Positions 1 through 64,000 of a DNA stretch of 64,000 nt are shown piece by piece. Numbering within the stretch: the stretch's first letter is position 1; every line of letters begins with the position of its first letter. The translations under genes were made by a program, and so were the position numbers. The DNA comes from Roseimaritima sediminicola (lineage in GTDB: Bacteria; Planctomycetota; Planctomycetia; Pirellulales; Pirellulaceae), in contig NZ_WIAD01000003.1 in the NCBI RefSeq assembly GCF_009618275.1, positions 62,001 through 126,000 of the forward strand. Reading direction: 5' to 3'. Under the pieces are notes generated by a model. It worked only from the letters and a program-made list of their open reading frames with translations. It made no database searches and was not told the DNA's origin.

Positions 1-560
1 ACCGCTTCGACGATCTGCTGGACCGCTTGAATCAAACGGCCGGCTTCCGCCTGCTGAGGGTTGCCAGCGGCTATGGGCCCAGCGATCACGCGTCTTTCTA
101 TCAGGCGAAAATCCCCGTGCTGTTCTTTTTTACGGGGCTTCACAACGATTATCACCGGCCAAGCGACGATTTCGACAAAATCGATTTTGGTGGACTGGCC
201 CGAATAACCGATATGGTTACCGACGGCACGGCGGACTTGGCAACCGGCCCGCGTCCGAACTACCGATCGACCGAGCCGGGGGCCGGAATCACGCGTCAGT
301 TGACCGTGTTCGTGGGCATCCGGATGCGAAACGGCGCCGACAGCGTCACCGTTTCCGAGGTTCACGACGGCAGTCCGGCCGCGCAAGCTGGAATCCAAAC
401 CGGCGATGTGGTGCAGCGCATCGAGAATCGGCAAATCCAAAATTCGGACGATATCCTCGAAGCGTTGCGGGGCAAGCAGCCCGGCGACCGCTTGCCGATC
501 CACGTGCTGCGTAACGGTCAAGCGCAACAGATCGACGTGTGGTTGGCACCGCGTCCCTGA
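1..560 (+). CDS. M28-family zinc aminopeptidase with C-terminal PDZ domain (5' truncated)
   Basis: This is the 3' end of a gene that runs in from before the window; the frame is open to the first bases, so the start is not visible. The visible N-terminal part carries a stretch resembling the end of an M28 (PepS/aminopeptidase Y-like) catalytic domain: 'SDHASFY', then 'FFFTGLHNDYH' and 'HRPSDDFDKID'. In this family the last metal-binding His sits in the H-x-x-x-D region. It is followed by about 80 residues typical of a PDZ domain, with a 'GSPAAQAGIQTGDVV' core. M28-PDZ fusions are common, probably secreted, peptidases in planctomycetes. The C-terminus ends just after the PDZ domain, as usual. 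The family is fairly certain; the substrate is unknown. Confidence 0.8.
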   Translation, partial: RFDDLLDRLNQTAGFRLLRVASGYGPSDHASFYQAKIPVLFFFTGLHNDYHRPSDDFDKIDFGGLARITDMVTDGTADLATGPRPNYRSTEPGAGITRQLTVFVGIRMRNGADSVTVSEVHDGSPAAQAGIQTGDVVQRIENRQIQNSDDILEALRGKQPGDRLPIHVLRNGQAQQIDVWLAPRP

Positions 561-814
561 CGCACCTGACCGCTTCGACCAGCCTTTTCGCAGCCGGTGC
601 TGCGAATGCGGGTGGCCCGTACCAGGCGTTCGGGCGGCCGGCGAAAGTCGCCAAAAAACTAACCTTTACCCCGCGACCACGAATCGGCAGAATACGTTTG
701 ATGTGCAGTGTTCCCCAGGGAGCGTTGCCGCCATCAAGCAGGTCAATCGAGGCCGACGGAACGGTCGCCGATGGCAAACCCAAAGACGCACAAATCATTG
801 CAAGGAGAGCGGAC

Positions 815-1435
815 GTGCGAATTTCGAAACTAGCGGCTTATGTGTTCGGTTGTCTGGCTGCTGGAGTCTTGGCTCCGCTGGCCGCTGACGCCCAGAGCCC
901 TGCTCCCGGAACCCCCGGCCATCGTGTGGGCGTCATCGACGTCGCGAAAATCTTCAAAGAGTCGCCCGCGATCAAAAGCCAGGTCACAGCGGTTGAAAAC
1001 GAACTGAAGGCCTACGACGCCACGCTGGCGAAAAAACGCGAGGAACTGAAAGCGGCCATCGAGCAGCTGAAGACTTTCAATGTCGGCACACCGCAGTACG
1101 CCGAACACGAAGAGAAAGTCGCCAACATGGAATCGCGACTGCGTCTGGAAATGGCTCGCAAGCGCAAAGAGCTGTCCGACGCCGAAGCTCGGATCTACTT
1201 CGAGAACTACAAGCAGATCACCGCTGCGGTCGAGACCGTCGCCAAGTACAACAAGATCAACCTCGTGCTGCGTTACAACAGCGAAGAGATGGATCCGGAG
1301 AAGGGTGAGTCGGTGATCCGCAGCGTGATGAAGAACGTCGTTTATCACGAAGCTTCGCTGGACATGACCAACCTGGTCATGCAGTACCTGAAGTCCCAGG
1401 TCGCCAACAAGCCGCAGGCTACCTCCGCTCGGTAG
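815..1435 (+). CDS. OmpH/Skp family periplasmic chaperone
   Basis: A protein of about 206 residues with an N-terminal signal peptide (hydrophobic stretch ending near 'AADAQS'), then 'VGVIDVAKIFKESPAIK', the typical Skp/OmpH opening. A long charged coiled-coil region (residues about 50-150) matches the tentacle helices of Skp, a periplasmic holdase for outer-membrane proteins. The GTG start at 815 is chosen because AAGGAG lies 6-7 bases upstream (802-807) and it places the signal peptide at the N-terminus; longer upstream readings add no sensible sequence. The next genes are lpxC and lpxA, and Skp genes commonly sit beside lipid A genes. A hairpin with a short T run follows the stop, so it may be transcribed partly apart from lpxC. 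Confidence 0.88.
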   Translation: MRISKLAAYVFGCLAAGVLAPLAADAQSPAPGTPGHRVGVIDVAKIFKESPAIKSQVTAVENELKAYDATLAKKREELKAAIEQLKTFNVGTPQYAEHEEKVANMESRLRLEMARKRKELSDAEARIYFENYKQITAAVETVAKYNKINLVLRYNSEEMDPEKGESVIRSVMKNVVYHEASLDMTNLVMQYLKSQVANKPQATSAR

Positions 1436-1447
1436 TCACGTGTATCG

Positions 1448-1484
1448 AAGCCCCGCGGTCGCAGGAAGCGACCGCCGCGGCTTT
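1448..1484 (+). terminator. Hairpin terminator after ompH
   Basis: GCGGTCGC (1454-1461) pairs perfectly with GCGACCGC (1467-1474) across a 5-base loop. The stem is extended by AAGCC pairing with GGCTT, and a TTT run follows. It sits 12 bases after the ompH stop and about 70 bases before lpxC, so it may end or attenuate transcription between them. The T run is short, so it could be only a partial terminator. Confidence 0.45.
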
Positions 1485-1555
1485 GCAGAGAATCGCAGTA
1501 ACGCCATCCAGGCACTTCCTGTTGGGTGGCTCCACGGCACGGAGGCCGCACGCTC

Positions 1556-2434
1556 ATGCGACAGCGAAACGAACACACGATCGCTCATCATTGCCAGGTC
1601 GAAGGACGCGGCTACTGGACGGGACAAGCGGTCCGCGTCCGGATGCTGCCCGCATCGATCGGCACTGGTATCCGCATGGTGCGGACCGACCTGCCCTCCA
1701 AGCCGCTGCTGCACGTCGGCGTCGATGTTCGCCAAGAACAAGATCTGCGGACCACGCTGGCCTCAGGGCAGGCGAGGTTCGCCATGGTCGAGCACCTGCT
1801 GGCGGCCCTGTACGCGATGGAAATCGACAACTGCATCGTCGAGATCGATGCAGAAGAGCTGCCGGGGCTGGACGGCTCCTCGGCCGCTTACGTCGACGCC
1901 CTGCGTTCGGCCGGCCTGGTCATCCAGGCCGCACCGCGCAAGCAGCTGGTCATCGACCGCACGATCCGCTTCGGCACGGCGGCCAACTGGCTGGAGGTCT
2001 CGCCCTCGCCCGATGGTCGGGCCCATTTCGAGTACCGTCTGGACTACGGCCCCGACTCGCCGATCAAACCACAATCGCATCGCACCCGGCTGAACGCCGA
2101 CTCGTTCGGTCGCGAGATCGCCTCGGCGCGAACGTTTGTTACCGCCGAACAAGCCCAACAGCTTCGCGATGCCGGCGTGGCCGGACATGTCAGCGACCAG
2201 GACCTGTTGGTGTTTGACCAAACCGGGCCGGTGAACAACCTGCTGCGGTACCGCAACGAGTGTGCCCGCCACAAATTGCTGGACATGGTAGGTGATCTGG
2301 CATTGGCCGGCTGTGATTTGGTAGGAACGTTTGTGTCCTATCGCGGCGGTCACGCGCTCAACGCCTCTGTCGCTGCCAAGCTGTTGGGCGTATCCCAACA
2401 GCGTCACCCCGAAGCGGACCGCCGCGCCGCTTGA
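1556..2434 (+). CDS. lpxC: UDP-3-O-acyl-N-acetylglucosamine deacetylase
   Basis: LpxC carries out the committed step of lipid A synthesis, a zinc-dependent deacetylation of UDP-3-O-acyl-GlcNAc in the cytoplasm. The 292-residue frame keeps the active site almost in register with the E. coli enzyme: E79-H80 in 'MVEHLL' (E. coli E78/H79), H239 and D243 in 'HKLLDMVGD' (H238/D242), and H266 in 'GGHALN' (H265). It is a single-domain LpxC without the fused FabZ dehydratase seen in some phyla. The ATG at 1556 is preferred because it puts the protein start just before 'NEHTI...VEGRGYW', the usual N-terminus. No strong Shine-Dalgarno is visible. It is followed by lpxA after about 96 bases. Confidence 0.93.
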   Translation: MRQRNEHTIAHHCQVEGRGYWTGQAVRVRMLPASIGTGIRMVRTDLPSKPLLHVGVDVRQEQDLRTTLASGQARFAMVEHLLAALYAMEIDNCIVEIDAEELPGLDGSSAAYVDALRSAGLVIQAAPRKQLVIDRTIRFGTAANWLEVSPSPDGRAHFEYRLDYGPDSPIKPQSHRTRLNADSFGREIASARTFVTAEQAQQLRDAGVAGHVSDQDLLVFDQTGPVNNLLRYRNECARHKLLDMVGDLALAGCDLVGTFVSYRGGHALNASVAAKLLGVSQQRHPEADRRAA

Positions 2435-2530
2435 GTGCAGGAACATGACTCCACCCACCCAGAAGACTTCCTCGCCTTTGGGCGCCGCCAAGCGACCGGC
2501 ACAGTTGCGGATCGCCAAGGAATTGCAACG

Positions 2531-3337
2531 ATGAGTACCAATATCGCGTCCACGGCTGCCGTCGACCCCAAAGCGATCATCGACGACGACGTCCAGATCG
2601 GCCACTTTTGCGTGATCGGACCCAACGTCCGCATCGGCCGCGGTTCGGTGCTGGCCAACCATGTCACCGTCACCGGCAACACGACCATCGGCGAGGACAA
2701 CCAGTTCTTTCAAGGAGCCGTCATCGGCGAAGCCCCGCAGGACCTGAGTTACCGCGGCGAACCGACGTGGGTCGAAATCGGGCATGCCAACGTGTTCCGC
2801 GAAGGCGTCACCATCAACCGAGCGACCACGAAAGAAGACGGTTACACACGGGTCGGGAATAATTGCTACCTGATGGCCGGCGCGCACGTCGCCCACGACT
2901 GCAGCCTGGGCGACCGCGTGACGATGGCCAACAACACGATGCTGGGCGGCCACGTGCACATCCACAACGACGTCACGATCAGCGGCGGCGTGGGCGTATC
3001 GCAGTTCGCTTCGATCGGTTGTTTCTCCTTTGTCGGAGCGATGTCGCGAGTCCTGCACGACGTGCCGCCCTACATGCTGGTCGAAGGCAGCCCGGCGCGG
3101 CCTCGCTGTGCGAATGTTGTGGCCCTGAAACGAAATAACTTTTCCAGCGATGACATCAAGGCGTTGCAGAGCGCCTTTAAATTGCTGTATCGATCCAAGG
3201 TTGGACAGGACGAGGCCGCCCAGTTGCTGCTGGGCAGCGGGCCCATCCGACCGGTCTTGAAGAACGTGTTTGATTTCTTGGAACATTCTCGAGGTGGCCG
3301 GCACGGACGCGGTCGCGATCGCAGGAGAGCAGCGTGA
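2531..3337 (+). CDS. lpxA: Acyl-ACP--UDP-N-acetylglucosamine O-acyltransferase
   Basis: LpxA transfers a 3-hydroxyacyl group from ACP to UDP-GlcNAc (or its 3-amino analogue), the first step of lipid A synthesis. The 268-residue protein shows the left-handed beta-helix hexapeptide pattern ('IGHFCVIGPNVRIG') throughout its first two thirds. It has the family motif 'GAHVAHDCSLGDRV', with the presumed catalytic base at H122 (E. coli H125), and the C-terminal helical domain ('NNFSSDDIKALQSAFK'). The ATG at 2531 has AAGGAA about 8 bases upstream. Its stop overlaps the GTG start of the next oxidoreductase by four bases, so the two are translationally coupled. Confidence 0.94.
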   Translation: MSTNIASTAAVDPKAIIDDDVQIGHFCVIGPNVRIGRGSVLANHVTVTGNTTIGEDNQFFQGAVIGEAPQDLSYRGEPTWVEIGHANVFREGVTINRATTKEDGYTRVGNNCYLMAGAHVAHDCSLGDRVTMANNTMLGGHVHIHNDVTISGGVGVSQFASIGCFSFVGAMSRVLHDVPPYMLVEGSPARPRCANVVALKRNNFSSDDIKALQSAFKLLYRSKVGQDEAAQLLLGSGPIRPVLKNVFDFLEHSRGGRHGRGRDRRRAA

Positions 3338-4428
3338 GTCAGCGGATTGCAGTCATCGGTGCCGGACATCTGGGCAAAATCCACGCTCGTCTGGTCAGCC
3401 AGGTCGAAGGCGCCGAACTGGTCGGGATCGCCGAGCCCACCGAGGCAGCTCGCCGGGCGGCAGCCGAACAATTCAACGTGCCCGTGGTCGCACAGTACCG
3501 CGATTTGATTCCCCAGATCGACGCCGCGGTGATCGCTGCCCCGACCGGCTACCACGCCAGGATCGCCACCGACCTACTGAACGCCGGCAAGCACGTTTTC
3601 ATCGAAAAACCGCTCGCCACCACCCCGGAGGACGCCTTCGCACTGGTCGACCTGGCACAAAAGAAACGCTGCACCATCCAGGTCGGGCACGTCGAACGTT
3701 TCAATCCGGCCTGGACGGCCGCGGAAGACGTATTGGTCCGTCCCAAGTACATCGAAGCGGTTCGCGCCAGCCGTTTTCCCGGACGCTGTCTGGATGTCGG
3801 TGTGGTGATGGACCTGATGATCCACGATATCGACCTGGTGCTGTCGTTGACCGACGCGCCGCTGCGAGACGTGCAGGCCAGCGGTTTGGCGCTGGTCAGC
3901 GAGCACGAGGACATGGCCGAAACGCGACTGACGTTTGAATGCGGATTGGTCGCCAACCTGAAGGCCTCCCGCGTCAGCCCCACGCCGGCCCGCAGCCTGC
4001 AGGCTTACACCGAAAACGGCTTTGCCGACTTCGATTTTTCCGCCCCCAGCGTATCGATTCTGCGGCCCGACACCAGCCTGTCGGATCGCTCGTTCCACCT
4101 GGACGACCACACCGACAATCCGCTGGGATTTGCCGATCGGTTGTTCGACGCACTGTTGCAAACCGAGTCGCCGGAGATCCAGCCGCGTAATGCCATCCTG
4201 GAAGAGCTGTACGACTTCGTGATCAGCATCCGTTCCGGTGTCGCTCCGACAGTGACCGGCTATGCCGGCGCTCGTGCGGTAGAAGTTGCCACGTCGGTGC
4301 TCGAGTCGATTGATCGTCGCCAGTGGAACGGCTCGGGCGATGCAGCCGCTCGTGGTCCCCACGCGACCCCGGTCGAACGCATCGAAGCGGCCAGTCGCCG
4401 TGTTCGCGAGTCCCGCCGCGCTGCCTAG
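3334..4428 (+). CDS. Gfo/Idh/MocA oxidoreductase coupled to lpxA (possible GnnA-like UDP-GlcNAc 3-dehydrogenase)
   Basis: This 364-residue NAD(P)-dependent oxidoreductase begins with a Rossmann motif 'IAVIGAGHLGKIHARL'. It carries the family signature 'HVFIEKPLATT' with the conserved Lys and a C-terminal GFO_IDH domain ('VGHVERFNP', 'DLMIHDIDLVL'). The GTG start at 3334 overlaps the lpxA stop (GTGA) with GGAG upstream, so it is almost certainly co-translated with LpxA. In Acidithiobacillus an enzyme of this family (GnnA) encoded near lpxA oxidises UDP-GlcNAc so that an aminotransferase (GnnB) can make the 3-amino sugar for amide-linked lipid A. No GnnB is in the window, so this role is inferred from position only. 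The family call is firm; the substrate is not. Confidence 0.85.
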   Translation: MSQRIAVIGAGHLGKIHARLVSQVEGAELVGIAEPTEAARRAAAEQFNVPVVAQYRDLIPQIDAAVIAAPTGYHARIATDLLNAGKHVFIEKPLATTPEDAFALVDLAQKKRCTIQVGHVERFNPAWTAAEDVLVRPKYIEAVRASRFPGRCLDVGVVMDLMIHDIDLVLSLTDAPLRDVQASGLALVSEHEDMAETRLTFECGLVANLKASRVSPTPARSLQAYTENGFADFDFSAPSVSILRPDTSLSDRSFHLDDHTDNPLGFADRLFDALLQTESPEIQPRNAILEELYDFVISIRSGVAPTVTGYAGARAVEVATSVLESIDRRQWNGSGDAAARGPHATPVERIEAASRRVRESRRAA

Positions 4429-4614
4429 GCAGAGCGCGGTCGCGCGGCCTCTCCCGTTCTTGCGGCACCATGCGCCGCCTGAGCCACCGCTCCGGTTTTA
4501 GTACGCAGCCGCTGTGAAGGCGGCGACCTCGAGGCTCGCGCCGAACCGGCTCGGCGGACCGTCTGCTGACATTAATTTCCCTAGTTTTGCGGCCCGCGAC
4601 GGCGGCGATAAGCA

Positions 4615-4644
4615 TTGACAGGGCACGAGCGGTTCGGCTACTAG
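4615..4644 (+). promoter_or_regulatory. Putative sigma-70-type promoter for the FlgI-HEAT gene
   Basis: A perfect -35 box TTGACA at 4615-4620 is followed after 18 bases by TACTAG, a weak -10. It lies about 50 bases before the ATG at 4693, in the 264-base gap after the lpxA-linked oxidoreductase. Nothing else was recognised in that gap. Confidence 0.35.
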
Positions 4645-4692
4645 AGACACTGATTTCTCGCCGCTTAGCCACCCTCGGATTGGGTCGACCTC

Positions 4693-6441
4693 ATGCCCGC
4701 ACGGATGCCCCTGGGCGTTTTTCGTACGCGTCCTACTCTCCGCGTTTTCACGTTGGCCGTCGTGGTCTCGGTCGTCTTTGGCGGCTGTTCTTCTTTTCGT
4801 AACAAAGAAGATGACAACGCAGCGTTCAAGAAACTGCTGACCGCTCCGGATCCGCCCAGCACGATCGGCGAAGCGGCGGTTCCCTACGGCATGACGTACG
4901 CGCGCGTTCAAGGCGTGGGCGTCGTCAATGGCTTGCCGCGCACCGGAGCCCCGGCGATTCCATCGGAGCTTCGCGATCGATTGATCGCGGAGATGAAAAC
5001 GCATGACGTGCGGGCCCCGGAAAAGTATCTGGAATCCCACAGCACGGCCCTGGTCGTCACCGAAGCGATCATGCCGCCGGGCATCAAACGGGGCGATGTC
5101 TTGGACGTCGGCGTACGCGTGCCCGCACGCAGCGACGTCGGGAATCTCAGTTCCGGTTGGCTGATGCCCTCGCGGTTGCAAGAGATCCGCCGGCTCGACG
5201 GCACGCTCCGCAGCAGCGACGTCGCGGTGATCGGCACCGGCTCGGTTCTGGTCCGCGGACAACACGAAGGCAACGGCCAGGAAATGATGCTTGAGGGCAC
5301 GATCCTCGGTGGTGGCATCGCCCAGGTGGACCGCCCGGTGGGTTTGGTGATCCGGCCCGAATACCAGCACGTGCTGCTGTCGGCCCAGTTCGCCAAGAAC
5401 ATCAATCGCCGTTTCTACTTCTTCGACGGTTCCACGCGGCGCGGAATCGCCACGCCGCGCGAGGACGATTTTGTCGAGATCGATGTGCTGCCGCGCTACG
5501 AACACAATGTGCATCGCCTGATTGCGGTGGTCCGGTCGATTTCAGTCGACGGCGACGATCAAGGCCTGCACGAGCGGTTGGGCAACCTGGCCGAGAAACT
5601 ACGTGAACCGACCACCGCGGCGGCTGCGGCATTAAGCCTGGAGGCGATCGGACCCGATGCGGTTCCGGTGCTGGTCGAGGCCCTGCAAACGTCCGATCCC
5701 GAAATTCGCTTCTACGTCGCCGAAGCTCTGGCGTATCTGGATCATGAAGCCGCGATCGAACCGCTGACGACGCTGGCCCGCAGTGAGCCGGCGTTCCGTC
5801 ATCCGGCGCTGAAAGCTTTGGAAGGTATGCCCCAGCCGGCGGCGACCGAAGCGCTGCGAGCTCTGTTCAACGAATCCAGCAACGAACTTCGCTACGGCGC
5901 CTACACGACGCTTCGCTCGCGGCCCGACGCGGCCGGCATCGTGGCGGGCCAACGCTTTGGCAAAGCCTATTCGGTCCATAGTCTGCCGTCGACGGCCGAA
6001 ACGCTGATCGCGGTCAGTCTGTTTCGCCGCGCGGAGATCGTGATCTTTGGCACCAGTCCCGAGGTCTCGCTGCTGCGTCCGGCGATCTCGCGCGGCGGGA
6101 TTGTGATCTCGCCGGACGCCGCTGGCCAGCTGCAACTGAGTCGTTTTGTGATCGACAAAGAGGATCGCAAGGCTACTGCTCCGGCCGACGTGGCCTCGGT
6201 GTGCGCCGCCGTGGCTGCCCTCGGCGGCAACTATGGCGACTGTGTGGATGTGCTGCGGACGTTAAAGGCTGAAGACGCGATCGCCGCCCGCCTGGCCTTC
6301 GATCCGGCGCCCCGGCCCCTGCGAACGTACTATCGCGAGGAGGAGTCCGGTGAGTCCGATGGGTCGCCGAAGCTGGGGCCGCAGGACATCACGCCGCCCC
6401 CGCCGAAGGAACCGACGCTGTTGGAAAAGTTGGGCCTGTAG
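4693..6441 (+). CDS. FlgI-like (P-ring) lipoprotein with HEAT repeats
   Basis: A 582-residue protein. The N-terminus has basic residues, a hydrophobic segment and 'VVFGGC' (C32), a likely lipoprotein signal. Residues about 60-290 resemble FlgI, the flagellar P-ring protein ('VQGVGVVNGLPRTG', 'ALVVTEAIMPPGIKRGD', 'DVAVIGTGSV'). Residues about 310-410 form HEAT-type repeats ('AVPVLVEALQTSDPEIR', 'AAIEPLTTLAR'). A C-terminal region of unknown fold ends in 'PPPPKEPTLLEKL'. No other flagellar gene is nearby, so it may be a planctomycete FlgI paralogue with a different envelope role. Its stop lies four bases from the stop of the convergent coiled-coil gene, with no terminator between. Confidence 0.8.
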   Translation: MPARMPLGVFRTRPTLRVFTLAVVVSVVFGGCSSFRNKEDDNAAFKKLLTAPDPPSTIGEAAVPYGMTYARVQGVGVVNGLPRTGAPAIPSELRDRLIAEMKTHDVRAPEKYLESHSTALVVTEAIMPPGIKRGDVLDVGVRVPARSDVGNLSSGWLMPSRLQEIRRLDGTLRSSDVAVIGTGSVLVRGQHEGNGQEMMLEGTILGGGIAQVDRPVGLVIRPEYQHVLLSAQFAKNINRRFYFFDGSTRRGIATPREDDFVEIDVLPRYEHNVHRLIAVVRSISVDGDDQGLHERLGNLAEKLREPTTAAAAALSLEAIGPDAVPVLVEALQTSDPEIRFYVAEALAYLDHEAAIEPLTTLARSEPAFRHPALKALEGMPQPAATEALRALFNESSNELRYGAYTTLRSRPDAAGIVAGQRFGKAYSVHSLPSTAETLIAVSLFRRAEIVIFGTSPEVSLLRPAISRGGIVISPDAAGQLQLSRFVIDKEDRKATAPADVASVCAAVAALGGNYGDCVDVLRTLKAEDAIAARLAFDPAPRPLRTYYREEESGESDGSPKLGPQDITPPPPKEPTLLEKLGL

Positions 6442-6445
6442 CGGC

Positions 6446-7849
6446 CTATTTATCCAGGCCCAGCCGAGCCAGCCATTTGCGCGAGCTCTTGCTCTCCGAG
6501 CCGTCCGACTGGTCCTGCTGCTGTTCGCGGACCGAACCGGCCGAGCGATCGAGCATCCGGTCGGACAGTTCGACGTTGCGTTTCTCGATCTCTTGACGCT
6601 CTCTCGCCAGACGAGCTCTTTCCAGTGAGACCTCGATCTCGGCCTGCCGCAGCTTGTCCTGCCACTCGGACTGGATCTGTTGCAGTTTTTCGCGTTCCTC
6701 GCGGACCAGGTCGTCCTGATCCAGCAGCCCCGCGATCGCCGCGGCGCCGATGGCGACGTCGCCGACGGTGCCGGATTGTTGTTCGAGCAACTGCCGCAGC
6801 TCCGCGATCTCCTCGTCGCGGCGTTGAATCTCCGCGTCGGTCGTCTTGACCAGGGCCCGCAGTGACTCGAGCTCCTGGCGGGTTTCTTCGGCGTCGGCCG
6901 ACGTTCCCTGTTCCAGCGACAGCTCTTCATTTTCCAGACGCTGGAGGATCAGCTGTTTGCGCTCCTCCCAGCTGAGCGATTCGTTCGTGGTGTTCGTATT
7001 GCCTTCGGCAATCCGTCCGCGGACATTGTGTTCGGCCAGACGCGCCGCTAGATCCTGATTCTGTTGTTCCAGGTCGGCCACGCGAGCCTGGGTATTGGTC
7101 AGCTCCTCGAGCAGGGCTTCGTTGCCCGCCTCGTTGGGTTCGATGTCGAATAGGCGTTGGCAGTGCTGTTGATCGAGTTCCGATTGCAACTGGCAGGCGT
7201 GTCGGTGGTGCTCGTCCCGCTCGGCGGTCAGGGCATCGATCGTTTCCTGCTGTTCCTCCAGCCGAGCCTGCAAGTGATCGATAGCGGCGTAGTCGGCGGA
7301 GGGTTCGCCGGTGGACGTTGCCGCTCCACGCTCCAGCAGCGACGTCAAACCGTCCAGCAGCGTTTCCAGGCGTTCGGTCTGGGGCGACGATTCAGCGGTC
7401 GCGGTGCTGCGCCGCCGCCGCCGCTTCCACAGCTGCCGCGCCTGCCGGCGACGTTTTTCGCGGAGCCGGCTCTCACCCACTCGCAGCGCCTCTTCGCGGG
7501 ACTGCAGTTCGGCCGCCAAAGCGGCCAACTGTTGATCTCGAGCCACCAGGTCCAGTTCCACCGCGACGGTCTGTTGGAGTTGTTTGCCCCAGTCGGCCGG
7601 TTGCACGGGGCCGGGATCCGGCTCCGCGGAGGGAGCATCGACGGCGGGTTCGGCGGTCGCCGGTGGCTGGTCCTCGAGCACCGCGGCGGCCGCGGTGCTC
7701 GCGGCGGCCGGGGATCTCGAGACCTCGGGGCGGTCATCGCAGGGCCGCGGCGCAGCCGCAGAGGGCGGCGCAGCCGCAGACGACTGCGGAGCCGCGGCGG
7801 CGACGTGGTTGCTCGCTTTCCGTTTCGCTTTGCGTTTCCGTCGTGCCAT
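6446..7849 (-). CDS. Hypothetical long coiled-coil protein with basic N-terminus
   Basis: A protein of about 467 residues, not recognised as a named family. It starts with a Lys/Arg cluster ('MARRKRKAKRKAS'), followed by an Ala/Pro-rich low-complexity stretch (residues about 20-90). The rest is mainly charged coiled coil with Glu, Gln, Arg and Leu heptads, including 'REKRRRQARQLWKRRRRR' and a C-terminal tail 'RKWLARLGL'. There is no signal peptide or membrane segment, so it is probably cytoplasmic, perhaps DNA- or membrane-associated through the basic start. The ATG at 7849 is preferred over a longer frame that would begin at 7933, because the extra residues look unlike protein. No clear Shine-Dalgarno is seen. 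It converges tail to tail on the FlgI-HEAT gene. Confidence 0.72.
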   Translation of the reverse strand: MARRKRKAKRKASNHVAAAAPQSSAAAPPSAAAPRPCDDRPEVSRSPAAASTAAAAVLEDQPPATAEPAVDAPSAEPDPGPVQPADWGKQLQQTVAVELDLVARDQQLAALAAELQSREEALRVGESRLREKRRRQARQLWKRRRRRSTATAESSPQTERLETLLDGLTSLLERGAATSTGEPSADYAAIDHLQARLEEQQETIDALTAERDEHHRHACQLQSELDQQHCQRLFDIEPNEAGNEALLEELTNTQARVADLEQQNQDLAARLAEHNVRGRIAEGNTNTTNESLSWEERKQLILQRLENEELSLEQGTSADAEETRQELESLRALVKTTDAEIQRRDEEIAELRQLLEQQSGTVGDVAIGAAAIAGLLDQDDLVREEREKLQQIQSEWQDKLRQAEIEVSLERARLARERQEIEKRNVELSDRMLDRSAGSVREQQQDQSDGSESKSSRKWLARLGLDK

Positions 7850-8047
7850 ATCGCTGTTACAGAAGAGGGCGGCCCGCGCCCGTTTGGTCCGAACCAGGTG
7901 CATTGACCCCCGGGAACAATGCCTCGTATCCAATACCTATGTCGAAAACGCTGGTCGGTCAAAGAACCGCCGGCGGGATCCGGCTGGGGCCCGCAGCGCG
8001 CGGTGCCTGCCGAAACGGTCATAGCGATTGCTCGGGTGGTTCTGCGG

Positions 8048-8075
8048 TTCTCGCCAAGACCCCCTTTGGTATACT
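8048..8075 (+). promoter_or_regulatory. Possible promoter for the UVR-motif/RegB gene run
   Basis: TATACT at 8070-8075 is a good -10 box, 52 bases before the ATG at 8128. The matching -35 (TTCTCG at 8048-8053) is poor. The whole 7850-8127 gap separates two divergent genes and otherwise shows nothing I recognise. Confidence 0.3.
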
Positions 8076-8127
8076 AGTTGTTGGCGAAACGCCGTCTGAT
8101 TCGAGACTTTGATTTTGTGCAAAACCT

Positions 8128-8862
8128 ATGAAGCGTCCGCGTCACATCGACCATCTGCTACAGCAGTGGCCTTACGACCCCAATTCCCTTTCGGTCCGCT
8201 TGGTCAAAGGGGCGGATGGTCGTGAGGTGCTGCAAATGCGAGTGGACATGGGACTGTTGCAGTTGGAAACCACGGGACGCCCCGACGGCGAACGCCCCGA
8301 GGGTCACGATTCCTACCTGGACTTTCTGAAAGCCCGCGAGCTGGAGAAGGGTTCCTTCCAGCTCAGCGACGACCAGTGCAACGAAGTCGATCGCGAATTC
8401 ATGCAGATGTACCATCGGCGGATCTGTTGGCTGCGGCTGGAGTACTACCGCCGCGCGGTCATCGATGCGGACCACACGTTGGCGTTGATGGACATCTCGA
8501 CACGGCTGGCCCCCGACGAGGAATGGACGGCGACGCATGAGGAGTACCGTCCGTTTGTGTGGTTCCAGCGGACGCAGGCCCACGCCTTGGCAGAACTGGA
8601 AGAGAGCGGTGCTGAGGCTGCCGTGCAAGCGTTCAATTCGGGGCTGGAATCGATTCGCGAGATCTTCGTCCAACACGACATCGAAGAGCATTTCGAAAAC
8701 GACGAACTGGTCCAGCGGTTGACCGGCCTGCGGGAATCGCTGCGTGACGAGTACAACGTCGGCAGCACCCTGCTGGAACGCTTGAACGCGGCGGTGGCCG
8801 AAGAAAAGTACGAACTGGCGGCCAAACTGCGTGACGAGCTGGCTCGTCGCGACGTGCTCTAG
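8128..8862 (+). CDS. UVR (UvrB/UvrC) motif-containing protein
   Basis: A 244-residue soluble protein. Its last 35 residues ('LERLNAAVAEEKYELAAKLRDEL') match the UVR motif, a helical hairpin found at the C-terminus of UvrB and in UvrC, and also in McsA/Clp-linked proteins. The upstream 200 residues have no motif that I know: a hydrophilic N-terminal part ('HIDHLLQQWPYDPNSLSVR') is followed by helices rich in aromatic residues and Glu. There are no zinc-finger CxxC pairs, so it is not McsA. Proteins with this layout recur in planctomycetes without assigned function; a protein-interaction role is the most I would infer. The sensor kinase gene follows after 8 bases, which suggests one transcript. 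Confidence 0.78.
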   Translation: MKRPRHIDHLLQQWPYDPNSLSVRLVKGADGREVLQMRVDMGLLQLETTGRPDGERPEGHDSYLDFLKARELEKGSFQLSDDQCNEVDREFMQMYHRRICWLRLEYYRRAVIDADHTLALMDISTRLAPDEEWTATHEEYRPFVWFQRTQAHALAELEESGAEAAVQAFNSGLESIREIFVQHDIEEHFENDELVQRLTGLRESLRDEYNVGSTLLERLNAAVAEEKYELAAKLRDELARRDVL

Positions 8863-8870
8863 GGTCGCGG

Positions 8871-10238
8871 ATGACGACGCAGAACTGGCCAGTATCGCTG
8901 CTGTTTTCCCCCCGGCTGGGCACCTCGATCTGGCTGCTGCAGCTGCGTTGGATGGCGGTCCTCGGCCAATTGATCACGATCGCCGCGGCCTGGGGCGTGC
9001 TCAAAGCCGCGCTGCCGCTGGGCCCGCTGTTGGCCCTGATCGGCCTGACGGCCGGTACCAATCTGGCCTATGGGTTTTGGCTGCGACACATCCGCCAGAC
9101 CGTCTCGCAAGCGGCCGCCCCGGCCGCGGAGGACGCGATTTGGCACGTGGCGCCCAAACGCACCTACGGGGCCGCATCCTTGCTGATGGTCCTGGACATC
9201 GGCACCCTGACCGCCATGCTGTATTTCACCGGCGGGGCGACCAATCCCTTCACGTTGTTCTTCTTCGTAAATGTCGCTGTGGGCGGCGTGATTTTGCAAC
9301 CCCGGTGGGCTTGGACGCTGACCGCCCTGGCGATCTTCGGCTACAGCTTTCTGCTGCGTTTTTATCTTCCGGTCGAAGCGCTGACCCTGCAGGATTCCCA
9401 ACTGGCCCATCCGATCACGACCGTCGGGATGCTGGTTGCCTTTGTCACCTGCGCTGTGGTGATCACGTTCTTTGTGACGCAGACCGCCGGCGAATTGACG
9501 CGTCAACAGCAGCAACTGCGCAAAGTCGAAGAGGACCGCGTGCGGCATCGCCAACTGGAAGGCCTGACGACGTTGGCCGCCGGTGCGGCCCATGAACTGG
9601 CCACCCCGCTGTCGACGATCGACGTCGTGGTGCGAGAACTGAGCCGGCATCTGGAGGAATGCCAGACGCCGCCCTCGGTCGCCAAAGACCTCTCGTTGAT
9701 CGACGGCGAACTGGAATCCTGCCGACAGATACTGATGCGGATGCGCGCCGCGGCAGGCGACCAGTCCGGGCAGAGCTGGGATCATACGACGGTGGAAGAT
9801 CTGATCGACGCGACCTTGGAAGGCGTGCGGGATCCGCATCGCGTCGACGTGGTCGACGGTCCTGAGAATGTCGAGCAGCAAGCCCTGTGGTTGCCGCAGG
9901 AAGCGGTCGCCCAAGCGATCCGCAACCTGATCCACAACGGCTTGGATGCGGGCGGCGAAGAGAGCCGTGTGCGGATCGCTACGCGACTGGACGCCGACGA
10001 TGTCGTGCTGGAGATCACCGACCGCGGGGCGGGCATGTCCAGCGATGTGCTGGGCCGCATCGGCGAGCCGTTCTTCACGACCAAGGAACCCGGCCGCGGC
10101 ATGGGGCTGGGCCTGTACCTGACCCGCAACGTGATCTCCCGCCTGGGAGGCAAGATGGAATTCAACAGCCGCACCGACCGGGGAACGATGGTCTCCGTGC
10201 GGATTCCCAAGGCTCCCGAACAGCCGCAGCCCCAGTAA
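8871..10238 (+). CDS. RegB/PrrB/ActS-type redox-sensing histidine kinase
   Basis: A 455-residue membrane kinase. Residues about 15-205 contain several hydrophobic segments and the motif 'GGATNPF' (121-127), matching the GGxxNPF quinone-binding heptapeptide of RegB. The H-box 'GAAHELATPL' places the phospho-His at H241. C284 in 'ELESCRQIL' sits where the redox-active Cys of RegB is expected (about 40 residues after the His). The N-box ('NLIHNGLDAGG') and G-boxes ('DRGAGM', 'GMGLGLYL') complete the ATPase domain. RegB normally signals quinone redox state to RegA; no RegA-like regulator is adjacent. The start ATG lies 8 bases after the previous stop and the transporter gene begins 9 bases downstream, so an operon is likely. 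Confidence 0.87.
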   Translation: MTTQNWPVSLLFSPRLGTSIWLLQLRWMAVLGQLITIAAAWGVLKAALPLGPLLALIGLTAGTNLAYGFWLRHIRQTVSQAAAPAAEDAIWHVAPKRTYGAASLLMVLDIGTLTAMLYFTGGATNPFTLFFFVNVAVGGVILQPRWAWTLTALAIFGYSFLLRFYLPVEALTLQDSQLAHPITTVGMLVAFVTCAVVITFFVTQTAGELTRQQQQLRKVEEDRVRHRQLEGLTTLAAGAAHELATPLSTIDVVVRELSRHLEECQTPPSVAKDLSLIDGELESCRQILMRMRAAAGDQSGQSWDHTTVEDLIDATLEGVRDPHRVDVVDGPENVEQQALWLPQEAVAQAIRNLIHNGLDAGGEESRVRIATRLDADDVVLEITDRGAGMSSDVLGRIGEPFFTTKEPGRGMGLGLYLTRNVISRLGGKMEFNSRTDRGTMVSVRIPKAPEQPQPQ

Positions 10239-10247
10239 AGAGACGCG

Positions 10248-11807
10248 ATGTATCGACGGATTCAAAATGCGATGCTATGGGCCGGTCCGCTGCTGGCCCT
10301 GCTGGCCGCGGGGGGTTGTTTGTCCGCCGGCACCAGCGTGGCCGCGGCGGCCTGCGCGGCGGTGGCCGTGTGGTGCGCCCTGTGGTGGGTCTTCGAAACG
10401 GTGCACCTGGCGGTGGTCGGTTTGATTCCGTTCGTCGCCTTTCCGCTGCTGGGCGTCCTGAGCGCCGGCGACGTGGCGCGATCCTACGGCCATTCGATGA
10501 TCTTGCTGTTGTTGGGCGGATTCTTTCTGTCGGCCGCGATGGAACGCAGCGGAGCCCATCGGCGTCTGGCGGTCCTGATGGTCCGCAGCGTCGGGGGCAG
10601 CGGCGGCCGGCGACTGGTCCTGGGATTCATGTTGGCGACTGCCGGATTGTCGATGTGGATCAGTAATACGGCCACCTGTCTGATGATGCTGCCGATTGCG
10701 ATGGCGGTCCTTAAACAGGTTGATGGCGAACCGCGTTTGACCAACGCGCTGCTGCTGGGCCTCGCCTATTCGGCCAGCATCGGCGGCATGGGCACGCCGA
10801 TCGGCACGCCCCCCAACGTGATGATGGTGGCCTACGTCCAACAAACGTTCGACCGCGACGTGGGGTTCTTTCAGTGGATGTCGGTCGCCCTGCCCATCGT
10901 GGCCCTGCTGTTGCCCGTGGCCTGGCTGTGGATCACTCGCCGCGTGCAAAGCAACGTGACCCTGCAGATGCCGCCGGTAGGACGTTGGCAGAGCAGCGAG
11001 ATTCGCGTCCTGGGCGTGTTCCTAATCACGGCCCTGGCCTGGGTCTTCCGCACCGCGCCCTACGGCGGCTGGACCGCCGTGCTGGCGATCCCCGGCGAAG
11101 ACGGCCGATCGATGGTGAACGATTCGACGATCGCCTTGGGCGCCGCCTTGGCCTTGTTCATCCTGCCGGCCGGTGAAGACCTGGACGATCGCTCCCCCGA
11201 CCGACACGACCCCGACCGACACGACCCCGACCGACACGACCGCGAGGAGGGACCGCGGCGGCCGCGTCCGCGGCTGTTGGATTGGGAGACCGCCTCCCGG
11301 GTGCCTTGGGGCATATTAATTATGTTCGGCGGCGGGCTGGCCCTGGCCGCCGGGTTTGAAGAGAGCGGGCTGAGCCGGATCCTCGGCCAGCAGTTGCGAT
11401 TGGTCACCGACCAACCGCTGTGGTTGCTGGTCCTGGCGGTGTGCCTGTTGGTGACGTTCCTTACCGAGATGACCAGCAGTACGGCGACGACGTCACTGCT
11501 GTTGCCCATCCTCGGCGGTTTGGCACTGGTCAGCGGCCTGCCCTACGAATATATCCTGGTGCCCGCCACGATCAGCGCCAGCTGCGCATTCATGTTGCCC
11601 GTGGCCACGGCCCCCAACACGATCGTCTTCGGTGCCGGACGGCTGTCGACCAGTACGATGGCACGGACCGGGTTTGCGCTGAACTTGTTTGCCGCCGGGC
11701 TGATTACCACCGCGTGCACGCTGCTGATCCAGCCGGCGGAAAGCAGCGGCGGGGATACCGGAAGCCGCCGCGAAGCGCCGGCGGCCGCGGTCCGTTCCGT
11801 CCCCTGA
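10248..11807 (+). CDS. DASS/SLC13-family sodium-coupled anion transporter
   Basis: A 519-residue inner-membrane transporter with about 11-12 hydrophobic segments. It carries the two substrate/sodium motifs of the divalent anion:sodium symporter family: 'SNTATCLMMLPIA' in the first half and 'SSTATTSLLLPIL' in the second. Likely substrates are C4-dicarboxylates, sulfate or similar anions, which the sequence cannot decide. A cytoplasmic-type hydrophilic loop (residues about 310-345) holds three perfect 15-bp repeats that encode a DRHDP pentapeptide, next to an Arg/Pro-rich stretch; this is an unusual insertion for the family. It lies 9 bases after the RegB-like kinase, so its expression may follow redox state. 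A good terminator follows. Confidence 0.88.
   Translation: MYRRIQNAMLWAGPLLALLAAGGCLSAGTSVAAAACAAVAVWCALWWVFETVHLAVVGLIPFVAFPLLGVLSAGDVARSYGHSMILLLLGGFFLSAAMERSGAHRRLAVLMVRSVGGSGGRRLVLGFMLATAGLSMWISNTATCLMMLPIAMAVLKQVDGEPRLTNALLLGLAYSASIGGMGTPIGTPPNVMMVAYVQQTFDRDVGFFQWMSVALPIVALLLPVAWLWITRRVQSNVTLQMPPVGRWQSSEIRVLGVFLITALAWVFRTAPYGGWTAVLAIPGEDGRSMVNDSTIALGAALALFILPAGEDLDDRSPDRHDPDRHDPDRHDREEGPRRPRPRLLDWETASRVPWGILIMFGGGLALAAGFEESGLSRILGQQLRLVTDQPLWLLVLAVCLLVTFLTEMTSSTATTSLLLPILGGLALVSGLPYEYILVPATISASCAFMLPVATAPNTIVFGAGRLSTSTMARTGFALNLFAAGLITTACTLLIQPAESSGGDTGSRREAPAAAVRSVP
11196..11240. repeat. 15-bp in-frame minisatellite (3 copies) in DASS gene
   Basis: CCCGACCGACACGAC is repeated three times without mismatch, coding (P)DRHD repeats in the central loop of the transporter. 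Because the period is a multiple of three, copy-number change would keep the frame. Confidence 0.9.
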
Positions 11808-11814
11808 AGCCTCG

Positions 11815-11845
11815 GACTTCGCGATCCACAATCGAAGTCGTTTTC
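11815..11845 (+). terminator. Rho-independent terminator after DASS transporter
   Basis: GACTTCG (11815-11821) pairs with CGAAGTC (11833-11839), with an 11-base loop, followed by GTTTTCT. It sits 8 bases after the transporter stop and 25 bases before the stop of the convergent enolase-superfamily gene. Confidence 0.65.
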
Positions 11846-11869
11846 TCCCCTCTCTCCCGAATCCGGCGG

Positions 11870-12976
11870 CTAAGCCTGGCAACGGACGACCGGGTCGCCC
11901 AGGACGTCCATTCGCGGTTTAATGCCCAGCCCCGGCGTGGTGGCGGCCGACATCCGTCCGTCAACTCGCTGCGGGGCGTCCTCGGCGATCGACGTGGTGA
12001 CGTAACTGTTAAAGTCGGTCGAGGTGAACTGCAGATGCGACGGAGTCCCCTGAGCCAGGTGGGCGATCGCCGCAGTGACGATGTCGCCACCCCAGCTGTC
12101 TTCGATCGTCATCGCGATGCCCAGCGAAACGCACAGGTCGCGTGCCTGTTTGGCTTTGGTCAACCCGCCGAACTTGCTGATTTTGATGTTCACCAAGTCC
12201 ATGGCTTGATCCGCAGCCCCCTGCAAGATGGCGGCACAGTCGTCGATCACTTCGTCCAGCACAAACGGCAAGGTGGTGTTGCGGCGGATGCTGAGACATT
12301 CCTGATAGGTCCGGCAGGGCTGTTCGATATACACGTCCAGATCCCGGACCGCATTGACCACGCGCATCGCATCGTGCATCAACCAACCGGTGTTGGCGTC
12401 GGCCACGAGCTTGTCGCCCGGCGCGAGCACTTCGGCCGCGGCGCGGATGCGATCGATGTCTTCGTCAGCATTACCGCCGACTTTTAACTGGAAACGCCGA
12501 TACCCTTGGCTGCGATACTCGGCGACGTTGGCCGCCATTTCGGTGGCAGGCCGTTGAGAGATCGCGCGATACAGCACGACGTCCTCGCCAAAACGTCCGC
12601 CCAGCAGCTCGCACACCGGCAGTCCGGCCGCTTTGCCCAGGATGTCCCAGCAGGCCATGTCCAGCGCCGACTTGACATAGGGATGCCCCTTCAAGACGCG
12701 GTCCATCTTCTGGTTCAACACCTGCAACTGTCGCGGATCATCTCCCAACAGCGCCGGAGCCAGTTCCTCCAGCCCGGTGCGGACCCCGCGTGCGTAGGCC
12801 GGCAGGTAGACCGGGCCCAATGGGCAGACTTCGCCAAAGCCGCTGATCCCGGCATCGGTGTCGATCTGGACCACGGTCGTGTCGAACACGTCCACGCTCT
12901 TGCCTTCAGACCAACTGTACTTGCCCTCACACAGCGGCAGGTCGACCTGATAAGCCTGGATGTTCGTGATCTTCAT
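11870..12976 (-). CDS. Enolase-superfamily (mandelate racemase/muconate lactonizing type) enzyme, possibly 3-hydroxyproline dehydratase-like
   Basis: A 368-residue enzyme with the usual N-terminal capping domain and TIM barrel. Visible catalytic features are 'FQLKVGG' (second-strand Lys region), the metal ligands in 'VADANTG' (Asp), 'YIEQP' (Glu) and 'VLDEVI' (Asp), then 'KISKFGG' (Lys on the sixth strand) and 'IEDSWGGD'. Lys on both faces of the barrel is the muconate-lactonizing / dipeptide-epimerase arrangement. The 'QLKVGG...DIDRIR' segment resembles cis-3-hydroxy-L-proline dehydratase and hydroxyproline-betaine epimerase. That substrate is a guess from memory of the family. Acid-sugar dehydratase or other epimerase activity is possible. 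The upstream small BON-like gene lies 9 bases away on the same strand. Confidence 0.85.
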
Positions 12977-12985
12977 AGGGGGCCT

Positions 12986-13186
12986 TTATTCCAGTTCCAC
13001 CGAGACCACGCCGGTCACGGTCGTGGCGATGGCCTTGATTACGCACTGGTCATCGCGATCGGCACCGTTGGTCGAGACTTTAATATTGCCTTCGCCCAAA
13101 TGCGTGATGCCGACATTGTAGTACCCCTGTCGTCGGAGCGATTGTTGGATACGAGATTCCAGGGAGGGCAGGGAACGATCGATCAT
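12986..13186 (-). CDS. Small BON-like domain protein
   Basis: A 66-residue soluble protein. 'LESRIQQSLRRQGYYNVGITHLGEGNIKVS' followed by 'AIATTVTGVVSVELE' has the helix-strand-strand layout of a BON domain (as in OsmY), though without the usual signal peptide and with only one short domain. The ATG at 13186 is chosen over a GTG two codons upstream; neither has a clear ribosome site. It sits directly upstream of the enolase-superfamily gene with 9 bases between, so the two are probably co-transcribed, but a shared job is not evident. Confidence 0.6.
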   Translation of the reverse strand: MIDRSLPSLESRIQQSLRRQGYYNVGITHLGEGNIKVSTNGADRDDQCVIKAIATTVTGVVSVELE

Positions 13187-13488
13187 AGTCACTTGAAAAG
13201 AATTGCGGCGGGAGGAGAAGCGGCGGAACCAAAGCAGCTAGGAACGGTAACAAAGACGCCGCAAACGTGCCACTAATGGGCACGTCCTAAATCCGCCGAA
13301 TTGACGAGGATTTCTCGGGGTCCCAACGGCCCCACCCCCACCTGTGCCGAAACACCTCCCCCGCCGGCACAGTGAGCGTGTCTCGGCGACCGCGACCACG
13401 CCAGTATCCCGAGCAGTTAGCAGAGAACCGCGGCTCGCGCTGGACCGGCGGAGCATGTCGAAGCGCCCCTCTTTAACATGCACGAGGC
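13187..13488. other. Intergenic region with GC hairpin
   Basis: This 302-base gap lies downstream of the VKOR-DsbA gene and upstream of the BON-like gene, both on the minus strand. The only structure noted is an 8-bp perfect stem, CTGTGCCG at 13342-13349 pairing with CGGCACAG at 13365-13372 over a 15-base loop. It lacks a following T run on the minus strand, so it could be a weak terminator for the VKOR-DsbA gene or an RNA hairpin. Open frames here look non-coding. Confidence 0.4.
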
Positions 13489-15060
13489 TCAGCGAGCGGC
13501 CTGGACGACATGCCGTTCAACCAGGTTCTTGAGCGTCCGAGCCGACGTGATTTGGCCGACCGATGAGGTGCTGGGGAAGAGCAATTTGGGAATCTGGCCG
13601 CGGCCAGCCCGGTTGTAGAGACTGACGTTCTTGGCGATGTACGCCGCCGGCGTGCCGCTGTCGAGCTCCTTCCGAAGCGTCTCACGACCGACCAGTTCCG
13701 CGGCATGCGCATAGGCCACCTGATAATTCGGTGGGGTCGTCATCAGGTAGTGGTGGAACGCTTCGAACTCCTTCGGACGGAGCCGCCACACGGCCACCGC
13801 TAACTTCGCCAGCTCGCACGCGTCGGCCGTCTTCCCACCGCTGCTCGATGCGTGCGGATTGCATTCGCGGTCCATCGGCGTGGGCAACAACAGCACGGCC
13901 AAGCGTCCGTTATAGGCCTGTTTGGTTTCGGTCATCGCCGCATGCGTCGCTCGGCAGTGTCCGCAGGTGTAGTCCAGCATTTCGACGAAGAAGTAATCGG
14001 CATCGGGACTGCCGACCAGCGGCCAGTGCCGAACATCCAAGCGGACGCTGTTGAGAATCTTTACGGTCTTGCGCTCGGCCGCTTGTTCGCTCGGCTCGTC
14101 CGTCGGCTTCGCATCGCCTTGCGTTTCTTGATCGTTGTTGCCCTGGTTGCTGTTGCCCTGGTTGCTGTTGCCACCGACTTGGCCCGTGAACATCATGCTG
14201 GGACTGAACAACTGGACGAGCGCCAATCCCACGGACGCGCCGACAGGTTCGCCGGCGGGCTCCGGTGGCAACGCCGGCTTGTCTTGGAGTGAGACGGGCG
14301 CCTCAAAAATATCCGGGGCCTCAAAGACGTCGGCGTCGCCGGCGGGCACGTCGGCCTCGCCGGCTGGTTGTTCGTCGGGCGAGATGGTCGCTGGGCTGGC
14401 GGCCGCCGGAGCCGGCGCGTGCTGGATCACCTCGTGGGTTTCCATCGGAGCGGCCGTCAATTGGGTGCCGATCAGACCGGCTGTCGCCAGCGTTGCAACA
14501 CCGCCGGCAAGCAACGTCGCTTTGCGACCGGCCGGCAAACGCAGAAGGACCATCGTCGCTAGGGCCAACCCACAGGCATGGGCGACCAAGCAATATTGAC
14601 ACAGGTGCTGGACCGCGAAGATCTGCAGCCCCACAAACCACACGGCGGCCAGCCCGGCCGACAAGGCCGCGACACTGATCCCCGTCCAGCGCCAACGATT
14701 GATCCGCTTTCCGACAGCCGGAACGACCAACATTCCCAACATCAACGCATACAGCACCGCTGCGGGCACGCCCACCGGGATGCCGGCCACACGCGACCAA
14801 CGCGTCGTCATCACATGCGAGCAATCCAACACGCCGCCGGATCCACACCCGGCGACTTTTCCGGACGTCAAACTGACGTAGGCCAAGTATCCGCTGACGC
14901 CCAACGCCACCAGCGCCACCAGCCGCATCGTCCACAAAAAGCGGAGACCAACGGGCCTCTGGCCGGTTGCCGTCCACGCGGTCACGCCCTTGCTCGATCG
15001 CCCGGCTGAATTCGGTACGTTTGCAGCAGACAAAGGATGATGATCAAAGGCGACGGACAT
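13489..15060 (-). CDS. Vitamin K epoxide reductase (VKOR)-DsbA/thioredoxin-like fusion
   Basis: A 523-residue disulfide-forming membrane protein. Residues about 40-200 hold transmembrane helices with the VKOR features: loop cysteines in 'CGSGGVLDC' and the quinone-proximal C154-Q-Y-C157. A low-complexity linker follows (residues about 215-310, Pro/Ala/Glu-rich, with a short GNSNQ repeat). The C-terminal 200 residues form a DsbA-like thioredoxin domain with 'DYTCGHC' (C366-x-x-C369). Such fusions oxidise secreted proteins and pass electrons to quinone, replacing the DsbA/DsbB pair. An ATG at 15060 gives a plausible cytoplasmic N-terminus of about 40 residues before the first helix. It has no operon partner within 300 bases on either side. 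Confidence 0.9.
   Translation of the reverse strand: MSVAFDHHPLSAANVPNSAGRSSKGVTAWTATGQRPVGLRFLWTMRLVALVALGVSGYLAYVSLTSGKVAGCGSGGVLDCSHVMTTRWSRVAGIPVGVPAAVLYALMLGMLVVPAVGKRINRWRWTGISVAALSAGLAAVWFVGLQIFAVQHLCQYCLVAHACGLALATMVLLRLPAGRKATLLAGGVATLATAGLIGTQLTAAPMETHEVIQHAPAPAAASPATISPDEQPAGEADVPAGDADVFEAPDIFEAPVSLQDKPALPPEPAGEPVGASVGLALVQLFSPSMMFTGQVGGNSNQGNSNQGNNDQETQGDAKPTDEPSEQAAERKTVKILNSVRLDVRHWPLVGSPDADYFFVEMLDYTCGHCRATHAAMTETKQAYNGRLAVLLLPTPMDRECNPHASSSGGKTADACELAKLAVAVWRLRPKEFEAFHHYLMTTPPNYQVAYAHAAELVGRETLRKELDSGTPAAYIAKNVSLYNRAGRGQIPKLLFPSTSSVGQITSARTLKNLVERHVVQAAR
14137..14172. repeat. 15-bp in-frame minisatellite in VKOR-DsbA linker
   Basis: GTTGCCCTGGTTGCT occurs twice in full (14137-14151, 14152-14166) and then partly; on the coding strand it gives GNSNQ repeats within the linker between the membrane and thioredoxin domains. 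Confidence 0.8.
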
Positions 15061-15417
15061 CTGCGAAGTTCCTAGCTGATGGAGTGGGCCAAGGGCCGTT
15101 CACCACACCGTCCCGATTGTAATGGACGAGCGGCGTCTTGGGGGGTACGCTTGCCACCGGTCTATGGAAATTAATTCTAATCGGTGGCACTCCATCGTAG
15201 GGCAATTTTTGTACCGAAATTCGGGCTTCCGCCGCCGGCCCACATTTTCTGCATTTTACCAGCCCGAATGGGCGGCTCCGCAACGCTTCGTAGGGATCGT
15301 GGGGAAACTGCGGCTGCGAAGCCTAGTGCCACACGCCCAGACCGAAATCCCCAGACCGGAACCCCAAACCACGACCACAGGCCATGGAGTCTAGGGCACC
15401 TTGCTGGCAGAAGGCCG
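15061..15417. other. Intergenic region without recognised feature
   Basis: This 357-base gap lies between the ketosynthase-like gene stop and the VKOR-DsbA start, both on the minus strand, so it should hold the VKOR-DsbA promoter. An AT-richer patch around 15165-15190 is the likeliest place, but I see no convincing -35/-10 pair, no coding potential and no terminator. Confidence 0.4.
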
Positions 15418-16698
15418 CTAGGCCGCGGTCAGGACGATCGCCGTGGCGTGTCCCTGAGGCGTGTGGGTCAGAACAACCACCGCCGGATGCTTCAGAGCCC
15501 GGGGTGAAGCGGAAACGTCCAGCGGAAAATCTTCGCCCAACGATTCGGCGTGCCGCAGCGGTGGAATCGTCTGGTGCCGCAAAGCCAAGACGGCGGTGAC
15601 CAGGTGCATCGATCCGGTCGCCGCGCCGCAGTGGGCCGTCGAAGCGATCGGTGCGCACAAGGGCGTTTTGGGCAAAACCGCTAACAGGGCTTCCATTTCG
15701 GCTTCGTCCTGCTGGGGGTCGCCCATTGCGTGGGAAACCACCAAACCGATGTCCTGGGCAGCGATTCCCGCTTGCTCGAGCGCCGCCGACAGAGCCAACT
15801 CGATCGCTCGCCGGCTGCCTCGCTGCGATGCCGAGGCGGGGACGAAGCGGACGGCCGAACCGGCCAGCCGCGCGATGGGTGTGGCGCCGCGCTTGTTCGC
15901 AAAATCACGTTCTTCCAGCAGCAGCGCGGCGGCGCCTTCGCCACCGACCACGCCGTCGCGATCCGGCGAGAAAGGCCGGGAGGAATCCGTCAATGGTTCA
16001 CGAGGCGAGGCCAGCGGACAGGCTCCGGAATAGATGAATCCCGATTCGTTGATCCGCGTCCCCGAAGCTCCGGTGAACACGGCATCGGCGATGCCGCGGC
16101 GGATACACGAGGCGGATTCGACCAGGGCTGCCGGCCCCGAGGTATCCCCCAGAACCAGGGTGTTGTTGGGGCCAAAGGCCTGCACGGCGATACCGACGTG
16201 GCAGGCGGCCATGTTGGGCAGGTACTTCAGCATCCACAACGGAAACAGCTCGCGCATAGCAAACGAACCGAATTCGACCACGGCCTGATCGCCCTGGTGC
16301 GTGCTCATCCGTTTGGCCGTGTCGGCCAGCTCATCGGGCGAACCATAGAACATTTCGGATCCGAACACGGTGCCGATGCGGCTGCGATCGTATCGATCGT
16401 TATCGGCCAGGAACGCTTCGAAACCGCTTTCGGCATGGGCCATCTGGGCGGCGGCGAACGCCGTCTGCAGCTCGCGGCACATCACCTTCAAGGCTTTGCG
16501 CGGTCGCACGTACTGCTTGGGTTCAAAATCGGAGATCATCGCCCCGAAATCCGTCGGTCCGATTTTCCCGTTGGCATGCGGCATCACGCCGATCCCGCTG
16601 TGTCGCTGACACAACGCGTTCCAGAACATCTCCGTGCCGACGCCCAGCGGCGTAACAGCGCCGACACCGGTAATGACAACTTCGCGGCCGTTGGGCAT
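15418..16698 (-). CDS. Beta-ketoacyl synthase-like protein lacking the nucleophilic cysteine
   Basis: A 426-residue thiolase-fold protein. The N-terminus 'VVITGVGAVTPLGVG' is the standard KAS opening, and the C-terminal half keeps 'SHAMGDPQQDE' and 'STAHCGAATG', which correspond to the two His motifs. The elbow that should read T-A-C-(S/T)-(S/T)-G reads 'VLGDTSGPAAL', so the catalytic Cys is replaced by Asp (D185). The Lys of the 'STKSMTGH' motif is not seen either. It therefore should not condense acyl groups in the normal way. It may be a chain-length-factor-like partner, a decarboxylase or a new activity. The gene stands alone on the minus strand. The family is firm; the function is open. 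Confidence 0.85.
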   Translation of the reverse strand: MPNGREVVITGVGAVTPLGVGTEMFWNALCQRHSGIGVMPHANGKIGPTDFGAMISDFEPKQYVRPRKALKVMCRELQTAFAAAQMAHAESGFEAFLADNDRYDRSRIGTVFGSEMFYGSPDELADTAKRMSTHQGDQAVVEFGSFAMRELFPLWMLKYLPNMAACHVGIAVQAFGPNNTLVLGDTSGPAALVESASCIRRGIADAVFTGASGTRINESGFIYSGACPLASPREPLTDSSRPFSPDRDGVVGGEGAAALLLEERDFANKRGATPIARLAGSAVRFVPASASQRGSRRAIELALSAALEQAGIAAQDIGLVVSHAMGDPQQDEAEMEALLAVLPKTPLCAPIASTAHCGAATGSMHLVTAVLALRHQTIPPLRHAESLGEDFPLDVSASPRALKHPAVVVLTHTPQGHATAIVLTAA

Positions 16699-16829
16699 CG
16701 CTGACTACAATTCGAAGGGAAACGGACAAAGCGAGCTGGATTCTAGCGGATCAAACGCCAAGCGAAAACAACGCATCGGTTCACGAACCGCCCTAGCTTC
16801 ATTGGCCCAGCGGCGGAATGCAAACCGCC

Positions 16830-17516
16830 CTACAGAAAATCTCGCAGCGAACGGACGGCCACCGGTTCGCGGCTCGCGAATGGTTCGCCGTAGCGGCGGT
16901 TGATCAAGCGTCCCCAGTAGGCCGCGTCGTCGCGAAACCGGTCGATCAACGTCGGCGGCTCGGTCGGCCGCCCGGTGATGAACTGGCTCTCGTAGCAACG
17001 GATCGATTCGAGCTTCCGCTCCCACTGTTCACTGATATCCATGATCCAGGCCGGCTGGATGGCTTGGCGAAGATGGATGCAGTAGTAGTAGTAGATCCGC
17101 TCGGGGTGAAACGGCTCGCCCGGCATATCGGTCTTGCTCAACTTGGCCCAGAACCGCGCCGCTTCGATGATCTCGGTGGCCGCGTGATGGTCGGGGTGGG
17201 CGTCCTGCCAATACGGTGCGAACAACCATCGCGGACGCGTCTGGCGAATGTAGCTGGCGACGATTCGGCGGGCTTCGAGCGTGGGCTGGAGACTGCGATT
17301 GGGCAGCCCGGCATTCTCCCGCCACCGCACGCCCAGGGTGCGCGAGGCCGCGGCGGTCTCCTCGACACGCAGCGATTCGCTGCCATGCGGGGTGGGTTCC
17401 CCACTGGTCAGATCCAAAATACCGACATCCCATCCGGCGTCGATCATTTTGGCGATCGTTCCTCCCATGCCCAGTTCCGCATCGTCCGGGTGCGGGGCAA
17501 TGACCAACATGTCCAT
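16830..17516 (-). CDS. bshB1: LmbE/PIG-L deacetylase, BshB1-like (bacillithiol synthesis)
   Basis: A 228-residue zinc deacetylase with the family motif 'PHPDDAELGMGG' at the N-terminus and the downstream 'YWQDAHPDHHAA' metal motif. Long stretches follow BshB1, the N-acetylglucosaminyl-malate deacetylase of bacillithiol synthesis: 'LDLTSGEPTPHG', 'RENAGLPNRS', 'YYYYCIHL' and 'SQFITG'. BshA and BshC are not in the window. The ATG at 17516 shares its A with the stop of the upstream PQQ-propeller gene (TGATG), so they are translationally coupled. An in-frame ATG at 17510 is a possible alternative. Other LmbE deacetylases remain possible, but the BshB1 resemblance is good. Confidence 0.82.
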   Translation of the reverse strand: MDMLVIAPHPDDAELGMGGTIAKMIDAGWDVGILDLTSGEPTPHGSESLRVEETAAASRTLGVRWRENAGLPNRSLQPTLEARRIVASYIRQTRPRWLFAPYWQDAHPDHHAATEIIEAARFWAKLSKTDMPGEPFHPERIYYYYCIHLRQAIQPAWIMDISEQWERKLESIRCYESQFITGRPTEPPTLIDRFRDDAAYWGRLINRRYGEPFASREPVAVRSLRDFL

Positions 17517-19357
17517 CAAGGCGTCTCTCGCAGAGGGGCAGGGTTCAGGGGCTTTTCATCTGTCTCGGACGGGCGACCTGTCTCGGACGGGCGACCTGTC
17601 TCGGACGGGCGACCTGTCTCGGACGGGCGACCTGTCTCGGACGGGCGGGGCGGCAACCGGTAGGCGACCGCTTGATCGGAGCTGCGAACCAACAGGTGCC
17701 GCCCCGAAACGGCCGGGTAATTCCACGTATTGCCCTCGGGTCCGGGCAGCCGCGCCAGCTCCTCGAACGCTTCGGGATTACAGCGTACCAACGCCACGGG
17801 CCCGGCTTCGGCTTGCACGACCAGACAATCCTCGACGCGCAGCAACTGGCCCTGACCGTAGCGGTCCCCGCGCGGTTGTCGCCACATCCGCTCCGGGCCG
17901 CGCAGGTCCACGCACTCCAGCGTCCCGTCGCTCAGCGCGTAGGCGTAGTGGCCATCGAGCACGACGTTGGTGAATTTGGTTTTCAGCAGCCGGCCGTCGG
18001 ACCACTCGACGTCGACCCGTTGATCTGCCGGCGCATCGCTGTCGATCCGCAACAATTCACTGCCGCCGCCATAGCCCTTGGACAGCAGCACGCCGTCGTC
18101 TTGATAGATCGCCGGGTTCGAACACGAGGCCCCGCCGCTGCTGCTGCCCGGCCACGGCGTTTCCCACAGCACCCGACCGTCTTCGATGCTGTGACCGGTG
18201 ACGTTGGATTCATTGACCGAAACAATTTGTGCGACGCCATCGAGCACGGCTTTGACGGGCGAAGCGTAACTGATCTGGGTGTTGCCGCCGAGCCAGCGTT
18301 CGCCGCCATCGTCGGCATCCAGAGCGATCAAGCTGGCCAGCGGACTGCCGGGGTCTTGCGGGTCGCGGGGGCCGCCGTAGGGCACCACGACCAACGCCCC
18401 GGAGCCGGTTTTATCCGCGGTTTTATCCGCGGTTTCACTTCGCGTTTCGACGATCAAAGGCGAGGCGGCTCGCCCCCACGTGACCGCCTGCTCGGCCGTC
18501 GCCTGGTCCATCCCGGCGCGCTGCAACAGGTCCTTCTGCCAGAGGCGCTTACCGGTCCGTCCGTCCAGACACAGCAGGATGCCAACGGCCGTTTGTGCGT
18601 AGACTTTGCCGCGATAGATCGTCGGCGTCGCCCGCGGTCCGGTTCCGCCCAGGGGATGGTAGTGGCCGCCGGGCGAGGCGTGGTACCAAACCAGTTGGCC
18701 ATCGTCGATGCGGTAACAGGTCACCCACTGCTGGGCCGTCTCGCCTTCGCCACGCTGTTCCATGGTCACGGCAAACCCATCGGCAATGGCAAACCCGGAC
18801 CACCCCGGGCCGACCGATTGTCGCCACAGCTCCTCCGCTCCCGACCAATCGGTCGAAAACGCTCGCCGGGCCACGACGCCATCGCGGCCGGGGCCTAGAA
18901 AGCCGGGAAAGTCGTCCGCATCGATGTCGCCCAAATCGGCTTCGCCCTCGCCCTTCTGAGCGACCGGATCCGGAGCGGCAAACCGCGGCGCAAACAGGGG
19001 CACCAGTTCGCCATTGACGCCGACGACTTCGTAAAAAGCCAAAAACAAACCCAGGGCCGCGGCCAGCATCGCCGCGGGCATCCACCGCTGCAGGGGCGGC
19101 GCGTCCCGCCGCAGGGTCCAGACCAGGGCCGCGACCACCCCGATCGTGCCCAGCACATAACTGAGCATGTTCATCATCTGGCCATCGGCCCACGGCTTGC
19201 ACGCCTGGGCGACGAAGATCAACAGCACACACAGTCCCGCGATCCACAGTCCGGCACGCCGCTTTGGGCGTCGCGGTCCGCTTTCGCTGCCCTCGATCGG
19301 CTCGGACTCAGCTGCGGTGCGAGGATTCGAATCGTTTGGCTCGTTCGTTGCGGACAC
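17516..19357 (-). CDS. Membrane-anchored PQQ-like beta-propeller protein with C-terminal GRPSET repeats
   Basis: A 613-residue protein. Three hydrophobic segments lie in the first 130 residues ('LWIAGLCVLLIFVAQA', 'YVLGTIGVVAALVW', 'AAMLAAALGLFLAFY'). A PQQ/WD-type propeller follows ('FPGFLGPGRDGV', 'TPTIYRGKVYAQT', 'LLCLDGRTGKRLWQ', 'GRVLWETPWPG'). Such proteins are abundant in planctomycetes, and PQQ binding cannot be assumed. The C-terminus ends in five copies of a six-residue unit (GRPSET) encoded by an 18-bp repeat. The GTG at 19357 is the visible start. The gene overlaps the bshB1 start by one base, suggesting co-expression, though a functional link to bacillithiol is not obvious. Confidence 0.82.
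   Translation of the reverse strand: MSATNEPNDSNPRTAAESEPIEGSESGPRRPKRRAGLWIAGLCVLLIFVAQACKPWADGQMMNMLSYVLGTIGVVAALVWTLRRDAPPLQRWMPAAMLAAALGLFLAFYEVVGVNGELVPLFAPRFAAPDPVAQKGEGEADLGDIDADDFPGFLGPGRDGVVARRAFSTDWSGAEELWRQSVGPGWSGFAIADGFAVTMEQRGEGETAQQWVTCYRIDDGQLVWYHASPGGHYHPLGGTGPRATPTIYRGKVYAQTAVGILLCLDGRTGKRLWQKDLLQRAGMDQATAEQAVTWGRAASPLIVETRSETADKTADKTGSGALVVVPYGGPRDPQDPGSPLASLIALDADDGGERWLGGNTQISYASPVKAVLDGVAQIVSVNESNVTGHSIEDGRVLWETPWPGSSSGGASCSNPAIYQDDGVLLSKGYGGGSELLRIDSDAPADQRVDVEWSDGRLLKTKFTNVVLDGHYAYALSDGTLECVDLRGPERMWRQPRGDRYGQGQLLRVEDCLVVQAEAGPVALVRCNPEAFEELARLPGPEGNTWNYPAVSGRHLLVRSSDQAVAYRLPPRPSETGRPSETGRPSETGRPSETGRPSETDEKPLNPAPLRETP
17560..17649. repeat. 18-bp in-frame minisatellite (5 copies)
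   Basis: CTGTCTCGGACGGGCGAC is repeated five times head to tail, the last copy diverging at its final bases. On the coding (minus) strand it gives the GRPSET repeats at the C-terminus of the PQQ-propeller protein. Confidence 0.92.
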
Positions 19358-19490
19358 GGCACCAGTTAACGGTTAAAGAGTCTTACGACAGCGATTCTTA
19401 CGAAAGTCAGCACTGCTTACGGAAAAAGGGGGGCGGTCACGCCGAATTCCGAGGCCCTTCACTCTAACGGCAATCGCGGCGACGGCCTAT

Positions 19491-19550
19491 CGGGCCGGGC
19501 ACTGACAGTTCGGGCCGGGCGCTGACAGTTCGGGCCGGGCGCTGACAGTT
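19491..19550. repeat. Intergenic 20-bp tandem repeat (3 copies)
   Basis: CGGGCCGGGCACTGACAGTT at 19491-19510 is followed by two copies with a single base change (GC in place of AC at the centre). The array ends 29 bases before the ATG of the methyltransferase gene, so it lies in its leader or promoter region. The period of 20 is not a multiple of three, as expected outside a gene. Confidence 0.9.
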
Positions 19551-19579
19551 CGGATTGGCTGCGGTTAGAATCCGCCCTC

Positions 19580-20470
19580 ATGCAAGCGGCAACCTATCAA
19601 TTAATTGACTTCGGCGAGGGGCGCAAACTGGAATCGCTTGGCGATTTCCTGATCGACCGGCCCTCTCCGGCAGCGCTGCACCAGCGTGCTCGGAGCGACG
19701 GTTGGGCACGGGCCGACGCCCGGTTTGATGTGCGGAGCAAGCGGTGGTCGTTCCGCCGCCGCTGGCCGGAGTCGCTCTTCGTGGACTGCGGACCGTTTCG
19801 GATGCCGGTCCAACCGACGCCGTTTGGCCACATCGGTTTGTTTCCCGAACAGCATGCGAATTGGCAGTGGCTGCACCGACAGGCCGCAGCGCATCGCGAG
19901 GCAGGCGAGCATCCCTTCCGCGGACTCAATTTATTCGCCTACACCGGCGCCAGTTCTTTGGCCATCGCGTCGGGAGGCGGTTCGGCGGTACACGTCGATG
20001 CGGCCAAACCCAACGTGGCGGCGGCCAAGCGGGCGGCCGCCGCCAATCATTTTGACGACTCGATCCGCTTCCTGACCGACGACGCTCGCAAATTCGTCGC
20101 TCGCGAACTTCGCCGCGGCCGCGTCTATGACTTGATCGTCCTGGACCCGCCCGCCTACGGACACGGCCCCGGCGGCAAGGCTTGGCGTCTGGAGCGGGAC
20201 CTCTGGCCGCTGCTGGATGACTGTTTGAAACTGCTGTCCCGGCCAGAGCGTCGGCTGTTGGTTACCGGTCATAGTGAACAGGTTGATCACCGCGATATCC
20301 AACGCTACCTGACGCAGCGGTGCGGGGACCGGGTCGCGATCGAGGCCGGCCGGTCAAGTCTGCCGGATGCGGCGGGCCGCCGCCTGGACTGCGGATTTTC
20401 GGTCCGCGCGACCTGGTCCGAAGGCCAACGTGTTTCCCCGTCATCGAACCGCACACCGTCGATCGATTAG
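19580..20470 (+). CDS. Class I SAM-dependent methyltransferase, RlmI/RlmK-like (23S rRNA m5C/m7G type)
   Basis: A 296-residue soluble enzyme with motif I 'GLNLFAYTGASSLA', an Asp at the end of the second strand ('AVHVDAAKPNVAAAKR'), and motif IV 'IVLDPPAYGHG', a D-P-P-x-(Y/F) motif seen in amino-group and ring-carbon RNA methyltransferases. The layout matches the C-terminal domain of RlmI/RlmK-type 23S rRNA methyltransferases but lacks an N-terminal PUA domain, as many planctomycete forms do. The exact site is not deducible. A three-copy 20-bp repeat lies just upstream. LarE follows 55 bases downstream on the same strand. Confidence 0.82.
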   Translation: MQAATYQLIDFGEGRKLESLGDFLIDRPSPAALHQRARSDGWARADARFDVRSKRWSFRRRWPESLFVDCGPFRMPVQPTPFGHIGLFPEQHANWQWLHRQAAAHREAGEHPFRGLNLFAYTGASSLAIASGGGSAVHVDAAKPNVAAAKRAAAANHFDDSIRFLTDDARKFVARELRRGRVYDLIVLDPPAYGHGPGGKAWRLERDLWPLLDDCLKLLSRPERRLLVTGHSEQVDHRDIQRYLTQRCGDRVAIEAGRSSLPDAAGRRLDCGFSVRATWSEGQRVSPSSNRTPSID

Positions 20471-20525
20471 CATGGTAGGCTGTGTTTGACGTTCCGTTTG
20501 TACCTGCCCTTGTTCGAATTCGCCC

Positions 20526-21557
20526 ATGTCCGGCTTTGCGTCCACCAATTCTCCGCCCTCTTCGCCGGACATCCATCAGGTTGCCGCGGAACTGGTCGCT
20601 CGTCTGGGTCGCTGTGAGTCTTGTGTGGTGGCGTTTTCCGGCGGGGTGGACAGTGCGGTCGTGGCGTCCGCTGCCGCCCGGGCGTTGGGCTCACGGGCCT
20701 TGGCCGTTACCGCGGTCAGCCCCAGTCTTTCAGCGGCCCAGCTGAAAACCGCTCGGCGGGTCGCAGCGGAAATCGGGATCGAACATCGGGAGGTCGCGAC
20801 CGACGAGATTCACGATCCGGCCTATGTGAAAAACGACAACCGCCGCTGTTTCTACTGCAAACAAACCCTCTACCAACACCTGCAACAATTGGCCACCGCC
20901 CTGGGAACGGCTGAGATCGTCAGCGGTACCAACGCCGACGATACTCAGGATTATCGACCGGGCATCCAGGCCGGCAGGCAGGCCCGCGTCCGCACGCCCC
21001 TGGCGGATCTGGGTATCGACAAAGCCGGCGTTCGGCAATTGGCAGCCCTATGGGGGTTGTCGGTTCGGGACGCACCGGCCTCGCCCTGCCTGTCCAGCCG
21101 TTTGGCCTACGGGGTCGCCGTCACCCCGGAGCGTTTGGCGATGGTCGAAGCGGCCGAAGCGTTCCTTGACCAGCACGGATTTTCACCGCTTCGCGTCCGT
21201 CTGCATGCCGGAGAACTGGCGCGGATCGAGGTCGCGCCGGAGGCCATCGTGCGGCTGCTCGAACCGCCGCTGTGGCAACAAACCGTTGCGGCGCTGCGGG
21301 CCGCCGGATTCCGCACGGTGACGGTGGATCTGGAAGGATTCCGCAGCGGCAACCTCAATCAGTTGGTCACGCTGTCACCCCCGGCGGCGGCAGCCCCGGC
21401 GGCGGCAGCCCCGGCGGCGGCAGTCCCGCCGGCGGCAGTCCCGGCGGCGGACTGTGCGACTACCGAGCAAGATACTACCGAGCAAGATACTGTGATCGCG
21501 AAACATACTGGGATCGCCAAACACGCCTCCCGCACAGGAAGCCGGACCATTGAATAG
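20526..21557 (+). CDS. larE: ATP-dependent sulfur transferase for nickel-pincer cofactor synthesis
   Basis: LarE adenylates and then sulfurates pyridinium bis-carboxylate mononucleotide on the way to the nickel-pincer cofactor of lactate racemase-type enzymes. The 343-residue protein has the PP-loop 'SGGVDSA' (residues about 39-45), 'SGTNADDTQDYRPG', and C188 in 'SPCLSSRLAYG', the expected sacrificial/cluster cysteine position. C108 and C111 in 'RRCFYCK' make it the three-cysteine kind, which in other bacteria can hold an iron-sulfur cluster. The last 70 residues are three successive low-complexity repeat arrays, not part of the LarE fold. LarB and LarC are not in the window. The stop overlaps the TTG start of the kinase gene by 8 bases. 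Confidence 0.9.
   Translation: MSGFASTNSPPSSPDIHQVAAELVARLGRCESCVVAFSGGVDSAVVASAAARALGSRALAVTAVSPSLSAAQLKTARRVAAEIGIEHREVATDEIHDPAYVKNDNRRCFYCKQTLYQHLQQLATALGTAEIVSGTNADDTQDYRPGIQAGRQARVRTPLADLGIDKAGVRQLAALWGLSVRDAPASPCLSSRLAYGVAVTPERLAMVEAAEAFLDQHGFSPLRVRLHAGELARIEVAPEAIVRLLEPPLWQQTVAALRAAGFRTVTVDLEGFRSGNLNQLVTLSPPAAAAPAAAAPAAAVPPAAVPAADCATTEQDTTEQDTVIAKHTGIAKHASRTGSRTIE
21379..21530. repeat. Three successive in-frame repeat arrays at the 3' end of larE
   Basis: First comes a 15-bp unit close to CCCGGCGGCGGCAGC, about five imperfect copies (about 21379-21453). Next is ACTACCGAGCAAGAT repeated twice (about 21459-21488). Last are two related 18-bp units around GATCGCGAAACATACTGG (21494-21530). 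All periods are multiples of three. They encode an Ala/Pro tail, TTEQD repeats and IAKH repeats beyond the conserved LarE domain. Confidence 0.85.
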
Positions 21558-23091
21558 TCCCGACAACCAACCGGGCGACGCAGCGCGCAGCGTGCGCGAG
21601 GGCGGTTCCGGCGCAGTCGATCTGACCGGGTGCTTGATGGGCGACTATCAACTGCTGCGGCGGCTCGGCCGTGGCGGTATGGCCGACGTGTACGTGGCCC
21701 AGCAAAAATCGCTGGGGCGACAGGTCGCGATCAAGGTGCTGCGCAGTGATCTGGCCAACGATGCCAACTATGTGGAACGGTTTCGGCGGGAGGCGCGCGC
21801 CGTGGCCAAGTTGTCCCACGCCAACATCGTCCAGGTATACGAGATCGGCCAACACCAGAGCCATTACTTCATCGTTCAGGAGTTCGTCGACGGACTGAAC
21901 CTGCGCGAGAAACTGGAGCGACAGGGTACCCTCAGCGTTCCCGAAGCGGTCAAGGTGTTGGCCGGCGTGACCGATGCGTTGGACGCCGCTCACGAGGCCG
22001 GCGTCACGCACCGTGACATCAAGCCCGAAAACATCATGCTGTCGCGTCGCGACGAAGTGAAGGTCGCCGACTTCGGCCTCGCTCGGGTGCTGGGCGGCGA
22101 ACCGCTGAAGGATCTGACCCAGGTGGGCCTGACGATGGGCACCCCACGCTATATGAGTCCCGAACAGGTGCAGGGCAAACCCGTCGACACACGCAGCGAT
22201 CTGTACTCGTTGGGCGTCACGATGTTTCACCTGTTGTGCGGCCGGCCACCGTTCGAAGCGGACGATCCTTTGGCGATGGCGGTCAAACACCTGCACGAAC
22301 GTCCGCCCGACCTTGCCCAGGCTCGCAGCGGAAACGATCTGCCCGCGTGGCTGGTCACCACCATCCATCGGCTGTTGGAAAAAGACCCCGCTCACCGGCC
22401 GCAGACACCGCACGAGTTGGCCGACGAAATTCGCTCGGGCATCACCCAACAGTCGCCTTCGCTAGCCGGTTCGGCGGCCACCAGTTTGTCGGCCGCGATG
22501 CGGTTGCAGTCGGTGATGGAGCGACAAAAGATGCGAGGCAAGCACCGGCGAATCAAGACCGCGGCGCTGTGGTTGTTGCCGCTGGTCGGTTTGTTGGCCG
22601 GCGGCGCTTGGGCGGCGCGGCGCCCCGCGGCCACGGTCGACACGCTGTTGGCCGCCGACGGGGTGGAGGTGGAACGCTTGCCGACGGCCGCCGCGCAGTA
22701 CCTGGAAGCGGCTCGCCTGGACCGGCCCCAGGCCTGGCGGGCGGTGTGGACGTTTCATCCGCCAGAGCACAGCGAGACCAACGCCGATTACGCCGTCAAA
22801 GCCAAACTGCAACTGGCCCGGCTGTACGGACGCCGCGACCAACACCTCTCGGCCATCGATTCCCTGGGCGACTTTGTCGACGATGGCGAGGTGCCGCTGC
22901 TGTACCGCATGCTGGGCCAAGCCCTGATGCTGGAATCCTACGAGCACAGCGGACAAACCAAGGCGGCGGGCCGGCTGCGCACCGAACTACAGAAGAATTA
23001 CCAACAACTGTCCGACACCAACCCCACGCATTTAGAATTGTTTCACCGCAAGGCGCCGCACCTGATCGTACAGCGTCTGCGGCCCTCCTGA
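21550..23091 (+). CDS. Membrane-anchored Ser/Thr protein kinase (Hanks type)
   Basis: A 513-residue kinase. After about 30 residues come 'YQLLRRLGRGGMADVY' (glycine loop), 'VAIKVL' (ATP Lys), 'HRDIKPENIML' (catalytic loop), 'DFGLAR' and 'GTPRYMSPEQ' (activation segment). A hydrophobic segment near residue 340 ('LWLLPLVGLLAGGAWAA') anchors it, leaving an extracytoplasmic C-terminus of about 160 residues with TPR-like helices. The start is taken as TTG at 21550 because AGGAAG ends 8 bases upstream; it overlaps the larE stop by 8 bases, so the kinase is coupled to larE. Kinases of this kind are very numerous in planctomycetes, and the substrate is unknown. Confidence 0.9.
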   Translation: MNSPDNQPGDAARSVREGGSGAVDLTGCLMGDYQLLRRLGRGGMADVYVAQQKSLGRQVAIKVLRSDLANDANYVERFRREARAVAKLSHANIVQVYEIGQHQSHYFIVQEFVDGLNLREKLERQGTLSVPEAVKVLAGVTDALDAAHEAGVTHRDIKPENIMLSRRDEVKVADFGLARVLGGEPLKDLTQVGLTMGTPRYMSPEQVQGKPVDTRSDLYSLGVTMFHLLCGRPPFEADDPLAMAVKHLHERPPDLAQARSGNDLPAWLVTTIHRLLEKDPAHRPQTPHELADEIRSGITQQSPSLAGSAATSLSAAMRLQSVMERQKMRGKHRRIKTAALWLLPLVGLLAGGAWAARRPAATVDTLLAADGVEVERLPTAAAQYLEAARLDRPQAWRAVWTFHPPEHSETNADYAVKAKLQLARLYGRRDQHLSAIDSLGDFVDDGEVPLLYRMLGQALMLESYEHSGQTKAAGRLRTELQKNYQQLSDTNPTHLELFHRKAPHLIVQRLRPS

Positions 23092-23100
23092 TCCTCCCAT

Positions 23101-23122
23101 CCCTCCCGTCCCCGTCCCTCCC
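23101..23122 (-). other. G-quadruplex-type motif (template strand) in leader of the Dabb gene
   Basis: The plus strand has five C runs of three to four bases with one- or two-base spacers. The minus strand thus has five G runs, meeting the usual quadruplex rule. It lies 36 bases before the ATG of the next gene and directly after the kinase stop. No effect is known; it could stall polymerase or simply reflect composition. Confidence 0.45.
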
Positions 23123-23157
23123 GCATCCATCCGTCCCTGCCCGCTGAGGTAAAAATC

Positions 23158-23574
23158 ATGACACGAATTAAACCCGCGCTGCTGTCGACCATGTGCCTGT
23201 TGCTGGCCGCCTTGCTAACGACCCTCGCCATGAACAACACTTCCCCCGTTACCGCCCAAGAGACCGAGTCCCGCAAACTGCGGCACGTGGTCCTGTTCCA
23301 GTTCAAGGAATCGTCCACTGACGAGCAGGTCCAGCGGGTGGTCGATGCCTTTGTCGCACTGCCCGGCAAGATCGACACGATTACCGACTTCGAGTACGGC
23401 ACCAACAACAGCCCCGAGAACCTCGCGGACGGTTTCACACACTGCTTTACCGTCACCTTCGATTCCGAACAGGGACGGGCCACCTACCTGCCGCATCCGG
23501 CCCACAAGGAATTTGTCGAAGTCCTCAAGCCGCACCTGGAGAAGGCTTTGGTATTCGACTACTGGGCGGATTGA
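23158..23574 (+). CDS. Secreted Dabb (stress-responsive alpha/beta barrel) domain protein
   Basis: A 138-residue protein with a clear signal peptide (residues 1-35, 'LLSTMCLLLAALLTTLAM', cleavage near 'TAQE'). It is followed by one Dabb domain: 'LRHVVLFQFKESSTDEQVQRVVDAF', 'FEYGTNNSPENLADGFTH' and 'YLPHPAHKEFVEVLKP' with the conserved His residues of the dimeric ferredoxin-like fold. Many planctomycete genomes carry exported Dabb proteins of unknown role. The ATG is preceded by a GAGG at 23145-23148. It stands between the kinase and fumC genes on the same strand, without obvious coupling. Confidence 0.88.
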   Translation: MTRIKPALLSTMCLLLAALLTTLAMNNTSPVTAQETESRKLRHVVLFQFKESSTDEQVQRVVDAFVALPGKIDTITDFEYGTNNSPENLADGFTHCFTVTFDSEQGRATYLPHPAHKEFVEVLKPHLEKALVFDYWAD

Positions 23575-23723
23575 TTCCGATCCTTTTCATGCGGTGGCCG
23601 CCGCGGATTCGCTCGGTCGCCGGCTCCCCAAAGCGGGATGGGTTCTTTAGATTACGCAGCACAACGGCGCGGTAATGCGTGCTTGCTGCGAACCTCTTTC
23701 CGACCCTACCTGCGAGCCCTGAC

Positions 23724-25148
23724 ATGACAAAGTATCGAACCGAACACGACTCGATGGGCGACGTTCAAGTTCCGGCGGACGCCTACTACGGAGCGCAGAC
23801 CCAGCGGGCTGTCGAAAACTTTCCGATCAGCGGCTGGAGGCTGCCCTCGTCGATGATCTCGGCCATGGGGCTGGTCAAACTGGCCTGCGCCACGGCCAAT
23901 CGCGACCTCGGCAAGTTGACCGGCAGCGGCAAAAACCCGCTGGACGACCAAGCCGTCGAGGCCCTGCTCGAGGCCGCCCGCGAGGTCTCCGAGGGCAAGC
24001 TGGATGACCAGTTTCCGGTGGACGTGTTCCAAACCGGCAGCGGCACCAGCAGCAACATGAACATCAACGAAGTGATCAGCAACCGCGCGATCGAGATCGT
24101 CGGTGGCGACCGGATGGCAACCCAAAAACCGATCCATCCCAACGATCACGTCAACATGGGACAGAGCACCAACGATACGTTCCCGACCGCCATCCACGTG
24201 GCCGTGGCGGTGCAGATACAGCGTCGCCTGATCCCGGCCCTGGACAAACTGCGAGCCGCCCTCGAGGAAAAGGCCGAGCAGTGGGACAGGGTGATCAAGA
24301 TCGGCCGCACGCACCTGATGGATGCCACGCCGCTGCGACTGGGGCAAGAGTTCGGCGGGTTCGCTCGCCAACTGGAACTCTCTCTCCAGCGAGCCCGGCG
24401 GGCGGCCGAGGCCGTCCTGGAATTGCCCGTCGGCGGCACCGCCGTGGGCAGTGGGATCAATACCCATCCCGAATTCGGTCGCCGCGTGGCCGAGGTTCTG
24501 GCCGAGGAAACGGGTGTCGAATTCGTCGAGGCCGTCAACCACTTCGAAGCCAACGCCCAACGCGACGCCTTGGTCGAATCGCACGGCCAGCTCAAGTGCA
24601 TCGCGCAAACCCTGTTCAACGTTGCCAACAACGTGCGTTGGCTGGGCAGCGGCCCGCGCTGTGGTTTCTATGAAGTCCAACTGCCCTCGCGCCAACCCGG
24701 CAGCTCGATCATGCCCGGCAAAGTGAATCCGGTGATGTGTGAATCGTTGATGCAGTTGACCGCCCGCGTGATCGGCAACGATGGCTGCATGAGCATGTCC
24801 GGAGCGGCCGGCGGGAATTTCCAGCTGAACATCATGATGCCGGTGATGGCTCATACCGCGCTGGAATCAATTCAATTGCTCGCTTCGGGAGCCGACGCGT
24901 TTGTGGAGTTCTGCGTCGCCGAGATGCAGGCGAATGTCGATGTTTGCGAGGCGGCGGTCGAGCAGAGCCTGTCGATGTGCACGAGTTTGAATCCGTTGAT
25001 CGGATACGAACAGGCCGCCAAGCTGGCCAAGGAAGCGTTCGCCACCGGCAAGACGATTCGCGAGCTGTGCATCGAAAAAGGCGTGCTGGACGAGCAGGCG
25101 TTGAACGAGGCGTTGGATCCCTGGTCGATGACCGAGCCGCAGGCTTGA
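23724..25148 (+). CDS. fumC: Class II fumarate hydratase
   Basis: Fumarase C catalyses the reversible hydration of fumarate to L-malate in the TCA cycle as an iron-free homotetramer. The 474-residue protein has the family signature 'GSSIMPGKVNPV', the active-site 'GSGTSSNMN', 'HPNDHVN', 'GRTHLMDATPLRLG' (catalytic His region) and the C-terminal 'TSLNPLIGYEQAAKLAK'. Length and motifs agree with FumC rather than aspartase, which otherwise shares the fold. The ATG at 23724 matches the usual 'YRTEHDSMGDVQVP' start; upstream residues in frame are not conserved-looking. A GC hairpin follows about 45 bases after the stop. Confidence 0.95.
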   Translation: MTKYRTEHDSMGDVQVPADAYYGAQTQRAVENFPISGWRLPSSMISAMGLVKLACATANRDLGKLTGSGKNPLDDQAVEALLEAAREVSEGKLDDQFPVDVFQTGSGTSSNMNINEVISNRAIEIVGGDRMATQKPIHPNDHVNMGQSTNDTFPTAIHVAVAVQIQRRLIPALDKLRAALEEKAEQWDRVIKIGRTHLMDATPLRLGQEFGGFARQLELSLQRARRAAEAVLELPVGGTAVGSGINTHPEFGRRVAEVLAEETGVEFVEAVNHFEANAQRDALVESHGQLKCIAQTLFNVANNVRWLGSGPRCGFYEVQLPSRQPGSSIMPGKVNPVMCESLMQLTARVIGNDGCMSMSGAAGGNFQLNIMMPVMAHTALESIQLLASGADAFVEFCVAEMQANVDVCEAAVEQSLSMCTSLNPLIGYEQAAKLAKEAFATGKTIRELCIEKGVLDEQALNEALDPWSMTEPQA

Positions 25149-25192
25149 TGGGATCTAGCTGAACAGTAAACGCAGCAACCCGCGAACAACTT

Positions 25193-25225
25193 GAGCCGTT
25201 GGGGCGAACGCCCCGGTTCTTGCCC
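25193..25225 (+). terminator. Possible terminator after fumC
   Basis: GGGGC (25201-25205) pairs with GCCCC (25210-25214) over a four-base loop. The stem is extended by GAGCC (25193-25197) pairing with GGTTC (25215-25219) across a three-base bulge. Only TTCTT follows, so the U-tract is weak. The remainder of the gap before the Bpt/Ate gene shows nothing recognisable. Confidence 0.3.
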
Positions 25226-25343
25226 CCCCGCGTAGAGTCCATCCGATTCGATTGGCTTTTCCAGCCAGGGGGCGGTAGAATCGACCACGGACCAATAAGA
25301 AGATGGCCCAGAGCGCACAATCGGCTGAGGTGAAAACGAACGC

Positions 25344-26138
25344 ATGCGTGAGGTGGCAGCGAGCCCGGCGCCGAGGTTTCAGGATGACAGTCTGATCGTC
25401 ATCCAGGACAGCTTGCAGCCCTGTCCCTACCTCGCCGATCAGGTCGCTCGGATGCCGCTCCAGTGGCCCCAGCGAACCTACAACGCGGCGGACGTGGATG
25501 CTTTCCTGGCCGCGGGCTATCGCCGCAGCGGTGCCTTTCTGTATCGCACTCAGTGCCCGCGCTGCCAGGCCTGCGAACCCACCCGGGTGCTGGTTGACGA
25601 ATACCAGCCGAGTCGTTCGCAGCGCCGAGTGCTACGCCGCGGCGATCGAGATCTCGAGGTCGAGGTGGTTCCGGCGATGGTCGATCGGCGGCATATCGAA
25701 CTATTCAACCTGCACCGCAATCAGCGCGGCCTGGGCGGCGAGCTGGAAGATATCGACCAGATGTCGTATCGCGCCTTCCTGGTGGACACGTTTTGCCAGA
25801 CCGTCGAGTTCCAGATCAAGCGGGAGGGGCGTCTGGTGGCGGTGGCGGTGACGGACGTCGGCCACGACGGGGTCTCGGCCGTCTACACCTATTTCGATCC
25901 CGCCTGTTCGCGTTATTCGCTGGGCACCTACGCGATCCTGAAACAATTGCAGTGGTGTCGGCAGATGGCGGCGGCCTACCTCTACTTGGGTCTCTACGTC
26001 GCAGAGAATCCGCACCTGAATTACAAGGCCGTCTACGGCCCCCAGCAGCGTCTGATCGACGGCGTCTGGCAACGCTTTGATTCCTCCGGCACGCCGCCCG
26101 GTGGCGGGTCGCCACAACCGCGTCAAAATCGCGTATAA
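25344..26138 (+). CDS. Aspartate/glutamate leucyl- or arginyltransferase (Bpt/Ate family)
   Basis: A 264-residue enzyme of the N-end rule pathway that would add Leu or Arg from charged tRNA to N-terminal Asp/Glu. Family features are an early Cys ('LQPCPYLADQVARMP'), 'YRRSGAFLYRTQCPRCQACEPTRV' with its Cys cluster (written here as one motif region, residues about 50-77), 'SRSQRRVLRR', and the C-terminal acetyltransferase-like signature 'YLYLGLYVAENPHLNYKA'. Bacterial members are mostly Bpt (leucyl), but planctomycete forms are often called arginyl-tRNA-protein transferase; the sequence alone does not settle this. The start ATG is the first in frame after a GAGGTG-like site. The ClpS/ClpAP partners are not in the window. 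Confidence 0.85.
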   Translation: MREVAASPAPRFQDDSLIVIQDSLQPCPYLADQVARMPLQWPQRTYNAADVDAFLAAGYRRSGAFLYRTQCPRCQACEPTRVLVDEYQPSRSQRRVLRRGDRDLEVEVVPAMVDRRHIELFNLHRNQRGLGGELEDIDQMSYRAFLVDTFCQTVEFQIKREGRLVAVAVTDVGHDGVSAVYTYFDPACSRYSLGTYAILKQLQWCRQMAAAYLYLGLYVAENPHLNYKAVYGPQQRLIDGVWQRFDSSGTPPGGGSPQPRQNRV

Positions 26139-26195
26139 CAGAGGCTTATCGGCCCATCCTCATCGATCGTAACTTCCTTGCAGAGAGCCCCCAAC

Positions 26196-27278
26196 GTGGA
26201 CGTATTGAACCTGTTTCTGCTGGCCCAGGACGTGGAATCGGGGCGGATGATGTTGTTGATCATCGCCGCCCTGGTGGTCGTGGCTGTGGTGTTGGTCCTG
26301 TTTGGCGTTTTCGCCAGCTACTTTGGACTGTGGATCCAGTCGTTGTTGACCGGTGCCAAGGTCGGATTTCTGGATCTGATCGGGATGACGTTTCGCAAAG
26401 TCAACACGCGGCAGATCGTGCGTGCCAAGATCATGTCGGTCCAGTCGGGCTTGACCGATCCGGATCTGACCACGCGGGCGCTCGAGGCACATGCCCTGGC
26501 CGGCGGCAATGTGCAACAGGTAACGCGGGCATTGATCGCGGCCAAGAAAGCCAAAACGATCAGCCTGACCTTCAAGGAAGCCACGGCGATCGACCTGGCC
26601 GGCCGCGACGTACTGGAATCGGTGCAAACCAGCGTCTACCCCAAAGTGATCGATTGCCCGCCTCGCGGGGCCGCCAAGTCGTCCTTGGATGCGGTCGCCA
26701 AGGACGGTATTCAGTTGAAGGTCAAAGCCCGCGTGACGGTTCGCGCCAATTTGCAACAGTTGATCGGCGGTGCCACCGAAGAGACGATCATCGCTCGCGT
26801 GGGCGAAGGCATCGTCAGTGCGATCGGCAGCGCCACGAACCATAAAGCGGTGCTGGAGAACCCGGATGTGATCAGTAAAGCCGTGTTGGCCAAACGCTTG
26901 GATTCGCAAACCGCCTTTGAAATCGTGTCGATCGACATCGCGGACATCGATGTCGGCGCGAACATCGGCGCCCGTCTGCAAGCCGATCAAGCCGAAGCCG
27001 ACACCCAGGTGGCTCGGGCGCGGGCGGAAAACAAACGCGCCTCCGCCGTGGCGGCCGAAAAGGAAATGGAAGCCCGCGTCGAAGAGAGCCGCGCCCAACT
27101 CGTGCTGGCTCAAGCCGCGGTTCCCGAAGCCATGGCCGACGCGTTTCGATCCGGCAAACTGGGGATCTTGGACTACTTCAAACTGCAGAATGTCAGCGCT
27201 GATACCGAGATGCGCAAAGCCATCGCAACCGCCAGCAATGACAGCGACGATGCCTACAGTGAGCCGCTGCGGACCTAA
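26196..27278 (+). CDS. floA: Flotillin-like protein FloA
   Basis: A protein of about 360 residues that scaffolds functional membrane microdomains. The N-terminus has one long hydrophobic hairpin (residues about 16-45, '[20 protein letters not shown]'). Conserved FloA blocks follow: '[16 protein letters not shown]', '[20 protein letters not shown]', '[18 protein letters not shown]' and '[16 protein letters not shown]'. A charged Ala/Glu coiled coil ('EAVAE'-type, residues about 265-310) comes next. The GTG at 26196 is preferred because GAGAG lies about 9 bases upstream; a TTG six codons earlier lacks a site. A short basic protein follows after 27 bases, the probable partner. NfeD, the usual neighbour, is not present on either side. 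Confidence 0.92.
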
Positions 27279-27305
27279 GCTCGTATCCTCCTAAAAAGTG
27301 AACTC

Positions 27306-27794
27306 ATGGCCGGAGACATCGAAGAGTTTCTGCGGCGGGCGGCCGAGCGTCGCCAACAGCGCGCCCGACAACGCAACGCCCAACAACGGCAACACACCGA
27401 GCGTCCGTCTGCTCCTCAGTACACCGATCGCAACCGCGAGCGGGTTCCGCAGACGCCGATCCCGGTCGCGCCGCTGGCCGAACCGGTATCCCATCAAGCC
27501 GAACCTTTGATGGCGGAGATCATCGAAGACGACGAGCAGGAAACCCTACTGAAACGCGGTCAGGCGCGACGTATCGAACGGGACGCAAAGGCGGCCAAAG
27601 AACGATCCGATCGAAAAAACCGCTCGCAGGGACGACGCTCCGAGGGTCGTTCTTCGGAAACCGGTTCGACCGCACAGCACAGCGAAATAAAGGCCACCGA
27701 AGAGTTGCTTCGTATGTTGCGCTCGCCGCAAGGGATTCGTCAGGCCGTCTTGCTGAAGGAAATTCTGGAACCGCGTAGCAACGTCTGGGACTGA
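27306..27794 (+). CDS. Hypothetical charged protein downstream of FloA
   Basis: A 162-residue protein without signal peptide or membrane segment. The first 40 residues are Arg/Gln-rich ('EEFLRRAAERRQQRARQR'), the middle is Pro-rich and then charged ('DDEQETLLKRGQARRIERDAKAAKERSDRK'), and the C-terminus ends in a better-structured helix 'LLRMLRSPQGIRQAVLLKEILEPR'. I do not recognise a family. The 27-base spacing after floA on the same strand indicates one transcript, and a role as a FloA-associated cytoplasmic factor is the simplest inference. The C-terminal helical block is the part I would expect to be conserved. Confidence 0.7.
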   Translation: MAGDIEEFLRRAAERRQQRARQRNAQQRQHTERPSAPQYTDRNRERVPQTPIPVAPLAEPVSHQAEPLMAEIIEDDEQETLLKRGQARRIERDAKAAKERSDRKNRSQGRRSEGRSSETGSTAQHSEIKATEELLRMLRSPQGIRQAVLLKEILEPRSNVWD

Positions 27795-27881
27795 GCCGGC
27801 GGCGCCGGAAGCGTCCGCGGATCGTCTCGACGCCGGCGGCCTTCCGGCCCGCTGAATCGACAGGCCGCTTTGCGACCGGCG

Positions 27882-29117
27882 CTATGCCGTCGGGTCATCG
27901 CTGGAGGCAGCTTCGGAGGCGGTTCGCGGGCCAACGTGAGGCGCGGGGATCGGGACAGGCAGGGTCTGCAGCAACACCGCCGTCCGGTCGTCTTGCGGGA
28001 CCGCGTCGCCATTGAAGTGGTCGGCCAAGGCAAACAAGCCATCCAGAATCGCCTCGGCCGGTTGATGCCTCAGCCGAACGATCTCGGCCACCGCTTCGGC
28101 TTCGCCCAAAAAGGTTTCATGGTCGCTGGTCGCTTCGCTGATCCCGTCGGTAAACAGTGCCAAGGTATCGCCCGGACGGAATGACGACACGGGATAGGTG
28201 GCAAATGTTTCGAACATCGTAATGCCCAGCGGCGGATTGTCGCCTTCCAGAACCCCGAGTGTTCCGGAGGGCGAAATCAGGTATCCGGGGTGGCCCGCAC
28301 AGGCGTAACTGAGTTGCCGGCGATCCGCGTCCAGCTTGGCCAGAAACAGCGTGACAAACAGATGCTGCTGCATATCGCGAGCCAGCAGCCGATTGACGCG
28401 GTTGAGCACCTCGCCGGGCGAGAGTTCCGGTTCGGCCAGGACGCGCAGCGCCGCGCGCGTTTCCACCATCATCATCGCCGGTCCGATCCCATGACCGCTG
28501 ACGTCGCCGATCGCCACCAGTAAAGCCCCGTCGGACTGTGGAATGACGTCGAAGTAGTCTCCACAGCTGAGCGTGGCCGGTTGGCAGCGGCCGGCGACGA
28601 CGACGCCCGAAAACTGATTCTCCAGCCGCGGATAAAGCATCTGCTGGATCGCGTCGGCGATCTCCAGCTCGCTGCGGACCGTACGCAGCTCCGTCTCCAT
28701 CAACAGGCGAGCGTTTCGCTCCAGCGCAAACCGTACGGTGCGTCCCAAAACCGAAGCGGTGAACTGAGGACCTTTGACGATGTAGTCCTGCGCTCCGGAA
28801 CGCACGGCGCTGACGGCCAACCGCTCGTCGCTCTCGCCGCTAACGATCACCACGGCCGCATCCCCGCTGACCTTTTTGACCGCGTAGAAGGTGTCCAGCC
28901 CGCTGCTGTCGGGCAGGTTTAGATCCAACAGAATGACGTTGATCGTTTGCTTATCCAAAACCTCCAAAGTGCCCGCCAATGAATCGGCGTGCAGCAACCG
29001 GTAGTCGCTCTCCAGTCCCGCTCGCAGACACACCTGGGCATGCATCCGAGCGGTCGGGCTGTCTTCGACCAACAGAATGGTGATCGCGTCAGGTTCGCTT
29101 GCGTCTGCTTCACTCAA
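27882..29117 (-). CDS. Response regulator with PP2C/SpoIIE-type phosphatase output (RsbU-like)
   Basis: A 411-residue cytoplasmic regulator. Residues about 12-130 form a receiver domain ('ILLVEDS', the phospho-acceptor in 'VILLDLNLPDSSG', 'VIVSGE', and Lys in 'YIVKGP'). A coiled linker follows ('ELEIADAIQQMLYP'). Residues about 190-385 form a PPM/SpoIIE phosphatase domain with 'CGDYFDVIP', 'VAIGDVSGHGIGPAMMM', 'CAGHPGYL' and 'LALFTDGISEA' (metal-binding Asp residues retained). Such proteins dephosphorylate anti-sigma antagonists in partner-switching pathways. The visible start is TTG at 29117 without a strong ribosome site. No cognate kinase or anti-sigma factor is adjacent. It is divergent from the ABC operon. 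Confidence 0.88.
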   Translation of the reverse strand: MSEADASEPDAITILLVEDSPTARMHAQVCLRAGLESDYRLLHADSLAGTLEVLDKQTINVILLDLNLPDSSGLDTFYAVKKVSGDAAVVIVSGESDERLAVSAVRSGAQDYIVKGPQFTASVLGRTVRFALERNARLLMETELRTVRSELEIADAIQQMLYPRLENQFSGVVVAGRCQPATLSCGDYFDVIPQSDGALLVAIGDVSGHGIGPAMMMVETRAALRVLAEPELSPGEVLNRVNRLLARDMQQHLFVTLFLAKLDADRRQLSYACAGHPGYLISPSGTLGVLEGDNPPLGITMFETFATYPVSSFRPGDTLALFTDGISEATSDHETFLGEAEAVAEIVRLRHQPAEAILDGLFALADHFNGDAVPQDDRTAVLLQTLPVPIPAPHVGPRTASEAASSDDPTA

Positions 29118-29220
29118 AGGGCCGTCGCCGTGGGTTAGAGGGGCACGGGATGTCCACCGTTCAGTATGACCCTGCCCAAGATGCCAAGCAAGTTTTGCGA
29201 GCCGACAACTGAACGCCTGT

Positions 29221-29240
29221 TGGCTGGAAGCCTATGCCAC
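29221..29240. repeat. Dispersed palindromic repeat, copy 1
   Basis: TGGCTGGAAGCCTATGCCAC lies in the gap between the REC-PP2C gene and the ABC operon. It is the reverse complement of the repeat at 42157-42207 and matches the two copies at 52119-52165. The core AGGCT-TCC-AGCCT can form a short hairpin. Confidence 0.85.
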
Positions 29241-29324
29241 TTGTCGCTCATACAGTGTTAAGCTGAATCGGTCACGTGCTGCCCGCCCCCACTGCCCATT
29301 CGTATCTTTCGGTGAACACAATTC

Positions 29325-30038
29325 ATGGTATCCGAAACGTTCGTGTTTACGGTCGAAGGCCTCACCAAGGTTTATTCGATGGGCGAGGTCCAGGTGCATG
29401 CTCTACGCGGAGTCGACCTACAGCTGGAGGCGGGCGAATTCACCGTCTTGCTGGGCCCCAGCGGCAGTGGCAAGAGCACGCTGCTGAACATCCTGGGCGG
29501 CCTGGACCTACCGACTTCGGGCCGCGTGCATTTTCAGCAACAGGATTTGAGCAAGTCCAGTGAGCGCAGCCGCACGCTGTTTCGTCGCTTCAACGTGGGG
29601 TTTGTCTTTCAGTTCTACAATTTGATCCCCTCTCTGACCGCTCGGGAGAACGTGCGTTTGGTCACCGAGATCGCCCGCGATCCGATGACTCCCGAAGCGG
29701 CGCTCGAGATGGTGGATCTGAGCGACCGCCTGGATCATTTTCCCGCCCAGCTCTCCGGCGGCCAGCAACAACGCGTCGCGATTGCTCGCGGAATCGCCAA
29801 ACGCCCGAAGGTCCTGCTGTGCGACGAACCGACCGGGGCTTTGGACGCCGCCACCGGGATCGCCGTGCTGGCCGCGATCGAACGCATCAATCAACAACTG
29901 GGCACCACCACAGTGGTGATCACCCACAACGCCACGATCGGCGACATGGCCGATCGAGTGGTAACGATGCGCGACGGCCAAATCGCCACCGACCGGCGCA
30001 ACGACGTCAAGGTGCCGGTAACGGCGCTGCGGTGGTAG
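29325..30038 (+). CDS. ABC transporter ATP-binding protein (LolD/MacB type)
   Basis: A 237-residue ATPase with Walker A 'GPSGSGKST', Q-loop '[18 protein letters not shown]', signature '[14 protein letters not shown]', Walker B '[12 protein letters not shown]' and H-loop 'VVITHN'. The '[10 protein letters not shown]...ENV' and 'EPTGALD' features place it in the LolD/MacB/FtsE group that works with FtsX-like permeases. The next gene (permease) starts two bases after its stop and an HlyD/MacA-like adaptor follows, so it powers a three-part exporter, for a substrate that cannot be read from sequence. Its upstream gap holds one copy of the dispersed repeat. Confidence 0.92.
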
Positions 30039-30040
30039 GC

Positions 30041-32404
30041 ATGCGAACGCTGGACCGAAAACTCGTGCGCGAGCTTCGCGGGCACGCCGCCCAGTCGGCG
30101 GCCATCGCAATGGTCATCGCCTCGGGCGTGGCCGTGTTCGTGATGAGCATCAGCACGCTGCGGTATCTGAGCGACGCCCGTGATGCCTACTACGACCGCT
30201 ATCGCTTTGCCGATCTATTCGTCTCGCTAAAACGCGCTCCGATGCCCTTGGAAAAACGGATCGAGGCGATCGACGGCGTGGCGACCGTTCAGACGCGAAT
30301 CGTCGCTCAGGTCAACCTGGATGTGCCGGGGCTGTTGGAACCGGCGGTCGGCCAATTGATCTCTTTGCCCGACGATGGCCCGCCACGGCTGAACGCTGTG
30401 CACCTTCGCTGGGGCCGAATGCCCGAAGCGGACCGAGCCGAAGAGGTCTTGGTCAGCGACGCGTTTTTCGAGGCCAATCGTTTGGCGTTGGGCGATGCGG
30501 TATCGGCCGTACTGAACGGCCGGCTTCAGCCACTGCGGATCGTCGGCGTGGCTCTGTCTCCGGAATACGTCCTGCAGGTGCGTCCCGGCGAAATCCTCCC
30601 GGACGACCGACGGTTTGGTATTTTCTGGATGCCGCGCCGCCAGATGGAAGCGGTGTTCGACATGGACGGAGCCTTCAACAATGTGACCCTCCGTCTGTTA
30701 CGAGGCGCCCGTCCCGAACCGGTCATCGAAGAACTGGATGGTCTGCTGGCAGCCTTCGGTGGAGGCGGAGCCTTCGGACGCGACCAACAGGTCTCGGCAC
30801 GTTTTCTCGATGACGAAATCCGCCAGCTGCGAGCCACCGGCTTGATCGCGCCGACGGTCTTCTTGGGCGTCGCGGCGTTCCTGTTGAACATCGTCCTCAG
30901 CCGCCGGATCGCCCTGCAACGCACCACGATCGCGGCGTTGAAAGCCATTGGATACCGTGACCGTGAGGTGGGATGGCATTACCTGAAAGGTGCGCTGCTG
31001 ATCGCCGCGCTGGGTGCCGCGGTGGGTGCGGTCGCGGGCAGCTGGATGGGCAGCGGATTGGCGCGGCTGTACGCCCAGTTCTATCGCTTCCCCTCGTTCG
31101 TCTACCAAGCCGACTTCCGCGTGATCGTGTTGGCCGGAGCGATCAGTCTATTGGCTGCCGGCGGCGGAGCCTGGCGGGCGGTCCGCGGGGCGGTACGCTT
31201 GCCGCCCGCCGAAGCGATGCGTCCCGCTCCGCCGTCCGCCTACCGGCGGTCGCTGCTCGAACGGCTCGGCGGTGGCAGGTGGTTGCCGTTGCCCCTTCGC
31301 ATCGTGTTTCGCGGCCTGGAACGACGACCGGTTGCTGCGGCGTTGTCCAGCGTCGGCATGGCGTTTTCGGTCGCGGTGTTGGTGATGAGCGGGTTTACCA
31401 ACGACGCCTTGGATTTTCTGATCGACTTTGAATTCCAGCGCGCCCAGCGGCACGACGTCCAAGTGACGTTATATGAGGTAACCTCCCCATCGGCCCGTTT
31501 TGATCTGGCGCATCTGCCCGGTGTTCAAGCCGTCGAACAGTACCGCGCGGTACCGGTCAAACTGCGGCACCAGCATCGCCAGCACCGCACCGCGATCTTG
31601 GGTCTGAATGAACCGCGCGACCTGTACCGCCTGCTGGACGCCGCCGGACGACCGATCTCCCTGCCGCCCGCCGGCTTGGTCCTGAATGACAAACTCGCTC
31701 GGATCTTAAACGTCCGCCTCGGACAGACCGTTACCGTTGAAGTTCTCGAGGGTGGCAAACCGGTGCACGAAGTCCGCGTGGCCCGAATCATCAAGCAGTA
31801 TGCCGGTGCCAACGCCTACATGCCCCTTCAGCAATTGAACCGCCTGATGCGGGAGAGCGATGCCTTTAACGGCGCGTACTTGGCCGTGGACGAAAGACAC
31901 CGAAACGAGTTGTACGATCGCTTGAAACGCACACCGAAGGTTGCTTCGGTATCGATCAAGCAGGCGACGATTTCCCAGTTCCGCGATACGGTCGCGGCGA
32001 ATCAGAACACGATGCAGTCGTTTACCGTGTTCTTTGCTGCGGTCATCGCGGTGGGCGTCGTGTACAACACCGTTCGCCTGTCTTTGGAAGAACGCAGCCG
32101 AGAACTGGCCACCCTCCGCGTGATCGGTTTCACGACTCGGGAAGTCTCCGTCGTCCTGCTGGGGGAACTGGTGGTCCTGACGTTGCTGGCGGTGCCCCTG
32201 GGATGGGGGATTGGGTATGGTTTCTGTGCCGCCATGACGACAGGATTCGAAACGGAAATGTTTCGTATTCCCCTGGTCATCCATTTGTCGACGTATGCGC
32301 GGGCGGCCTTGATCACGGTCGTTGCGGTAGCGATCAGCGGCGGGGTTGTACGTCGTCGACTGGATCGTTTGGATCTGGTCGATGTGTTGAAGAGCGGCGA
32401 GTAA
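30041..32404 (+). CDS. FtsX/MacB-like ABC transporter permease
   Basis: A 787-residue inner-membrane protein. Hydrophobic segments occur near residues 20-40, 285-305, 335-360, 375-400, 430-450 and in a C-terminal trio (about 660-770). Two large extracytoplasmic domains are separated by FtsX-type cores ('LRYLSDARDAYY' after TM1; 'YNTVRLSLEERSRELATLRVIGF' near the end). The duplicated architecture resembles DevC/MacB-family permeases with two FtsX domains. The ATG at 30041 lies two bases after the ATPase stop; a longer upstream reading would overlap the ATPase gene wholly out of frame and is not credible. It works with the flanking ATPase and adaptor. Confidence 0.9.
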   Translation: MRTLDRKLVRELRGHAAQSAAIAMVIASGVAVFVMSISTLRYLSDARDAYYDRYRFADLFVSLKRAPMPLEKRIEAIDGVATVQTRIVAQVNLDVPGLLEPAVGQLISLPDDGPPRLNAVHLRWGRMPEADRAEEVLVSDAFFEANRLALGDAVSAVLNGRLQPLRIVGVALSPEYVLQVRPGEILPDDRRFGIFWMPRRQMEAVFDMDGAFNNVTLRLLRGARPEPVIEELDGLLAAFGGGGAFGRDQQVSARFLDDEIRQLRATGLIAPTVFLGVAAFLLNIVLSRRIALQRTTIAALKAIGYRDREVGWHYLKGALLIAALGAAVGAVAGSWMGSGLARLYAQFYRFPSFVYQADFRVIVLAGAISLLAAGGGAWRAVRGAVRLPPAEAMRPAPPSAYRRSLLERLGGGRWLPLPLRIVFRGLERRPVAAALSSVGMAFSVAVLVMSGFTNDALDFLIDFEFQRAQRHDVQVTLYEVTSPSARFDLAHLPGVQAVEQYRAVPVKLRHQHRQHRTAILGLNEPRDLYRLLDAAGRPISLPPAGLVLNDKLARILNVRLGQTVTVEVLEGGKPVHEVRVARIIKQYAGANAYMPLQQLNRLMRESDAFNGAYLAVDERHRNELYDRLKRTPKVASVSIKQATISQFRDTVAANQNTMQSFTVFFAAVIAVGVVYNTVRLSLEERSRELATLRVIGFTTREVSVVLLGELVVLTLLAVPLGWGIGYGFCAAMTTGFETEMFRIPLVIHLSTYARAALITVVAVAISGGVVRRRLDRLDLVDVLKSGE

Positions 32405-32419
32405 CCAGATAACGACACC

Positions 32420-33646
32420 ATGGCAAAATCAAACTGGCGAATCCGCGGCTGGATAGTGCCGTTGTTAGTTCTGGCAACATTGGCCATCGTCGTGTTCTGG
32501 ACTTTTCGGCCCCGGCCGGTGTTGGTGGATGTGGCGGTCGTTCACCGAGGACCGCTGGACGTGCGCGTCGAAGAGGACGGTCGGACTCGCATTCGCGAAC
32601 GCTACATCGTCTCCAGTCCGCTGGCCGGTCGACTGCGGCGGATTACCTGGGATGTCGGCGATCTGGTGCGCGCAGAGCAAACCGTGCTGGCTCATTTGGA
32701 ACCCGTCCCGGCCGATCTGCTCGATCCCCGCACGGCCGCTCAGGCGCGGGCCCGGGTGCGCGCTGCGGAGGAACGTTTGAAGGCGACCAAGGCCGAACGG
32801 TCCAAGGCCGAAGCAGCCGCCAACTTTGCCGAAATCGAAATGGGACGCGTCCGTCGCCTTCGAGAACAAAACGCTTCGTCGCCCTCGGAAATGGAACGCA
32901 AAGAACTGGAGTTCCAGCAGCGAACCGAGGAAGCCCGGGCGGCGAGCTTTGGCGTCGACATCGCGAGCTACGAACTGGAACTGCAACAGGCCGCGTTGCT
33001 GTTGACCGATCTATCGTCCGACGACGATTCCGAGATGGAGCTGGCGATCGAAGCGCCGATCGATGGCCGGATCCTGCGGATCTATCAGGAGAGTACGGCG
33101 ATCGTCACCGCCGGTGCCGCCTTGCTGGAAGTGGGCGACCCATCCGATTTGGAAGTGGTTGTCGATGTCTTGTCATACGACGCGGTCCGCATCCATCCCG
33201 GCGACCGCGTGGCGCTGCGGCACTGGGGTGGCGACCAACCCCTGGCCGGACGTGTGCGCTTGGTCGAACCCTCCGGGTTCACCAAAGTCTCGGCATTGGG
33301 TGTGGAAGAACAGCGTGTTAACGTGGTCGTCGATTTCCTTGATCCCGCCGAGCGGCGTGGAGGACTGGGCGATGGCTTTCGCGTCGATTGCGAAATCGTC
33401 GTGTGGCGCGAAAGCGACGTTCTGCAACTGCCCACCAGCGCGTTGTTTCGCATTGAGGGCCGCTGGCACGTGTTCGCCGTACAGGATGGCCGCGCCCAGT
33501 TGACCGAGGTCCGTGTTGGTCAGAACAACGGCCGCATGGCTCAGATCCGGCACGGCCTGGACGTCGGGGCAACCGTCATCGTGCATCCGTCCGATTCGGT
33601 CGAAAAGGGCGTTGCGGTCGAAGCTCGGCCGCCCGCTGGGTTCTAA
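32420..33646 (+). CDS. HlyD/MacA-family periplasmic adaptor
   Basis: A 408-residue membrane-fusion protein: one N-terminal transmembrane helix ('WIVPLLVLATLAIVVFW'), a biotinyl-lipoyl-like half motif ('IVSSPLAGRLRRITWDVGDLV'), a long alpha-helical hairpin (residues about 95-190, rich in Glu/Arg/Ala), the second lipoyl half ('IEAPIDGRILRIYQESTAIV'), then beta-barrel and membrane-proximal domains. This is the order expected of MacA/HlyD/DevB. It starts 15 bases after the permease stop and completes a tripartite efflux operon with the two genes before it. The outer-membrane channel is not encoded here. Confidence 0.9.
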   Translation: MAKSNWRIRGWIVPLLVLATLAIVVFWTFRPRPVLVDVAVVHRGPLDVRVEEDGRTRIRERYIVSSPLAGRLRRITWDVGDLVRAEQTVLAHLEPVPADLLDPRTAAQARARVRAAEERLKATKAERSKAEAAANFAEIEMGRVRRLREQNASSPSEMERKELEFQQRTEEARAASFGVDIASYELELQQAALLLTDLSSDDDSEMELAIEAPIDGRILRIYQESTAIVTAGAALLEVGDPSDLEVVVDVLSYDAVRIHPGDRVALRHWGGDQPLAGRVRLVEPSGFTKVSALGVEEQRVNVVVDFLDPAERRGGLGDGFRVDCEIVVWRESDVLQLPTSALFRIEGRWHVFAVQDGRAQLTEVRVGQNNGRMAQIRHGLDVGATVIVHPSDSVEKGVAVEARPPAGF

Positions 33647-33719
33647 ACAAGTCGCCAAGCGGGCACGGCGTTACAGTAATGGGATTGTATGACCCTGTTT
33701 TGCTGGAGAAAAAGCAAGC

Positions 33720-34187
33720 ATGACCTACCAAGAATCGATCGAAGAATATGCGGCCGGCCCGGGCCTGTTGCGAGAGGCCGTCGAAAACCTGTCCGCCGAT
33801 CAACTCGACGCAGTCCCGGTTCCAGGAAAGTGGTCGGTCCGTCAGGCGGTCTGCCATATCGCCGATTTCGAGATCGTCTACGCCGATCGCATCAAACGGG
33901 TCCTTGCCGAGGACGAGCCGACCTTTTTCGGCGGCGATCCGGACCAGTTCGCCGCGGGGCTGGCCTACGGAGCCCGCAAGATCGATGAGGAATTAGCCGT
34001 GGTCGAATCGATTCGCGCCCAGGTGGCAAGGATCCTGTACACCCTTTCTGAACCGGACTTCGCACGCCTCGGACACCACAACGAAGCAGGACCGATGTCC
34101 CTCGGCCAGTTGCTCGAAGGCATTACCGAGCACCTTCCCCATCACGTCCAGGCAATTCATGAGAAACGGACGGCGATGGGCGTGTAG
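33720..34187 (+). CDS. DinB-family protein
   Basis: A 155-residue four-helix-bundle protein. 'GKWSVRQAVCHIADFE' and 'HLPHHVQAIHEKR' carry the three His ligands expected of the DinB/YfiT metal site. Members include thiol (bacillithiol, mycothiol) S-transferases and others of unknown role. A bacillithiol link is tempting because of the BshB1-like gene at 17 kb, but the two are far apart and this is speculation. GGAG lies about 10 bases before the ATG. The gene follows the efflux operon after 73 bases and is probably separate from it. Confidence 0.86.
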   Translation: MTYQESIEEYAAGPGLLREAVENLSADQLDAVPVPGKWSVRQAVCHIADFEIVYADRIKRVLAEDEPTFFGGDPDQFAAGLAYGARKIDEELAVVESIRAQVARILYTLSEPDFARLGHHNEAGPMSLGQLLEGITEHLPHHVQAIHEKRTAMGV

Positions 34188-34222
34188 AATACCAGAACGT
34201 CTTCCCGCTCCCACGATGCCGG

Positions 34223-34480
34223 ATGAGCCTTGCCATGACACGCCGTCGCAAATTGAAACGATATCGATCCTGTCAATCGGGTTTTGTGGCTGATGGTTAC
34301 GAACGCTTGGAGAACGACGCTCGATGCAGAGCTCGTCGCATCGTCGAAGCCAAGTACGCCGAGCAGTGGAACGCTTCGGGGATCCTCAATCGCTGGAAAC
34401 TGCAACGCCAAATGGACGCCGAAATCGCAGCGATAGCCCACAAAATGATGCCCGATGTATCCCCGCACGCGCTGTTTTGA
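34223..34480 (+). CDS. Hypothetical small basic protein
   Basis: An 85-residue basic, helical protein ('MTRRRKLKRYRSC', 'RRIVEAKYAEQWNASG', 'LQRQMDAEIAAIAHKMMP') of no family known to me. A second ATG at 34235 gives a slightly shorter form that starts with the basic cluster. Reading-frame quality is reasonable and it fits neatly between the DinB and hydrolase genes on the same strand, but it could be a chance frame. Confidence 0.5.
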   Translation: MSLAMTRRRKLKRYRSCQSGFVADGYERLENDARCRARRIVEAKYAEQWNASGILNRWKLQRQMDAEIAAIAHKMMPDVSPHALF

Positions 34481-34531
34481 TGCTGGCGGGGGCGCTCTGT
34501 ATGAATTGTCTGACGATAACGTGGGAATTCG

Positions 34532-35398
34532 ATGATGCATCGCACGCTGCGGGTTCTTGCCATTACCGTCCTCGCCGTCGCTCCTGGGGCTGGTGGCTAC
34601 ACACGGCAACCGCCACACGGCGACGCCACACCGGATACCACTCCCGCAACCATCGACGAGCTGCTGCTGTTCTTTCCGTCAAAGTTTCCCAGCGGTGATT
34701 GGAATCCGGCACAGCTGCGGTACCGGGATGTTTTCTTCGCTGCCGAAGACGGAACGCAGCTGCACGGGTGGTATTGTCCGGTGGACCATCCACGTGCCGT
34801 CGTGCTCGTCGCGCATGGCAACGCCGGACACATTGCATCACGAGCAGCCTGGTTGCGGTATTTACAGACCCAGGCAAACGTGTCGGCGTTCCTGTTCGAC
34901 TATCGCGGCTACGGACGAAGCGAGGGCACGCCAAGCGTCGCAGGCGCGATTCAGGATGCGACGGCCGCGCGGGAAAAACTGTGTGAACTCGCCGGAATTA
35001 AAAACTCGGAAATGCTGCTCATGGGCGAATCGCTCGGCGGCGCGATTATGGTTCATCTGGCAGCCCGAACACCACCGCGAGGCCTGATTCTGCAAAGCAC
35101 GTTTTCATCCCTTCGAGACGTGGCCGACGTCCACTATCCAAAACTGTCCTGGTTGGTACCGCCGAGCAAACTTGACTCGGCGGCCAAGATCGTGCGGTAC
35201 CGCGGTCCGCTGTTGCAGAGCCACGGAAACCGCGACCAAACCATTCCCCCGGCATCGGGACTAAAACTCTTTCGCGCTGCGAACGAGCCGAAGCAATTCG
35301 TCGTCGTCCCGGGCGCCGACCATAATAATTGGCTAACGAGCGGTTACCTCAAACAGCTCGACCGTTTCATCGATCGCGTTGCCGGTACGGAGGAGTGA
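34532..35398 (+). CDS. Secreted alpha/beta hydrolase
   Basis: A 288-residue protein with a short signal-like N-terminus ('RVLAITVLAVAPGAGG') and an alpha/beta-hydrolase core: 'LVAHGNAGHI' (oxyanion region), nucleophile elbow 'GESLGG', a late Asp in 'GNRDQTIP', and the catalytic His in 'GADHNNW'. The layout matches the BEM46/ABHD13-type serine hydrolases, often annotated as acyl-peptide or esterase-like. The substrate is unknown. Its stop overlaps the ATG of the next small membrane protein (TGATG), so the two are coupled. Confidence 0.86.
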   Translation: MMHRTLRVLAITVLAVAPGAGGYTRQPPHGDATPDTTPATIDELLLFFPSKFPSGDWNPAQLRYRDVFFAAEDGTQLHGWYCPVDHPRAVVLVAHGNAGHIASRAAWLRYLQTQANVSAFLFDYRGYGRSEGTPSVAGAIQDATAAREKLCELAGIKNSEMLLMGESLGGAIMVHLAARTPPRGLILQSTFSSLRDVADVHYPKLSWLVPPSKLDSAAKIVRYRGPLLQSHGNRDQTIPPASGLKLFRAANEPKQFVVVPGADHNNWLTSGYLKQLDRFIDRVAGTEE

Positions 35399-35817
35399 TG
35401 GTTTTTCAGTTCCGCATCACGGACATTTTCATATTTACGTTCTTCGTTGCCGTTGCGCTGACGTTGGGAATTCCGTGGCCCAGTACAACCCTCGCCACCG
35501 TTCCCAGTGGCGCCGGTGGTTCCATCGGTGCCGCAATGACGCATTCGTGGCGGGGAACAATTGCTGGCGCGACAGGAGCACTTCTCCTTGCTGTGCTCTT
35601 GGCAATGCCGTTCTTCGCCGTCCTATTGCTATCGGGATTCATTTATCCGATAGAGGCGAACGAAGCGCCACCGCCCTACGAGTCCGCATTCCTCAAGGTA
35701 TGGTTTGCCTACTTGTTAACGACGGGCACTGGCGGAGCATACCTTGGGGTTCGGCTTGCCGATCAGTGTTTATCATTGATGATCGGTTGCTTGCGGTGGG
35801 GATCCCCGAACCGATAG
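35398..35817 (+). CDS. Hypothetical small membrane protein coupled to the hydrolase
   Basis: A 139-residue membrane protein. The start 'MVFQFRITDIFIFTFFVAVALTLG' resembles a recurring planctomycete N-terminus (short amphipathic piece plus helix). Further hydrophobic stretches lie at residues about 55-85 and 100-120. There is no recognised domain. The ATG at 35398 shares one base with the hydrolase stop and is preceded by GGAG, so start and coupling are well supported. Function is unknown. Confidence 0.68.
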   Translation: MVFQFRITDIFIFTFFVAVALTLGIPWPSTTLATVPSGAGGSIGAAMTHSWRGTIAGATGALLLAVLLAMPFFAVLLLSGFIYPIEANEAPPPYESAFLKVWFAYLLTTGTGGAYLGVRLADQCLSLMIGCLRWGSPNR

Positions 35818-35838
35818 AATGGGGTATCCATCAACCGC

Positions 35839-36402
35839 TTGTATGGGGGCAGACCATTGCGTATCTCTCCGATCGGGGCACTTACCGGTGCCGGTGTCAG
35901 CGCGGTCAGTCGCGTGGGCGTCGTCTTGTTCTTCTTTCCCGAGCTCATCGTCAATCCGATTGTTCTGTTACCGTCGGCCGGACTCGGGGTGTTGGTCGGG
36001 ATGATCGCCGGAGCCCTTCGTCCTCCGTTGATCGCGGCTGGTACCGGTGCGCTGCTCTCAGCGATCGTGCTGGAGTTATTTATCCTGCCCTGCGCGTCGC
36101 TGCTCGGCGCCTTTGGCAGTCTGTTGGGCGATGATCGGGCAGGCCATGATTTCTTGATCCAGACCAGTATTTATCTGGTGGGGATGGGAATCGCCGGCGC
36201 CGTCGGTGGCGGCGTAGGCAGCCTGATCGGACAACTTGCCGAAGCCGAGCCGCTCGAACCCCAGTTGCTCGAACCCCAGCTGCTCGAGCCCCAGCCGGTG
36301 CAGGCGTGCGCAGACGAAGCACCCGTATACGAAGCACGAGTGATTGAACCGCCGGTCGGTCTGCCGCTTGACCCGCCGCTTGACCCGCCCCGGGTCGGCT
36401 AG
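35839..36402 (+). CDS. Hypothetical glycine-rich membrane protein with LLEPQ repeats
   Basis: A 187-residue protein with four hydrophobic, Gly/Ala-rich segments (residues about 12-130), then a short acidic/Pro tail. The tail contains three 15-bp repeats coding (L)LEPQ and a smaller PLDPP repeat. The start is uncertain: TTG at 35839 is the longest, TTG at 35857 the next; neither has a strong ribosome site. The stop overlaps, by three bases, the stop of the convergent Pro-rich secreted protein. No family recognised. Confidence 0.6.
   Translation: MYGGRPLRISPIGALTGAGVSAVSRVGVVLFFFPELIVNPIVLLPSAGLGVLVGMIAGALRPPLIAAGTGALLSAIVLELFILPCASLLGAFGSLLGDDRAGHDFLIQTSIYLVGMGIAGAVGGGVGSLIGQLAEAEPLEPQLLEPQLLEPQPVQACADEAPVYEARVIEPPVGLPLDPPLDPPRVG
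36253..36297. repeat. 15-bp in-frame minisatellite (3 copies) in membrane protein tail
   Basis: CTCGAACCCCAGTTG at 36253-36267 is followed by two copies with one or two substitutions (36268-36282 and 36283-36297), coding LEPQL-type repeats. Confidence 0.85.
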
Positions 36403-38093
36403 GGCACCAGACCGACGAAGCCGCCCATGACCGCCCCCTGTGCCAAGGCCCCGCGGAGGCTGATCGGTACCGGAGGCACGACCCACGGTGCACAGCTGCC
36501 CGGTCGGTAGTAACCCAGCGTGTACTGGCATTCGTTGGGAGGATGGATGCCCATCTTGTAGGGCAGCACGGCGATGTTGGTGAAGAAGTGAGCGGTGGAC
36601 AGCAGGGGCTGGGCGATCGGCCCGGCGGTGTGCCCGTAACGTTCCAGGTTCACGTCCTCGAAGTACAACGGTTTGTGGCACAGTCCCGACGCCTTCCAGG
36701 TGACCTGCTGGGGTGTCCAACGGCGAGGCTGGTGTTTGGCTTGCCGGATCCGGCACTCGTTGGGCAACCCCCATTGTTCGGTGATATAAGCCAAATCGGC
36801 TTCGCTGACCCGGTGCAGCGAGATCTCTTCCAGGCCGCCGTGCTCGGCTTGGATCACAACTTTCTCGTAAGCCAAGTCGTGCAGTCGACCTTCGGCCATC
36901 ACGAATCCGTCCAGCGATCGCCACTGACGAACCTCTTGACGCTCACGGAACTCGCGACGCGATTTTTCCAAGACATCCGGGTCCAGCTCGGCGGGCTGGA
37001 AGGGCGGCGAGATGTCCAGCGAGATCTTTTCGATCGTGCGGGCATCGATGCGGTCGCGAAACGCTTCACAGGAGAAACTTTGAGGCTTGGGCGGAGCAAT
37101 ATCGGCCTCTCCGAAACCGCTGCGTCGCGAATCGTCGGCCGCGGAATCGCGATCGGTACCGGAGCGGTCAAAGGGGTTTGGATAATCTTGCGTCTCGGGT
37201 GCAGGCTCCGTATCCGCACCGGGCTGCATCGGCACGCTGCCGCGATCATTGGGCGAAGCGGGTTCGCGCATCGGGTTGGCAGGCGAGGGAAGTTCGTCCG
37301 CTTCATCCCCGCCGGGCAGGTCCAGCTGTGGCATCGTGCCGGGCACTTCGACCGCGTCATCGGTGCCGCGCGGCATGGTGGGATCGGCCGGGTTCAGGCC
37401 GTCGGGCAGGGCCGGCGAGGGGTTGGCCGGCGGCTGCAGCGGCGACTGCATGGCGCCACCGGGCGGGAAGACGGGCGGTTCGCCGAAGATGTCGTTGTTG
37501 TCCTCGGGCGTGGGAACCGGCTGCAGGCTGGGCGGAAGCTCCAGCGACGGATCGCCGCCTTGGTTCTGGTCTTGGTTCTGAAAAGCCGCCGGTCGTACGG
37601 CGTGGGCGGCCTCGGAGCGGGTCGCAGCGGAAAATGTGGTTTGCCGGACCGGGCGCTGCATGGCGACCTCGGTCAGATCGGCCAATCGGCGGACCGGCAC
37701 GGCGCGAGCGGCCGGCGCCAGGCCGTGGCTGGCAGCGACGTTGTTCGAGCCTGCCTGATTGGATGCTGCCTGATTGGATGCTGGGCCCGGGGCCGGGGCG
37801 GTGTGCGCGGCCGGCGTCTGTGGCGCGGGAGGCGGCGTGGTTTGGCCGCTCTTGCGCCAAGCCAGGTTCCAGGCGGCCGAGCGTGGCTGGGGCGCGGCGG
37901 CAGGAGCTTGTTCGCCGAATTTCGGAACCGCTCGCAAGGAATTCGCCACCGGCGACTGGGCCGCCAAGGGGCTGGTGGCCGCGGCCACCAGCAGCACGGC
38001 GGCCAACGATCGGGCCGGGCTGCGGCGCAGAAGGGCCGGGCCGCGGCGGAGAAGGGCCGGACGTTCCTTACAGCGTTTCGCCGCCGGGAACAT
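36399..38093 (-). CDS. Secreted Pro/Ala-rich hypothetical protein with conserved C-terminal domain
   Basis: A protein of about 564 residues. A basic start with duplicated 'GPALLRR' is followed by a signal peptide ('[19 protein letters not shown]'). Residues about 55-340 are low-complexity Pro/Ala/Asn/Gln with short repeats (NQAAS, DQNQ). Residues about 345-564 look folded, with '[24 protein letters not shown]', '[11 protein letters not shown]' and '[15 protein letters not shown]'. I recognise no family beyond similar planctomycete secreted proteins. The ATG at 38093 overlaps the 3' end of guaB by 26 bases; a longer reading would run deep into guaB. No ribosome site is seen. The 21-bp repeat near the start (38012-38053) lies in the signal region. 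Confidence 0.7.
38012..38059. repeat. 21-bp in-frame repeat (2+ copies) at the start of the secreted protein gene
   Basis: A 21-bp unit beginning GGGCCGGGCTGCGGCG occurs at 38012-38032 and 38033-38053, with a partial third copy. On the coding strand it duplicates a PALLRR-type heptapeptide before the signal peptide core. Confidence 0.8.
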
Positions 38094-39558
38094 CGGGACT
38101 GTAGTTGGGTGCTTCTTGCGTGATCGCGATGTCATGCGGGTGATTCTCCCGAACCGTCGCCGCCGATACTTGGATGAACCGCGCGTCCTTACGCAGCTCT
38201 TCAATCGTAGCGGACCCCACGTATCCCATTCCCGCTCGCAGGCCGCCGACCAGCTGGTAGACAAAGTCTCCCAGCGGGCCTTTGAACGGGACCCGCCCTT
38301 CGACGCCTTCGGGAACCAGTTTCCCGGCCGAGGTGTCTTTCTGGCGATACCGATCGCTGCTGCCTTTGACCATCGCTCCGATCGATCCCATCCCGCGGTA
38401 CGCTTTGAAGGTACGGCCTTGGTAGAGGATCATCTCGCCCGGGCTTTCGGTCAAACCGGCAAATAGGCTGCCGATCATGACACAGCTGGCACCGGCTGCG
38501 ATGGCTTTGCTGACGTCACCGCTGAAGCGAATCCCGCCGTCAGCGATGACTGGAATATTGTGTTGGTCCGCAACGCTCACCGCCGCAGCGATGGCGCTTA
38601 TCTGGGGCACGCCCACGCCACTGATGACGCGAGTCGTGCAGATCGATCCCGGCCCAATGCCCACTTTGACGGCGTCGGCACCGGCCTCGATCAAATCCTT
38701 GGCACCGGCGGCCGTGGCGACATTGCCGGCCACGACGTCGATGTCCCAGTTGGTTCGTTGTTTGATTTCACGGACGGTCTCGATCACGTTCTTGCTGTGT
38801 CCGTGGGCCGAATCGACGACCAACAGGTCCACACCCTGTTGGATCAGGCTCTCGGCACGGTCGTAATCGTGAACCCCGATCGCCGCCCCGACTCGCAGAC
38901 GACCTTGCGAATCCTTGCAGGCTTTGGGAAACCGCTTCATCATGTCGATGTCGCGGATCGTGATCAGTCCCGTTAGTTTTCTTTCTTCGTCAATCAGTAA
39001 AAGCTTCTCCACCTTTTTATCCGTTAAAATCCGCTCAGCTTCCTCAAGCGTTACATTCCCAACGGCGGTGACCAGATTTTCCCGGGTCATGACCTCGTCG
39101 ATCGGGACGTCGGGGTGCTCGAGGAAGCGCAGATCGCGTCGGGTCAGGATCCCTGCTAGCGTCCGGTCGGGATGCACGATGGGAACGCCCGAGACGTTGT
39201 GCTGGTCCATCAATTCGGCCGCTCGGCTGGCCTTTTCATGCGGATGCAAGGTCACCGGATCAAAGATGATGCCGTTGGCACTGCGTTTGACCTTCAGCAC
39301 TTCCTCGGTCTGCTGCTCGGCCGACAGGTTCTTGTGGATAATGCCCAAACCGCCCTCTTTAGCCAAGGCGATCGCCATCCCGGCTTCGGTGACCGTATCC
39401 ATGGGCGAGCTGACGAAGGGGATTTGCAAGCGAATCCGATTGGTCAACCGCGTGCTGACGTCCACCTCCGAAGGCATGACTTCGCTGTACTGCGGTTCCA
39501 GCAAAACATCGTCGAAGGTGATTCCCTGAGAAGAAATCAAGCCGTTTTCGCTAGCCAT
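38068..39558 (-). CDS. guaB: IMP dehydrogenase
   Basis: IMP dehydrogenase makes XMP from IMP, the committed step to GMP. The 496-residue protein has '[17 protein letters not shown]' at the start, paired CBS domains at about residues 95-215 ('[11 protein letters not shown]', '[14 protein letters not shown]'), 'GGIRFSGD', and the active-site loop '[15 protein letters not shown]' with the catalytic Cys. The C-terminal flap region 'RYRQKDTS...[11 protein letters not shown]' is also present. The ATG at 39558 matches the usual start; the frame runs on upstream without conserved sequence. A good promoter-like pair is seen about 110 bases upstream. The secreted-protein gene overlaps its 3' end. Confidence 0.95.
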
Positions 39559-39667
39559 CGGGGCTCCGGTCCAAGGGGTGGCACAGAAAGGGACGGCCTG
39601 CACCCGCTGGCAGACGGACCGAGCCGTCACGAAGAAAGATCAATTGGTGTCGAGTTTGGGTGCGCCG

Positions 39668-39696
39668 ATTATGGAGCAAAGCCCAATCAGCCGCAA
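39668..39696 (-). promoter_or_regulatory. Sigma-70-type promoter for guaB
   Basis: Read on the minus strand, TTGCGG (39696-39691) is followed after 17 bases by CATAAT (39673-39668). This -35/-10 pair has ideal spacing and lies about 110 bases before the guaB ATG. The long leader has no riboswitch that I recognise. Confidence 0.5.
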
Positions 39697-39788
39697 CGCG
39701 ATAGGATGCGGTTTTTGTCGCCCAGGCGTCGGTTTGCCGAGACCATCGCGCCGGTCCGGGCCGTTTTTTAGCTCAATCTGGCCGATTG

Positions 39789-39829
39789 AAAAAAACGGGA
39801 CCGCGGCCAACAGCGACGTGCCGGGCCGC
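39789..39829 (-). terminator. Terminator after the AEC transporter gene
   Basis: On the minus strand GCGGCC pairs with GGCCGC (39829-39824 with 39808-39803) over a 15-base loop. After a short GC stretch a run of seven T (39795-39789) follows. It begins a few bases after the transporter stop. Immediately beyond lies a second inverted repeat, CAATC/GATTG flanked by T and A runs (39767-39796), which may act in both directions. Confidence 0.5.
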
Positions 39830-39831
39830 AA

Positions 39832-40794
39832 TCAGCCGACGCCCAGCCACCAACCGCCGGCCAGCAGCCACAGCGGAATCGTGACGATGGCAATCAGGGA
39901 AGTCCCCAAGACGACCTGCACGGCCGTCCCCACATCCTGCCCATACAGACGAACCAGCACGATCGGAAACGTGGCCGCAGGCATCGCGGCTTGCAGCAGC
40001 AAGACCTCCTGCAGGCGTGGTTGCTGGATGAGCGCAAAACCGGCGAACATCAACATCATCCCGGGCACGATCAACAACCGGATCAGACTGGCACTGGCCA
40101 GCACGGCCTTGCCCGAGTTCCATTTCAACTGAGGCAGGTAGTCGACGATGATCGCGCCGCCGAGCAACAGCCCCATCGGTACGGCGCACTGACCCAGCGC
40201 GGTGGTCATCTGCAGGACCGGCAGGGGCAGGTAGTCGATGCCGCCGGAATGTTTCAGGGCCAACCCCACGGCGACCGCCAACAGCGGCGGGCTGGCAAAG
40301 ATCCGCCGCCACTGGGTGCCCACGCGTCCGGCCACCACCAAAATCCCCAGGCTCCACAGCGCGATGTCCACGCCCACATTGTGAATGATCAACGTGATCT
40401 CGGCTTCGGGATAGAATTGCTGGGCCAGCGGCAGGGGGATGTAGCCGTAGTTGCAGATCCCGACGCACAGCACAAAGGCCCGGCGTTTCCCCAGCGTGTC
40501 CAATCCGATCCGCTCGCCCAACAGGTGCGCAAACAACGCCGCGCAGCCGAACCCTAGCGCGGTAAACAGGAATCCGAGCAGCGGTGGGAACCAGGTATCG
40601 GCCAGCGACTGCAGCGAATCGCCGCTGGTCATGCGGTCGAAGAACAGCGCCGGAAGCAGCAGATTCGCGGTCAGGTTCGCCAGGGAACGGTCACTCTCAG
40701 CGGTCAACCAGTGCACGCGGCGGCAGACACCGCCGGCGATCATCACCAGGAACACGCCAAACACCCGAGCGGCGATTGGCAACAGATCTTCCAT
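39832..40794 (-). CDS. AEC-family (auxin efflux carrier-like) transporter
   Basis: A 320-residue integral membrane protein with about ten hydrophobic segments arranged as two five-helix halves. 'NLTANLLLPALFFDRM' and 'GICNYGYIPLPLAQQF' in the first half, and 'AAMPAATFPIVLVRLYG' in the second, are typical of the AEC/MleP family (malate and other organic-acid or anion carriers). The start ATG lies three bases after the stop of the LarA-like gene, so the two form one transcript, and the carrier may move the substrate of that enzyme. The family is clear; the substrate is inference. Confidence 0.87.
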   Translation of the reverse strand: MEDLLPIAARVFGVFLVMIAGGVCRRVHWLTAESDRSLANLTANLLLPALFFDRMTSGDSLQSLADTWFPPLLGFLFTALGFGCAALFAHLLGERIGLDTLGKRRAFVLCVGICNYGYIPLPLAQQFYPEAEITLIIHNVGVDIALWSLGILVVAGRVGTQWRRIFASPPLLAVAVGLALKHSGGIDYLPLPVLQMTTALGQCAVPMGLLLGGAIIVDYLPQLKWNSGKAVLASASLIRLLIVPGMMLMFAGFALIQQPRLQEVLLLQAAMPAATFPIVLVRLYGQDVGTAVQVVLGTSLIAIVTIPLWLLAGGWWLGVG

Positions 40795-40797
40795 GCT

Positions 40798-42012
40798 TTA
40801 TCGAATCGCCTCGCCGGTGCCGGGACTGCAGTACTGGGCGCAGCGGAGCACGCCGGCCGTCTCGTGCTCGGCGATCAACCGGTCCAGCGACTGCGGCGAA
40901 TCCAGCGCCCCCAGCCCCAGTTGTTCCACCCGTTCGCCGGGCAGACGCGAGTACAGCACGACGCGGCCTTCGCGCTGGGCATCGAGCAACAACGTGGCGG
41001 CCGTCGAGAAGCGATCGGAATCCTTCATCAGGCGTTTGCGTAGCGCTTCCTCGTCGCCGCTTTGCAGCTCGCGCAGCCGCAGCAGCGCTCCGCCCGGCGG
41101 TTGCTCCAGGGCCGAGACGATGGCGATAGTCCCACCGGGACGGACCAGCGACCGGGCAACGTACACCGCGCGACCGACATTCTCCCAGGTTTGCTGCTGT
41201 CGGTCCCCGTCCAAATAAGCGACCACCAGATCGACTTCGTGGTCCGCCGCCGGTTGGCGGTTCTGCTCGGTGTCGGGCTTGAGGTTGTCCTGGATCGAAT
41301 CGGCCGTGCCGGCGACGATCCGATACGCGTCGCCCTCGACCGTCGGCGTGACGGCCACCATCAATTGGTATCCCAACAACCAGGCGACCTGCCGCGGTTC
41401 GGTCTGTTCGCGGCTGCGGCGCATCAGCAACTCGTACCGATACCGCCGCCGGCTGGTGGCGTCGGCCAGGGCCGGAGCGATGCCGCCGTAATTCCAGTCC
41501 GGGTCGAGCGCCCCGTGGGGCCGCGAGAGCACGACCGGAATGACCAGGTCGGCCAGCGTCAGGTCGCGATGCAGGTACAGCGGATCGCCGGCCTGGTTGG
41601 CCGCTAGATAAGCCATCGCGTCCTGTTCGCTGGCGTCGTGCCGCTTGACCGTGACCGACTCGGGCAGGGCGTCACGCACGGCCTGGACGCTGGTTTCGAT
41701 CGCTTCTTCGCCCAGCAGGACCACCACGTCGCCTAGCTCGCCCAGCGGCAGTGCGTCGACGATGCCGGCGAGCACTTCTGGCAAATTGGGAACGTTCGGA
41801 TCGACCGCCAGCGTCACACTGTCGCCGGGAACCACGACGTCGCCGACGGCGGGAAAGTGCAGCGGTTGTTCCACGGCCTGCTGGGCCGCGGCGCGGACTT
41901 CGGCCAAGCGTTGGAAGCCGGCGGGCATAAAGTCCCAGCTGATGGCCGACTCGGCGGCGGGAAGATCTTGTAAACGGGGAAGTTTCACGTCAGAAAGCCT
42001 GGGTTTTACCAC
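40798..42012 (-). CDS. LarA-like (DUF2088) lactate racemase-family protein, lacking the cofactor lysine
   Basis: A protein of about 404 residues that resembles nickel-pincer lactate racemase LarA: 'PAVGDVVVPGDSVTLAVDP' (nucleotide/Rossmann-like opening), 'DLTLADLVIPVVLSRPHG' with a conserved His, and C-terminal 'VDLVVAYLDGD' and 'VRPGGTIAIVSAL'. In LarA, a Lys in a G-F-S-G-G-A-K motif carries the pincer cofactor; here the corresponding stretch reads 'NYGGIAPAL', with no Lys. It may thus be a divergent member that does not bind the cofactor covalently. The GTG at 42012 (GAGGA just upstream) or GTG at 41988 are the likeliest starts. Longer readings overlap the divergent gene. It shares a transcript with the AEC carrier. 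Confidence 0.72.
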   Translation of the reverse strand: MVKPRLSDVKLPRLQDLPAAESAISWDFMPAGFQRLAEVRAAAQQAVEQPLHFPAVGDVVVPGDSVTLAVDPNVPNLPEVLAGIVDALPLGELGDVVVLLGEEAIETSVQAVRDALPESVTVKRHDASEQDAMAYLAANQAGDPLYLHRDLTLADLVIPVVLSRPHGALDPDWNYGGIAPALADATSRRRYRYELLMRRSREQTEPRQVAWLLGYQLMVAVTPTVEGDAYRIVAGTADSIQDNLKPDTEQNRQPAADHEVDLVVAYLDGDRQQQTWENVGRAVYVARSLVRPGGTIAIVSALEQPPGGALLRLRELQSGDEEALRKRLMKDSDRFSTAATLLLDAQREGRVVLYSRLPGERVEQLGLGALDSPQSLDRLIAEHETAGVLRCAQYCSPGTGEAIR

Positions 42013-42156
42013 CAATCCTCTATCAACGACCTGTCGATAGTTGCTACAGACTATCTTGACGTTTTGCGGGCGATCCCGCGATGGTCCCAGCGAAGGCTTT
42101 TTCCAAAATGACAACGATTTCCCTGCGTTCGCCCCCCCGCCGACGCCGTCGTACCA

Positions 42157-42207
42157 GTGGCATAGGCTTCCAGCCTGTGAACAGTGGCATAGGCTTCCAG
42201 CCTGTGA
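42157..42207. repeat. Dispersed palindromic repeat, two tandem copies
   Basis: GTGGCATAGGCTTCCAGCC followed by TGTGA occurs at 42157-42180 and again at 42184-42207, spaced 27 bp. The same element occurs reversed at 29221, 52119 and 52145, and degenerate at 59504. Here it reaches into the start of the lipoprotein gene and contains its presumed GTG start codon (42204). Confidence 0.88.
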
Positions 42208-43667
42208 ATCCTGCCCCCCGATCCTTCGCTCTCCTGCTGCTGTGTGGCGTGCTGGCCGTGATGGGTTGCGGTGGCGACGCGCCGAATTCGACCGAATCGC
42301 TTGGCGCCGGCGAAGCGGCTGCCGATTCGGAGTTCTCGCCTGCGACCCAGTCGGTCCGCACGGTGGCTCGACCGATGCCCGCCGGCGAAGCGGCTTCGGG
42401 CACCGGTTCCCAGGCGGCCGCCCGGCGATTGCTGGAAACCATGTTGGCTCGTTACCGCGCCGCGACCGCTTACCAGGATCGCGGCGTGGTCAGGCTCAGC
42501 TACCGGCAAAACGGGGTGCCGCAGACGGATGTGGCGCCGCTGAGCGTTCAGTATCGGGCTCCGGACCGCGTCTCCCTGCACGCCTACAGTGTCCAACTGG
42601 TTTGCGATTCCGGCCGGCTGATGGCCCAGGTCGTGGACCCCACGACCGACAACTTCGATGGGCAACGGCTGCTGCGGAACCTGGACCAGGCCGCGGTCAC
42701 CATGCAGGCCATCTATGCCGATCCCGTAATCACCCAGCTGGCCAGTGCGGGATTGGGCGGTCCGAGTCCGCAACTGGAGCTGTTGTTGGGCGAGACGCCC
42801 CTGTCGGGCCTGGTCGGAGCCGAGTCGCGGTTGTCGCTGGGCAAAGCCGCACGGCTGGACGGCTACGATTGCCAGAGTCTGCAGATCGAAACGGAATCGA
42901 TCCACTACGTACTGTGGATCGATCGCCAAGCCTTGCTGCTGCGGCGGATCGAGTTGCCGCTGGTGTTGGTGCCGGGCCTGTTGGATGACGTTTCCATTGA
43001 AGACGCGCATTTGACCATCGATTTGACTGCGGCCAGCTGGACGCCACCGGCCGAGCAGGCATTTGCGCTGCCGCCGCGGCAGGGCGGGCCGTGGGTCGAG
43101 CGAATGGTGCCGCTGCCGCCACCGCTGGAAAGTCCGCTGCTGGGCAAAACTGCCGAAGCGTTCGAGTTGTCGGCCAACGAGGCTTCGGGATCGTCGCCGT
43201 TTCGGGTGAACCACCGTGGCAGCGACCGAGACATCATCGTTCTGCTGTGGGTGGCGCGCCACGAGGGTTCTCAGGCCGCCGCGTTGGCCCTCGACGAGAT
43301 CGAACAGCGACTGGACGAGCGCACTCGCAGAAACGTGCGTTTTTTAATCGTCATGACCGAAGCGGGACCGCCGACCGGCCAGACGTTAGGGCAGTGGGAC
43401 GTGACCTTGCCGTGGACCGACGACACCGAGGCGGTGGGCCGCGACGTGTTTGGCGTGCAGCACGCTCCGGCGCTGAGCGTCCTGGGCCGCGGCGGCACGG
43501 TGCAGTGGTTCCAGCACCCGCTCGAACCCGGCGCGATGCAGGCTTTGCCACAGGTAATCGCCGACCTGCAAGCCGGCGCGGAGGTGGGCCGAACGTTAGC
43601 CGAAGATCACCAAGCCAACCAACAAGCCTACCGAGCCGCCCTGCATGAAGCCGCCGCCACCCCGTAG
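42204..43667 (+). CDS. Lipoprotein with LolA-like and thioredoxin-like regions
   Basis: A protein of about 487 residues. From GTG at 42204 it begins with a compact lipoprotein signal ending 'LAVMGC' (C22). In-frame ATG codons at 42081 and 42108 would add Arg-rich residues and two translated copies of a dispersed repeat, which look unlike a real N-terminus. Residues about 75-300 ('RRLLETMLARYRAATAYQDRGVVRLSYR', 'SLSLGKAARLDGYDC', 'VLWIDRQALLLRR') resemble the LolA/DUF2092 fold that binds lipids or lipoproteins. The C-terminal 150 residues resemble thioredoxin-like alkyl-hydroperoxide reductase proteins ('DIIVLLWVARHEG', 'VFGVQHAPALSVLG') but lack C-x-x-C. Function is inferred to be envelope-related only. 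Confidence 0.72.
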   Translation: MNPAPRSFALLLLCGVLAVMGCGGDAPNSTESLGAGEAAADSEFSPATQSVRTVARPMPAGEAASGTGSQAAARRLLETMLARYRAATAYQDRGVVRLSYRQNGVPQTDVAPLSVQYRAPDRVSLHAYSVQLVCDSGRLMAQVVDPTTDNFDGQRLLRNLDQAAVTMQAIYADPVITQLASAGLGGPSPQLELLLGETPLSGLVGAESRLSLGKAARLDGYDCQSLQIETESIHYVLWIDRQALLLRRIELPLVLVPGLLDDVSIEDAHLTIDLTAASWTPPAEQAFALPPRQGGPWVERMVPLPPPLESPLLGKTAEAFELSANEASGSSPFRVNHRGSDRDIIVLLWVARHEGSQAAALALDEIEQRLDERTRRNVRFLIVMTEAGPPTGQTLGQWDVTLPWTDDTEAVGRDVFGVQHAPALSVLGRGGTVQWFQHPLEPGAMQALPQVIADLQAGAEVGRTLAEDHQANQQAYRAALHEAAATP

Positions 43668-43747
43668 CCAGCAGATCTCAAATTTCAGATCTTATGACTC
43701 CGGCGGAATCAATGTATGGCTCGGAGCGATAGAATGCAACGTTTTCT

Positions 43748-43804
43748 CCCCTCTCCCCCGCTGCGCCGCGAGCGTCAGCGAGTGAAGCAGTGGTGGGAGA
43801 GGGG
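43748..43804. repeat. Imperfect inverted repeat inside the MITE-like element
   Basis: CCCCTCTCCC (43748-43757) pairs with GGGAGAGGGG (43795-43804), and GCTGC with GCAGT after a short mismatch, over a loop of about 25 bases that itself contains AGCGTCAGCGAGTG. Confidence 0.7.
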
Positions 43805-43920
43805 CCGGGGGTGAGGGGGCTCGGGTGCAACGGAATAGCTCTTGAATTACGATCCCCAGGGCCGTGCCGCATCGAGATACGGCAATGGTGCTGCTGCTCT
43901 GCATTCCCCCTCGCCCCCAA

Positions 43921-43976
43921 CCCCTCTCCCCCGAAGCCTGACTCGCTTAGGCTCGCCAGGCTTCGGGGGAGAGGGG
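43921..43976. repeat. Perfect 20-bp inverted repeat inside the MITE-like element
   Basis: The left arm CCCCTCTCCCCCGAAGCCTG (43921-43940) is exactly complementary to 43957-43976, with a 16-base loop. This would form a very stable hairpin in RNA or single-stranded DNA. Confidence 0.93.
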
Positions 43977-44088
43977 AGTAAACGATTCTATTTGTACATA
44001 GATTCCGTTAGAGTCAGCAAATTTCAAATTTCAGATCTCAAATTTCGAATCCCACCCCCAAACTCTGGCGAGTTCGGCTACGGGCGTC

Positions 44089-47000
44089 TCACGCTTTGGC
44101 GACGCTTAATTCGCCGTCCTGACCGGCGACGCTGAGCGGCTGCGGCTCCGAACCCGGAACGCGCTGTTCGAGAATCTCGTCGGCCAGCGTCTCGCGGCGG
44201 ATCATGTCCCGGTGCTCATCGACCGCTTGCTTGACGTCGTTGCTCTCGGTCAGGATGCCGACGACGATCCGATCGACGAACTCACAGCCCATCTCCTTGC
44301 GGCGGCTCTGAATGAAACGGATCAGATCGCGGGCGATGCCTTCGCGAAACAGTTCCGGCGTGACTTCGGTGCTCAGTACGACCACGCTGTTCGGCCCCTG
44401 CGTCGCGGCCGAACCCTCGCGAGCTTGCAGACGAACCTGGATGTCCTGGTCATCCAGCCGCAGGGTTTCCTCACCGACGGTCAACTCGATGAAGCCGTCG
44501 GCCTGCAGACGAGCCATCAATTCACCGCCATCGGCTTCGGCCAACTGTTTCTTGACCGCTGGAACGTTCTTGCCGACGCGCGGTCCGAGCCGTTTGAAGT
44601 TGGGCTGGACGCTGTAGTGCACCAGGTCTTCGGCGTCGGTGACGTACTGGACGGCTTTCACGTTTAACTCACTTTGCACCAACGCATCGTGTGCCTTCAG
44701 CCACGGGACGTGCTGTTGGTCGGGCAGCACGACGGTCACGGACGCCAGGGGCTGGCGGACCTTGAGTTTGGCTTCGGCCCGCGCCGCCCGCCCCAGCGAG
44801 GCGATTTCGCGAAGCAGCTGCATGCGGGTGGACAACGTCTGGTCGATCCGGGACGCGTCGCTTTTTGGGTAGTCGCACAGATGCACGCTTTCGGCCGTTT
44901 TGCCGCTGCCGACGAAAGGACGCGTCAGTTCCTGCCACAGGCTTTCGGCCAGGAAGGGCACGAACGGAGCGATCAACTTGGTGACTTCGACCAGCGTTTC
45001 GTACAGCGTCCAGAACGCGTCCAGCTTGTCGGCCGACCGTTTGTCCTTGGCCCAGAAACGGTCGCGGCTGCGACGCACGTACCAGTTGCTCAGCCCATCG
45101 ACCAGAGCGGTAATCTGTTGGCAGGCACCGTAGTTGTCATAGGCATCCATCCGTTCGGTGACGGCGGCGATGGTGCGGTTCAGTTCCGAGAGGATCCAGC
45201 GATCGATCTCGCTGCGTTCGCTCGCCGGGCGATAACCTTCGCCGCCGGCCAGTTCCGCGGGCGACAGTTGACCGCTGGTCAGTTCAACGCCCGCGGTCGG
45301 ATCGAACTCGTCGATCTCGGCGTAGATCGTAAAGAAGCTGAACACGTTCCACAGCCGCAGCAGAAATTCCGGAATGGAATCGCGGATCGTGCGTTCGCTG
45401 TACAGGATCGACGTCCAGGGCGGTTGGTTGGCAAAGAAGTACCACCGCAGGGCGTCGGCACCATACAGGTCGAAGATCTCGTCGGGGCTGCGGTAATTGC
45501 GCAGCTGCTTCGACATCTTGCCCACTTTCTTTTCAAAGGCGCCGCCGAACTTTTCCTTGGCGTCGGCTTCGGTCAGGGCGATGTTTTTCTTGTCGCCCTT
45601 CTTGGGCTCGTACCACTCGGCCATCATCAGGCCCAGCACGATGCAGTTGCGGAACGGATGCGGCCAGGGCTGGTCCGCATCGGCCGCCACGTCGACGCTG
45701 TTTCCGGCGGTTCGCTGCGGCGGCCCGTCGCCGTCGGTTGCCGCCTGGGAATCCGGTCCGAACAACAGCGTGCTGATCGCCAATTGGCTGTAGAACCAAC
45801 CGCGAGTTTGGTCCAACGCTTCGCTGATAAAGTCGGCCGGGAACTGCTGGCGGAATTGTTCGCGGCTGCCTTCCTGGTGCGGGTAACCCAGCTGGGCGAA
45901 GGGCATCGCACCGCTGTCGTACCAGCAATCGATCACTTCTTCGACTCGCTGCATACGGGCCCCGTCGGCAAAGGGCGAATCGTAGGTGACCGCGTCGATG
46001 TAGGGTTTGTGAACGCGCAGATCGTCCGCCAGTTCGGGGTTTTCGGCCTTGGCCTTCTGCCAGACCTCGGTGCCCTGGACGCCGGGCTTGGCCAGCAGTT
46101 CTTCGTAGTTGCCGATGGCTTCCATGCGGCCGGTTTGCTGGCACACCCAGATCGGCAGCGGTGTCCCCCAGAAACGTTCACGCGATAGCGCCCAGTCGAC
46201 ATTGGAAGCCAGGAAATTGCCGAAGCGGCCGTCGCGAATGTGTTCGGGCAACCAACCGATCCGAGCGTTGTTGGCCAGCATCTGGTCTTTGAACTGGGTC
46301 GTGCGAATGAACCAGCTCTCCCGCGGATACTGGATCAACGGGTCCTGTTCGGCTCGCCAGCAGAACGGGTAATCGTGCAGGTACTGTTCCTGGAAAAACA
46401 GCAGACCGCGTTCTTTCAGGTCGCGTGTGATCGGTTTGTCGGCGTCTTTGACCCACATCCCGGCAAACGGGCCGGCCTGCTCGGTCAGTTTGCCGTCGGA
46501 AGCCACACAGTGGAACAGTTCCGGTTGCTGTCCTTCCACAAAGCGTTGCTGTTCAGTGGAGAGCACCTCGTAGTCGACTTCGCCGAAGGCCGGGGCTTGG
46601 TGGACCAGTCCGGTACCGCTGTCGGTGGTGACGAAATCGGCCGCGACCACGCGCCAGTAGTGGGCCTGACGGCCGCCGGCGACCAGGTCGCCTGCGGCGT
46701 CTGCTTTATCGGCATAGAAAAAGTCGAAGGGCGGCCGGTAGCGCAGGCCGATCAGGTCGCTGCCCCGGCAGGTTTCCAGAACCGTCAGTTCCTGCTTGGT
46801 CTTGGTGGCGATGGCTTCCACCAGGTCGGCGGCGATCCACAGTTCCTGGTCGCTGTCGGCCACGCGGACCAACGCGTACTGCAACTCCGGATTGACCGCG
46901 GCGAACATATTGCTGGGCAGGGTCCAGGGCGTGGTGGTCCAGACCAACAGGCCGCGTCGGGGCGTATCGACCAGCGGAAAGGTCACGAACACACTGGGAT

Positions 47001-47607
47001 CGGCCACTTGGCGATAGCCCTGCCCGACTTCGCCCGAGGACAGGGCCGTGCCGCCTTGGGCCCACCACCAGACGATCTTGTGTCCCTGGTACAGCAGCCC
47101 GCGGTCGAACAGGTTCTTCAGACTCCACCACACGCTCTCGATATAGCTTTGGTGGTAGGTCACGTAGGCCGATTCCAGATCGACCCAGAACCCCAGCCGC
47201 TCGGTCAGGCGTTCCCACTGCTGCATGTACCGCCAGACGCTCTGCTGGCAGCGTTGGACGAAGGGTTCGACGCCGTAGGCTTCGATCTCTTCCTTGCTGT
47301 GGATGCCCAGTTCCTTGCCGACTTCGACCTCCACCGGCAAACCGTGCGTATCCCAGCCCGCCCGGCGTTCACAGCGAAAGCCCTGCATGGTTTTGTAGCG
47401 GGGAAACACATCCTTGATGGCGCGGGTCAGGCAGTGCCCGGGGTGCGGCAAGCCGTTGGCCGTGGGCGGACCTTCGTAGAACACAAAGGACGGAGCGTCC
47501 TGGCGGCGGGCCAGCGATTTGGCATAGATGTCGCGCTGCTTCCACAGCTCCAGCACCTGCTCTTCGCGCTTGGGAAAGGATACGTCCGTCGAGACTGCTT
47601 TGAACAT
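44089..47607 (-). CDS. ileS: Isoleucyl-tRNA synthetase, type 2 (eukaryotic-like)
   Basis: Charges tRNA-Ile. The 1172-residue protein has the HIGH-type motif 'LPHPGHCL' near residue 55 and 'KMSKQLRNY' (KMSKS type) near residue 700, with a full editing domain between ('[16 protein letters not shown]') and the anticodon-binding part after ('[18 protein letters not shown]'). The length, the 'KMSKQ' form and the long C-terminal extension fit the IleS2 group, which resembles the eukaryotic enzyme; this group is typically less sensitive to mupirocin. The ATG at 47607 lies three bases after the stop of a very acidic protein, so the two share a transcript. The MITE-like element lies just beyond its stop. 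Confidence 0.95.
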
Positions 47608-47610
47608 TCG

Positions 47611-48021
47611 TTATTCGTCCAGGTCGTCTAAATCGTCATCCAGGTCATCGACGTCATCATTCAGGTCGTCGTCGAAACCGGCGCCGCCGAATTCAGTGGG
47701 AATGTCGTCGTCCAGGTCCAGTTCGTAGTCCTCTTCCATCTCTTCTTCGAAATCGTCGTCGAAGTCGTCGTCGAAATCCTCGTCGTCGATATCGTCGAAG
47801 GTGTCCAGGTCGGCCTCGTCGTCGTCCCCCTTGGCCGGCGTGTCCAGATCGTCCTCGTCCTCGTCGTCATCGTCGAGATTATCGTCGTCCTCTTCGTCCA
47901 GGTCGTCATCTTCCTCGAACCCGGACAACTCGACCCGGACGGCCGGCGGCCACTCGGGGCGGGGCAGCGGAGTCCGAACGGGGGCGGAGGCGGTCAACAC
48001 GGGGGACAGAACAATGCTCAT
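47611..48021 (-). CDS. Asp/Glu-rich low-complexity protein upstream of ileS
   Basis: A 136-residue protein whose last 100 residues are almost all Asp, Glu and Leu, with a few Phe (patterns such as 'DDDFDDDFEEEMEEDYELDL' and 'DDLDDDLDDLDE'). The first 35 residues are more ordinary and Pro-rich. Codon choice alternates GAC and GAT, which argues for selection on the protein rather than simple repeat DNA. It is probably disordered, and may bind cations or basic proteins. The 3-base spacing to ileS indicates one transcript. No family assigned. Confidence 0.68.
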   Translation of the reverse strand: MSIVLSPVLTASAPVRTPLPRPEWPPAVRVELSGFEEDDDLDEEDDDNLDDDDEDEDDLDTPAKGDDDEADLDTFDDIDDEDFDDDFDDDFEEEMEEDYELDLDDDIPTEFGGAGFDDDLNDDVDDLDDDLDDLDE

Positions 48022-48289
48022 AGAAGTGCTATCAAAGCGAGGGCGGCAGTCTGGAGGATGGGTGGCAAACGGCGGAAAAAGCTAAAAGTTTCGCGACCTA
48101 ATCAGGTTTGTCAACGCAGTACCGGCTCGCAGGCCGATCTTTGCCACAGAACGAGAGCTGCAGGACGCGTTCTCGCCTTGGCAAGCCATAGGCGTTTTTC
48201 GTAACAGGGTTTACACGATGAACTCGGCCGGCTGCAGCCCGCTAGTGAACATAATTCCGCCCTGCCTCCGGATAAAGGGAACAGCAACG

Positions 48290-48994
48290 ATGCGACGACG
48301 GGAATTCCTTCGATGGCCCGCAGCGATGGCCGCCACAGCGGGGTTTGCCGCCGCCGGGTGCAGCAGCAACCGCTACGCTCACATCCTCCAGCCCGGTGAT
48401 ACCGACCTGGTGGGCAGCCACCAAGCCGGGGCCGCCGTCTGGAACCCCCTGGTCGATGAATCGGTCGCCAAACTGCTGTCCCGCTGCCCGACGGTCCAGC
48501 CCGCGGCCTTTCAAGCGGCCGATGGACAACCGATCAGTCCCGCCGCCGGCCCGGCCACGGTTTGCTTTATCGGCATCGAAAACAAAAGCGCCGAAGAAAT
48601 GGTCGATTTTAAGGACCAGTTGTACGAGCGAATCGACTCGCAAATCAACGGACACGCGAATTTCCGCAGCGTCAGCCGGCGGATGGTCGAAGCGGCCCTG
48701 ATCGAGACGCGGCTGCGGCCCGACGCCCTGTTCGTGCCTCAAAACCGCGACCTGTTCGCCGCCGCCCTGGGCCGTCAGGGCAGCCCCATCGATCACCTGC
48801 TGTACGCTCGGATCACCTCCGGCACCACCGAACGCAACAAATCGACCCAGCGTGATTACCTGCTGACCCTGGAGATGGTCGACCTGCACAGCGGCCAGTA
48901 CATCAAGGAGTCGGCCAAGATCAGCAAGGGCTATCACAAATCGCGGGTCGGCAAGATCTGGAACTACGGACCCTTCCAACAAGCCGATGGTTGA
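48290..48994 (+). CDS. LpoB-like lipoprotein with Tat-type signal
   Basis: A 234-residue protein. The ATG at 48290 has AAAGGGA about 9 bases upstream. The N-terminus 'MRRREFLRWPAAMAATAGFAAAGC' (described in pieces: RRREF twin-arginine motif, lipobox AAGC at C24) indicates export by Tat and lipidation. The mature domain ('TVCFIGIENKSAEEMVDFKDQLYERID', 'FRSVSRRMVEAALIE', 'DHLLYARITSG') matches the CsgG-like fold of LpoB, the activator of class A penicillin-binding protein PBP1b. A COG3014-type lipoprotein gene overlaps its stop (TGATG); that pair also occurs in proteobacteria. A role in peptidoglycan synthesis is a reasonable inference. Confidence 0.8.
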   Translation: MRRREFLRWPAAMAATAGFAAAGCSSNRYAHILQPGDTDLVGSHQAGAAVWNPLVDESVAKLLSRCPTVQPAAFQAADGQPISPAAGPATVCFIGIENKSAEEMVDFKDQLYERIDSQINGHANFRSVSRRMVEAALIETRLRPDALFVPQNRDLFAAALGRQGSPIDHLLYARITSGTTERNKSTQRDYLLTLEMVDLHSGQYIKESAKISKGYHKSRVGKIWNYGPFQQADG

Positions 48995-50412
48995 TGCCCG
49001 TCCAGGAAAGGCAATTTCAGGATAGGTCTTCAGCGTGGGGACTGGATCACCGCCGCGTGGCAGCAACGCTGCGGTGCACGGTCCTGTTTTGCGCCCTGCT
49101 GGTTGCGGCCGGCGGATGCTCGATCACCCGCGACTCTTTGGCCGACGGCCGGGTGGCGTTCCTGCAGGGCGATCTGCAGGCCTCCCGCGAATTGCTCCAG
49201 GCCGCCGCGGAAAAGGATCGTCGCTGGGGACCGCCCGCGCGGCTGGACCTGGCGATCGCCCATCTGGCGGCCGGAGACAACGCGGCGGCCGAGCGGCTGC
49301 TGCGGGAATCCCGCGACCACTTCGATCGCCTGCCGGGACTGGACCCATTGGATGAAGCCGGGTCGATGCTGACCGACGACACCAAGCGGACGTATCGCGC
49401 GGCCGATTACGAACAGGTCATGATGCGAGCGATGCTGGCCCTGTGCAGTCTGGCTTCCGACGGAACCGACGCGGAAGCCTACGCGATGCAGGCCCAGCTG
49501 CGTCAGGCGGAGCTGGCCCAGGCGGCGACCGAGCGGGCCGCCAAGCGGGACATGGAGGTGGGCCAAGCGTACCAGCCGATCGCACTTGCGCCGTACCTTC
49601 GCGGCGTGCTCCGCGAATCGACGCATCAAGACTACGACGACGCGGCGCGGGCCTATCAACTGGTTGCCCAGTGGCAGCCCACCTTCGCACCGGCCGGCAG
49701 CGATATCCAGCGAGCGTCGGGCGGTGTGCACAGCCCGCCCGGTCACGGCGTCCTGTACGTGTTTGCCTGCGTCGGCCGCGGGCCGGTACGCGTCGAGAAG
49801 ATCGCCGAAACGACCAGCGATGCCCTGCGGATCGCCGCGTTGGCGGTCGACCACGCCAGCGGCCAGGCGGCCATCCCGCGGGTATCGAACGTGCCGATCG
49901 CCGAAGTGTTCATTCCGCCATCGCCGGCTTTCGGCCTCGGCGTCCGCGTCGACCAACACGCACTCGCAGCCACGACGACCCTGACCGATGTGGGTTTGTT
50001 GGCCCAGCGGCAAGCCGACGCGGAACGCCCCTGGACGATCGCTCGTGCCGTGCTGCGGCGCGTGGCCAAGGAAGCAGCCGTCAAGGCCGCCGGCAACGCG
50101 CTGGGGATGGATGGCCAAATGGCGGGAATCTTTTCCTTCGCTGCCGGCTCGTTCTGGCAGGCCAGCGAAAAAGCCGACCTCCGCTGCTGGGGACTGCTGC
50201 CCCGGGAGATTCAGGTCGTGCGAATCGAATTGCCCGCCGGACGACACCGCGTCGGTTTAGAAGTCCTGGGCAGCCGGGCCGATCCGATCGGCCCGGTTCG
50301 CCACTGCGAAGTCGACATCCTCGATGGCGAGAACTCGTACCTGTTGGCCTTCGCACCTGCGGAACGGGTTGTTGCGATCCAGGGCAATCGCACCCACAAT
50401 GTGCCACACTAG
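48994..50412 (+). CDS. COG3014-like lipoprotein, partner of LpoB
   Basis: A 472-residue lipoprotein with a longer N-region (residues 1-27) and a lipobox ending 'VAAGGC' (C42). The body has TPR-like helices (residues about 48-235, 'LADGRVAFLQGDLQASRELLQAAAEK', 'NAAAERLLRESRDHFDRL'), then 'GVLYVFACVGRGPVRVEKI' and 'PRVSNVPIAEV', which resemble the COG3014 proteins found next to LpoB/YcfL in gamma-proteobacteria. The ATG at 48994 shares a base with the LpoB-like stop; a TTG one codon earlier (48991) is also possible. Envelope location is clear; the biochemical role is unknown. Confidence 0.75.
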   Translation: MPVQERQFQDRSSAWGLDHRRVAATLRCTVLFCALLVAAGGCSITRDSLADGRVAFLQGDLQASRELLQAAAEKDRRWGPPARLDLAIAHLAAGDNAAAERLLRESRDHFDRLPGLDPLDEAGSMLTDDTKRTYRAADYEQVMMRAMLALCSLASDGTDAEAYAMQAQLRQAELAQAATERAAKRDMEVGQAYQPIALAPYLRGVLRESTHQDYDDAARAYQLVAQWQPTFAPAGSDIQRASGGVHSPPGHGVLYVFACVGRGPVRVEKIAETTSDALRIAALAVDHASGQAAIPRVSNVPIAEVFIPPSPAFGLGVRVDQHALAATTTLTDVGLLAQRQADAERPWTIARAVLRRVAKEAAVKAAGNALGMDGQMAGIFSFAAGSFWQASEKADLRCWGLLPREIQVVRIELPAGRHRVGLEVLGSRADPIGPVRHCEVDILDGENSYLLAFAPAERVVAIQGNRTHNVPH

Positions 50413-50493
50413 CTTCGTCCCCCGCGCGGCCCCGCCCGCCGCTGGTCTCGCCACTCTCGCCGCTCTCGCCCGTTTGGAAAGGATTGCACCGTC

Positions 50494-51993
50494 GTGCCTG
50501 ACTCCGATTCCTACCTCGCCGTCGACCTCGGTGCGTCCAGCGGTCGTGTGATTGCCGGATCCCTGGACGGTGGACGCCTGCAACTGGAAACGGTGCACCG
50601 TTTCGCCAACGCCCCGGTGTTCGTCCAGGACAGCATGCAGTGGGATACGCTGGGGCTGTGGCGCGAGATCCAAACCGGTTTAAAACAAGCCAATGACCGG
50701 GCCGCCGCGTCGGGCGCAAGGATCCGTTCGGTCGGTGTCGATACCTGGGGCGTGGATTACGTACTGCTCGGTGCCGACGATCAACCGGTCGCTCCGATCT
50801 ACCACTACCGTGATCAACGCAACGACGGCATGCTGGAGAAAGCCTTCGAGATCCTGCCGCGCGAACAGATCTTCCAGCGCACCGGTTTGCAGTTCATGCA
50901 AATTAATTCGCTGTATCAATTGTTGGCCACGAAACAGAACTCGCCCCAGCGCTTGGAGGCGGCCGAAAGTTTCGTGATGATGGCCGATTACTTTCACTGG
51001 TTGCTGACCGGCGAGCGGTCGGTCGAAGCGACCAATGCGTCGACGACGCAATTGCTGGATCCCCGCAGCGGCGATTGGTCGGAATCCCTGATCGAATCCA
51101 TGGGCCTGCCGCGCCGGATCTTCGGCCCCCTGTCCCAGCCCGGCACCACGCTGGCACCGCTGCAGTCCTCGGTCGGTGACCGCACCGGCCTGGGCAACAT
51201 CCCCGTGATCCTGCCGGCCACCCACGATACGGCTTCGGCCGTGCTGGCCGTTCCCTCACAAGGATTTGCACCGGAGAAACCCGACTGGTGCTATATCAGC
51301 AGTGGCACCTGGTCGCTGATGGGTTGTGAACTGCCGGGGCCGCTCGTCAACGAGCGCTGCGCGGAGCTGAACTTCACCAACGAAGGCGGCGTCCGCGGCA
51401 GCACGCGACTGCTGAAGAACATCGGCGGCTTGTGGGTTTTCCAGCAGATTCGGGCGGCTCTGGAGCGGCGTGGGCAGGCCGTGTCGTGGGAGGACATGGT
51501 TTCGCAGGCCCAGGCGGCACCCGCATTCGAGTTGCTGGTCGATCCGGATCACCCCGAGTTTTTAGCTCCGGCCGACATGGTCGACGCGATCTGCGGCTAC
51601 GCCGGACGCAGCGGCCAGCGGGTGCCGGCCGACAACGGCGTGCTGTACCGCGCGGCGCTCGAAGGGCTGGCCCTGCGTTACCGAATTTGCCTGGAGATGC
51701 TCGAGTCGTTGGTCGACAGCAGGATTCGAACCATTCACGTGGTCGGCGGCGGAGCGATGAATCGGTTGCTGTGCCAGATGACGGCCGACGCGTGTCGCCG
51801 CACGGTCGTGGCCGGACCGGTCGAAGCCACCGCAACCGGAAATATTTTGATGCAGATGATCGGCAGCGGCGAATTGCATTCGGTCGACGAAGCGCGAGCG
51901 TTGGTCCGCCGCAGCAGCCAACCGGTCACCTACGAACCCCAGGATCCGGATCCCTGGGACGCGGCCGCCGAGCGCTTCGTGGCCCTGCCATAA
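50494..51993 (+). CDS. rhaB: Rhamnulokinase
   Basis: Phosphorylates L-rhamnulose at C1 in rhamnose breakdown. The 499-residue FGGY-family kinase has 'YLAVDLGASSGRVIAG' (phosphate loop 1), 'GVDTWGVDYVLL', 'YHYRDQRND', 'PATHDTASAVLAVP' and 'WCYISSGTWSLMGCE'. Together these fit RhaB better than xylulokinase or glycerol kinase. The GTG at 50494 has GGAAAGGA about 10 bases upstream. The other rhamnose genes (isomerase, aldolase) are absent from the window; a Gfo/Idh oxidoreductase follows after an array of hairpin repeats. Fuculokinase-like specificity cannot be fully ruled out. Confidence 0.9.
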   Translation: MPDSDSYLAVDLGASSGRVIAGSLDGGRLQLETVHRFANAPVFVQDSMQWDTLGLWREIQTGLKQANDRAAASGARIRSVGVDTWGVDYVLLGADDQPVAPIYHYRDQRNDGMLEKAFEILPREQIFQRTGLQFMQINSLYQLLATKQNSPQRLEAAESFVMMADYFHWLLTGERSVEATNASTTQLLDPRSGDWSESLIESMGLPRRIFGPLSQPGTTLAPLQSSVGDRTGLGNIPVILPATHDTASAVLAVPSQGFAPEKPDWCYISSGTWSLMGCELPGPLVNERCAELNFTNEGGVRGSTRLLKNIGGLWVFQQIRAALERRGQAVSWEDMVSQAQAAPAFELLVDPDHPEFLAPADMVDAICGYAGRSGQRVPADNGVLYRAALEGLALRYRICLEMLESLVDSRIRTIHVVGGGAMNRLLCQMTADACRRTVVAGPVEATATGNILMQMIGSGELHSVDEARALVRRSSQPVTYEPQDPDPWDAAAERFVALP

Positions 51994-51995
51994 AG

Positions 51996-52100
51996 CAGAG
52001 TCGCCTTTCGCAGAGTCGCCTTTCGCTCCGCGAAAGTAAATCAGAGTCGCCTTTCGCTCCGCGAAAGTAGTGCAGAGTCGCCTTTCGCTCCGCGAAAGTA
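51996..52100. repeat. 31-bp tandem repeat with hairpin core
   Basis: Three full copies (52011-52038, 52042-52069, 52073-52100) and one truncated copy (51996-52010) of a unit beginning CAGAGTCGCC. Each contains CTTTCGCTCCGCGAAAG, a 7-bp stem (CTTTCGC/GCGAAAG) with a short loop. They start two bases after the rhamnulokinase stop. The units abut with 3-base joins, so this is not a spacer-bearing array. Confidence 0.92.
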
Positions 52101-52118
52101 GTGCACAGCTACCACTTC

Positions 52119-52165
52119 ACAGGCTGGAAGCCTATGCCACTAAGCAGGCTGGAAGCCTTTGCCAC
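52119..52165. repeat. Dispersed palindromic repeat, two copies
   Basis: ACAGGCTGGAAGCCTATGCC at 52119-52138 (plus AC) and CAGGCTGGAAGCCTTTGCC at 52145-52163 (plus AC) match the elements at 29221 and, in reverse, 42157-42207. They lie between the 31-bp repeat array and the ribosome site of the oxidoreductase gene. Confidence 0.88.
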
Positions 52166-52196
52166 AGAGTACTATCAACACGAGGAATCAACGGAC

Positions 52197-53240
52197 ATGC
52201 GAGCAGGAATTTTGGGCGTCGGATTTATGGGCTGGATTCACTACCTGGCCTATCAAGCTTCGGAGAAAGCCGAGTTGGTGGCCTTCTGCAGTCGCGACGC
52301 TGCCAAGCGAGCGGGCGACTGGCGCGGCATTCAGGGCAACTTCGGACCGCCGGCCGGACAGATCGACGTCTCGGGCTTGGCAACCTACGAAACACTGGAC
52401 CAGATGCTGGCCGACGACTCGATCGATCTGATCGACATCTGCCTGCCTCCGCATCTGCACGTTGACGCGGTCGAGAAGTGCTTGGCCGCTGGCAAGCGGG
52501 TGCTGTGCGAGAAACCGCTGGCGCTGACCGCCGAGGAAGCGACCGGGCTGATCGCCAAAGCGGAGCCAGGACAATTGCTGGTCGCCCACATCCTGCCCTT
52601 CATGCCCGAGTTTCGGTACGTCGCCGACGCCGCCCGCGACAACCGGTTCGGCAAACTGCTGGGCGGACAATTCAAACGCGTCATCGGCCCGCCCGACTGG
52701 ATCCCTGACTTCTACGATCCGGCACGTGTCGGCGGTCCGCTGCTGGACCTGCACGTCCACGACGCCCATTTCATACGGATGCTGTTCGGCATGCCCACCG
52801 AAGTGCTGACCCGCGGGCGGATGCGGGGTGAAACGCCGCAGTACTTTGAATCGACCTTCGCCACGGCTGATCCCCAAGTGGTCCTCTCGGCCTGTTGCGG
52901 CGTGATCGATCAACCGGCGCGACCCTTCACGCACGGCTATGAAGTGCATTTCGAAAAAGCGACGCTGCGTTTCGAATTTGCCGCGCACAGCGATGGCGAA
53001 TCGTCCATGATGCCGCTGAGCGTGTTTCAGGCCGATGGATCGATCGAGCAACCGGATCTGGGCGATGGCGACCCGGTGAAATCTTTCCATCTGGAGATCG
53101 ACGCCGCGGCCGATTCGCTCAGCAGTGGCCAGGCGCACCCCGCTTTGGATGGACAGGTCGCCGCCGATGCCATTCGGCTGTGCGACGCCCAGCTCCGCAG
53201 TGTGCGGACCGGCAAACCGGTTACAATAGAAGCGGTTTGA
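52197..53240 (+). CDS. Gfo/Idh/MocA-family oxidoreductase
   Basis: A 347-residue NAD(P)-dependent sugar oxidoreductase. The Rossmann start 'AGILGVGFMGWIHYLAYQ' is followed by 'DSIDLIDICLPPHLHVDAV' and 'RVLCEKPLALTAEEA' with the family Lys, then the C-terminal domain with 'GGPLLDLHVHDAHFIRML' (catalytic-type His/Asp region). The ATG at 52197 has GAGGA about 10 bases upstream; the frame continues back through repeat DNA and those residues are not real. Its position after rhamnulokinase suggests sugar metabolism, but the repeats between them weaken an operon argument. Substrate unknown. Confidence 0.88.
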   Translation: MRAGILGVGFMGWIHYLAYQASEKAELVAFCSRDAAKRAGDWRGIQGNFGPPAGQIDVSGLATYETLDQMLADDSIDLIDICLPPHLHVDAVEKCLAAGKRVLCEKPLALTAEEATGLIAKAEPGQLLVAHILPFMPEFRYVADAARDNRFGKLLGGQFKRVIGPPDWIPDFYDPARVGGPLLDLHVHDAHFIRMLFGMPTEVLTRGRMRGETPQYFESTFATADPQVVLSACCGVIDQPARPFTHGYEVHFEKATLRFEFAAHSDGESSMMPLSVFQADGSIEQPDLGDGDPVKSFHLEIDAAADSLSSGQAHPALDGQVAADAIRLCDAQLRSVRTGKPVTIEAV

Positions 53241-53348
53241 ATCCCGCCGCCGACGACGGTCCGCCCAGGCTGCGGACGGACTGTCCCCGGCTTTGATGCC
53301 CGTCTCCGGCTTTGATGCCCCCGCCTCTGATCACTCGAGAAAGCCTAC

Positions 53349-54389
53349 GTGAGTGCTACGATTTCCAACCAAACGCTGACGGTCGTCGTTTCCAAAGGCC
53401 AATCGCGGGCTCCCGCCAAACGGGCCCTAGAAACCGCGATCGCCGAGCGGGTGGCGCGGCTGCCGGGCGTCAGCGTGTTGGTGATCCCCCACCTGTACGA
53501 CCTGCCTCCACGCGGCGAAACGATCCAGCGACTGCGGGAGGTCGAGGGCGACCTGGTGCTGTTGAGCTGGATTTTTCCCCGCGCCGCGCACTGGGTGCTG
53601 GACCGGGCCGGCGTTCGAGGCCAAGTGGGGGCGGTCGAACTAGCCGAACCGGTCGGCGATCCCGAAGACCAAGCCGACGTGCTCGAAGACAATCCGCTGA
53701 CCGAGCGGGTCATCGATGAATACCCGCGGCCGGATCGCGCGATCTATACACTGGACCTGCGACTGGCCGAAGAAGCGGACGCGTTCGTCGCCGAGGTGGA
53801 CCGGATCCGCGCGGAGGCGGCCGGTGAAACGATCCCGCCCTCCAGCTCCGCGGTCGCCGAACCGCACCCCGAGGAAAACGACCAACAAGACGCCGACCCG
53901 GCCGGCGGTCTGTTTCAGTTGCAGGAAGCGACCACGCGGCGCTGGTACCCGGTGATCGACTTCAGCCGCTGTACCAACTGCATGGAGTGCATCGACTTTT
54001 GTTTGTTCGGCGTGTATGGCGTCGACAACGTGGACACCATCCTGGTCGAACAGCCCGACAATTGCCGCAAGGGATGCCCGGCCTGCAGCCGTGTGTGTCC
54101 GGCCGGCGCGATTATCTTTCCCCAGCACAAAGCTCCGGGGATCGCCGGTAGCGCCGCGGCCGATGACGGTGGCCTGAAGATCGACCTGTCCCTGTTGTTC
54201 GGCGGCGGTGAAAAGGATGAAGATCCCATCGCCACGGCCGCGCGAGAACGCGACGAACAGCTGCTTTTGACGGGGCGTGAAGCGGTCGGAATCGACGATC
54301 AACTGGCCAAGCGACAGAGTGAGCTCCAGTCGCAACCCAAAGATGAACTGGACGATCTGCTCGATGAGCTCGATGCGATGGAGCTGTAG
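53349..54389 (+). CDS. Two-cluster 4Fe-4S ferredoxin-domain protein
   Basis: A 346-residue protein. Residues about 1-110 form an alpha/beta domain ('TLTVVVSKGQSRAPAKRALETAI', 'VSVLVIPHLYDLPPRGETI', 'GDLVLLSWIFPRAAHWVLDRAG') of unknown function that resembles a chelatase/CbiX or nucleotide-like fold only loosely. Residues about 195-260 hold two clusters: 'CTNCMECIDFC' and 'CRKGCPACSRVCP'. A charged tail follows ('DELDDLLDELDAM'). There is no signal peptide, so it acts in the cytoplasm. The GTG at 53349 fits the upstream spacing. Proteins of this layout are found in planctomycetes without assigned reaction. Confidence 0.82.
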   Translation: MSATISNQTLTVVVSKGQSRAPAKRALETAIAERVARLPGVSVLVIPHLYDLPPRGETIQRLREVEGDLVLLSWIFPRAAHWVLDRAGVRGQVGAVELAEPVGDPEDQADVLEDNPLTERVIDEYPRPDRAIYTLDLRLAEEADAFVAEVDRIRAEAAGETIPPSSSAVAEPHPEENDQQDADPAGGLFQLQEATTRRWYPVIDFSRCTNCMECIDFCLFGVYGVDNVDTILVEQPDNCRKGCPACSRVCPAGAIIFPQHKAPGIAGSAAADDGGLKIDLSLLFGGGEKDEDPIATAARERDEQLLLTGREAVGIDDQLAKRQSELQSQPKDELDDLLDELDAMEL

Positions 54390-54422
54390 CGAGCGGCGTT
54401 CGGGGCCCCCCACAAAGTCGCC

Positions 54423-54467
54423 CGGCTGTCCCAGCCGAGACGTGGGCAACACGACTCGAAGAGTCAT
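54423..54467. other. Two short hairpins between convergent genes
   Basis: CGGCTG-TCC-CAGCCG (54423-54437) and GACTC-GAA-GAGTC (54455-54467) lie between the ferredoxin stop and the stop of the convergent hybrid kinase. There is no T run after either, so they are not classic terminators, but they may help end both transcripts. Confidence 0.5.
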
Positions 54468-54477
54468 GCCACAACGC

Positions 54478-57400
54478 TTACTTGCCGTTCAGCTTGGGGT
54501 GCATCAGCATGGTTCGGACCTGATCGATCGAGGGCGGTTTGACGGAATGTTCGTCGATGCCCGCGCGTTGACTTTTCAAACGATCCTCGGCTTGTCCGTA
54601 ACCGGTCAGCGCGACCAGCAGCACGTCGTCGAACTCGGGGCGACTGCGGATCGCTTTGGAGACCTCATAGCCGTCCATCCCCGGCAAACCGATATCTAAA
54701 AACACCAGTTCCGGATGCGTGTCCAGGACCAACTGCAGGGCTGAAGGTCCATCGTGGGCAGTGCGGATCTGGTGGTCCCCCAGTTTTCGCAGCAGCTTGG
54801 ACAGCAGCCAGGCCGCTCCTTCGTTGTCGTCCACGATGACGATACTTCGGGGCTGGTGATTAGAGGAAACCGCGACCTTGGGTTGGTCGTATGCCAGCGG
54901 CGTGGTGGTCGGCAAGCGGACGGTGAACGTACTGCCCCGGCCCATCCCTTCGCTCTCGGCGCTGACCGTCCCACCGTGCAGTTCGACCAACCGTTTGACC
55001 AAGGTAAGCCCGATGCCAAGGCCTCCCTGCGAGCGATCCAGCGAGCGACTGGACTGAGTGAACAACTCGAACACGCCGGCCAACAACTCCGGTTCGATGC
55101 CGAGACCCTGGTCACACACTTTGATCACCACCTCGCCGTCGCGCAAGCGGGTCGACAGCTCGATGCGTCCGCCGGCTTCCATGTATTTGCAGGCGTTGCT
55201 GACCAAGTTCTCCAAGACCTGAACGATCCGCACCGGATCAGCCTGGATCCAAATCGGTTCGTCGCTTAGTTCCAGATGCAAGGTGTGGTCGTGCATCTGA
55301 ATCGCATGCTGCACCGCTTCGATCGTTCGGTGAATCAGCGGCGTTAGCTCTACGGGCTGGGTGCGCAAGTCCACTTTCCCACGCATGATGCGCGACACGT
55401 CCAGCAAATCATCTACGAGACGCACGACATGTTCGACCTGATCTTGCATCAGGCGAACAACGTCTCGATTGCCCGACAGATCTTCCAACGCCAGCAGGTC
55501 CAGCCCACTGCGAATGGGGGCCAGGGGATTGCGCAGCTCGTGAGCCAGCATGGCGAGGAATTCATCCTTGCGGCGGTCGGCCGCAGCCAAGCTGGAGGCG
55601 ATGCTGCGAAGCTCGTCTTCCATGTGCTTGCGCTCGGTTTGGTCGCGCAGGACCTTCATATAACCCAGGGGCTGCTGATCCGGTCCGAGCAAGCAGGTCG
55701 TCACGCCCAAAGCAAAGAACTCCGACCCATCGGCTTTGCACATCCAGCGTTCGCTGGCCGCCGTACCGGCTCGGCTGGCTTCGGCCAATTCCGCCTGAGG
55801 TACACCGGCACGTCGGTCGCCGGCAGTGTAGATCCGGTCGGTCAAATCTTGAAACAAAAACTCCTCTTCGGCAAAGCCCAGCACCCGCCGGACACCTTCA
55901 TTCCAGCTGGTCGGCCGTCCCGCCCGGTCGGTCATAAAGATGGCGTAGTCCTGAATCTGTTCGACCAGGGTTCGGAAGCGTTGTTCGTTCTCCAGTTCCC
56001 GGAGTTCGATTTCTTTGCGAGCCGTGATGTCCATCACCAGGCCCACCAACTGTCTCGGCTGGCCTTCTTCGGTGCGAGCGATACTACTGGTCACCCAGAT
56101 CCAACGTTGTTGCCCGTCGACGCGCACGATCCGGCATTCAAACTCCCACACGGCACGCCCCTCCAGAGCCTGCTGCAGTAGTCCGTCGACGGCCCCGCGG
56201 TCGTCGGGATGGACGTGGGTATTGAGAAACAGATCGTAGCTCCAGTTTGGCTGCAATCCGTCGTAGCCGAAGATCTGGTCGTGCCGGACGCTGCGAGTGG
56301 CTTGATCGGTGGCAAGGTCCAGTTCCCACTGACCGATCTGAGTCGCTTCCAGGGTGAACTGCAGCAAAGTCTCATTGCGTTTCAGGGCGTCGATCGCCTG
56401 CAGCTCGCCGGTCACGTCTCGCAGCACCGCCAACAAGGCAGGACGCCCGGCATAGACGAACGCGCTGCCGGTCACCTTGACCGAAATCGTCGAGCCGTCC
56501 TTGCGAACGTGGGTGCCATCGACGTGATAGACCTCGCCCCGTTTCGTTTGCTCGACAAAGCTTGCGAACTTGTAGTGGTCGTCGGGATGGACGATCTGGG
56601 CTCCCTTCATCCCGATCATTTCTTCACGCGTGTAGCCGTGCATCTGACACCCGGCCGGATTGACCTCAATCAACCTTGCCTGATCGTCAAAAATCAAGAT
56701 CGCGTCGCTGGTGGATTCAACGATACTGCGGTACTGCGATTCTCGCTCTGCGATGCGTCGGTCCGCCCGTTTCTGTTCGCTGACGTCCCGAAACACCAAC
56801 ACGACGCCGACGATATGGCCCTGGTCATCGCGGATCGGTGCCGCGCTGTCATCGATGGGCGACTCGCCGCCGCCCCGAGCCCGCAGGATGGTGTGGTTGG
56901 CAAGGCCGACAATGCGGCCGTGCGCCAGAACCCTCTCGACCGGATTTTCGACCGGCGCGCCGGAAGTTTCGTGAAAGATCTGGAACACCTCGGCCAAGTG
57001 CTTGCCGGCCGCGTCCTGCTGAGACCAACCGGTCAGTTCTTGGGCCACCGGGTTGAGGTACGTGACGCGGCTCTGGGTATCGGTCGTGATCACCGCGTCG
57101 CCGATGCTGGCCAGGGTGATCGAAAAACGTTCGCGTTCCCGCCCGAGACGCTCGTTGTCCCGGCGAATCCGACGACTGATCGCCGCGGTCGCCGTACCAA
57201 AACTGACAAACAGTCCCAACGCCGCCCAACCGCCCGCGTCGCCCGGAAGGATCGCACCGTGCGGCGGCAAAAATAGGTAGCTGGCCAGCGCCGCACTCAA
57301 AAAAGTTGCCAGCAAGGCCGAACCGGCACCTCCCAGCCAAGCCGCCAATACGACCGAGAAAAAAAACGTGACGAATGGCACCTGATCGCCCAAGGGCGTG

Positions 57401-57483
57401 GCGAACAACCAACGCCAAACCATCGCCAACACCGTGACAACGATGGCAATCCCATAGGCAATAAAGGCCGGAGGTCGTCTCAC
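54478..57483 (-). CDS. Multi-PAS hybrid histidine kinase with C-terminal receiver
   Basis: A 1001-residue membrane sensor. Residues about 5-105 form a DUF4118-like membrane domain ('VPFVTFFFSVVLAAWLGGAGSALLATFLS'), as in KdpD. Four PAS/PAC units follow (about 118-245, 250-370, 378-500, 505-630). The H-box 'FLAMLAHELRNPLAP' gives the phospho-His at H648; N and G boxes ('NLVSNACKY', 'CDQGLGI', 'GGLGIGLTLVKRL') follow. A receiver domain ('IVIVDDNEG', 'VFLDIGLPGMDG' with D930, 'ALTGYG') ends the protein. The start is GTG at 57483. The ligand is unknown; no separate response regulator is adjacent. Confidence 0.9.
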   Translation of the reverse strand: MRRPPAFIAYGIAIVVTVLAMVWRWLFATPLGDQVPFVTFFFSVVLAAWLGGAGSALLATFLSAALASYLFLPPHGAILPGDAGGWAALGLFVSFGTATAAISRRIRRDNERLGRERERFSITLASIGDAVITTDTQSRVTYLNPVAQELTGWSQQDAAGKHLAEVFQIFHETSGAPVENPVERVLAHGRIVGLANHTILRARGGGESPIDDSAAPIRDDQGHIVGVVLVFRDVSEQKRADRRIAERESQYRSIVESTSDAILIFDDQARLIEVNPAGCQMHGYTREEMIGMKGAQIVHPDDHYKFASFVEQTKRGEVYHVDGTHVRKDGSTISVKVTGSAFVYAGRPALLAVLRDVTGELQAIDALKRNETLLQFTLEATQIGQWELDLATDQATRSVRHDQIFGYDGLQPNWSYDLFLNTHVHPDDRGAVDGLLQQALEGRAVWEFECRIVRVDGQQRWIWVTSSIARTEEGQPRQLVGLVMDITARKEIELRELENEQRFRTLVEQIQDYAIFMTDRAGRPTSWNEGVRRVLGFAEEEFLFQDLTDRIYTAGDRRAGVPQAELAEASRAGTAASERWMCKADGSEFFALGVTTCLLGPDQQPLGYMKVLRDQTERKHMEDELRSIASSLAAADRRKDEFLAMLAHELRNPLAPIRSGLDLLALEDLSGNRDVVRLMQDQVEHVVRLVDDLLDVSRIMRGKVDLRTQPVELTPLIHRTIEAVQHAIQMHDHTLHLELSDEPIWIQADPVRIVQVLENLVSNACKYMEAGGRIELSTRLRDGEVVIKVCDQGLGIEPELLAGVFELFTQSSRSLDRSQGGLGIGLTLVKRLVELHGGTVSAESEGMGRGSTFTVRLPTTTPLAYDQPKVAVSSNHQPRSIVIVDDNEGAAWLLSKLLRKLGDHQIRTAHDGPSALQLVLDTHPELVFLDIGLPGMDGYEVSKAIRSRPEFDDVLLVALTGYGQAEDRLKSQRAGIDEHSVKPPSIDQVRTMLMHPKLNGK

Positions 57484-57813
57484 GTTTTATGAAATGGGTT
57501 TCAAGAAGAGAGCGATGGCGGGCTCGGCACGGGCAGGCGGCAAGCCCCGCCAAAGGGAGGGACACAGAAACACTCGCGTCAACGGCAAACAAATGTCACC
57601 GGCTCCACGCAAGCAAATCGTATGCCGCGGCGTAGTGGGCATGCCGCCAGACAACCGGCATGCCGCCAGACAAGACCGATGCCACAGCGCAGCTCGGCGA
57701 TTCCCGGCGAGAGATATGCCGGGTTTTTTTCTCGATCCGGAAGCCTACACCGACGCGCAGCTCGGCACCCGTCGGCGGAGCGAAAGGCGACACGGGTCCC
57801 TGCCGCGACGTTG
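57484..57813. other. Intergenic region with possible plus-strand small RNA
   Basis: This 330-base gap separates two minus-strand genes. It contains two direct copies of GGCATGCCGCCAGACAA (about 57638-57654 and 57658-57674), a GGCGGG/CCCGCC pair near 57514-57550, and a strong terminator in the plus orientation at 57703-57730. There is no plus-strand gene before the terminator for over 3 kb, so a non-coding plus-strand transcript ending at 57730 is possible. No clear promoter was found. Plus-strand open frames here look non-coding. Confidence 0.4.
57703..57730 (+). terminator. Strong rho-independent terminator with no upstream plus-strand gene
   Basis: CCCGGC (57703-57708) pairs with GCCGGG (57718-57723) over a 9-base loop, immediately followed by seven T (57724-57730). 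This is the most canonical terminator in the window, yet the flanking genes are both on the minus strand. Confidence 0.75.
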
Positions 57814-58506
57814 CTACTCGGTCTGTTTGCTCAGCAACTCGACCGATTTGATCTCCACGTGCATGTCTTGATTGCCGTGCAATTGCAGGGCAAAGACGCC
57901 CTCTTTAGCGCCCTTTTCGTCGCTCAGATCGCAGGCCAGGATGTCGCCGACCTGCGTGACAATGCGGTCCCCGTGGACACTGACCACCATCGTCGTCCAC
58001 TGCTCGCCATCGAGCCCAGCGACCACCTGTTGCCATTGCTTGTTGCGTTTGCCGCGACGCTCCGGCGGGAACGATTCCAGATAGTTCAGCGGTTTGGCGA
58101 TCCAGGCTCGTCCGCCGGTCTCATACAAACCGCCGACCAGATCGCTGTTCTCCAGTTCCGCCTGCACCCCGTGGATCCCGACGGCTTGTTCGACCGGTTT
58201 GCTGTGGAAGTAGAACCCGCTATTGCCAGCCCGGATGCGGAACACGATTCGAGCGGTGAAGTCGCCGTAGGACTGCTCGCTCAATAGCAGGCCGTGGCGT
58301 TTTTCACTCTTGGGACTCTTTCCCACGAGAATCCCGTCAACGACCTCCCACTGCCCACCGCCGACGGGTTTCCATCCACGGAGATCCTGGCCGTTGAACA
58401 ACGGCTTGTTCTCTGCAGACTCCGGCCCTTCGCCAGGAGCCGACACGGTCCACAGAAACGTAGTAACAAGCAGACCGAAACAGCAGCGCAATAGCAGGCG
58501 GGACAT
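57814..58506 (-). CDS. Secreted DUF1080 (3-keto-disaccharide hydrolase-like) protein
   Basis: A 230-residue exported protein: signal peptide ('LLLRCCFGLLVTTFLWTVSAPG') then one DUF1080 domain with 'PLFNGQDLRGWKPVGGGQWEVVDGILVG', 'FTARIVFRIRAGNSGFYFH' and 'GVQAELENSDLVGGLYE', the concanavalin-like fold common in planctomycetes. Some members act on 3-keto-glycosides, and others may bind polysaccharide. The ATG at 58506 gives the clean signal peptide; a GTG-type start nine codons earlier is less likely. No partner gene adjacent. The terminator-bearing gap follows. Confidence 0.88.
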   Translation of the reverse strand: MSRLLLRCCFGLLVTTFLWTVSAPGEGPESAENKPLFNGQDLRGWKPVGGGQWEVVDGILVGKSPKSEKRHGLLLSEQSYGDFTARIVFRIRAGNSGFYFHSKPVEQAVGIHGVQAELENSDLVGGLYETGGRAWIAKPLNYLESFPPERRGKRNKQWQQVVAGLDGEQWTTMVVSVHGDRIVTQVGDILACDLSDEKGAKEGVFALQLHGNQDMHVEIKSVELLSKQTE

Positions 58507-58588
58507 CGTCGAAGGACCGTCAGTAGTAACCAACGAAGCGGGGAATACAACGAGCCGTCATTGTAATCGCTGCGGAGCCCCGCGGGGG

Positions 58589-58984
58589 TCAACGACCGCG
58601 TCGCAAGCGTCCCAAAACTTGAATCTGCGAGAGCTCATAGGCGTCCTCGGCACCCAACCGCGTCGCCATGTACATCAGTCGCGCGGTGATCCGACAGCGA
58701 ATGGGATGACGCGAGTTGTCACAGGCGCACTGCATGTCTCGCAGGAATTGTCGATCGCACTGCTGACGGCTGGCACCGGGAATCGTGTAACAGGCGTCGT
58801 GGCGACGACAGGCGGGCCGAAAATCCGCCCCGCCGGCACCCTGCGGGATCAGATACCGCAGCGGCCCCCGCATCGCAGCCGGCCCACAGGGACGCGAGCT
58901 ATCGTCCGCCCCGTATCCCAAACTCGCCGGCAACAAAACCACCAGGGCGATCCCTAGAACACGTGTGAGCGATACGTCCAGCAT
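58589..58984 (-). CDS. Secreted phospholipase A2-like protein
   Basis: A 131-residue exported protein. The signal peptide ('VLGIALVVLLPASLGYGA') is followed by a Cys-rich domain with 'FRPACRRHDACYTIP', the C-x-x-H-D-x-C-Y active-site pattern of prokaryotic and group phospholipases A2 (catalytic His and Asp retained), then 'CDRQFLRDMQCAC'. Even Cys number suggests disulfides. The ATG at 58984 is chosen because GAAGG lies 9 bases upstream; an ATG at 58993 is too close to that site. Activity on phospholipid is inferred from the motif. No neighbouring toxin or secretion gene. Confidence 0.8.
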   Translation of the reverse strand: MLDVSLTRVLGIALVVLLPASLGYGADDSSRPCGPAAMRGPLRYLIPQGAGGADFRPACRRHDACYTIPGASRQQCDRQFLRDMQCACDNSRHPIRCRITARLMYMATRLGAEDAYELSQIQVLGRLRRGR

Positions 58985-59214
58985 AACGAACATCCTTCGT
59001 TGATTTCGGCGGGGCAGGGCAGGCCTTGGCGGGGTGACCACGACAACCCTAGGACGCTCCCGAGCTGGATCAACAGGGTTGTCTGCAGAAACCGCGATTA
59101 TTGCAACCGAGGTTTCGGGGCGTCCCGTTGTAACGATCCGCCGGCCGGCGACCCTCCCGCACAGGCGGGAGAAAGTTCCCCACCGGTTCCAGCGAACCCC
59201 TGGTGCCGACGCGC

Positions 59215-59388
59215 TCAGCGGTTGCGTTCGGCAGCTTCGATGCCCTGATCTTCCAACTGGATCGCCTGCTGAGTCTGCGCGTCCAGCAGAGGCGGTTCCG
59301 AAGCGACTTCGCCGCCGCAGCCCACCGCGACGGCCAACATACTCAGAATGCTGACCATCAACAGTCGTTTCCTCGTCAAGGTACTCAT
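59215..59388 (-). CDS. Small lipoprotein downstream of the DUF1559 gene
   Basis: A 57-residue lipoprotein: 'MSTLTRKRLLMVSILSMLAVAVGC' region with lipobox 'VAVGC' (C24), then a short polar tail ('PLLDAQTQQAIQLEDQGIEAAERNR'). Very small lipoproteins immediately 3' of DUF1559 genes are a regular planctomycete arrangement. The gap to the DUF1559 stop is 140 bases and carries a degenerate copy of the dispersed repeat. Role unknown. Confidence 0.7.
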   Translation of the reverse strand: MSTLTRKRLLMVSILSMLAVAVGCGGEVASEPPLLDAQTQQAIQLEDQGIEAAERNR

Positions 59389-59503
59389 TGGTGTTTCTCG
59401 TATCTGTCGTATGGAGTTGTTACGTAGTGTTTTACAAAGTAGCTCGGCCGGTCCCGCCAAGAGGTGCGTGGGCAACGGCAGGGACCGCCGCGCCATCACG
59501 CTC

Positions 59504-59524
59504 ACAGGCCGGAAACCTATGCCC
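59504..59524. repeat. Degenerate copy of the dispersed palindromic repeat
   Basis: ACAGGCCGGAAACCTATGCC differs at two positions from the copy at 52119; the changes are complementary-looking (GGCC...AACC) but weaken the hairpin. It ends just before the DUF1559 stop codon. Confidence 0.65.
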
Positions 59525-59528
59525 CAGG

Positions 59529-60551
59529 TCAAGGCAGCTCAACCACTTCGCCGTCGTTGCTGACGCTCATCCGGCGAAAGACTTCGGCGTCGACCGTTTC
59601 GGCGATCAGCCGCACCGAACCGTCGCCGAGACAGAAGTTGGTTCCGCCGCTGTGCGAGGAACCGAAGAACGGATGCCAGGCTCCCCAGGAGATCCCGCCG
59701 CGGTCGGTGACCGTGGTCCAGGCTCCGTTCTCGTAGTGGGTCGCCTGCTCGTCGGTGATCGGAGGAATGCCGTAGCGGGTTCCGTCGGCCAGTAAGCCGG
59801 CCCCGAACCGCACCACATCCTCATCCCACCCGGCATTGTTCCAGCGTTCGTTGTCGCCGCCCTCGCTGCCGAAGGAATTGCGATGCAACGCCTTTTCGCC
59901 AATCATCAGCGTATTGGACGAACCGTCGCGAATCTGTTCGATACGCGTCCGACCGCGGTCGGTTTGCATGATCACGCCATCCAAACCACTGCTGGCACGT
60001 TCACGAACGCTGCCCGGTCCGCGGGTCCCGGCGTTGCCGGCGTAGTCGACGCGATAGAAACCGCCGCTGCCGTAGGGCTTCGGCTGGCGCCGCGAAGGAC
60101 AGCTGTAGATCGGTGAATGCGCCTGAGCGACGATGTCTTCCTGGGTGTTGTAACCACCGGAACCCACGATGGGGTCGTAGGTTTCACTGGACAGGTCGTA
60201 GACATTGTCCTGTTCGATGTACGCCAGGATTTGATAACTCCAGCTCCACCCATAGCGGGTCTGCGACCGGCAACAGTCTTCCAGCGGATCGGGCACCCGG
60301 TGGTCGCCGTCACGAGCACCACCCGGCAGGTATCCCAGCGTGTCCTGAAAGTTGTGGCAGGCCAAGCCCATGTTCTTCAGATGGTTCTTGCATTGCATCC
60401 GCCGCGCCGCTTCGCGAGCCGCTTGAACGGCCGGCAACAACAATCCCACCAAGACGCCGATGATCGCGATGACCACCAACAATTCCACCAAGGTAAACCC
60501 TCGATGCGATGTGCGGCCCCGCCGACCGCTGTGACTCAGATTCCTGTTCAT
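59529..60551 (-). CDS. DUF1559 prepilin-like protein (type II secretion/pilin N-terminus)
   Basis: A 340-residue protein typical of planctomycetes. A short basic leader precedes the prepilin motif 'GFTLVELLVVIAIIGVLVGLLLP', then 'AVQAAREAARRMQCKNHLKNMGLACHNF'. The DUF1559 (SBP_bac_10) domain follows and ends with 'HPFFGSSHSGGTNFCLGDGSVRLI', the usual H-x-x-G-x-N-F-x-x-x-D-G-S-V signature. These proteins are thought to be pseudopilin-like surface proteins; the exact role is unknown. The ATG at 60551 has AAAGGA 5-6 bases upstream; an ATG at 60572 is an alternative. A small lipoprotein follows. Confidence 0.93.
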   Translation of the reverse strand: MNRNLSHSGRRGRTSHRGFTLVELLVVIAIIGVLVGLLLPAVQAAREAARRMQCKNHLKNMGLACHNFQDTLGYLPGGARDGDHRVPDPLEDCCRSQTRYGWSWSYQILAYIEQDNVYDLSSETYDPIVGSGGYNTQEDIVAQAHSPIYSCPSRRQPKPYGSGGFYRVDYAGNAGTRGPGSVRERASSGLDGVIMQTDRGRTRIEQIRDGSSNTLMIGEKALHRNSFGSEGGDNERWNNAGWDEDVVRFGAGLLADGTRYGIPPITDEQATHYENGAWTTVTDRGGISWGAWHPFFGSSHSGGTNFCLGDGSVRLIAETVDAEVFRRMSVSNDGEVVELP

Positions 60552-60963
60552 TGCTTTCCTTTGTTTGTCCATTTCCGTCAATGTTTTCTGACATCGTTGA
60601 CCGCCGTCGCCCCTGCGACGACGTGACGAGGCAAACAGTAGAAAAGCGTTATGAAGGGCATATGAAGGAAGCGTTAGCGTTGCGAATGCTCCGCAGCGGG
60701 ACCACCGGCCCCAACGCGCAAGGTCTGCCAATATCCCGTTGCGGCGAGGCTAAGGCGACCGAACCAATCCGCTCGGGCAGAGCGCAAGGGGGAAAGATTT
60801 TTTCCGGACTGCCCATGCGTCTTGAGCGTCCTGAGCGTCGACGCTACACAAGCGGAACGATCGCACGGACGGTTCAGTCCACGGACTGGCGTTCGCGAAT
60901 TTGCCGAGCCACGTCGTGGCCGGCTCGTCCCCGCACATGCAGGAGCTGGATCCGGAGTGTCCT
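60552..60963. other. Intergenic region upstream of the DUF1559 gene
   Basis: This 412-base gap lies between two minus-strand genes and should hold the DUF1559 promoter and the end of the PVC cytochrome transcript. I see a GGAAA/TTTCC palindrome at 60791-60805 and short direct GAGCGTC repeats at 60825-60840, but no convincing promoter boxes, terminator or coding frame. Confidence 0.4.
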
Positions 60964-63900
60964 TTATCCGGCGCTGGCGTTCTCGATCGTCACCGCCATG
61001 ATGATCGGAGCGCTGTTGTCTTCGCCCTTGACGAACTCAAGCCGCTCGATTGTCTCGTCCCGCCGAGGCGTGATATTCAGGTAGCGGATTTGTTGGTCGC
61101 CCAGTTCAAAGGCGAACTGGCTTTGCGGCACATCCACGCGGCGAATGTAATCGGCAAAGTGCACGCCGTTTCGCAGCGGATGGTCTTCGCTGCGGCCATC
61201 CGCGTAATGCAGGCGGACGATCATCGAAACGGTCTGCCGCCGATCGTAGGGATAATTCCATCCACCGACGCCGCTCAGCAGATGGATCTTGGCCGCCGGC
61301 GAGTTGACCGGCACAGTCACCGAGCGCGGCATCTTGGGCGGCAGGGATCCGTTGGGCCCGTGCAGCAAAATAATGTTCGGCCGGGACTTGCCCTCTGGAT
61401 CGGTCAAGACGAAGGGGACGTTCTCGAAGACTTTGGCGTTCCAGTCCGAAAACACCATTCGGTCCGGGCCGTCGTCGCCGTCGTGAAACAAGCCTTTGGT
61501 GCTGATCGCCGTCGCCGCGCGATCCAGTGGCAAGGGAACGAATCGTCCCTTGTCGGTCAGGAATTCCAGCAGATCCGCCAATTCCTGCTGGCTGATCTGT
61601 TTTTCAAACCCCTCTGGCATCACCGATTGCCGCGACGCGATCAATTCTTCGATCTCGTCGCGTGCCACGTCGATCGTCTTGCCCTGCGAATCGACAATCG
61701 TGATGCTCGTTCGCGACTCCCCGGCCAGCATCCCGTTGATCACTTGACCATCGATCGTCAGGACGTTGTACAGACGATAATTGCCTTCGACGTTGCGCGA
61801 GGGGTCGATGATGTGAACCAACAGTTCGCTTTTGGGATGCACCGCCATGCCGGTCAGGTCGGGTCCGATCTTGTGTCCGATATCGCCGTGTTTGTGACAC
61901 GCCGCACAGACCTTTTTGAAGACCGCCCGGCCCGCATCGACATTGCCGGTTTGCTCGGTCAGATGCATCAGCGATTGCAGGACCTTCTCACGGTCGGCGT
62001 CGGGCAAGCCACCGCCCATGGCGAGCAATGCTTCGGCCCGCTTCTGCAGCGCTGCATCCGGATACGATCGCAGCGACTGTTTCTGTTCAAGGCTCAACTC
62101 ATTCAGGTCGAACTCACGCTGCTCCGCCGCAGCCAACAGCGTCCGGGCCCAAGCCGGTTTGCCCAACAACAAACTGATCGCGGTGTTTTTGACGCTGGGG
62201 GTAAATCCGGACAGCGCGTCCAGCACGACTTCGCCGGCGGTGGCCGATTCGCTGGCCGCGATCGCGCCGAGCAGTCCCGCCCCGAGTTGAGGCGAAGTTT
62301 GCGGCGTGATCACCGCGACGATTTCTTCCACCGCCTCGTCCTCTGCCGCGCGAAAGCCGATCAGGTCGCGAGCCGCGGCGACGCGAGCTTCCGCCGCCGC
62401 GTCCTCATTGCCCAGGAGGTCGACCAAGGCATCGACGATCTCGTCGGCGTACGATTCCAGGGCCCGCGTATTGCACTGGGCGGCCACTCGCAGCAATTTG
62501 ACTTTGGCTTCGGCGGGCAAGGCATCGAAGGCCGCGACAAAGGCCTGATCCAGCTCGGTGTTCGCGACCACGCGGAAGTCGCTGGGCAATCCTTCGGTCA
62601 ATCCATCCAGCGCGGCGACCGCCAGCGGTGCGGGGCTGCGGGCCAAACCATCCAGCAAACGCTGAAGCCGATCGGCGTCGGGGCGACCGCGGGCAACATG
62701 CTCGGCCACGCGACCGATCAATTGACGAGAACCCTGCGAGACCACCGGTTCCTGAAGCTCCGCAATCGCCCTCAGGAAACCATCGGCATGCGCCGCTGCC
62801 GCGGCGGTGAAGCCATCGAGCAGGATGTCGTCGAGCTCTGGGCGAACCAAAAGCGCGACAAGTCGACCGGCCCGATCCGAGGCCGGCATGTCGGCCAGTG
62901 TCAGCAGCGCCTGCAAACGAACCTGGGCGTCTTCGTCGCCAAAGATCGTGGGAGCATTCATCAACACGTCCAGCCCCTGCGGGTGAACGGGCAACAGCGC
63001 CAGCGCCGCGCGGCGGACGCCGGGCGAGCGATGCGCGATGCCGCTGGCGAGCAATTCGGCCGCCTCGGAGGATCCCGCCGCAAACCATCCCAGACCGTCC
63101 AGCGTGTGCAGGGCGTGGATGGCGCCAACGTTTAAACCGAGGGCGTCGACCGATTCGTCTTGGACCAGTGAGACCAACGCAGGAATCGCCTCCCGGGCTT
63201 CGCGTTCGATCAACAGTCGCTGGGCGTGCAGCCGCCACACGAAGGATGGATGCTGCAGTTGTTCGACCAATTGCTCTGCGGACGCCGCGGCCAAAGACGC
63301 GAAGGCATGCAGTTGCTCCTGGTCGTCCTCGGTGGCCACCACGCGATAGATTCGACCGTGTTTCTTGTCACGCAGGTCGCTCTCGTAGGCGGCGCCTTTG
63401 CCGGTTTCAAAGCCCTGGGGCGTGGGGTTGTGCTGGACGATGTAGTTGTACCAGTCGATCACCCAAACCGCCCCGTCGGGACCGACTTCGGCCATCACCG
63501 GGGCGCTCCATTCGTCGTCGCTGGCCAGCAGATTCAGCGGGCTGGTCGAGGAATAATCCGCGCCCTCGCGGCGCAGCACAAAGGTGCCCACCAGGTGACC
63601 GGTCGGCCCGCAGACAAAGGCCGTCCGGTTCCACCACTGCTCCGGGAAGGCCCGCGCGGTGTACAGGGCGTGGCCAGCGGCAGCGGTGTAACCGCCGTGA
63701 TGGTCGACCTGACGAACCTTGTCGGTGATCGGATCGAACCGGTGCGAGTCGGCGATCGTGTGCAGCGTGGACGGGGCCCAGCCGCGAACGCGTTCGTAGT
63801 AGCGATTCGGGATCGGCATGAACATGCTGGGATTGTGATTGGCGGTCGAGCCGAAAATAAGACCTTCCTCGCTGATCCCCAAACCCCACGTGTTGTTATC

Positions 63901-64000
63901 GCTGGAACGAATAAATTCCAGGTCGGTCACTCGCGGCGGATCGGTCTGAGACAGCTTGAATCGCCAGAATCCCTGCCGGAAGGATTGGGCCTGATGCATT
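60964..64000 (-). CDS. PVC-type membrane-bound dehydrogenase/HEAT/cytochrome c protein (5' truncated)
   Basis: The visible 1011 residues are the C-terminal part of a large planctomycete protein whose start lies beyond the window. Order: a beta-propeller end ('TWGLGISEEGLIFGST', 'VMAEVGPDGAVWVIDWYNYIV', L-sorbosone-dehydrogenase-like), HEAT repeats (about residues 240-600), then a cytochrome c domain with haem site 'CAACH' (61894-61908) and the distal 'GPDLTGMAV'. A C-terminal beta domain comes last ('KIHLLSGVGGWNYPYD', 'HFADYIRRVDVP'). Such proteins are presumed periplasmic or outer-membrane dehydrogenases that pass electrons to haem; substrates are unknown. Confidence 0.92.
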   Translation of the reverse strand, partial: MHQAQSFRQGFWRFKLSQTDPPRVTDLEFIRSSDNNTWGLGISEEGLIFGSTANHNPSMFMPIPNRYYERVRGWAPSTLHTIADSHRFDPITDKVRQVDHHGGYTAAAGHALYTARAFPEQWWNRTAFVCGPTGHLVGTFVLRREGADYSSTSPLNLLASDDEWSAPVMAEVGPDGAVWVIDWYNYIVQHNPTPQGFETGKGAAYESDLRDKKHGRIYRVVATEDDQEQLHAFASLAAASAEQLVEQLQHPSFVWRLHAQRLLIEREAREAIPALVSLVQDESVDALGLNVGAIHALHTLDGLGWFAAGSSEAAELLASGIAHRSPGVRRAALALLPVHPQGLDVLMNAPTIFGDEDAQVRLQALLTLADMPASDRAGRLVALLVRPELDDILLDGFTAAAAAHADGFLRAIAELQEPVVSQGSRQLIGRVAEHVARGRPDADRLQRLLDGLARSPAPLAVAALDGLTEGLPSDFRVVANTELDQAFVAAFDALPAEAKVKLLRVAAQCNTRALESYADEIVDALVDLLGNEDAAAEARVAAARDLIGFRAAEDEAVEEIVAVITPQTSPQLGAGLLGAIAASESATAGEVVLDALSGFTPSVKNTAISLLLGKPAWARTLLAAAEQREFDLNELSLEQKQSLRSYPDAALQKRAEALLAMGGGLPDADREKVLQSLMHLTEQTGNVDAGRAVFKKVCAACHKHGDIGHKIGPDLTGMAVHPKSELLVHIIDPSRNVEGNYRLYNVLTIDGQVINGMLAGESRTSITIVDSQGKTIDVARDEIEELIASRQSVMPEGFEKQISQQELADLLEFLTDKGRFVPLPLDRAATAISTKGLFHDGDDGPDRMVFSDWNAKVFENVPFVLTDPEGKSRPNIILLHGPNGSLPPKMPRSVTVPVNSPAAKIHLLSGVGGWNYPYDRRQTVSMIVRLHYADGRSEDHPLRNGVHFADYIRRVDVPQSQFAFELGDQQIRYLNITPRRDETIERLEFVKGEDNSAPIIMAVTIENASAG

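Follow-up and report, generated by a model that had tools for sequence, protein, structure and literature searches.

The segment that separates a lipoprotein gene from ileS in the 64-kb window (the whole stretch of DNA analysed here) very probably belongs to a family of MITEs, non-autonomous transposable elements with inverted repeats. The traits of bacterial MITEs seen here are 23-bp terminal inverted repeats (TIRs), the lack of coding capacity in the window copy, and dispersed copies at unrelated sites; target-site duplication, a further such trait, is supported by an identity between the two flanks of the same copy that exceeds that in shuffles, its length being ambiguous. An earlier note, made from the sequence of the window, had proposed a small non-autonomous element at this place, and the proposal is borne out by the many copies in the genome, their unrelated flanks, and the absence of the element from the orthologous spacer of a relative of the same genus (G001). 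Those copies and that absence contradict the opposite picture, a single copy conserved in place, which the note held would speak against mobility.

General features of the site are summarized in Table 1. The earlier note had described a repeat-rich stretch of about 375 bp between the two genes, and all of its repeats were recovered: the perfect direct repeat of 15 nt (TCAAATTTCAGATCT; copies 43678-43692 and 44024-44038); the imperfect terminal inverted arms of 50-60 bp, made up of inverted arms at 43740-43788/43936-43984 (49 nt, 80%) and the 23-bp TIRs at 43694-43716/43995-44017; and the internal inverted repeats, the perfect one being 43921-43940/43957-43976 (20 nt). Two more inverted pairs are an imperfect one (43795-43819/43906-43930; 25 nt, 88%) and a shorter, perfect one (43748-43757/43795-43804; 10 nt, 100%), and the interior of the window copy as a whole is an inverted doublet of palindromes. 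The 23-bp TIR consensus of the family is CTGACTCYRRCGGAATCTATGTA. For the limits 43672-44046 that had been given to the stretch, the gene-free repeat structure holds and the ends do not, as aligned copies and TIR pairing give 43694 and 44017. Conservation in 30 aligned loci (L004 and L023 being one copy) runs from CTGACTC to GAGTCAG, with unrelated flanks on either side; because the aligned copies are conserved only between these motifs, the window element is taken to be 43694-44017. Likewise the perfect 15-bp direct repeat is present and does not bound the element as its duplication: both 15-mers lie outside 43694-44017 and are a heptamer repeat, one unit out of register.

Table 1. Coordinates of the element, its parts and its neighbours in the window.
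Feature	Position	Strand	Basis or remark
Element with type A interior, 324 bp	43694..44017	.	copy alignment, TIR pairing and end-to-end hairpin fold
Left TIR, ATGACTCCGGCGGAATCAATGTA (consensus begins CTGACTC)	43694..43716	+	
Right TIR, CTGACTCTAACGGAATCTATGTA	43995..44017	-	
Left interior palindrome (CCCCTCTCCC ... GGGAGAGGGG)	43748..43804	.	inverted pair
Right interior palindrome, 20-nt perfect arms	43921..43976	.	inverted pair
Spacer separating the two inverted halves; to the eye, the region that varies most across copies	43820..43905	.	
Left flank in heptamer register (CAGATCTCAAATTTCAGATCTT); 19/22 identical to right flank	43672..43693	.	
Right flank heptamer tract, CAAATTTCAAATTTCAGATCTCAAATTTCG	44018..44047	.	
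15-mer of the earlier note, left copy	43678..43692	.	
15-mer of the earlier note, right copy; one heptamer out of 15-bp register	44024..44038	.	
Neighbouring gene, called lipoprotein in the earlier note; 3' end towards element	42081..43667	+	
ileS; 3' end towards element	44089..47607	-	

The whole element folds into a single end-to-end hairpin of -189.5 kcal/mol (z -11.9); none of 100 dinucleotide shuffles (mean -126.2, sd 5.33) was as low, and the inverted-repeat structure is therefore beyond chance. The earlier note had seen no coding frame in the stretch, and indeed only four open reading frames (ORFs) of at least 60 aa overlap the element (63-97 aa), in which a Pfam scan returned no match at E<=0.1; the MITE reading explains them as non-coding. 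An Rfam search gave no family at gathering score anywhere in the 64-kb window, and no promoter- or terminator-like site was seen at the element. The element sits between convergent genes, the lipoprotein gene ending on the plus strand at 43667 and ileS having its minus-strand stop at 44089, and what ileS presents to the element is its 3' end, not its 5' end. A T-box or other ileS leader was considered and rejected, because the genes converge and the ileS stop faces the element, and because Rfam offers no match.

The home genome (G000) is a 6.25-Mb draft in 185 contigs. With 40 of 243 first-look candidates scored, the element and its flanks match 46 places in it, one being the window site itself; 45 of the 46 matches extend over at least 280 bp, and the copies other than that of the window are 82-91% identical to it; within the bounds of the element the best identity is up to 94%. 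The TIR pattern, allowing up to 3 mismatches, has 224 matches in this genome (113 + 111) and none for a reversed control, so that the genome-wide search for copies which the earlier note had suggested gave a positive answer. TIR pairing in 97 fetched stretches and the window yielded 89 pairs, comprising 77 G000 units, 10 G001 units and two false long pairs that were dropped; the fetched G000 stretches cover 170 of the 224 TIR matches (the window's two excluded). Among the pairs set aside, one of 1548 bp at L088 is false, spanning a long ORF resembling a membrane protein, and one of 5657 bp at L152 was dropped as a presumed chance pairing; a 944-bp pair at L202 has a poor right end with 6 mismatches. 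Eight of the 77 units are shorter than 200 bp and three measure 549-676 bp; the long units L107 and L113 each cover two adjoining genome matches. For the units of 300-350 bp (n=49), the closest pair is 96.6% identical and the median nearest neighbour 93.2%. No recent jump is visible among them, and near-identical copies may have been collapsed in the 185-contig draft; several copies lie at contig ends, as expected for repeats in a draft assembly.

In a set of 60 genomes, G000 with 59 relatives, only G000 was found to have the full element, and six others match over at most 73 bp. The TIR search gave 21 matches in G001, of the same genus, and no match in G002 and G003. In G001, L086 (~2228-2268) is a remnant of some 41 bp, barely more than two element ends with target sequence on both sides. 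Only 10 of 396 genomes of the order have any TIR match, with many in just G000, G001 and G335, two in G377, and one in each of the remainder. A scan of named genomes, which may leave out the home genome and very near ones, returned five stretches, all from the MAG Planctomycetales bacterium HKST-UBA42 (G407), where the TIR has 21 matches when up to 3 mismatches are allowed. Four of the searched genomes contain the family in many copies: home, G001, G335 (another genus) and HKST-UBA42. No description of it emerged from the literature that we searched for planctomycete MITEs, palindromic or heptamer repeats, long duplications and inverted-repeat elements of Pirellula-type genomes, a coverage that mostly omits subscription papers.

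The 23-bp TIRs form a constant shell, and the palindromic interior within it varies between genomes and within G000. Type A, that of the window copy, carries CCCCTCTCCC palindromes; type B, in units of about 285 bp, carries GTAGCCCCAGGC palindromes; and type C is a third interior kind in G000. The 77 G000 units divide into 54 of type A, 15 of type B, three mixed A/B (one of which, L113, covers two copies), two of type C and three others, in a sample biased towards type A by the choice of such a copy for the first search. Elsewhere the interior is of type D in G001 (mostly 295 bp), type E in HKST-UBA42 (232 bp in two copies) and type F in G335. Genomes that have no shell match (e.g., G048, G051 and G056) also contain 26-31 nt of the type A palindrome, and for that reason the palindromes seem to exist apart from the shell, as passengers. 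Four type A relatives (L115 at 1679, L137 at 2024, L139 at 1860 and L140 at 1850) have stems that differ in sequence yet are near-perfect palindromes, which suggests exchange or compensatory change.

Palindromes of this sort raise the alternative of a REPIN- or BIME-like element, in which inverted pairs of REP-type palindromes are spread by a Y1 (RAYT) transposase. The doublet in the interior, the shell-less genomes that hold the 26-31-nt stretch, and the Y1_Tnp matches (28 in G000, G001 and G002 together, 7 of them in G000) are what such an element would display. We nevertheless judge it improbable, for the conserved, copy-defining part is the outer 23-bp TIR, under which the palindromes are swapped, and it is the TIRs, not the palindrome, that bound the mobile unit. 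Moreover, nine of the 28 Y1 loci, four of the seven in G000 among them, were inspected as REP/RAYT candidates and showed neither shell nor type A core; CCCCAGGC octamers are found at two of the nine (L204 and L208).

Of the three same-genus genomes, only G001 yielded the lipoprotein-ileS pair; it retains an ileS orthologue of 86% identity and a lipoprotein orthologue of 59% over residues 114-525. The spacer between them contains neither shell nor heptamer tract, and a different palindrome doublet is found there instead. This comparison is compatible with insertion after the split from G001, and the spacer is not a base-precise empty site; of the empty-site search proposed in the earlier note, the spacer without the element was thus obtained and a clean, base-precise site was not. 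The G001 doublet (L215, ~1258-1500) is a free one resembling the type A interior, the motif GAGCGTCAGCGAG being common to both. At the G002 locus and in two G003 contig pieces, the neighbourhood of ileS contained no shell, and the lipoprotein gene was not seen.

Gene context was compared for gaps with and without an element, using gene calls from a crude codon model trained on the window. Convergent gaps make up 36 of the 81 with an element and 14 of the 105 without (p 2e-6), divergent gaps 6 of 81 and 31 of 105 (p 2e-4); counted per element, 36 of 70 are in convergent, 29 in tandem and 5 in divergent gaps, and 7 of 77 at stretch edges were left unclassed. This placement fits purging from promoters, preferential targeting of tracts close to the 3' ends of genes, or a role at 3' ends, and the placement data do not separate the three. 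The last recalls an alternative to which we give very little credence, a structured RNA or 3'-end regulatory cassette retained for function and not selfish; the earlier note had allowed for a structured RNA cassette. Enrichment between convergent genes, the very strong fold and the other palindrome doublet in the same place in the G001 spacer are in keeping with it; however, the interior is wholly replaced while the ends persist, the element is absent from the G001 spacer, and depletion from divergent gaps is also predicted by selection against promoter damage. For a structured RNA the fold is the one positive sign, with no Rfam match and no promoter- or terminator-like site found.

The copies are mostly flanked by AT-rich tracts of AGATTTG-like heptamers, or by SARATYTS-like sites. 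A 15-mer of the tract, GAGATTTGAGATTTG, has 633 matches in G001, 87 in G000 and 54 in G025; it is present in six of the 60 genomes and absent from 54, including two of the same genus. The tracts, abundant in G001, G000 and G025, exist independently of the element, because G025, with its 54 matches, has no shell match. Flank identity over 15 bp is 0.690 within the same copy and 0.579 between different copies (z 8.3, n=74), and over 8 and 22 bp, too, the same-copy value is the higher (z 7.5 and 5.7, respectively; n=74 for both). Registers scoring at least 8 bits occur in 37 of 76 copies, at 8 (6 copies), 15 (18), 22 (9), 29 (2), 36 (1) and 34 bp (1); the last, the best register of L085, is the sole one scored outside the series 7n+1, and by another score 37 of the 76 copies have no register above 2 bits. 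The best register of the clear copies (n=28) is 8 bp in 5, 15 bp in 15, 22 bp in 6 and 29 bp in 2. Mis-paired flanks favour 15 bp too (5.3 clear cases per shuffle), because the heptamer phase is common to the targets, and the length of the duplication is confounded by heptamer periodicity. At the window site itself, 12 of 15 positions agree in the 15-bp register and 19 of 22 in the 22-bp register; the perfect 15-mer of the earlier note is the flank sequence of the window copy shifted one heptamer rightwards. The doubt in that note about a 15-bp duplication was justified, the flanks being heptamer tracts and the clear duplications 8, 15, 22 or 29 bp. Gaps of less than 100 bp between adjoining copies (n=15) are exactly 15 bp in 10 cases and fit 7n+1 in 13; the others are 16 and 84 bp.

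Several sites are not clean heptamer repeats and can therefore tell the registers apart. Their flanks match over 15/15 at L062 and 14/15 at L124 in the 15-bp register, over 25/29 at 29 bp at L127, and over 8/8 at 8 bp at L159; an uninterrupted paralogue of the L062 host repeat aligns gaplessly to the junction once 15 bp are removed (65 bp, 89%). The flanks of L118 match 8/8 at 8 bp (CAAATTTG), with the element in the middle of a comparable host palindrome, and the same uninterrupted paralogue fits removal of 15 bp better than of 8 (87.7 vs 79.8 bits). A match of 15/15 at L147 lies inside a tandem array, where unit duplication could equally account for it. Nine pairs from G335 and HKST-UBA42 include 8/8 at 8 bp for L159 and L190, 7/8 at 8 bp for L161 and L183, and 21/22 at 22 bp for L196; the remaining four show no duplication, one of them, L271, having a doubtful left end. 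A separate, dispersed AT-rich palindromic repeat (GATTGCAAATTGCA...TGCAATTTGCAATC; L123, 1226-1290) hosts insertions, and also flanks L062, L118, L127 and L108.

A single 8-bp duplication for all copies is ruled out by L062 and L124 (15 bp) and by L127 (25/29 at 29 bp), and a single 15-bp duplication by the 8/8 matches of L159 and L190 at 8 bp and by the copies with 22 or 29 bp. Either the stagger of the cut genuinely changes by whole heptamers, or later gain and loss of units has blurred a duplication of 8 bp; L062, L124 and L127 favour a heptamer-stepped cut for some copies. Duplications of 15 bp and tandem copies 15 bp apart are also what a Cas1-type, casposon-like integrase would leave, with its 14-15-bp duplications and the tandem copies that arise when it inserts into its own target. 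The excerpts of one report describe a casposon with a duplication of 14 letters and a mini-casposon that inserts in tandem at the casposon's own target site (PMC10359463), which likewise speaks for this alternative. We nevertheless consider it very unlikely, since HKST-UBA42 and G335 have duplications of 8 bp, and duplications of 22 and 29 bp are found elsewhere.

The earlier note had also suggested a search for a transposase with matching ends; neither this nor an autonomous copy was found among the loci and solo ends inspected, in stretches covering 170 of the 224 G000 TIR matches. Solo ends compared with known interiors (n=44; the comparison held no reference interior for the type F solo ends of G335) mostly run into shortened copies or into contig or stretch ends, and similarity ends within about 90 nt at L066 (1681), L067, L076 (2113), L093, L113 (1870), L147 (10822) and L149 (7663). 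A Pfam scan of 30 of the ORFs listed behind 14 other solo ends returned no transposase, the confident matches being to host-type genes (e.g., for an rRNA methylase, a sulfatase and an aminotransferase). In G001, each of the 14 perfect tip-plus-target matches is a known TIR end or the far end of such an element. An IS4-family transposase was tried as a candidate without a positive result: the 12 loci inspected from 54 PF01609 (DDE_Tnp_1) rows in three genomes, including all three of G000, have no matching ends. The first eight bases of the consensus resemble the Tn5/IS50 end, and serve as a lead only.

Under the preferred reading, that of a MITE family, a putative transposase acting in trans would recognise the 23-bp shell, cut the target with a stagger tied to the heptamer spacing (8 bp where there is no tract), and then insert the element. 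The palindromic interior would be passenger DNA, probably acquired by recombination, with a direction and mechanism of capture that are likewise presumed, and copies would survive mostly where they are least harmful, away from promoters. We also put forward, tentatively and as rather unlikely, that the fixed shell is a vehicle that loads and spreads host palindromes, and that its enzyme nicks the two strands independently at heptamer boundaries, leaving duplications quantised at 8, 15, 22 and 29 bp. The family joins three repeat classes that are usually kept apart, namely MITEs, REP-like palindromes and heptamer tracts, and suggests a possible route by which palindromic repeats spread among planctomycete loci. 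The stepped duplication lengths, if real, would mean that the stagger of a transposase can be dictated by the periodicity of its target.

Several known systems resemble the family in part. The ends of IS50/Tn5 (IS4 family) have the tip CTGACTCT in common with the element end, and the duplication made by IS50/Tn5 is 9 bp, close to 8; the remainder of the element end differs, however, and such ends were lacking at the 12 of 54 DDE_Tnp_1 loci inspected. Bacterial MITEs in general, of which the excerpts of PMC3733652 name RUP, NEMIS and Nezha, are alike in their short TIRs, lack of coding capacity, dispersed copies and flank duplication, whereas here no matching autonomous insertion sequence was found in the stretches examined, the interior is swapped under one shell, and duplications of 7n+1 occur at heptamer tracts. 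The REP, BIME and REPIN palindromes of the same excerpts (PMC3733652) are similarly intergenic inverted doublets in many copies; in the present family, by contrast, the palindromes lie inside a TIR-bounded element, and the nine loci checked show no link to Y1. Finally, the heptamer repeats of Nostoc and Xanthomonas are, in the excerpts of PMC4692102, intergenic and generally without association with mobile elements. They are alike as intergenic tracts, and the GGGGATT unit (PMC4692102) also flanks the L098 copy; unlike the repeats in those excerpts, the heptamer tracts described here are the usual insertion sites of a mobile element.
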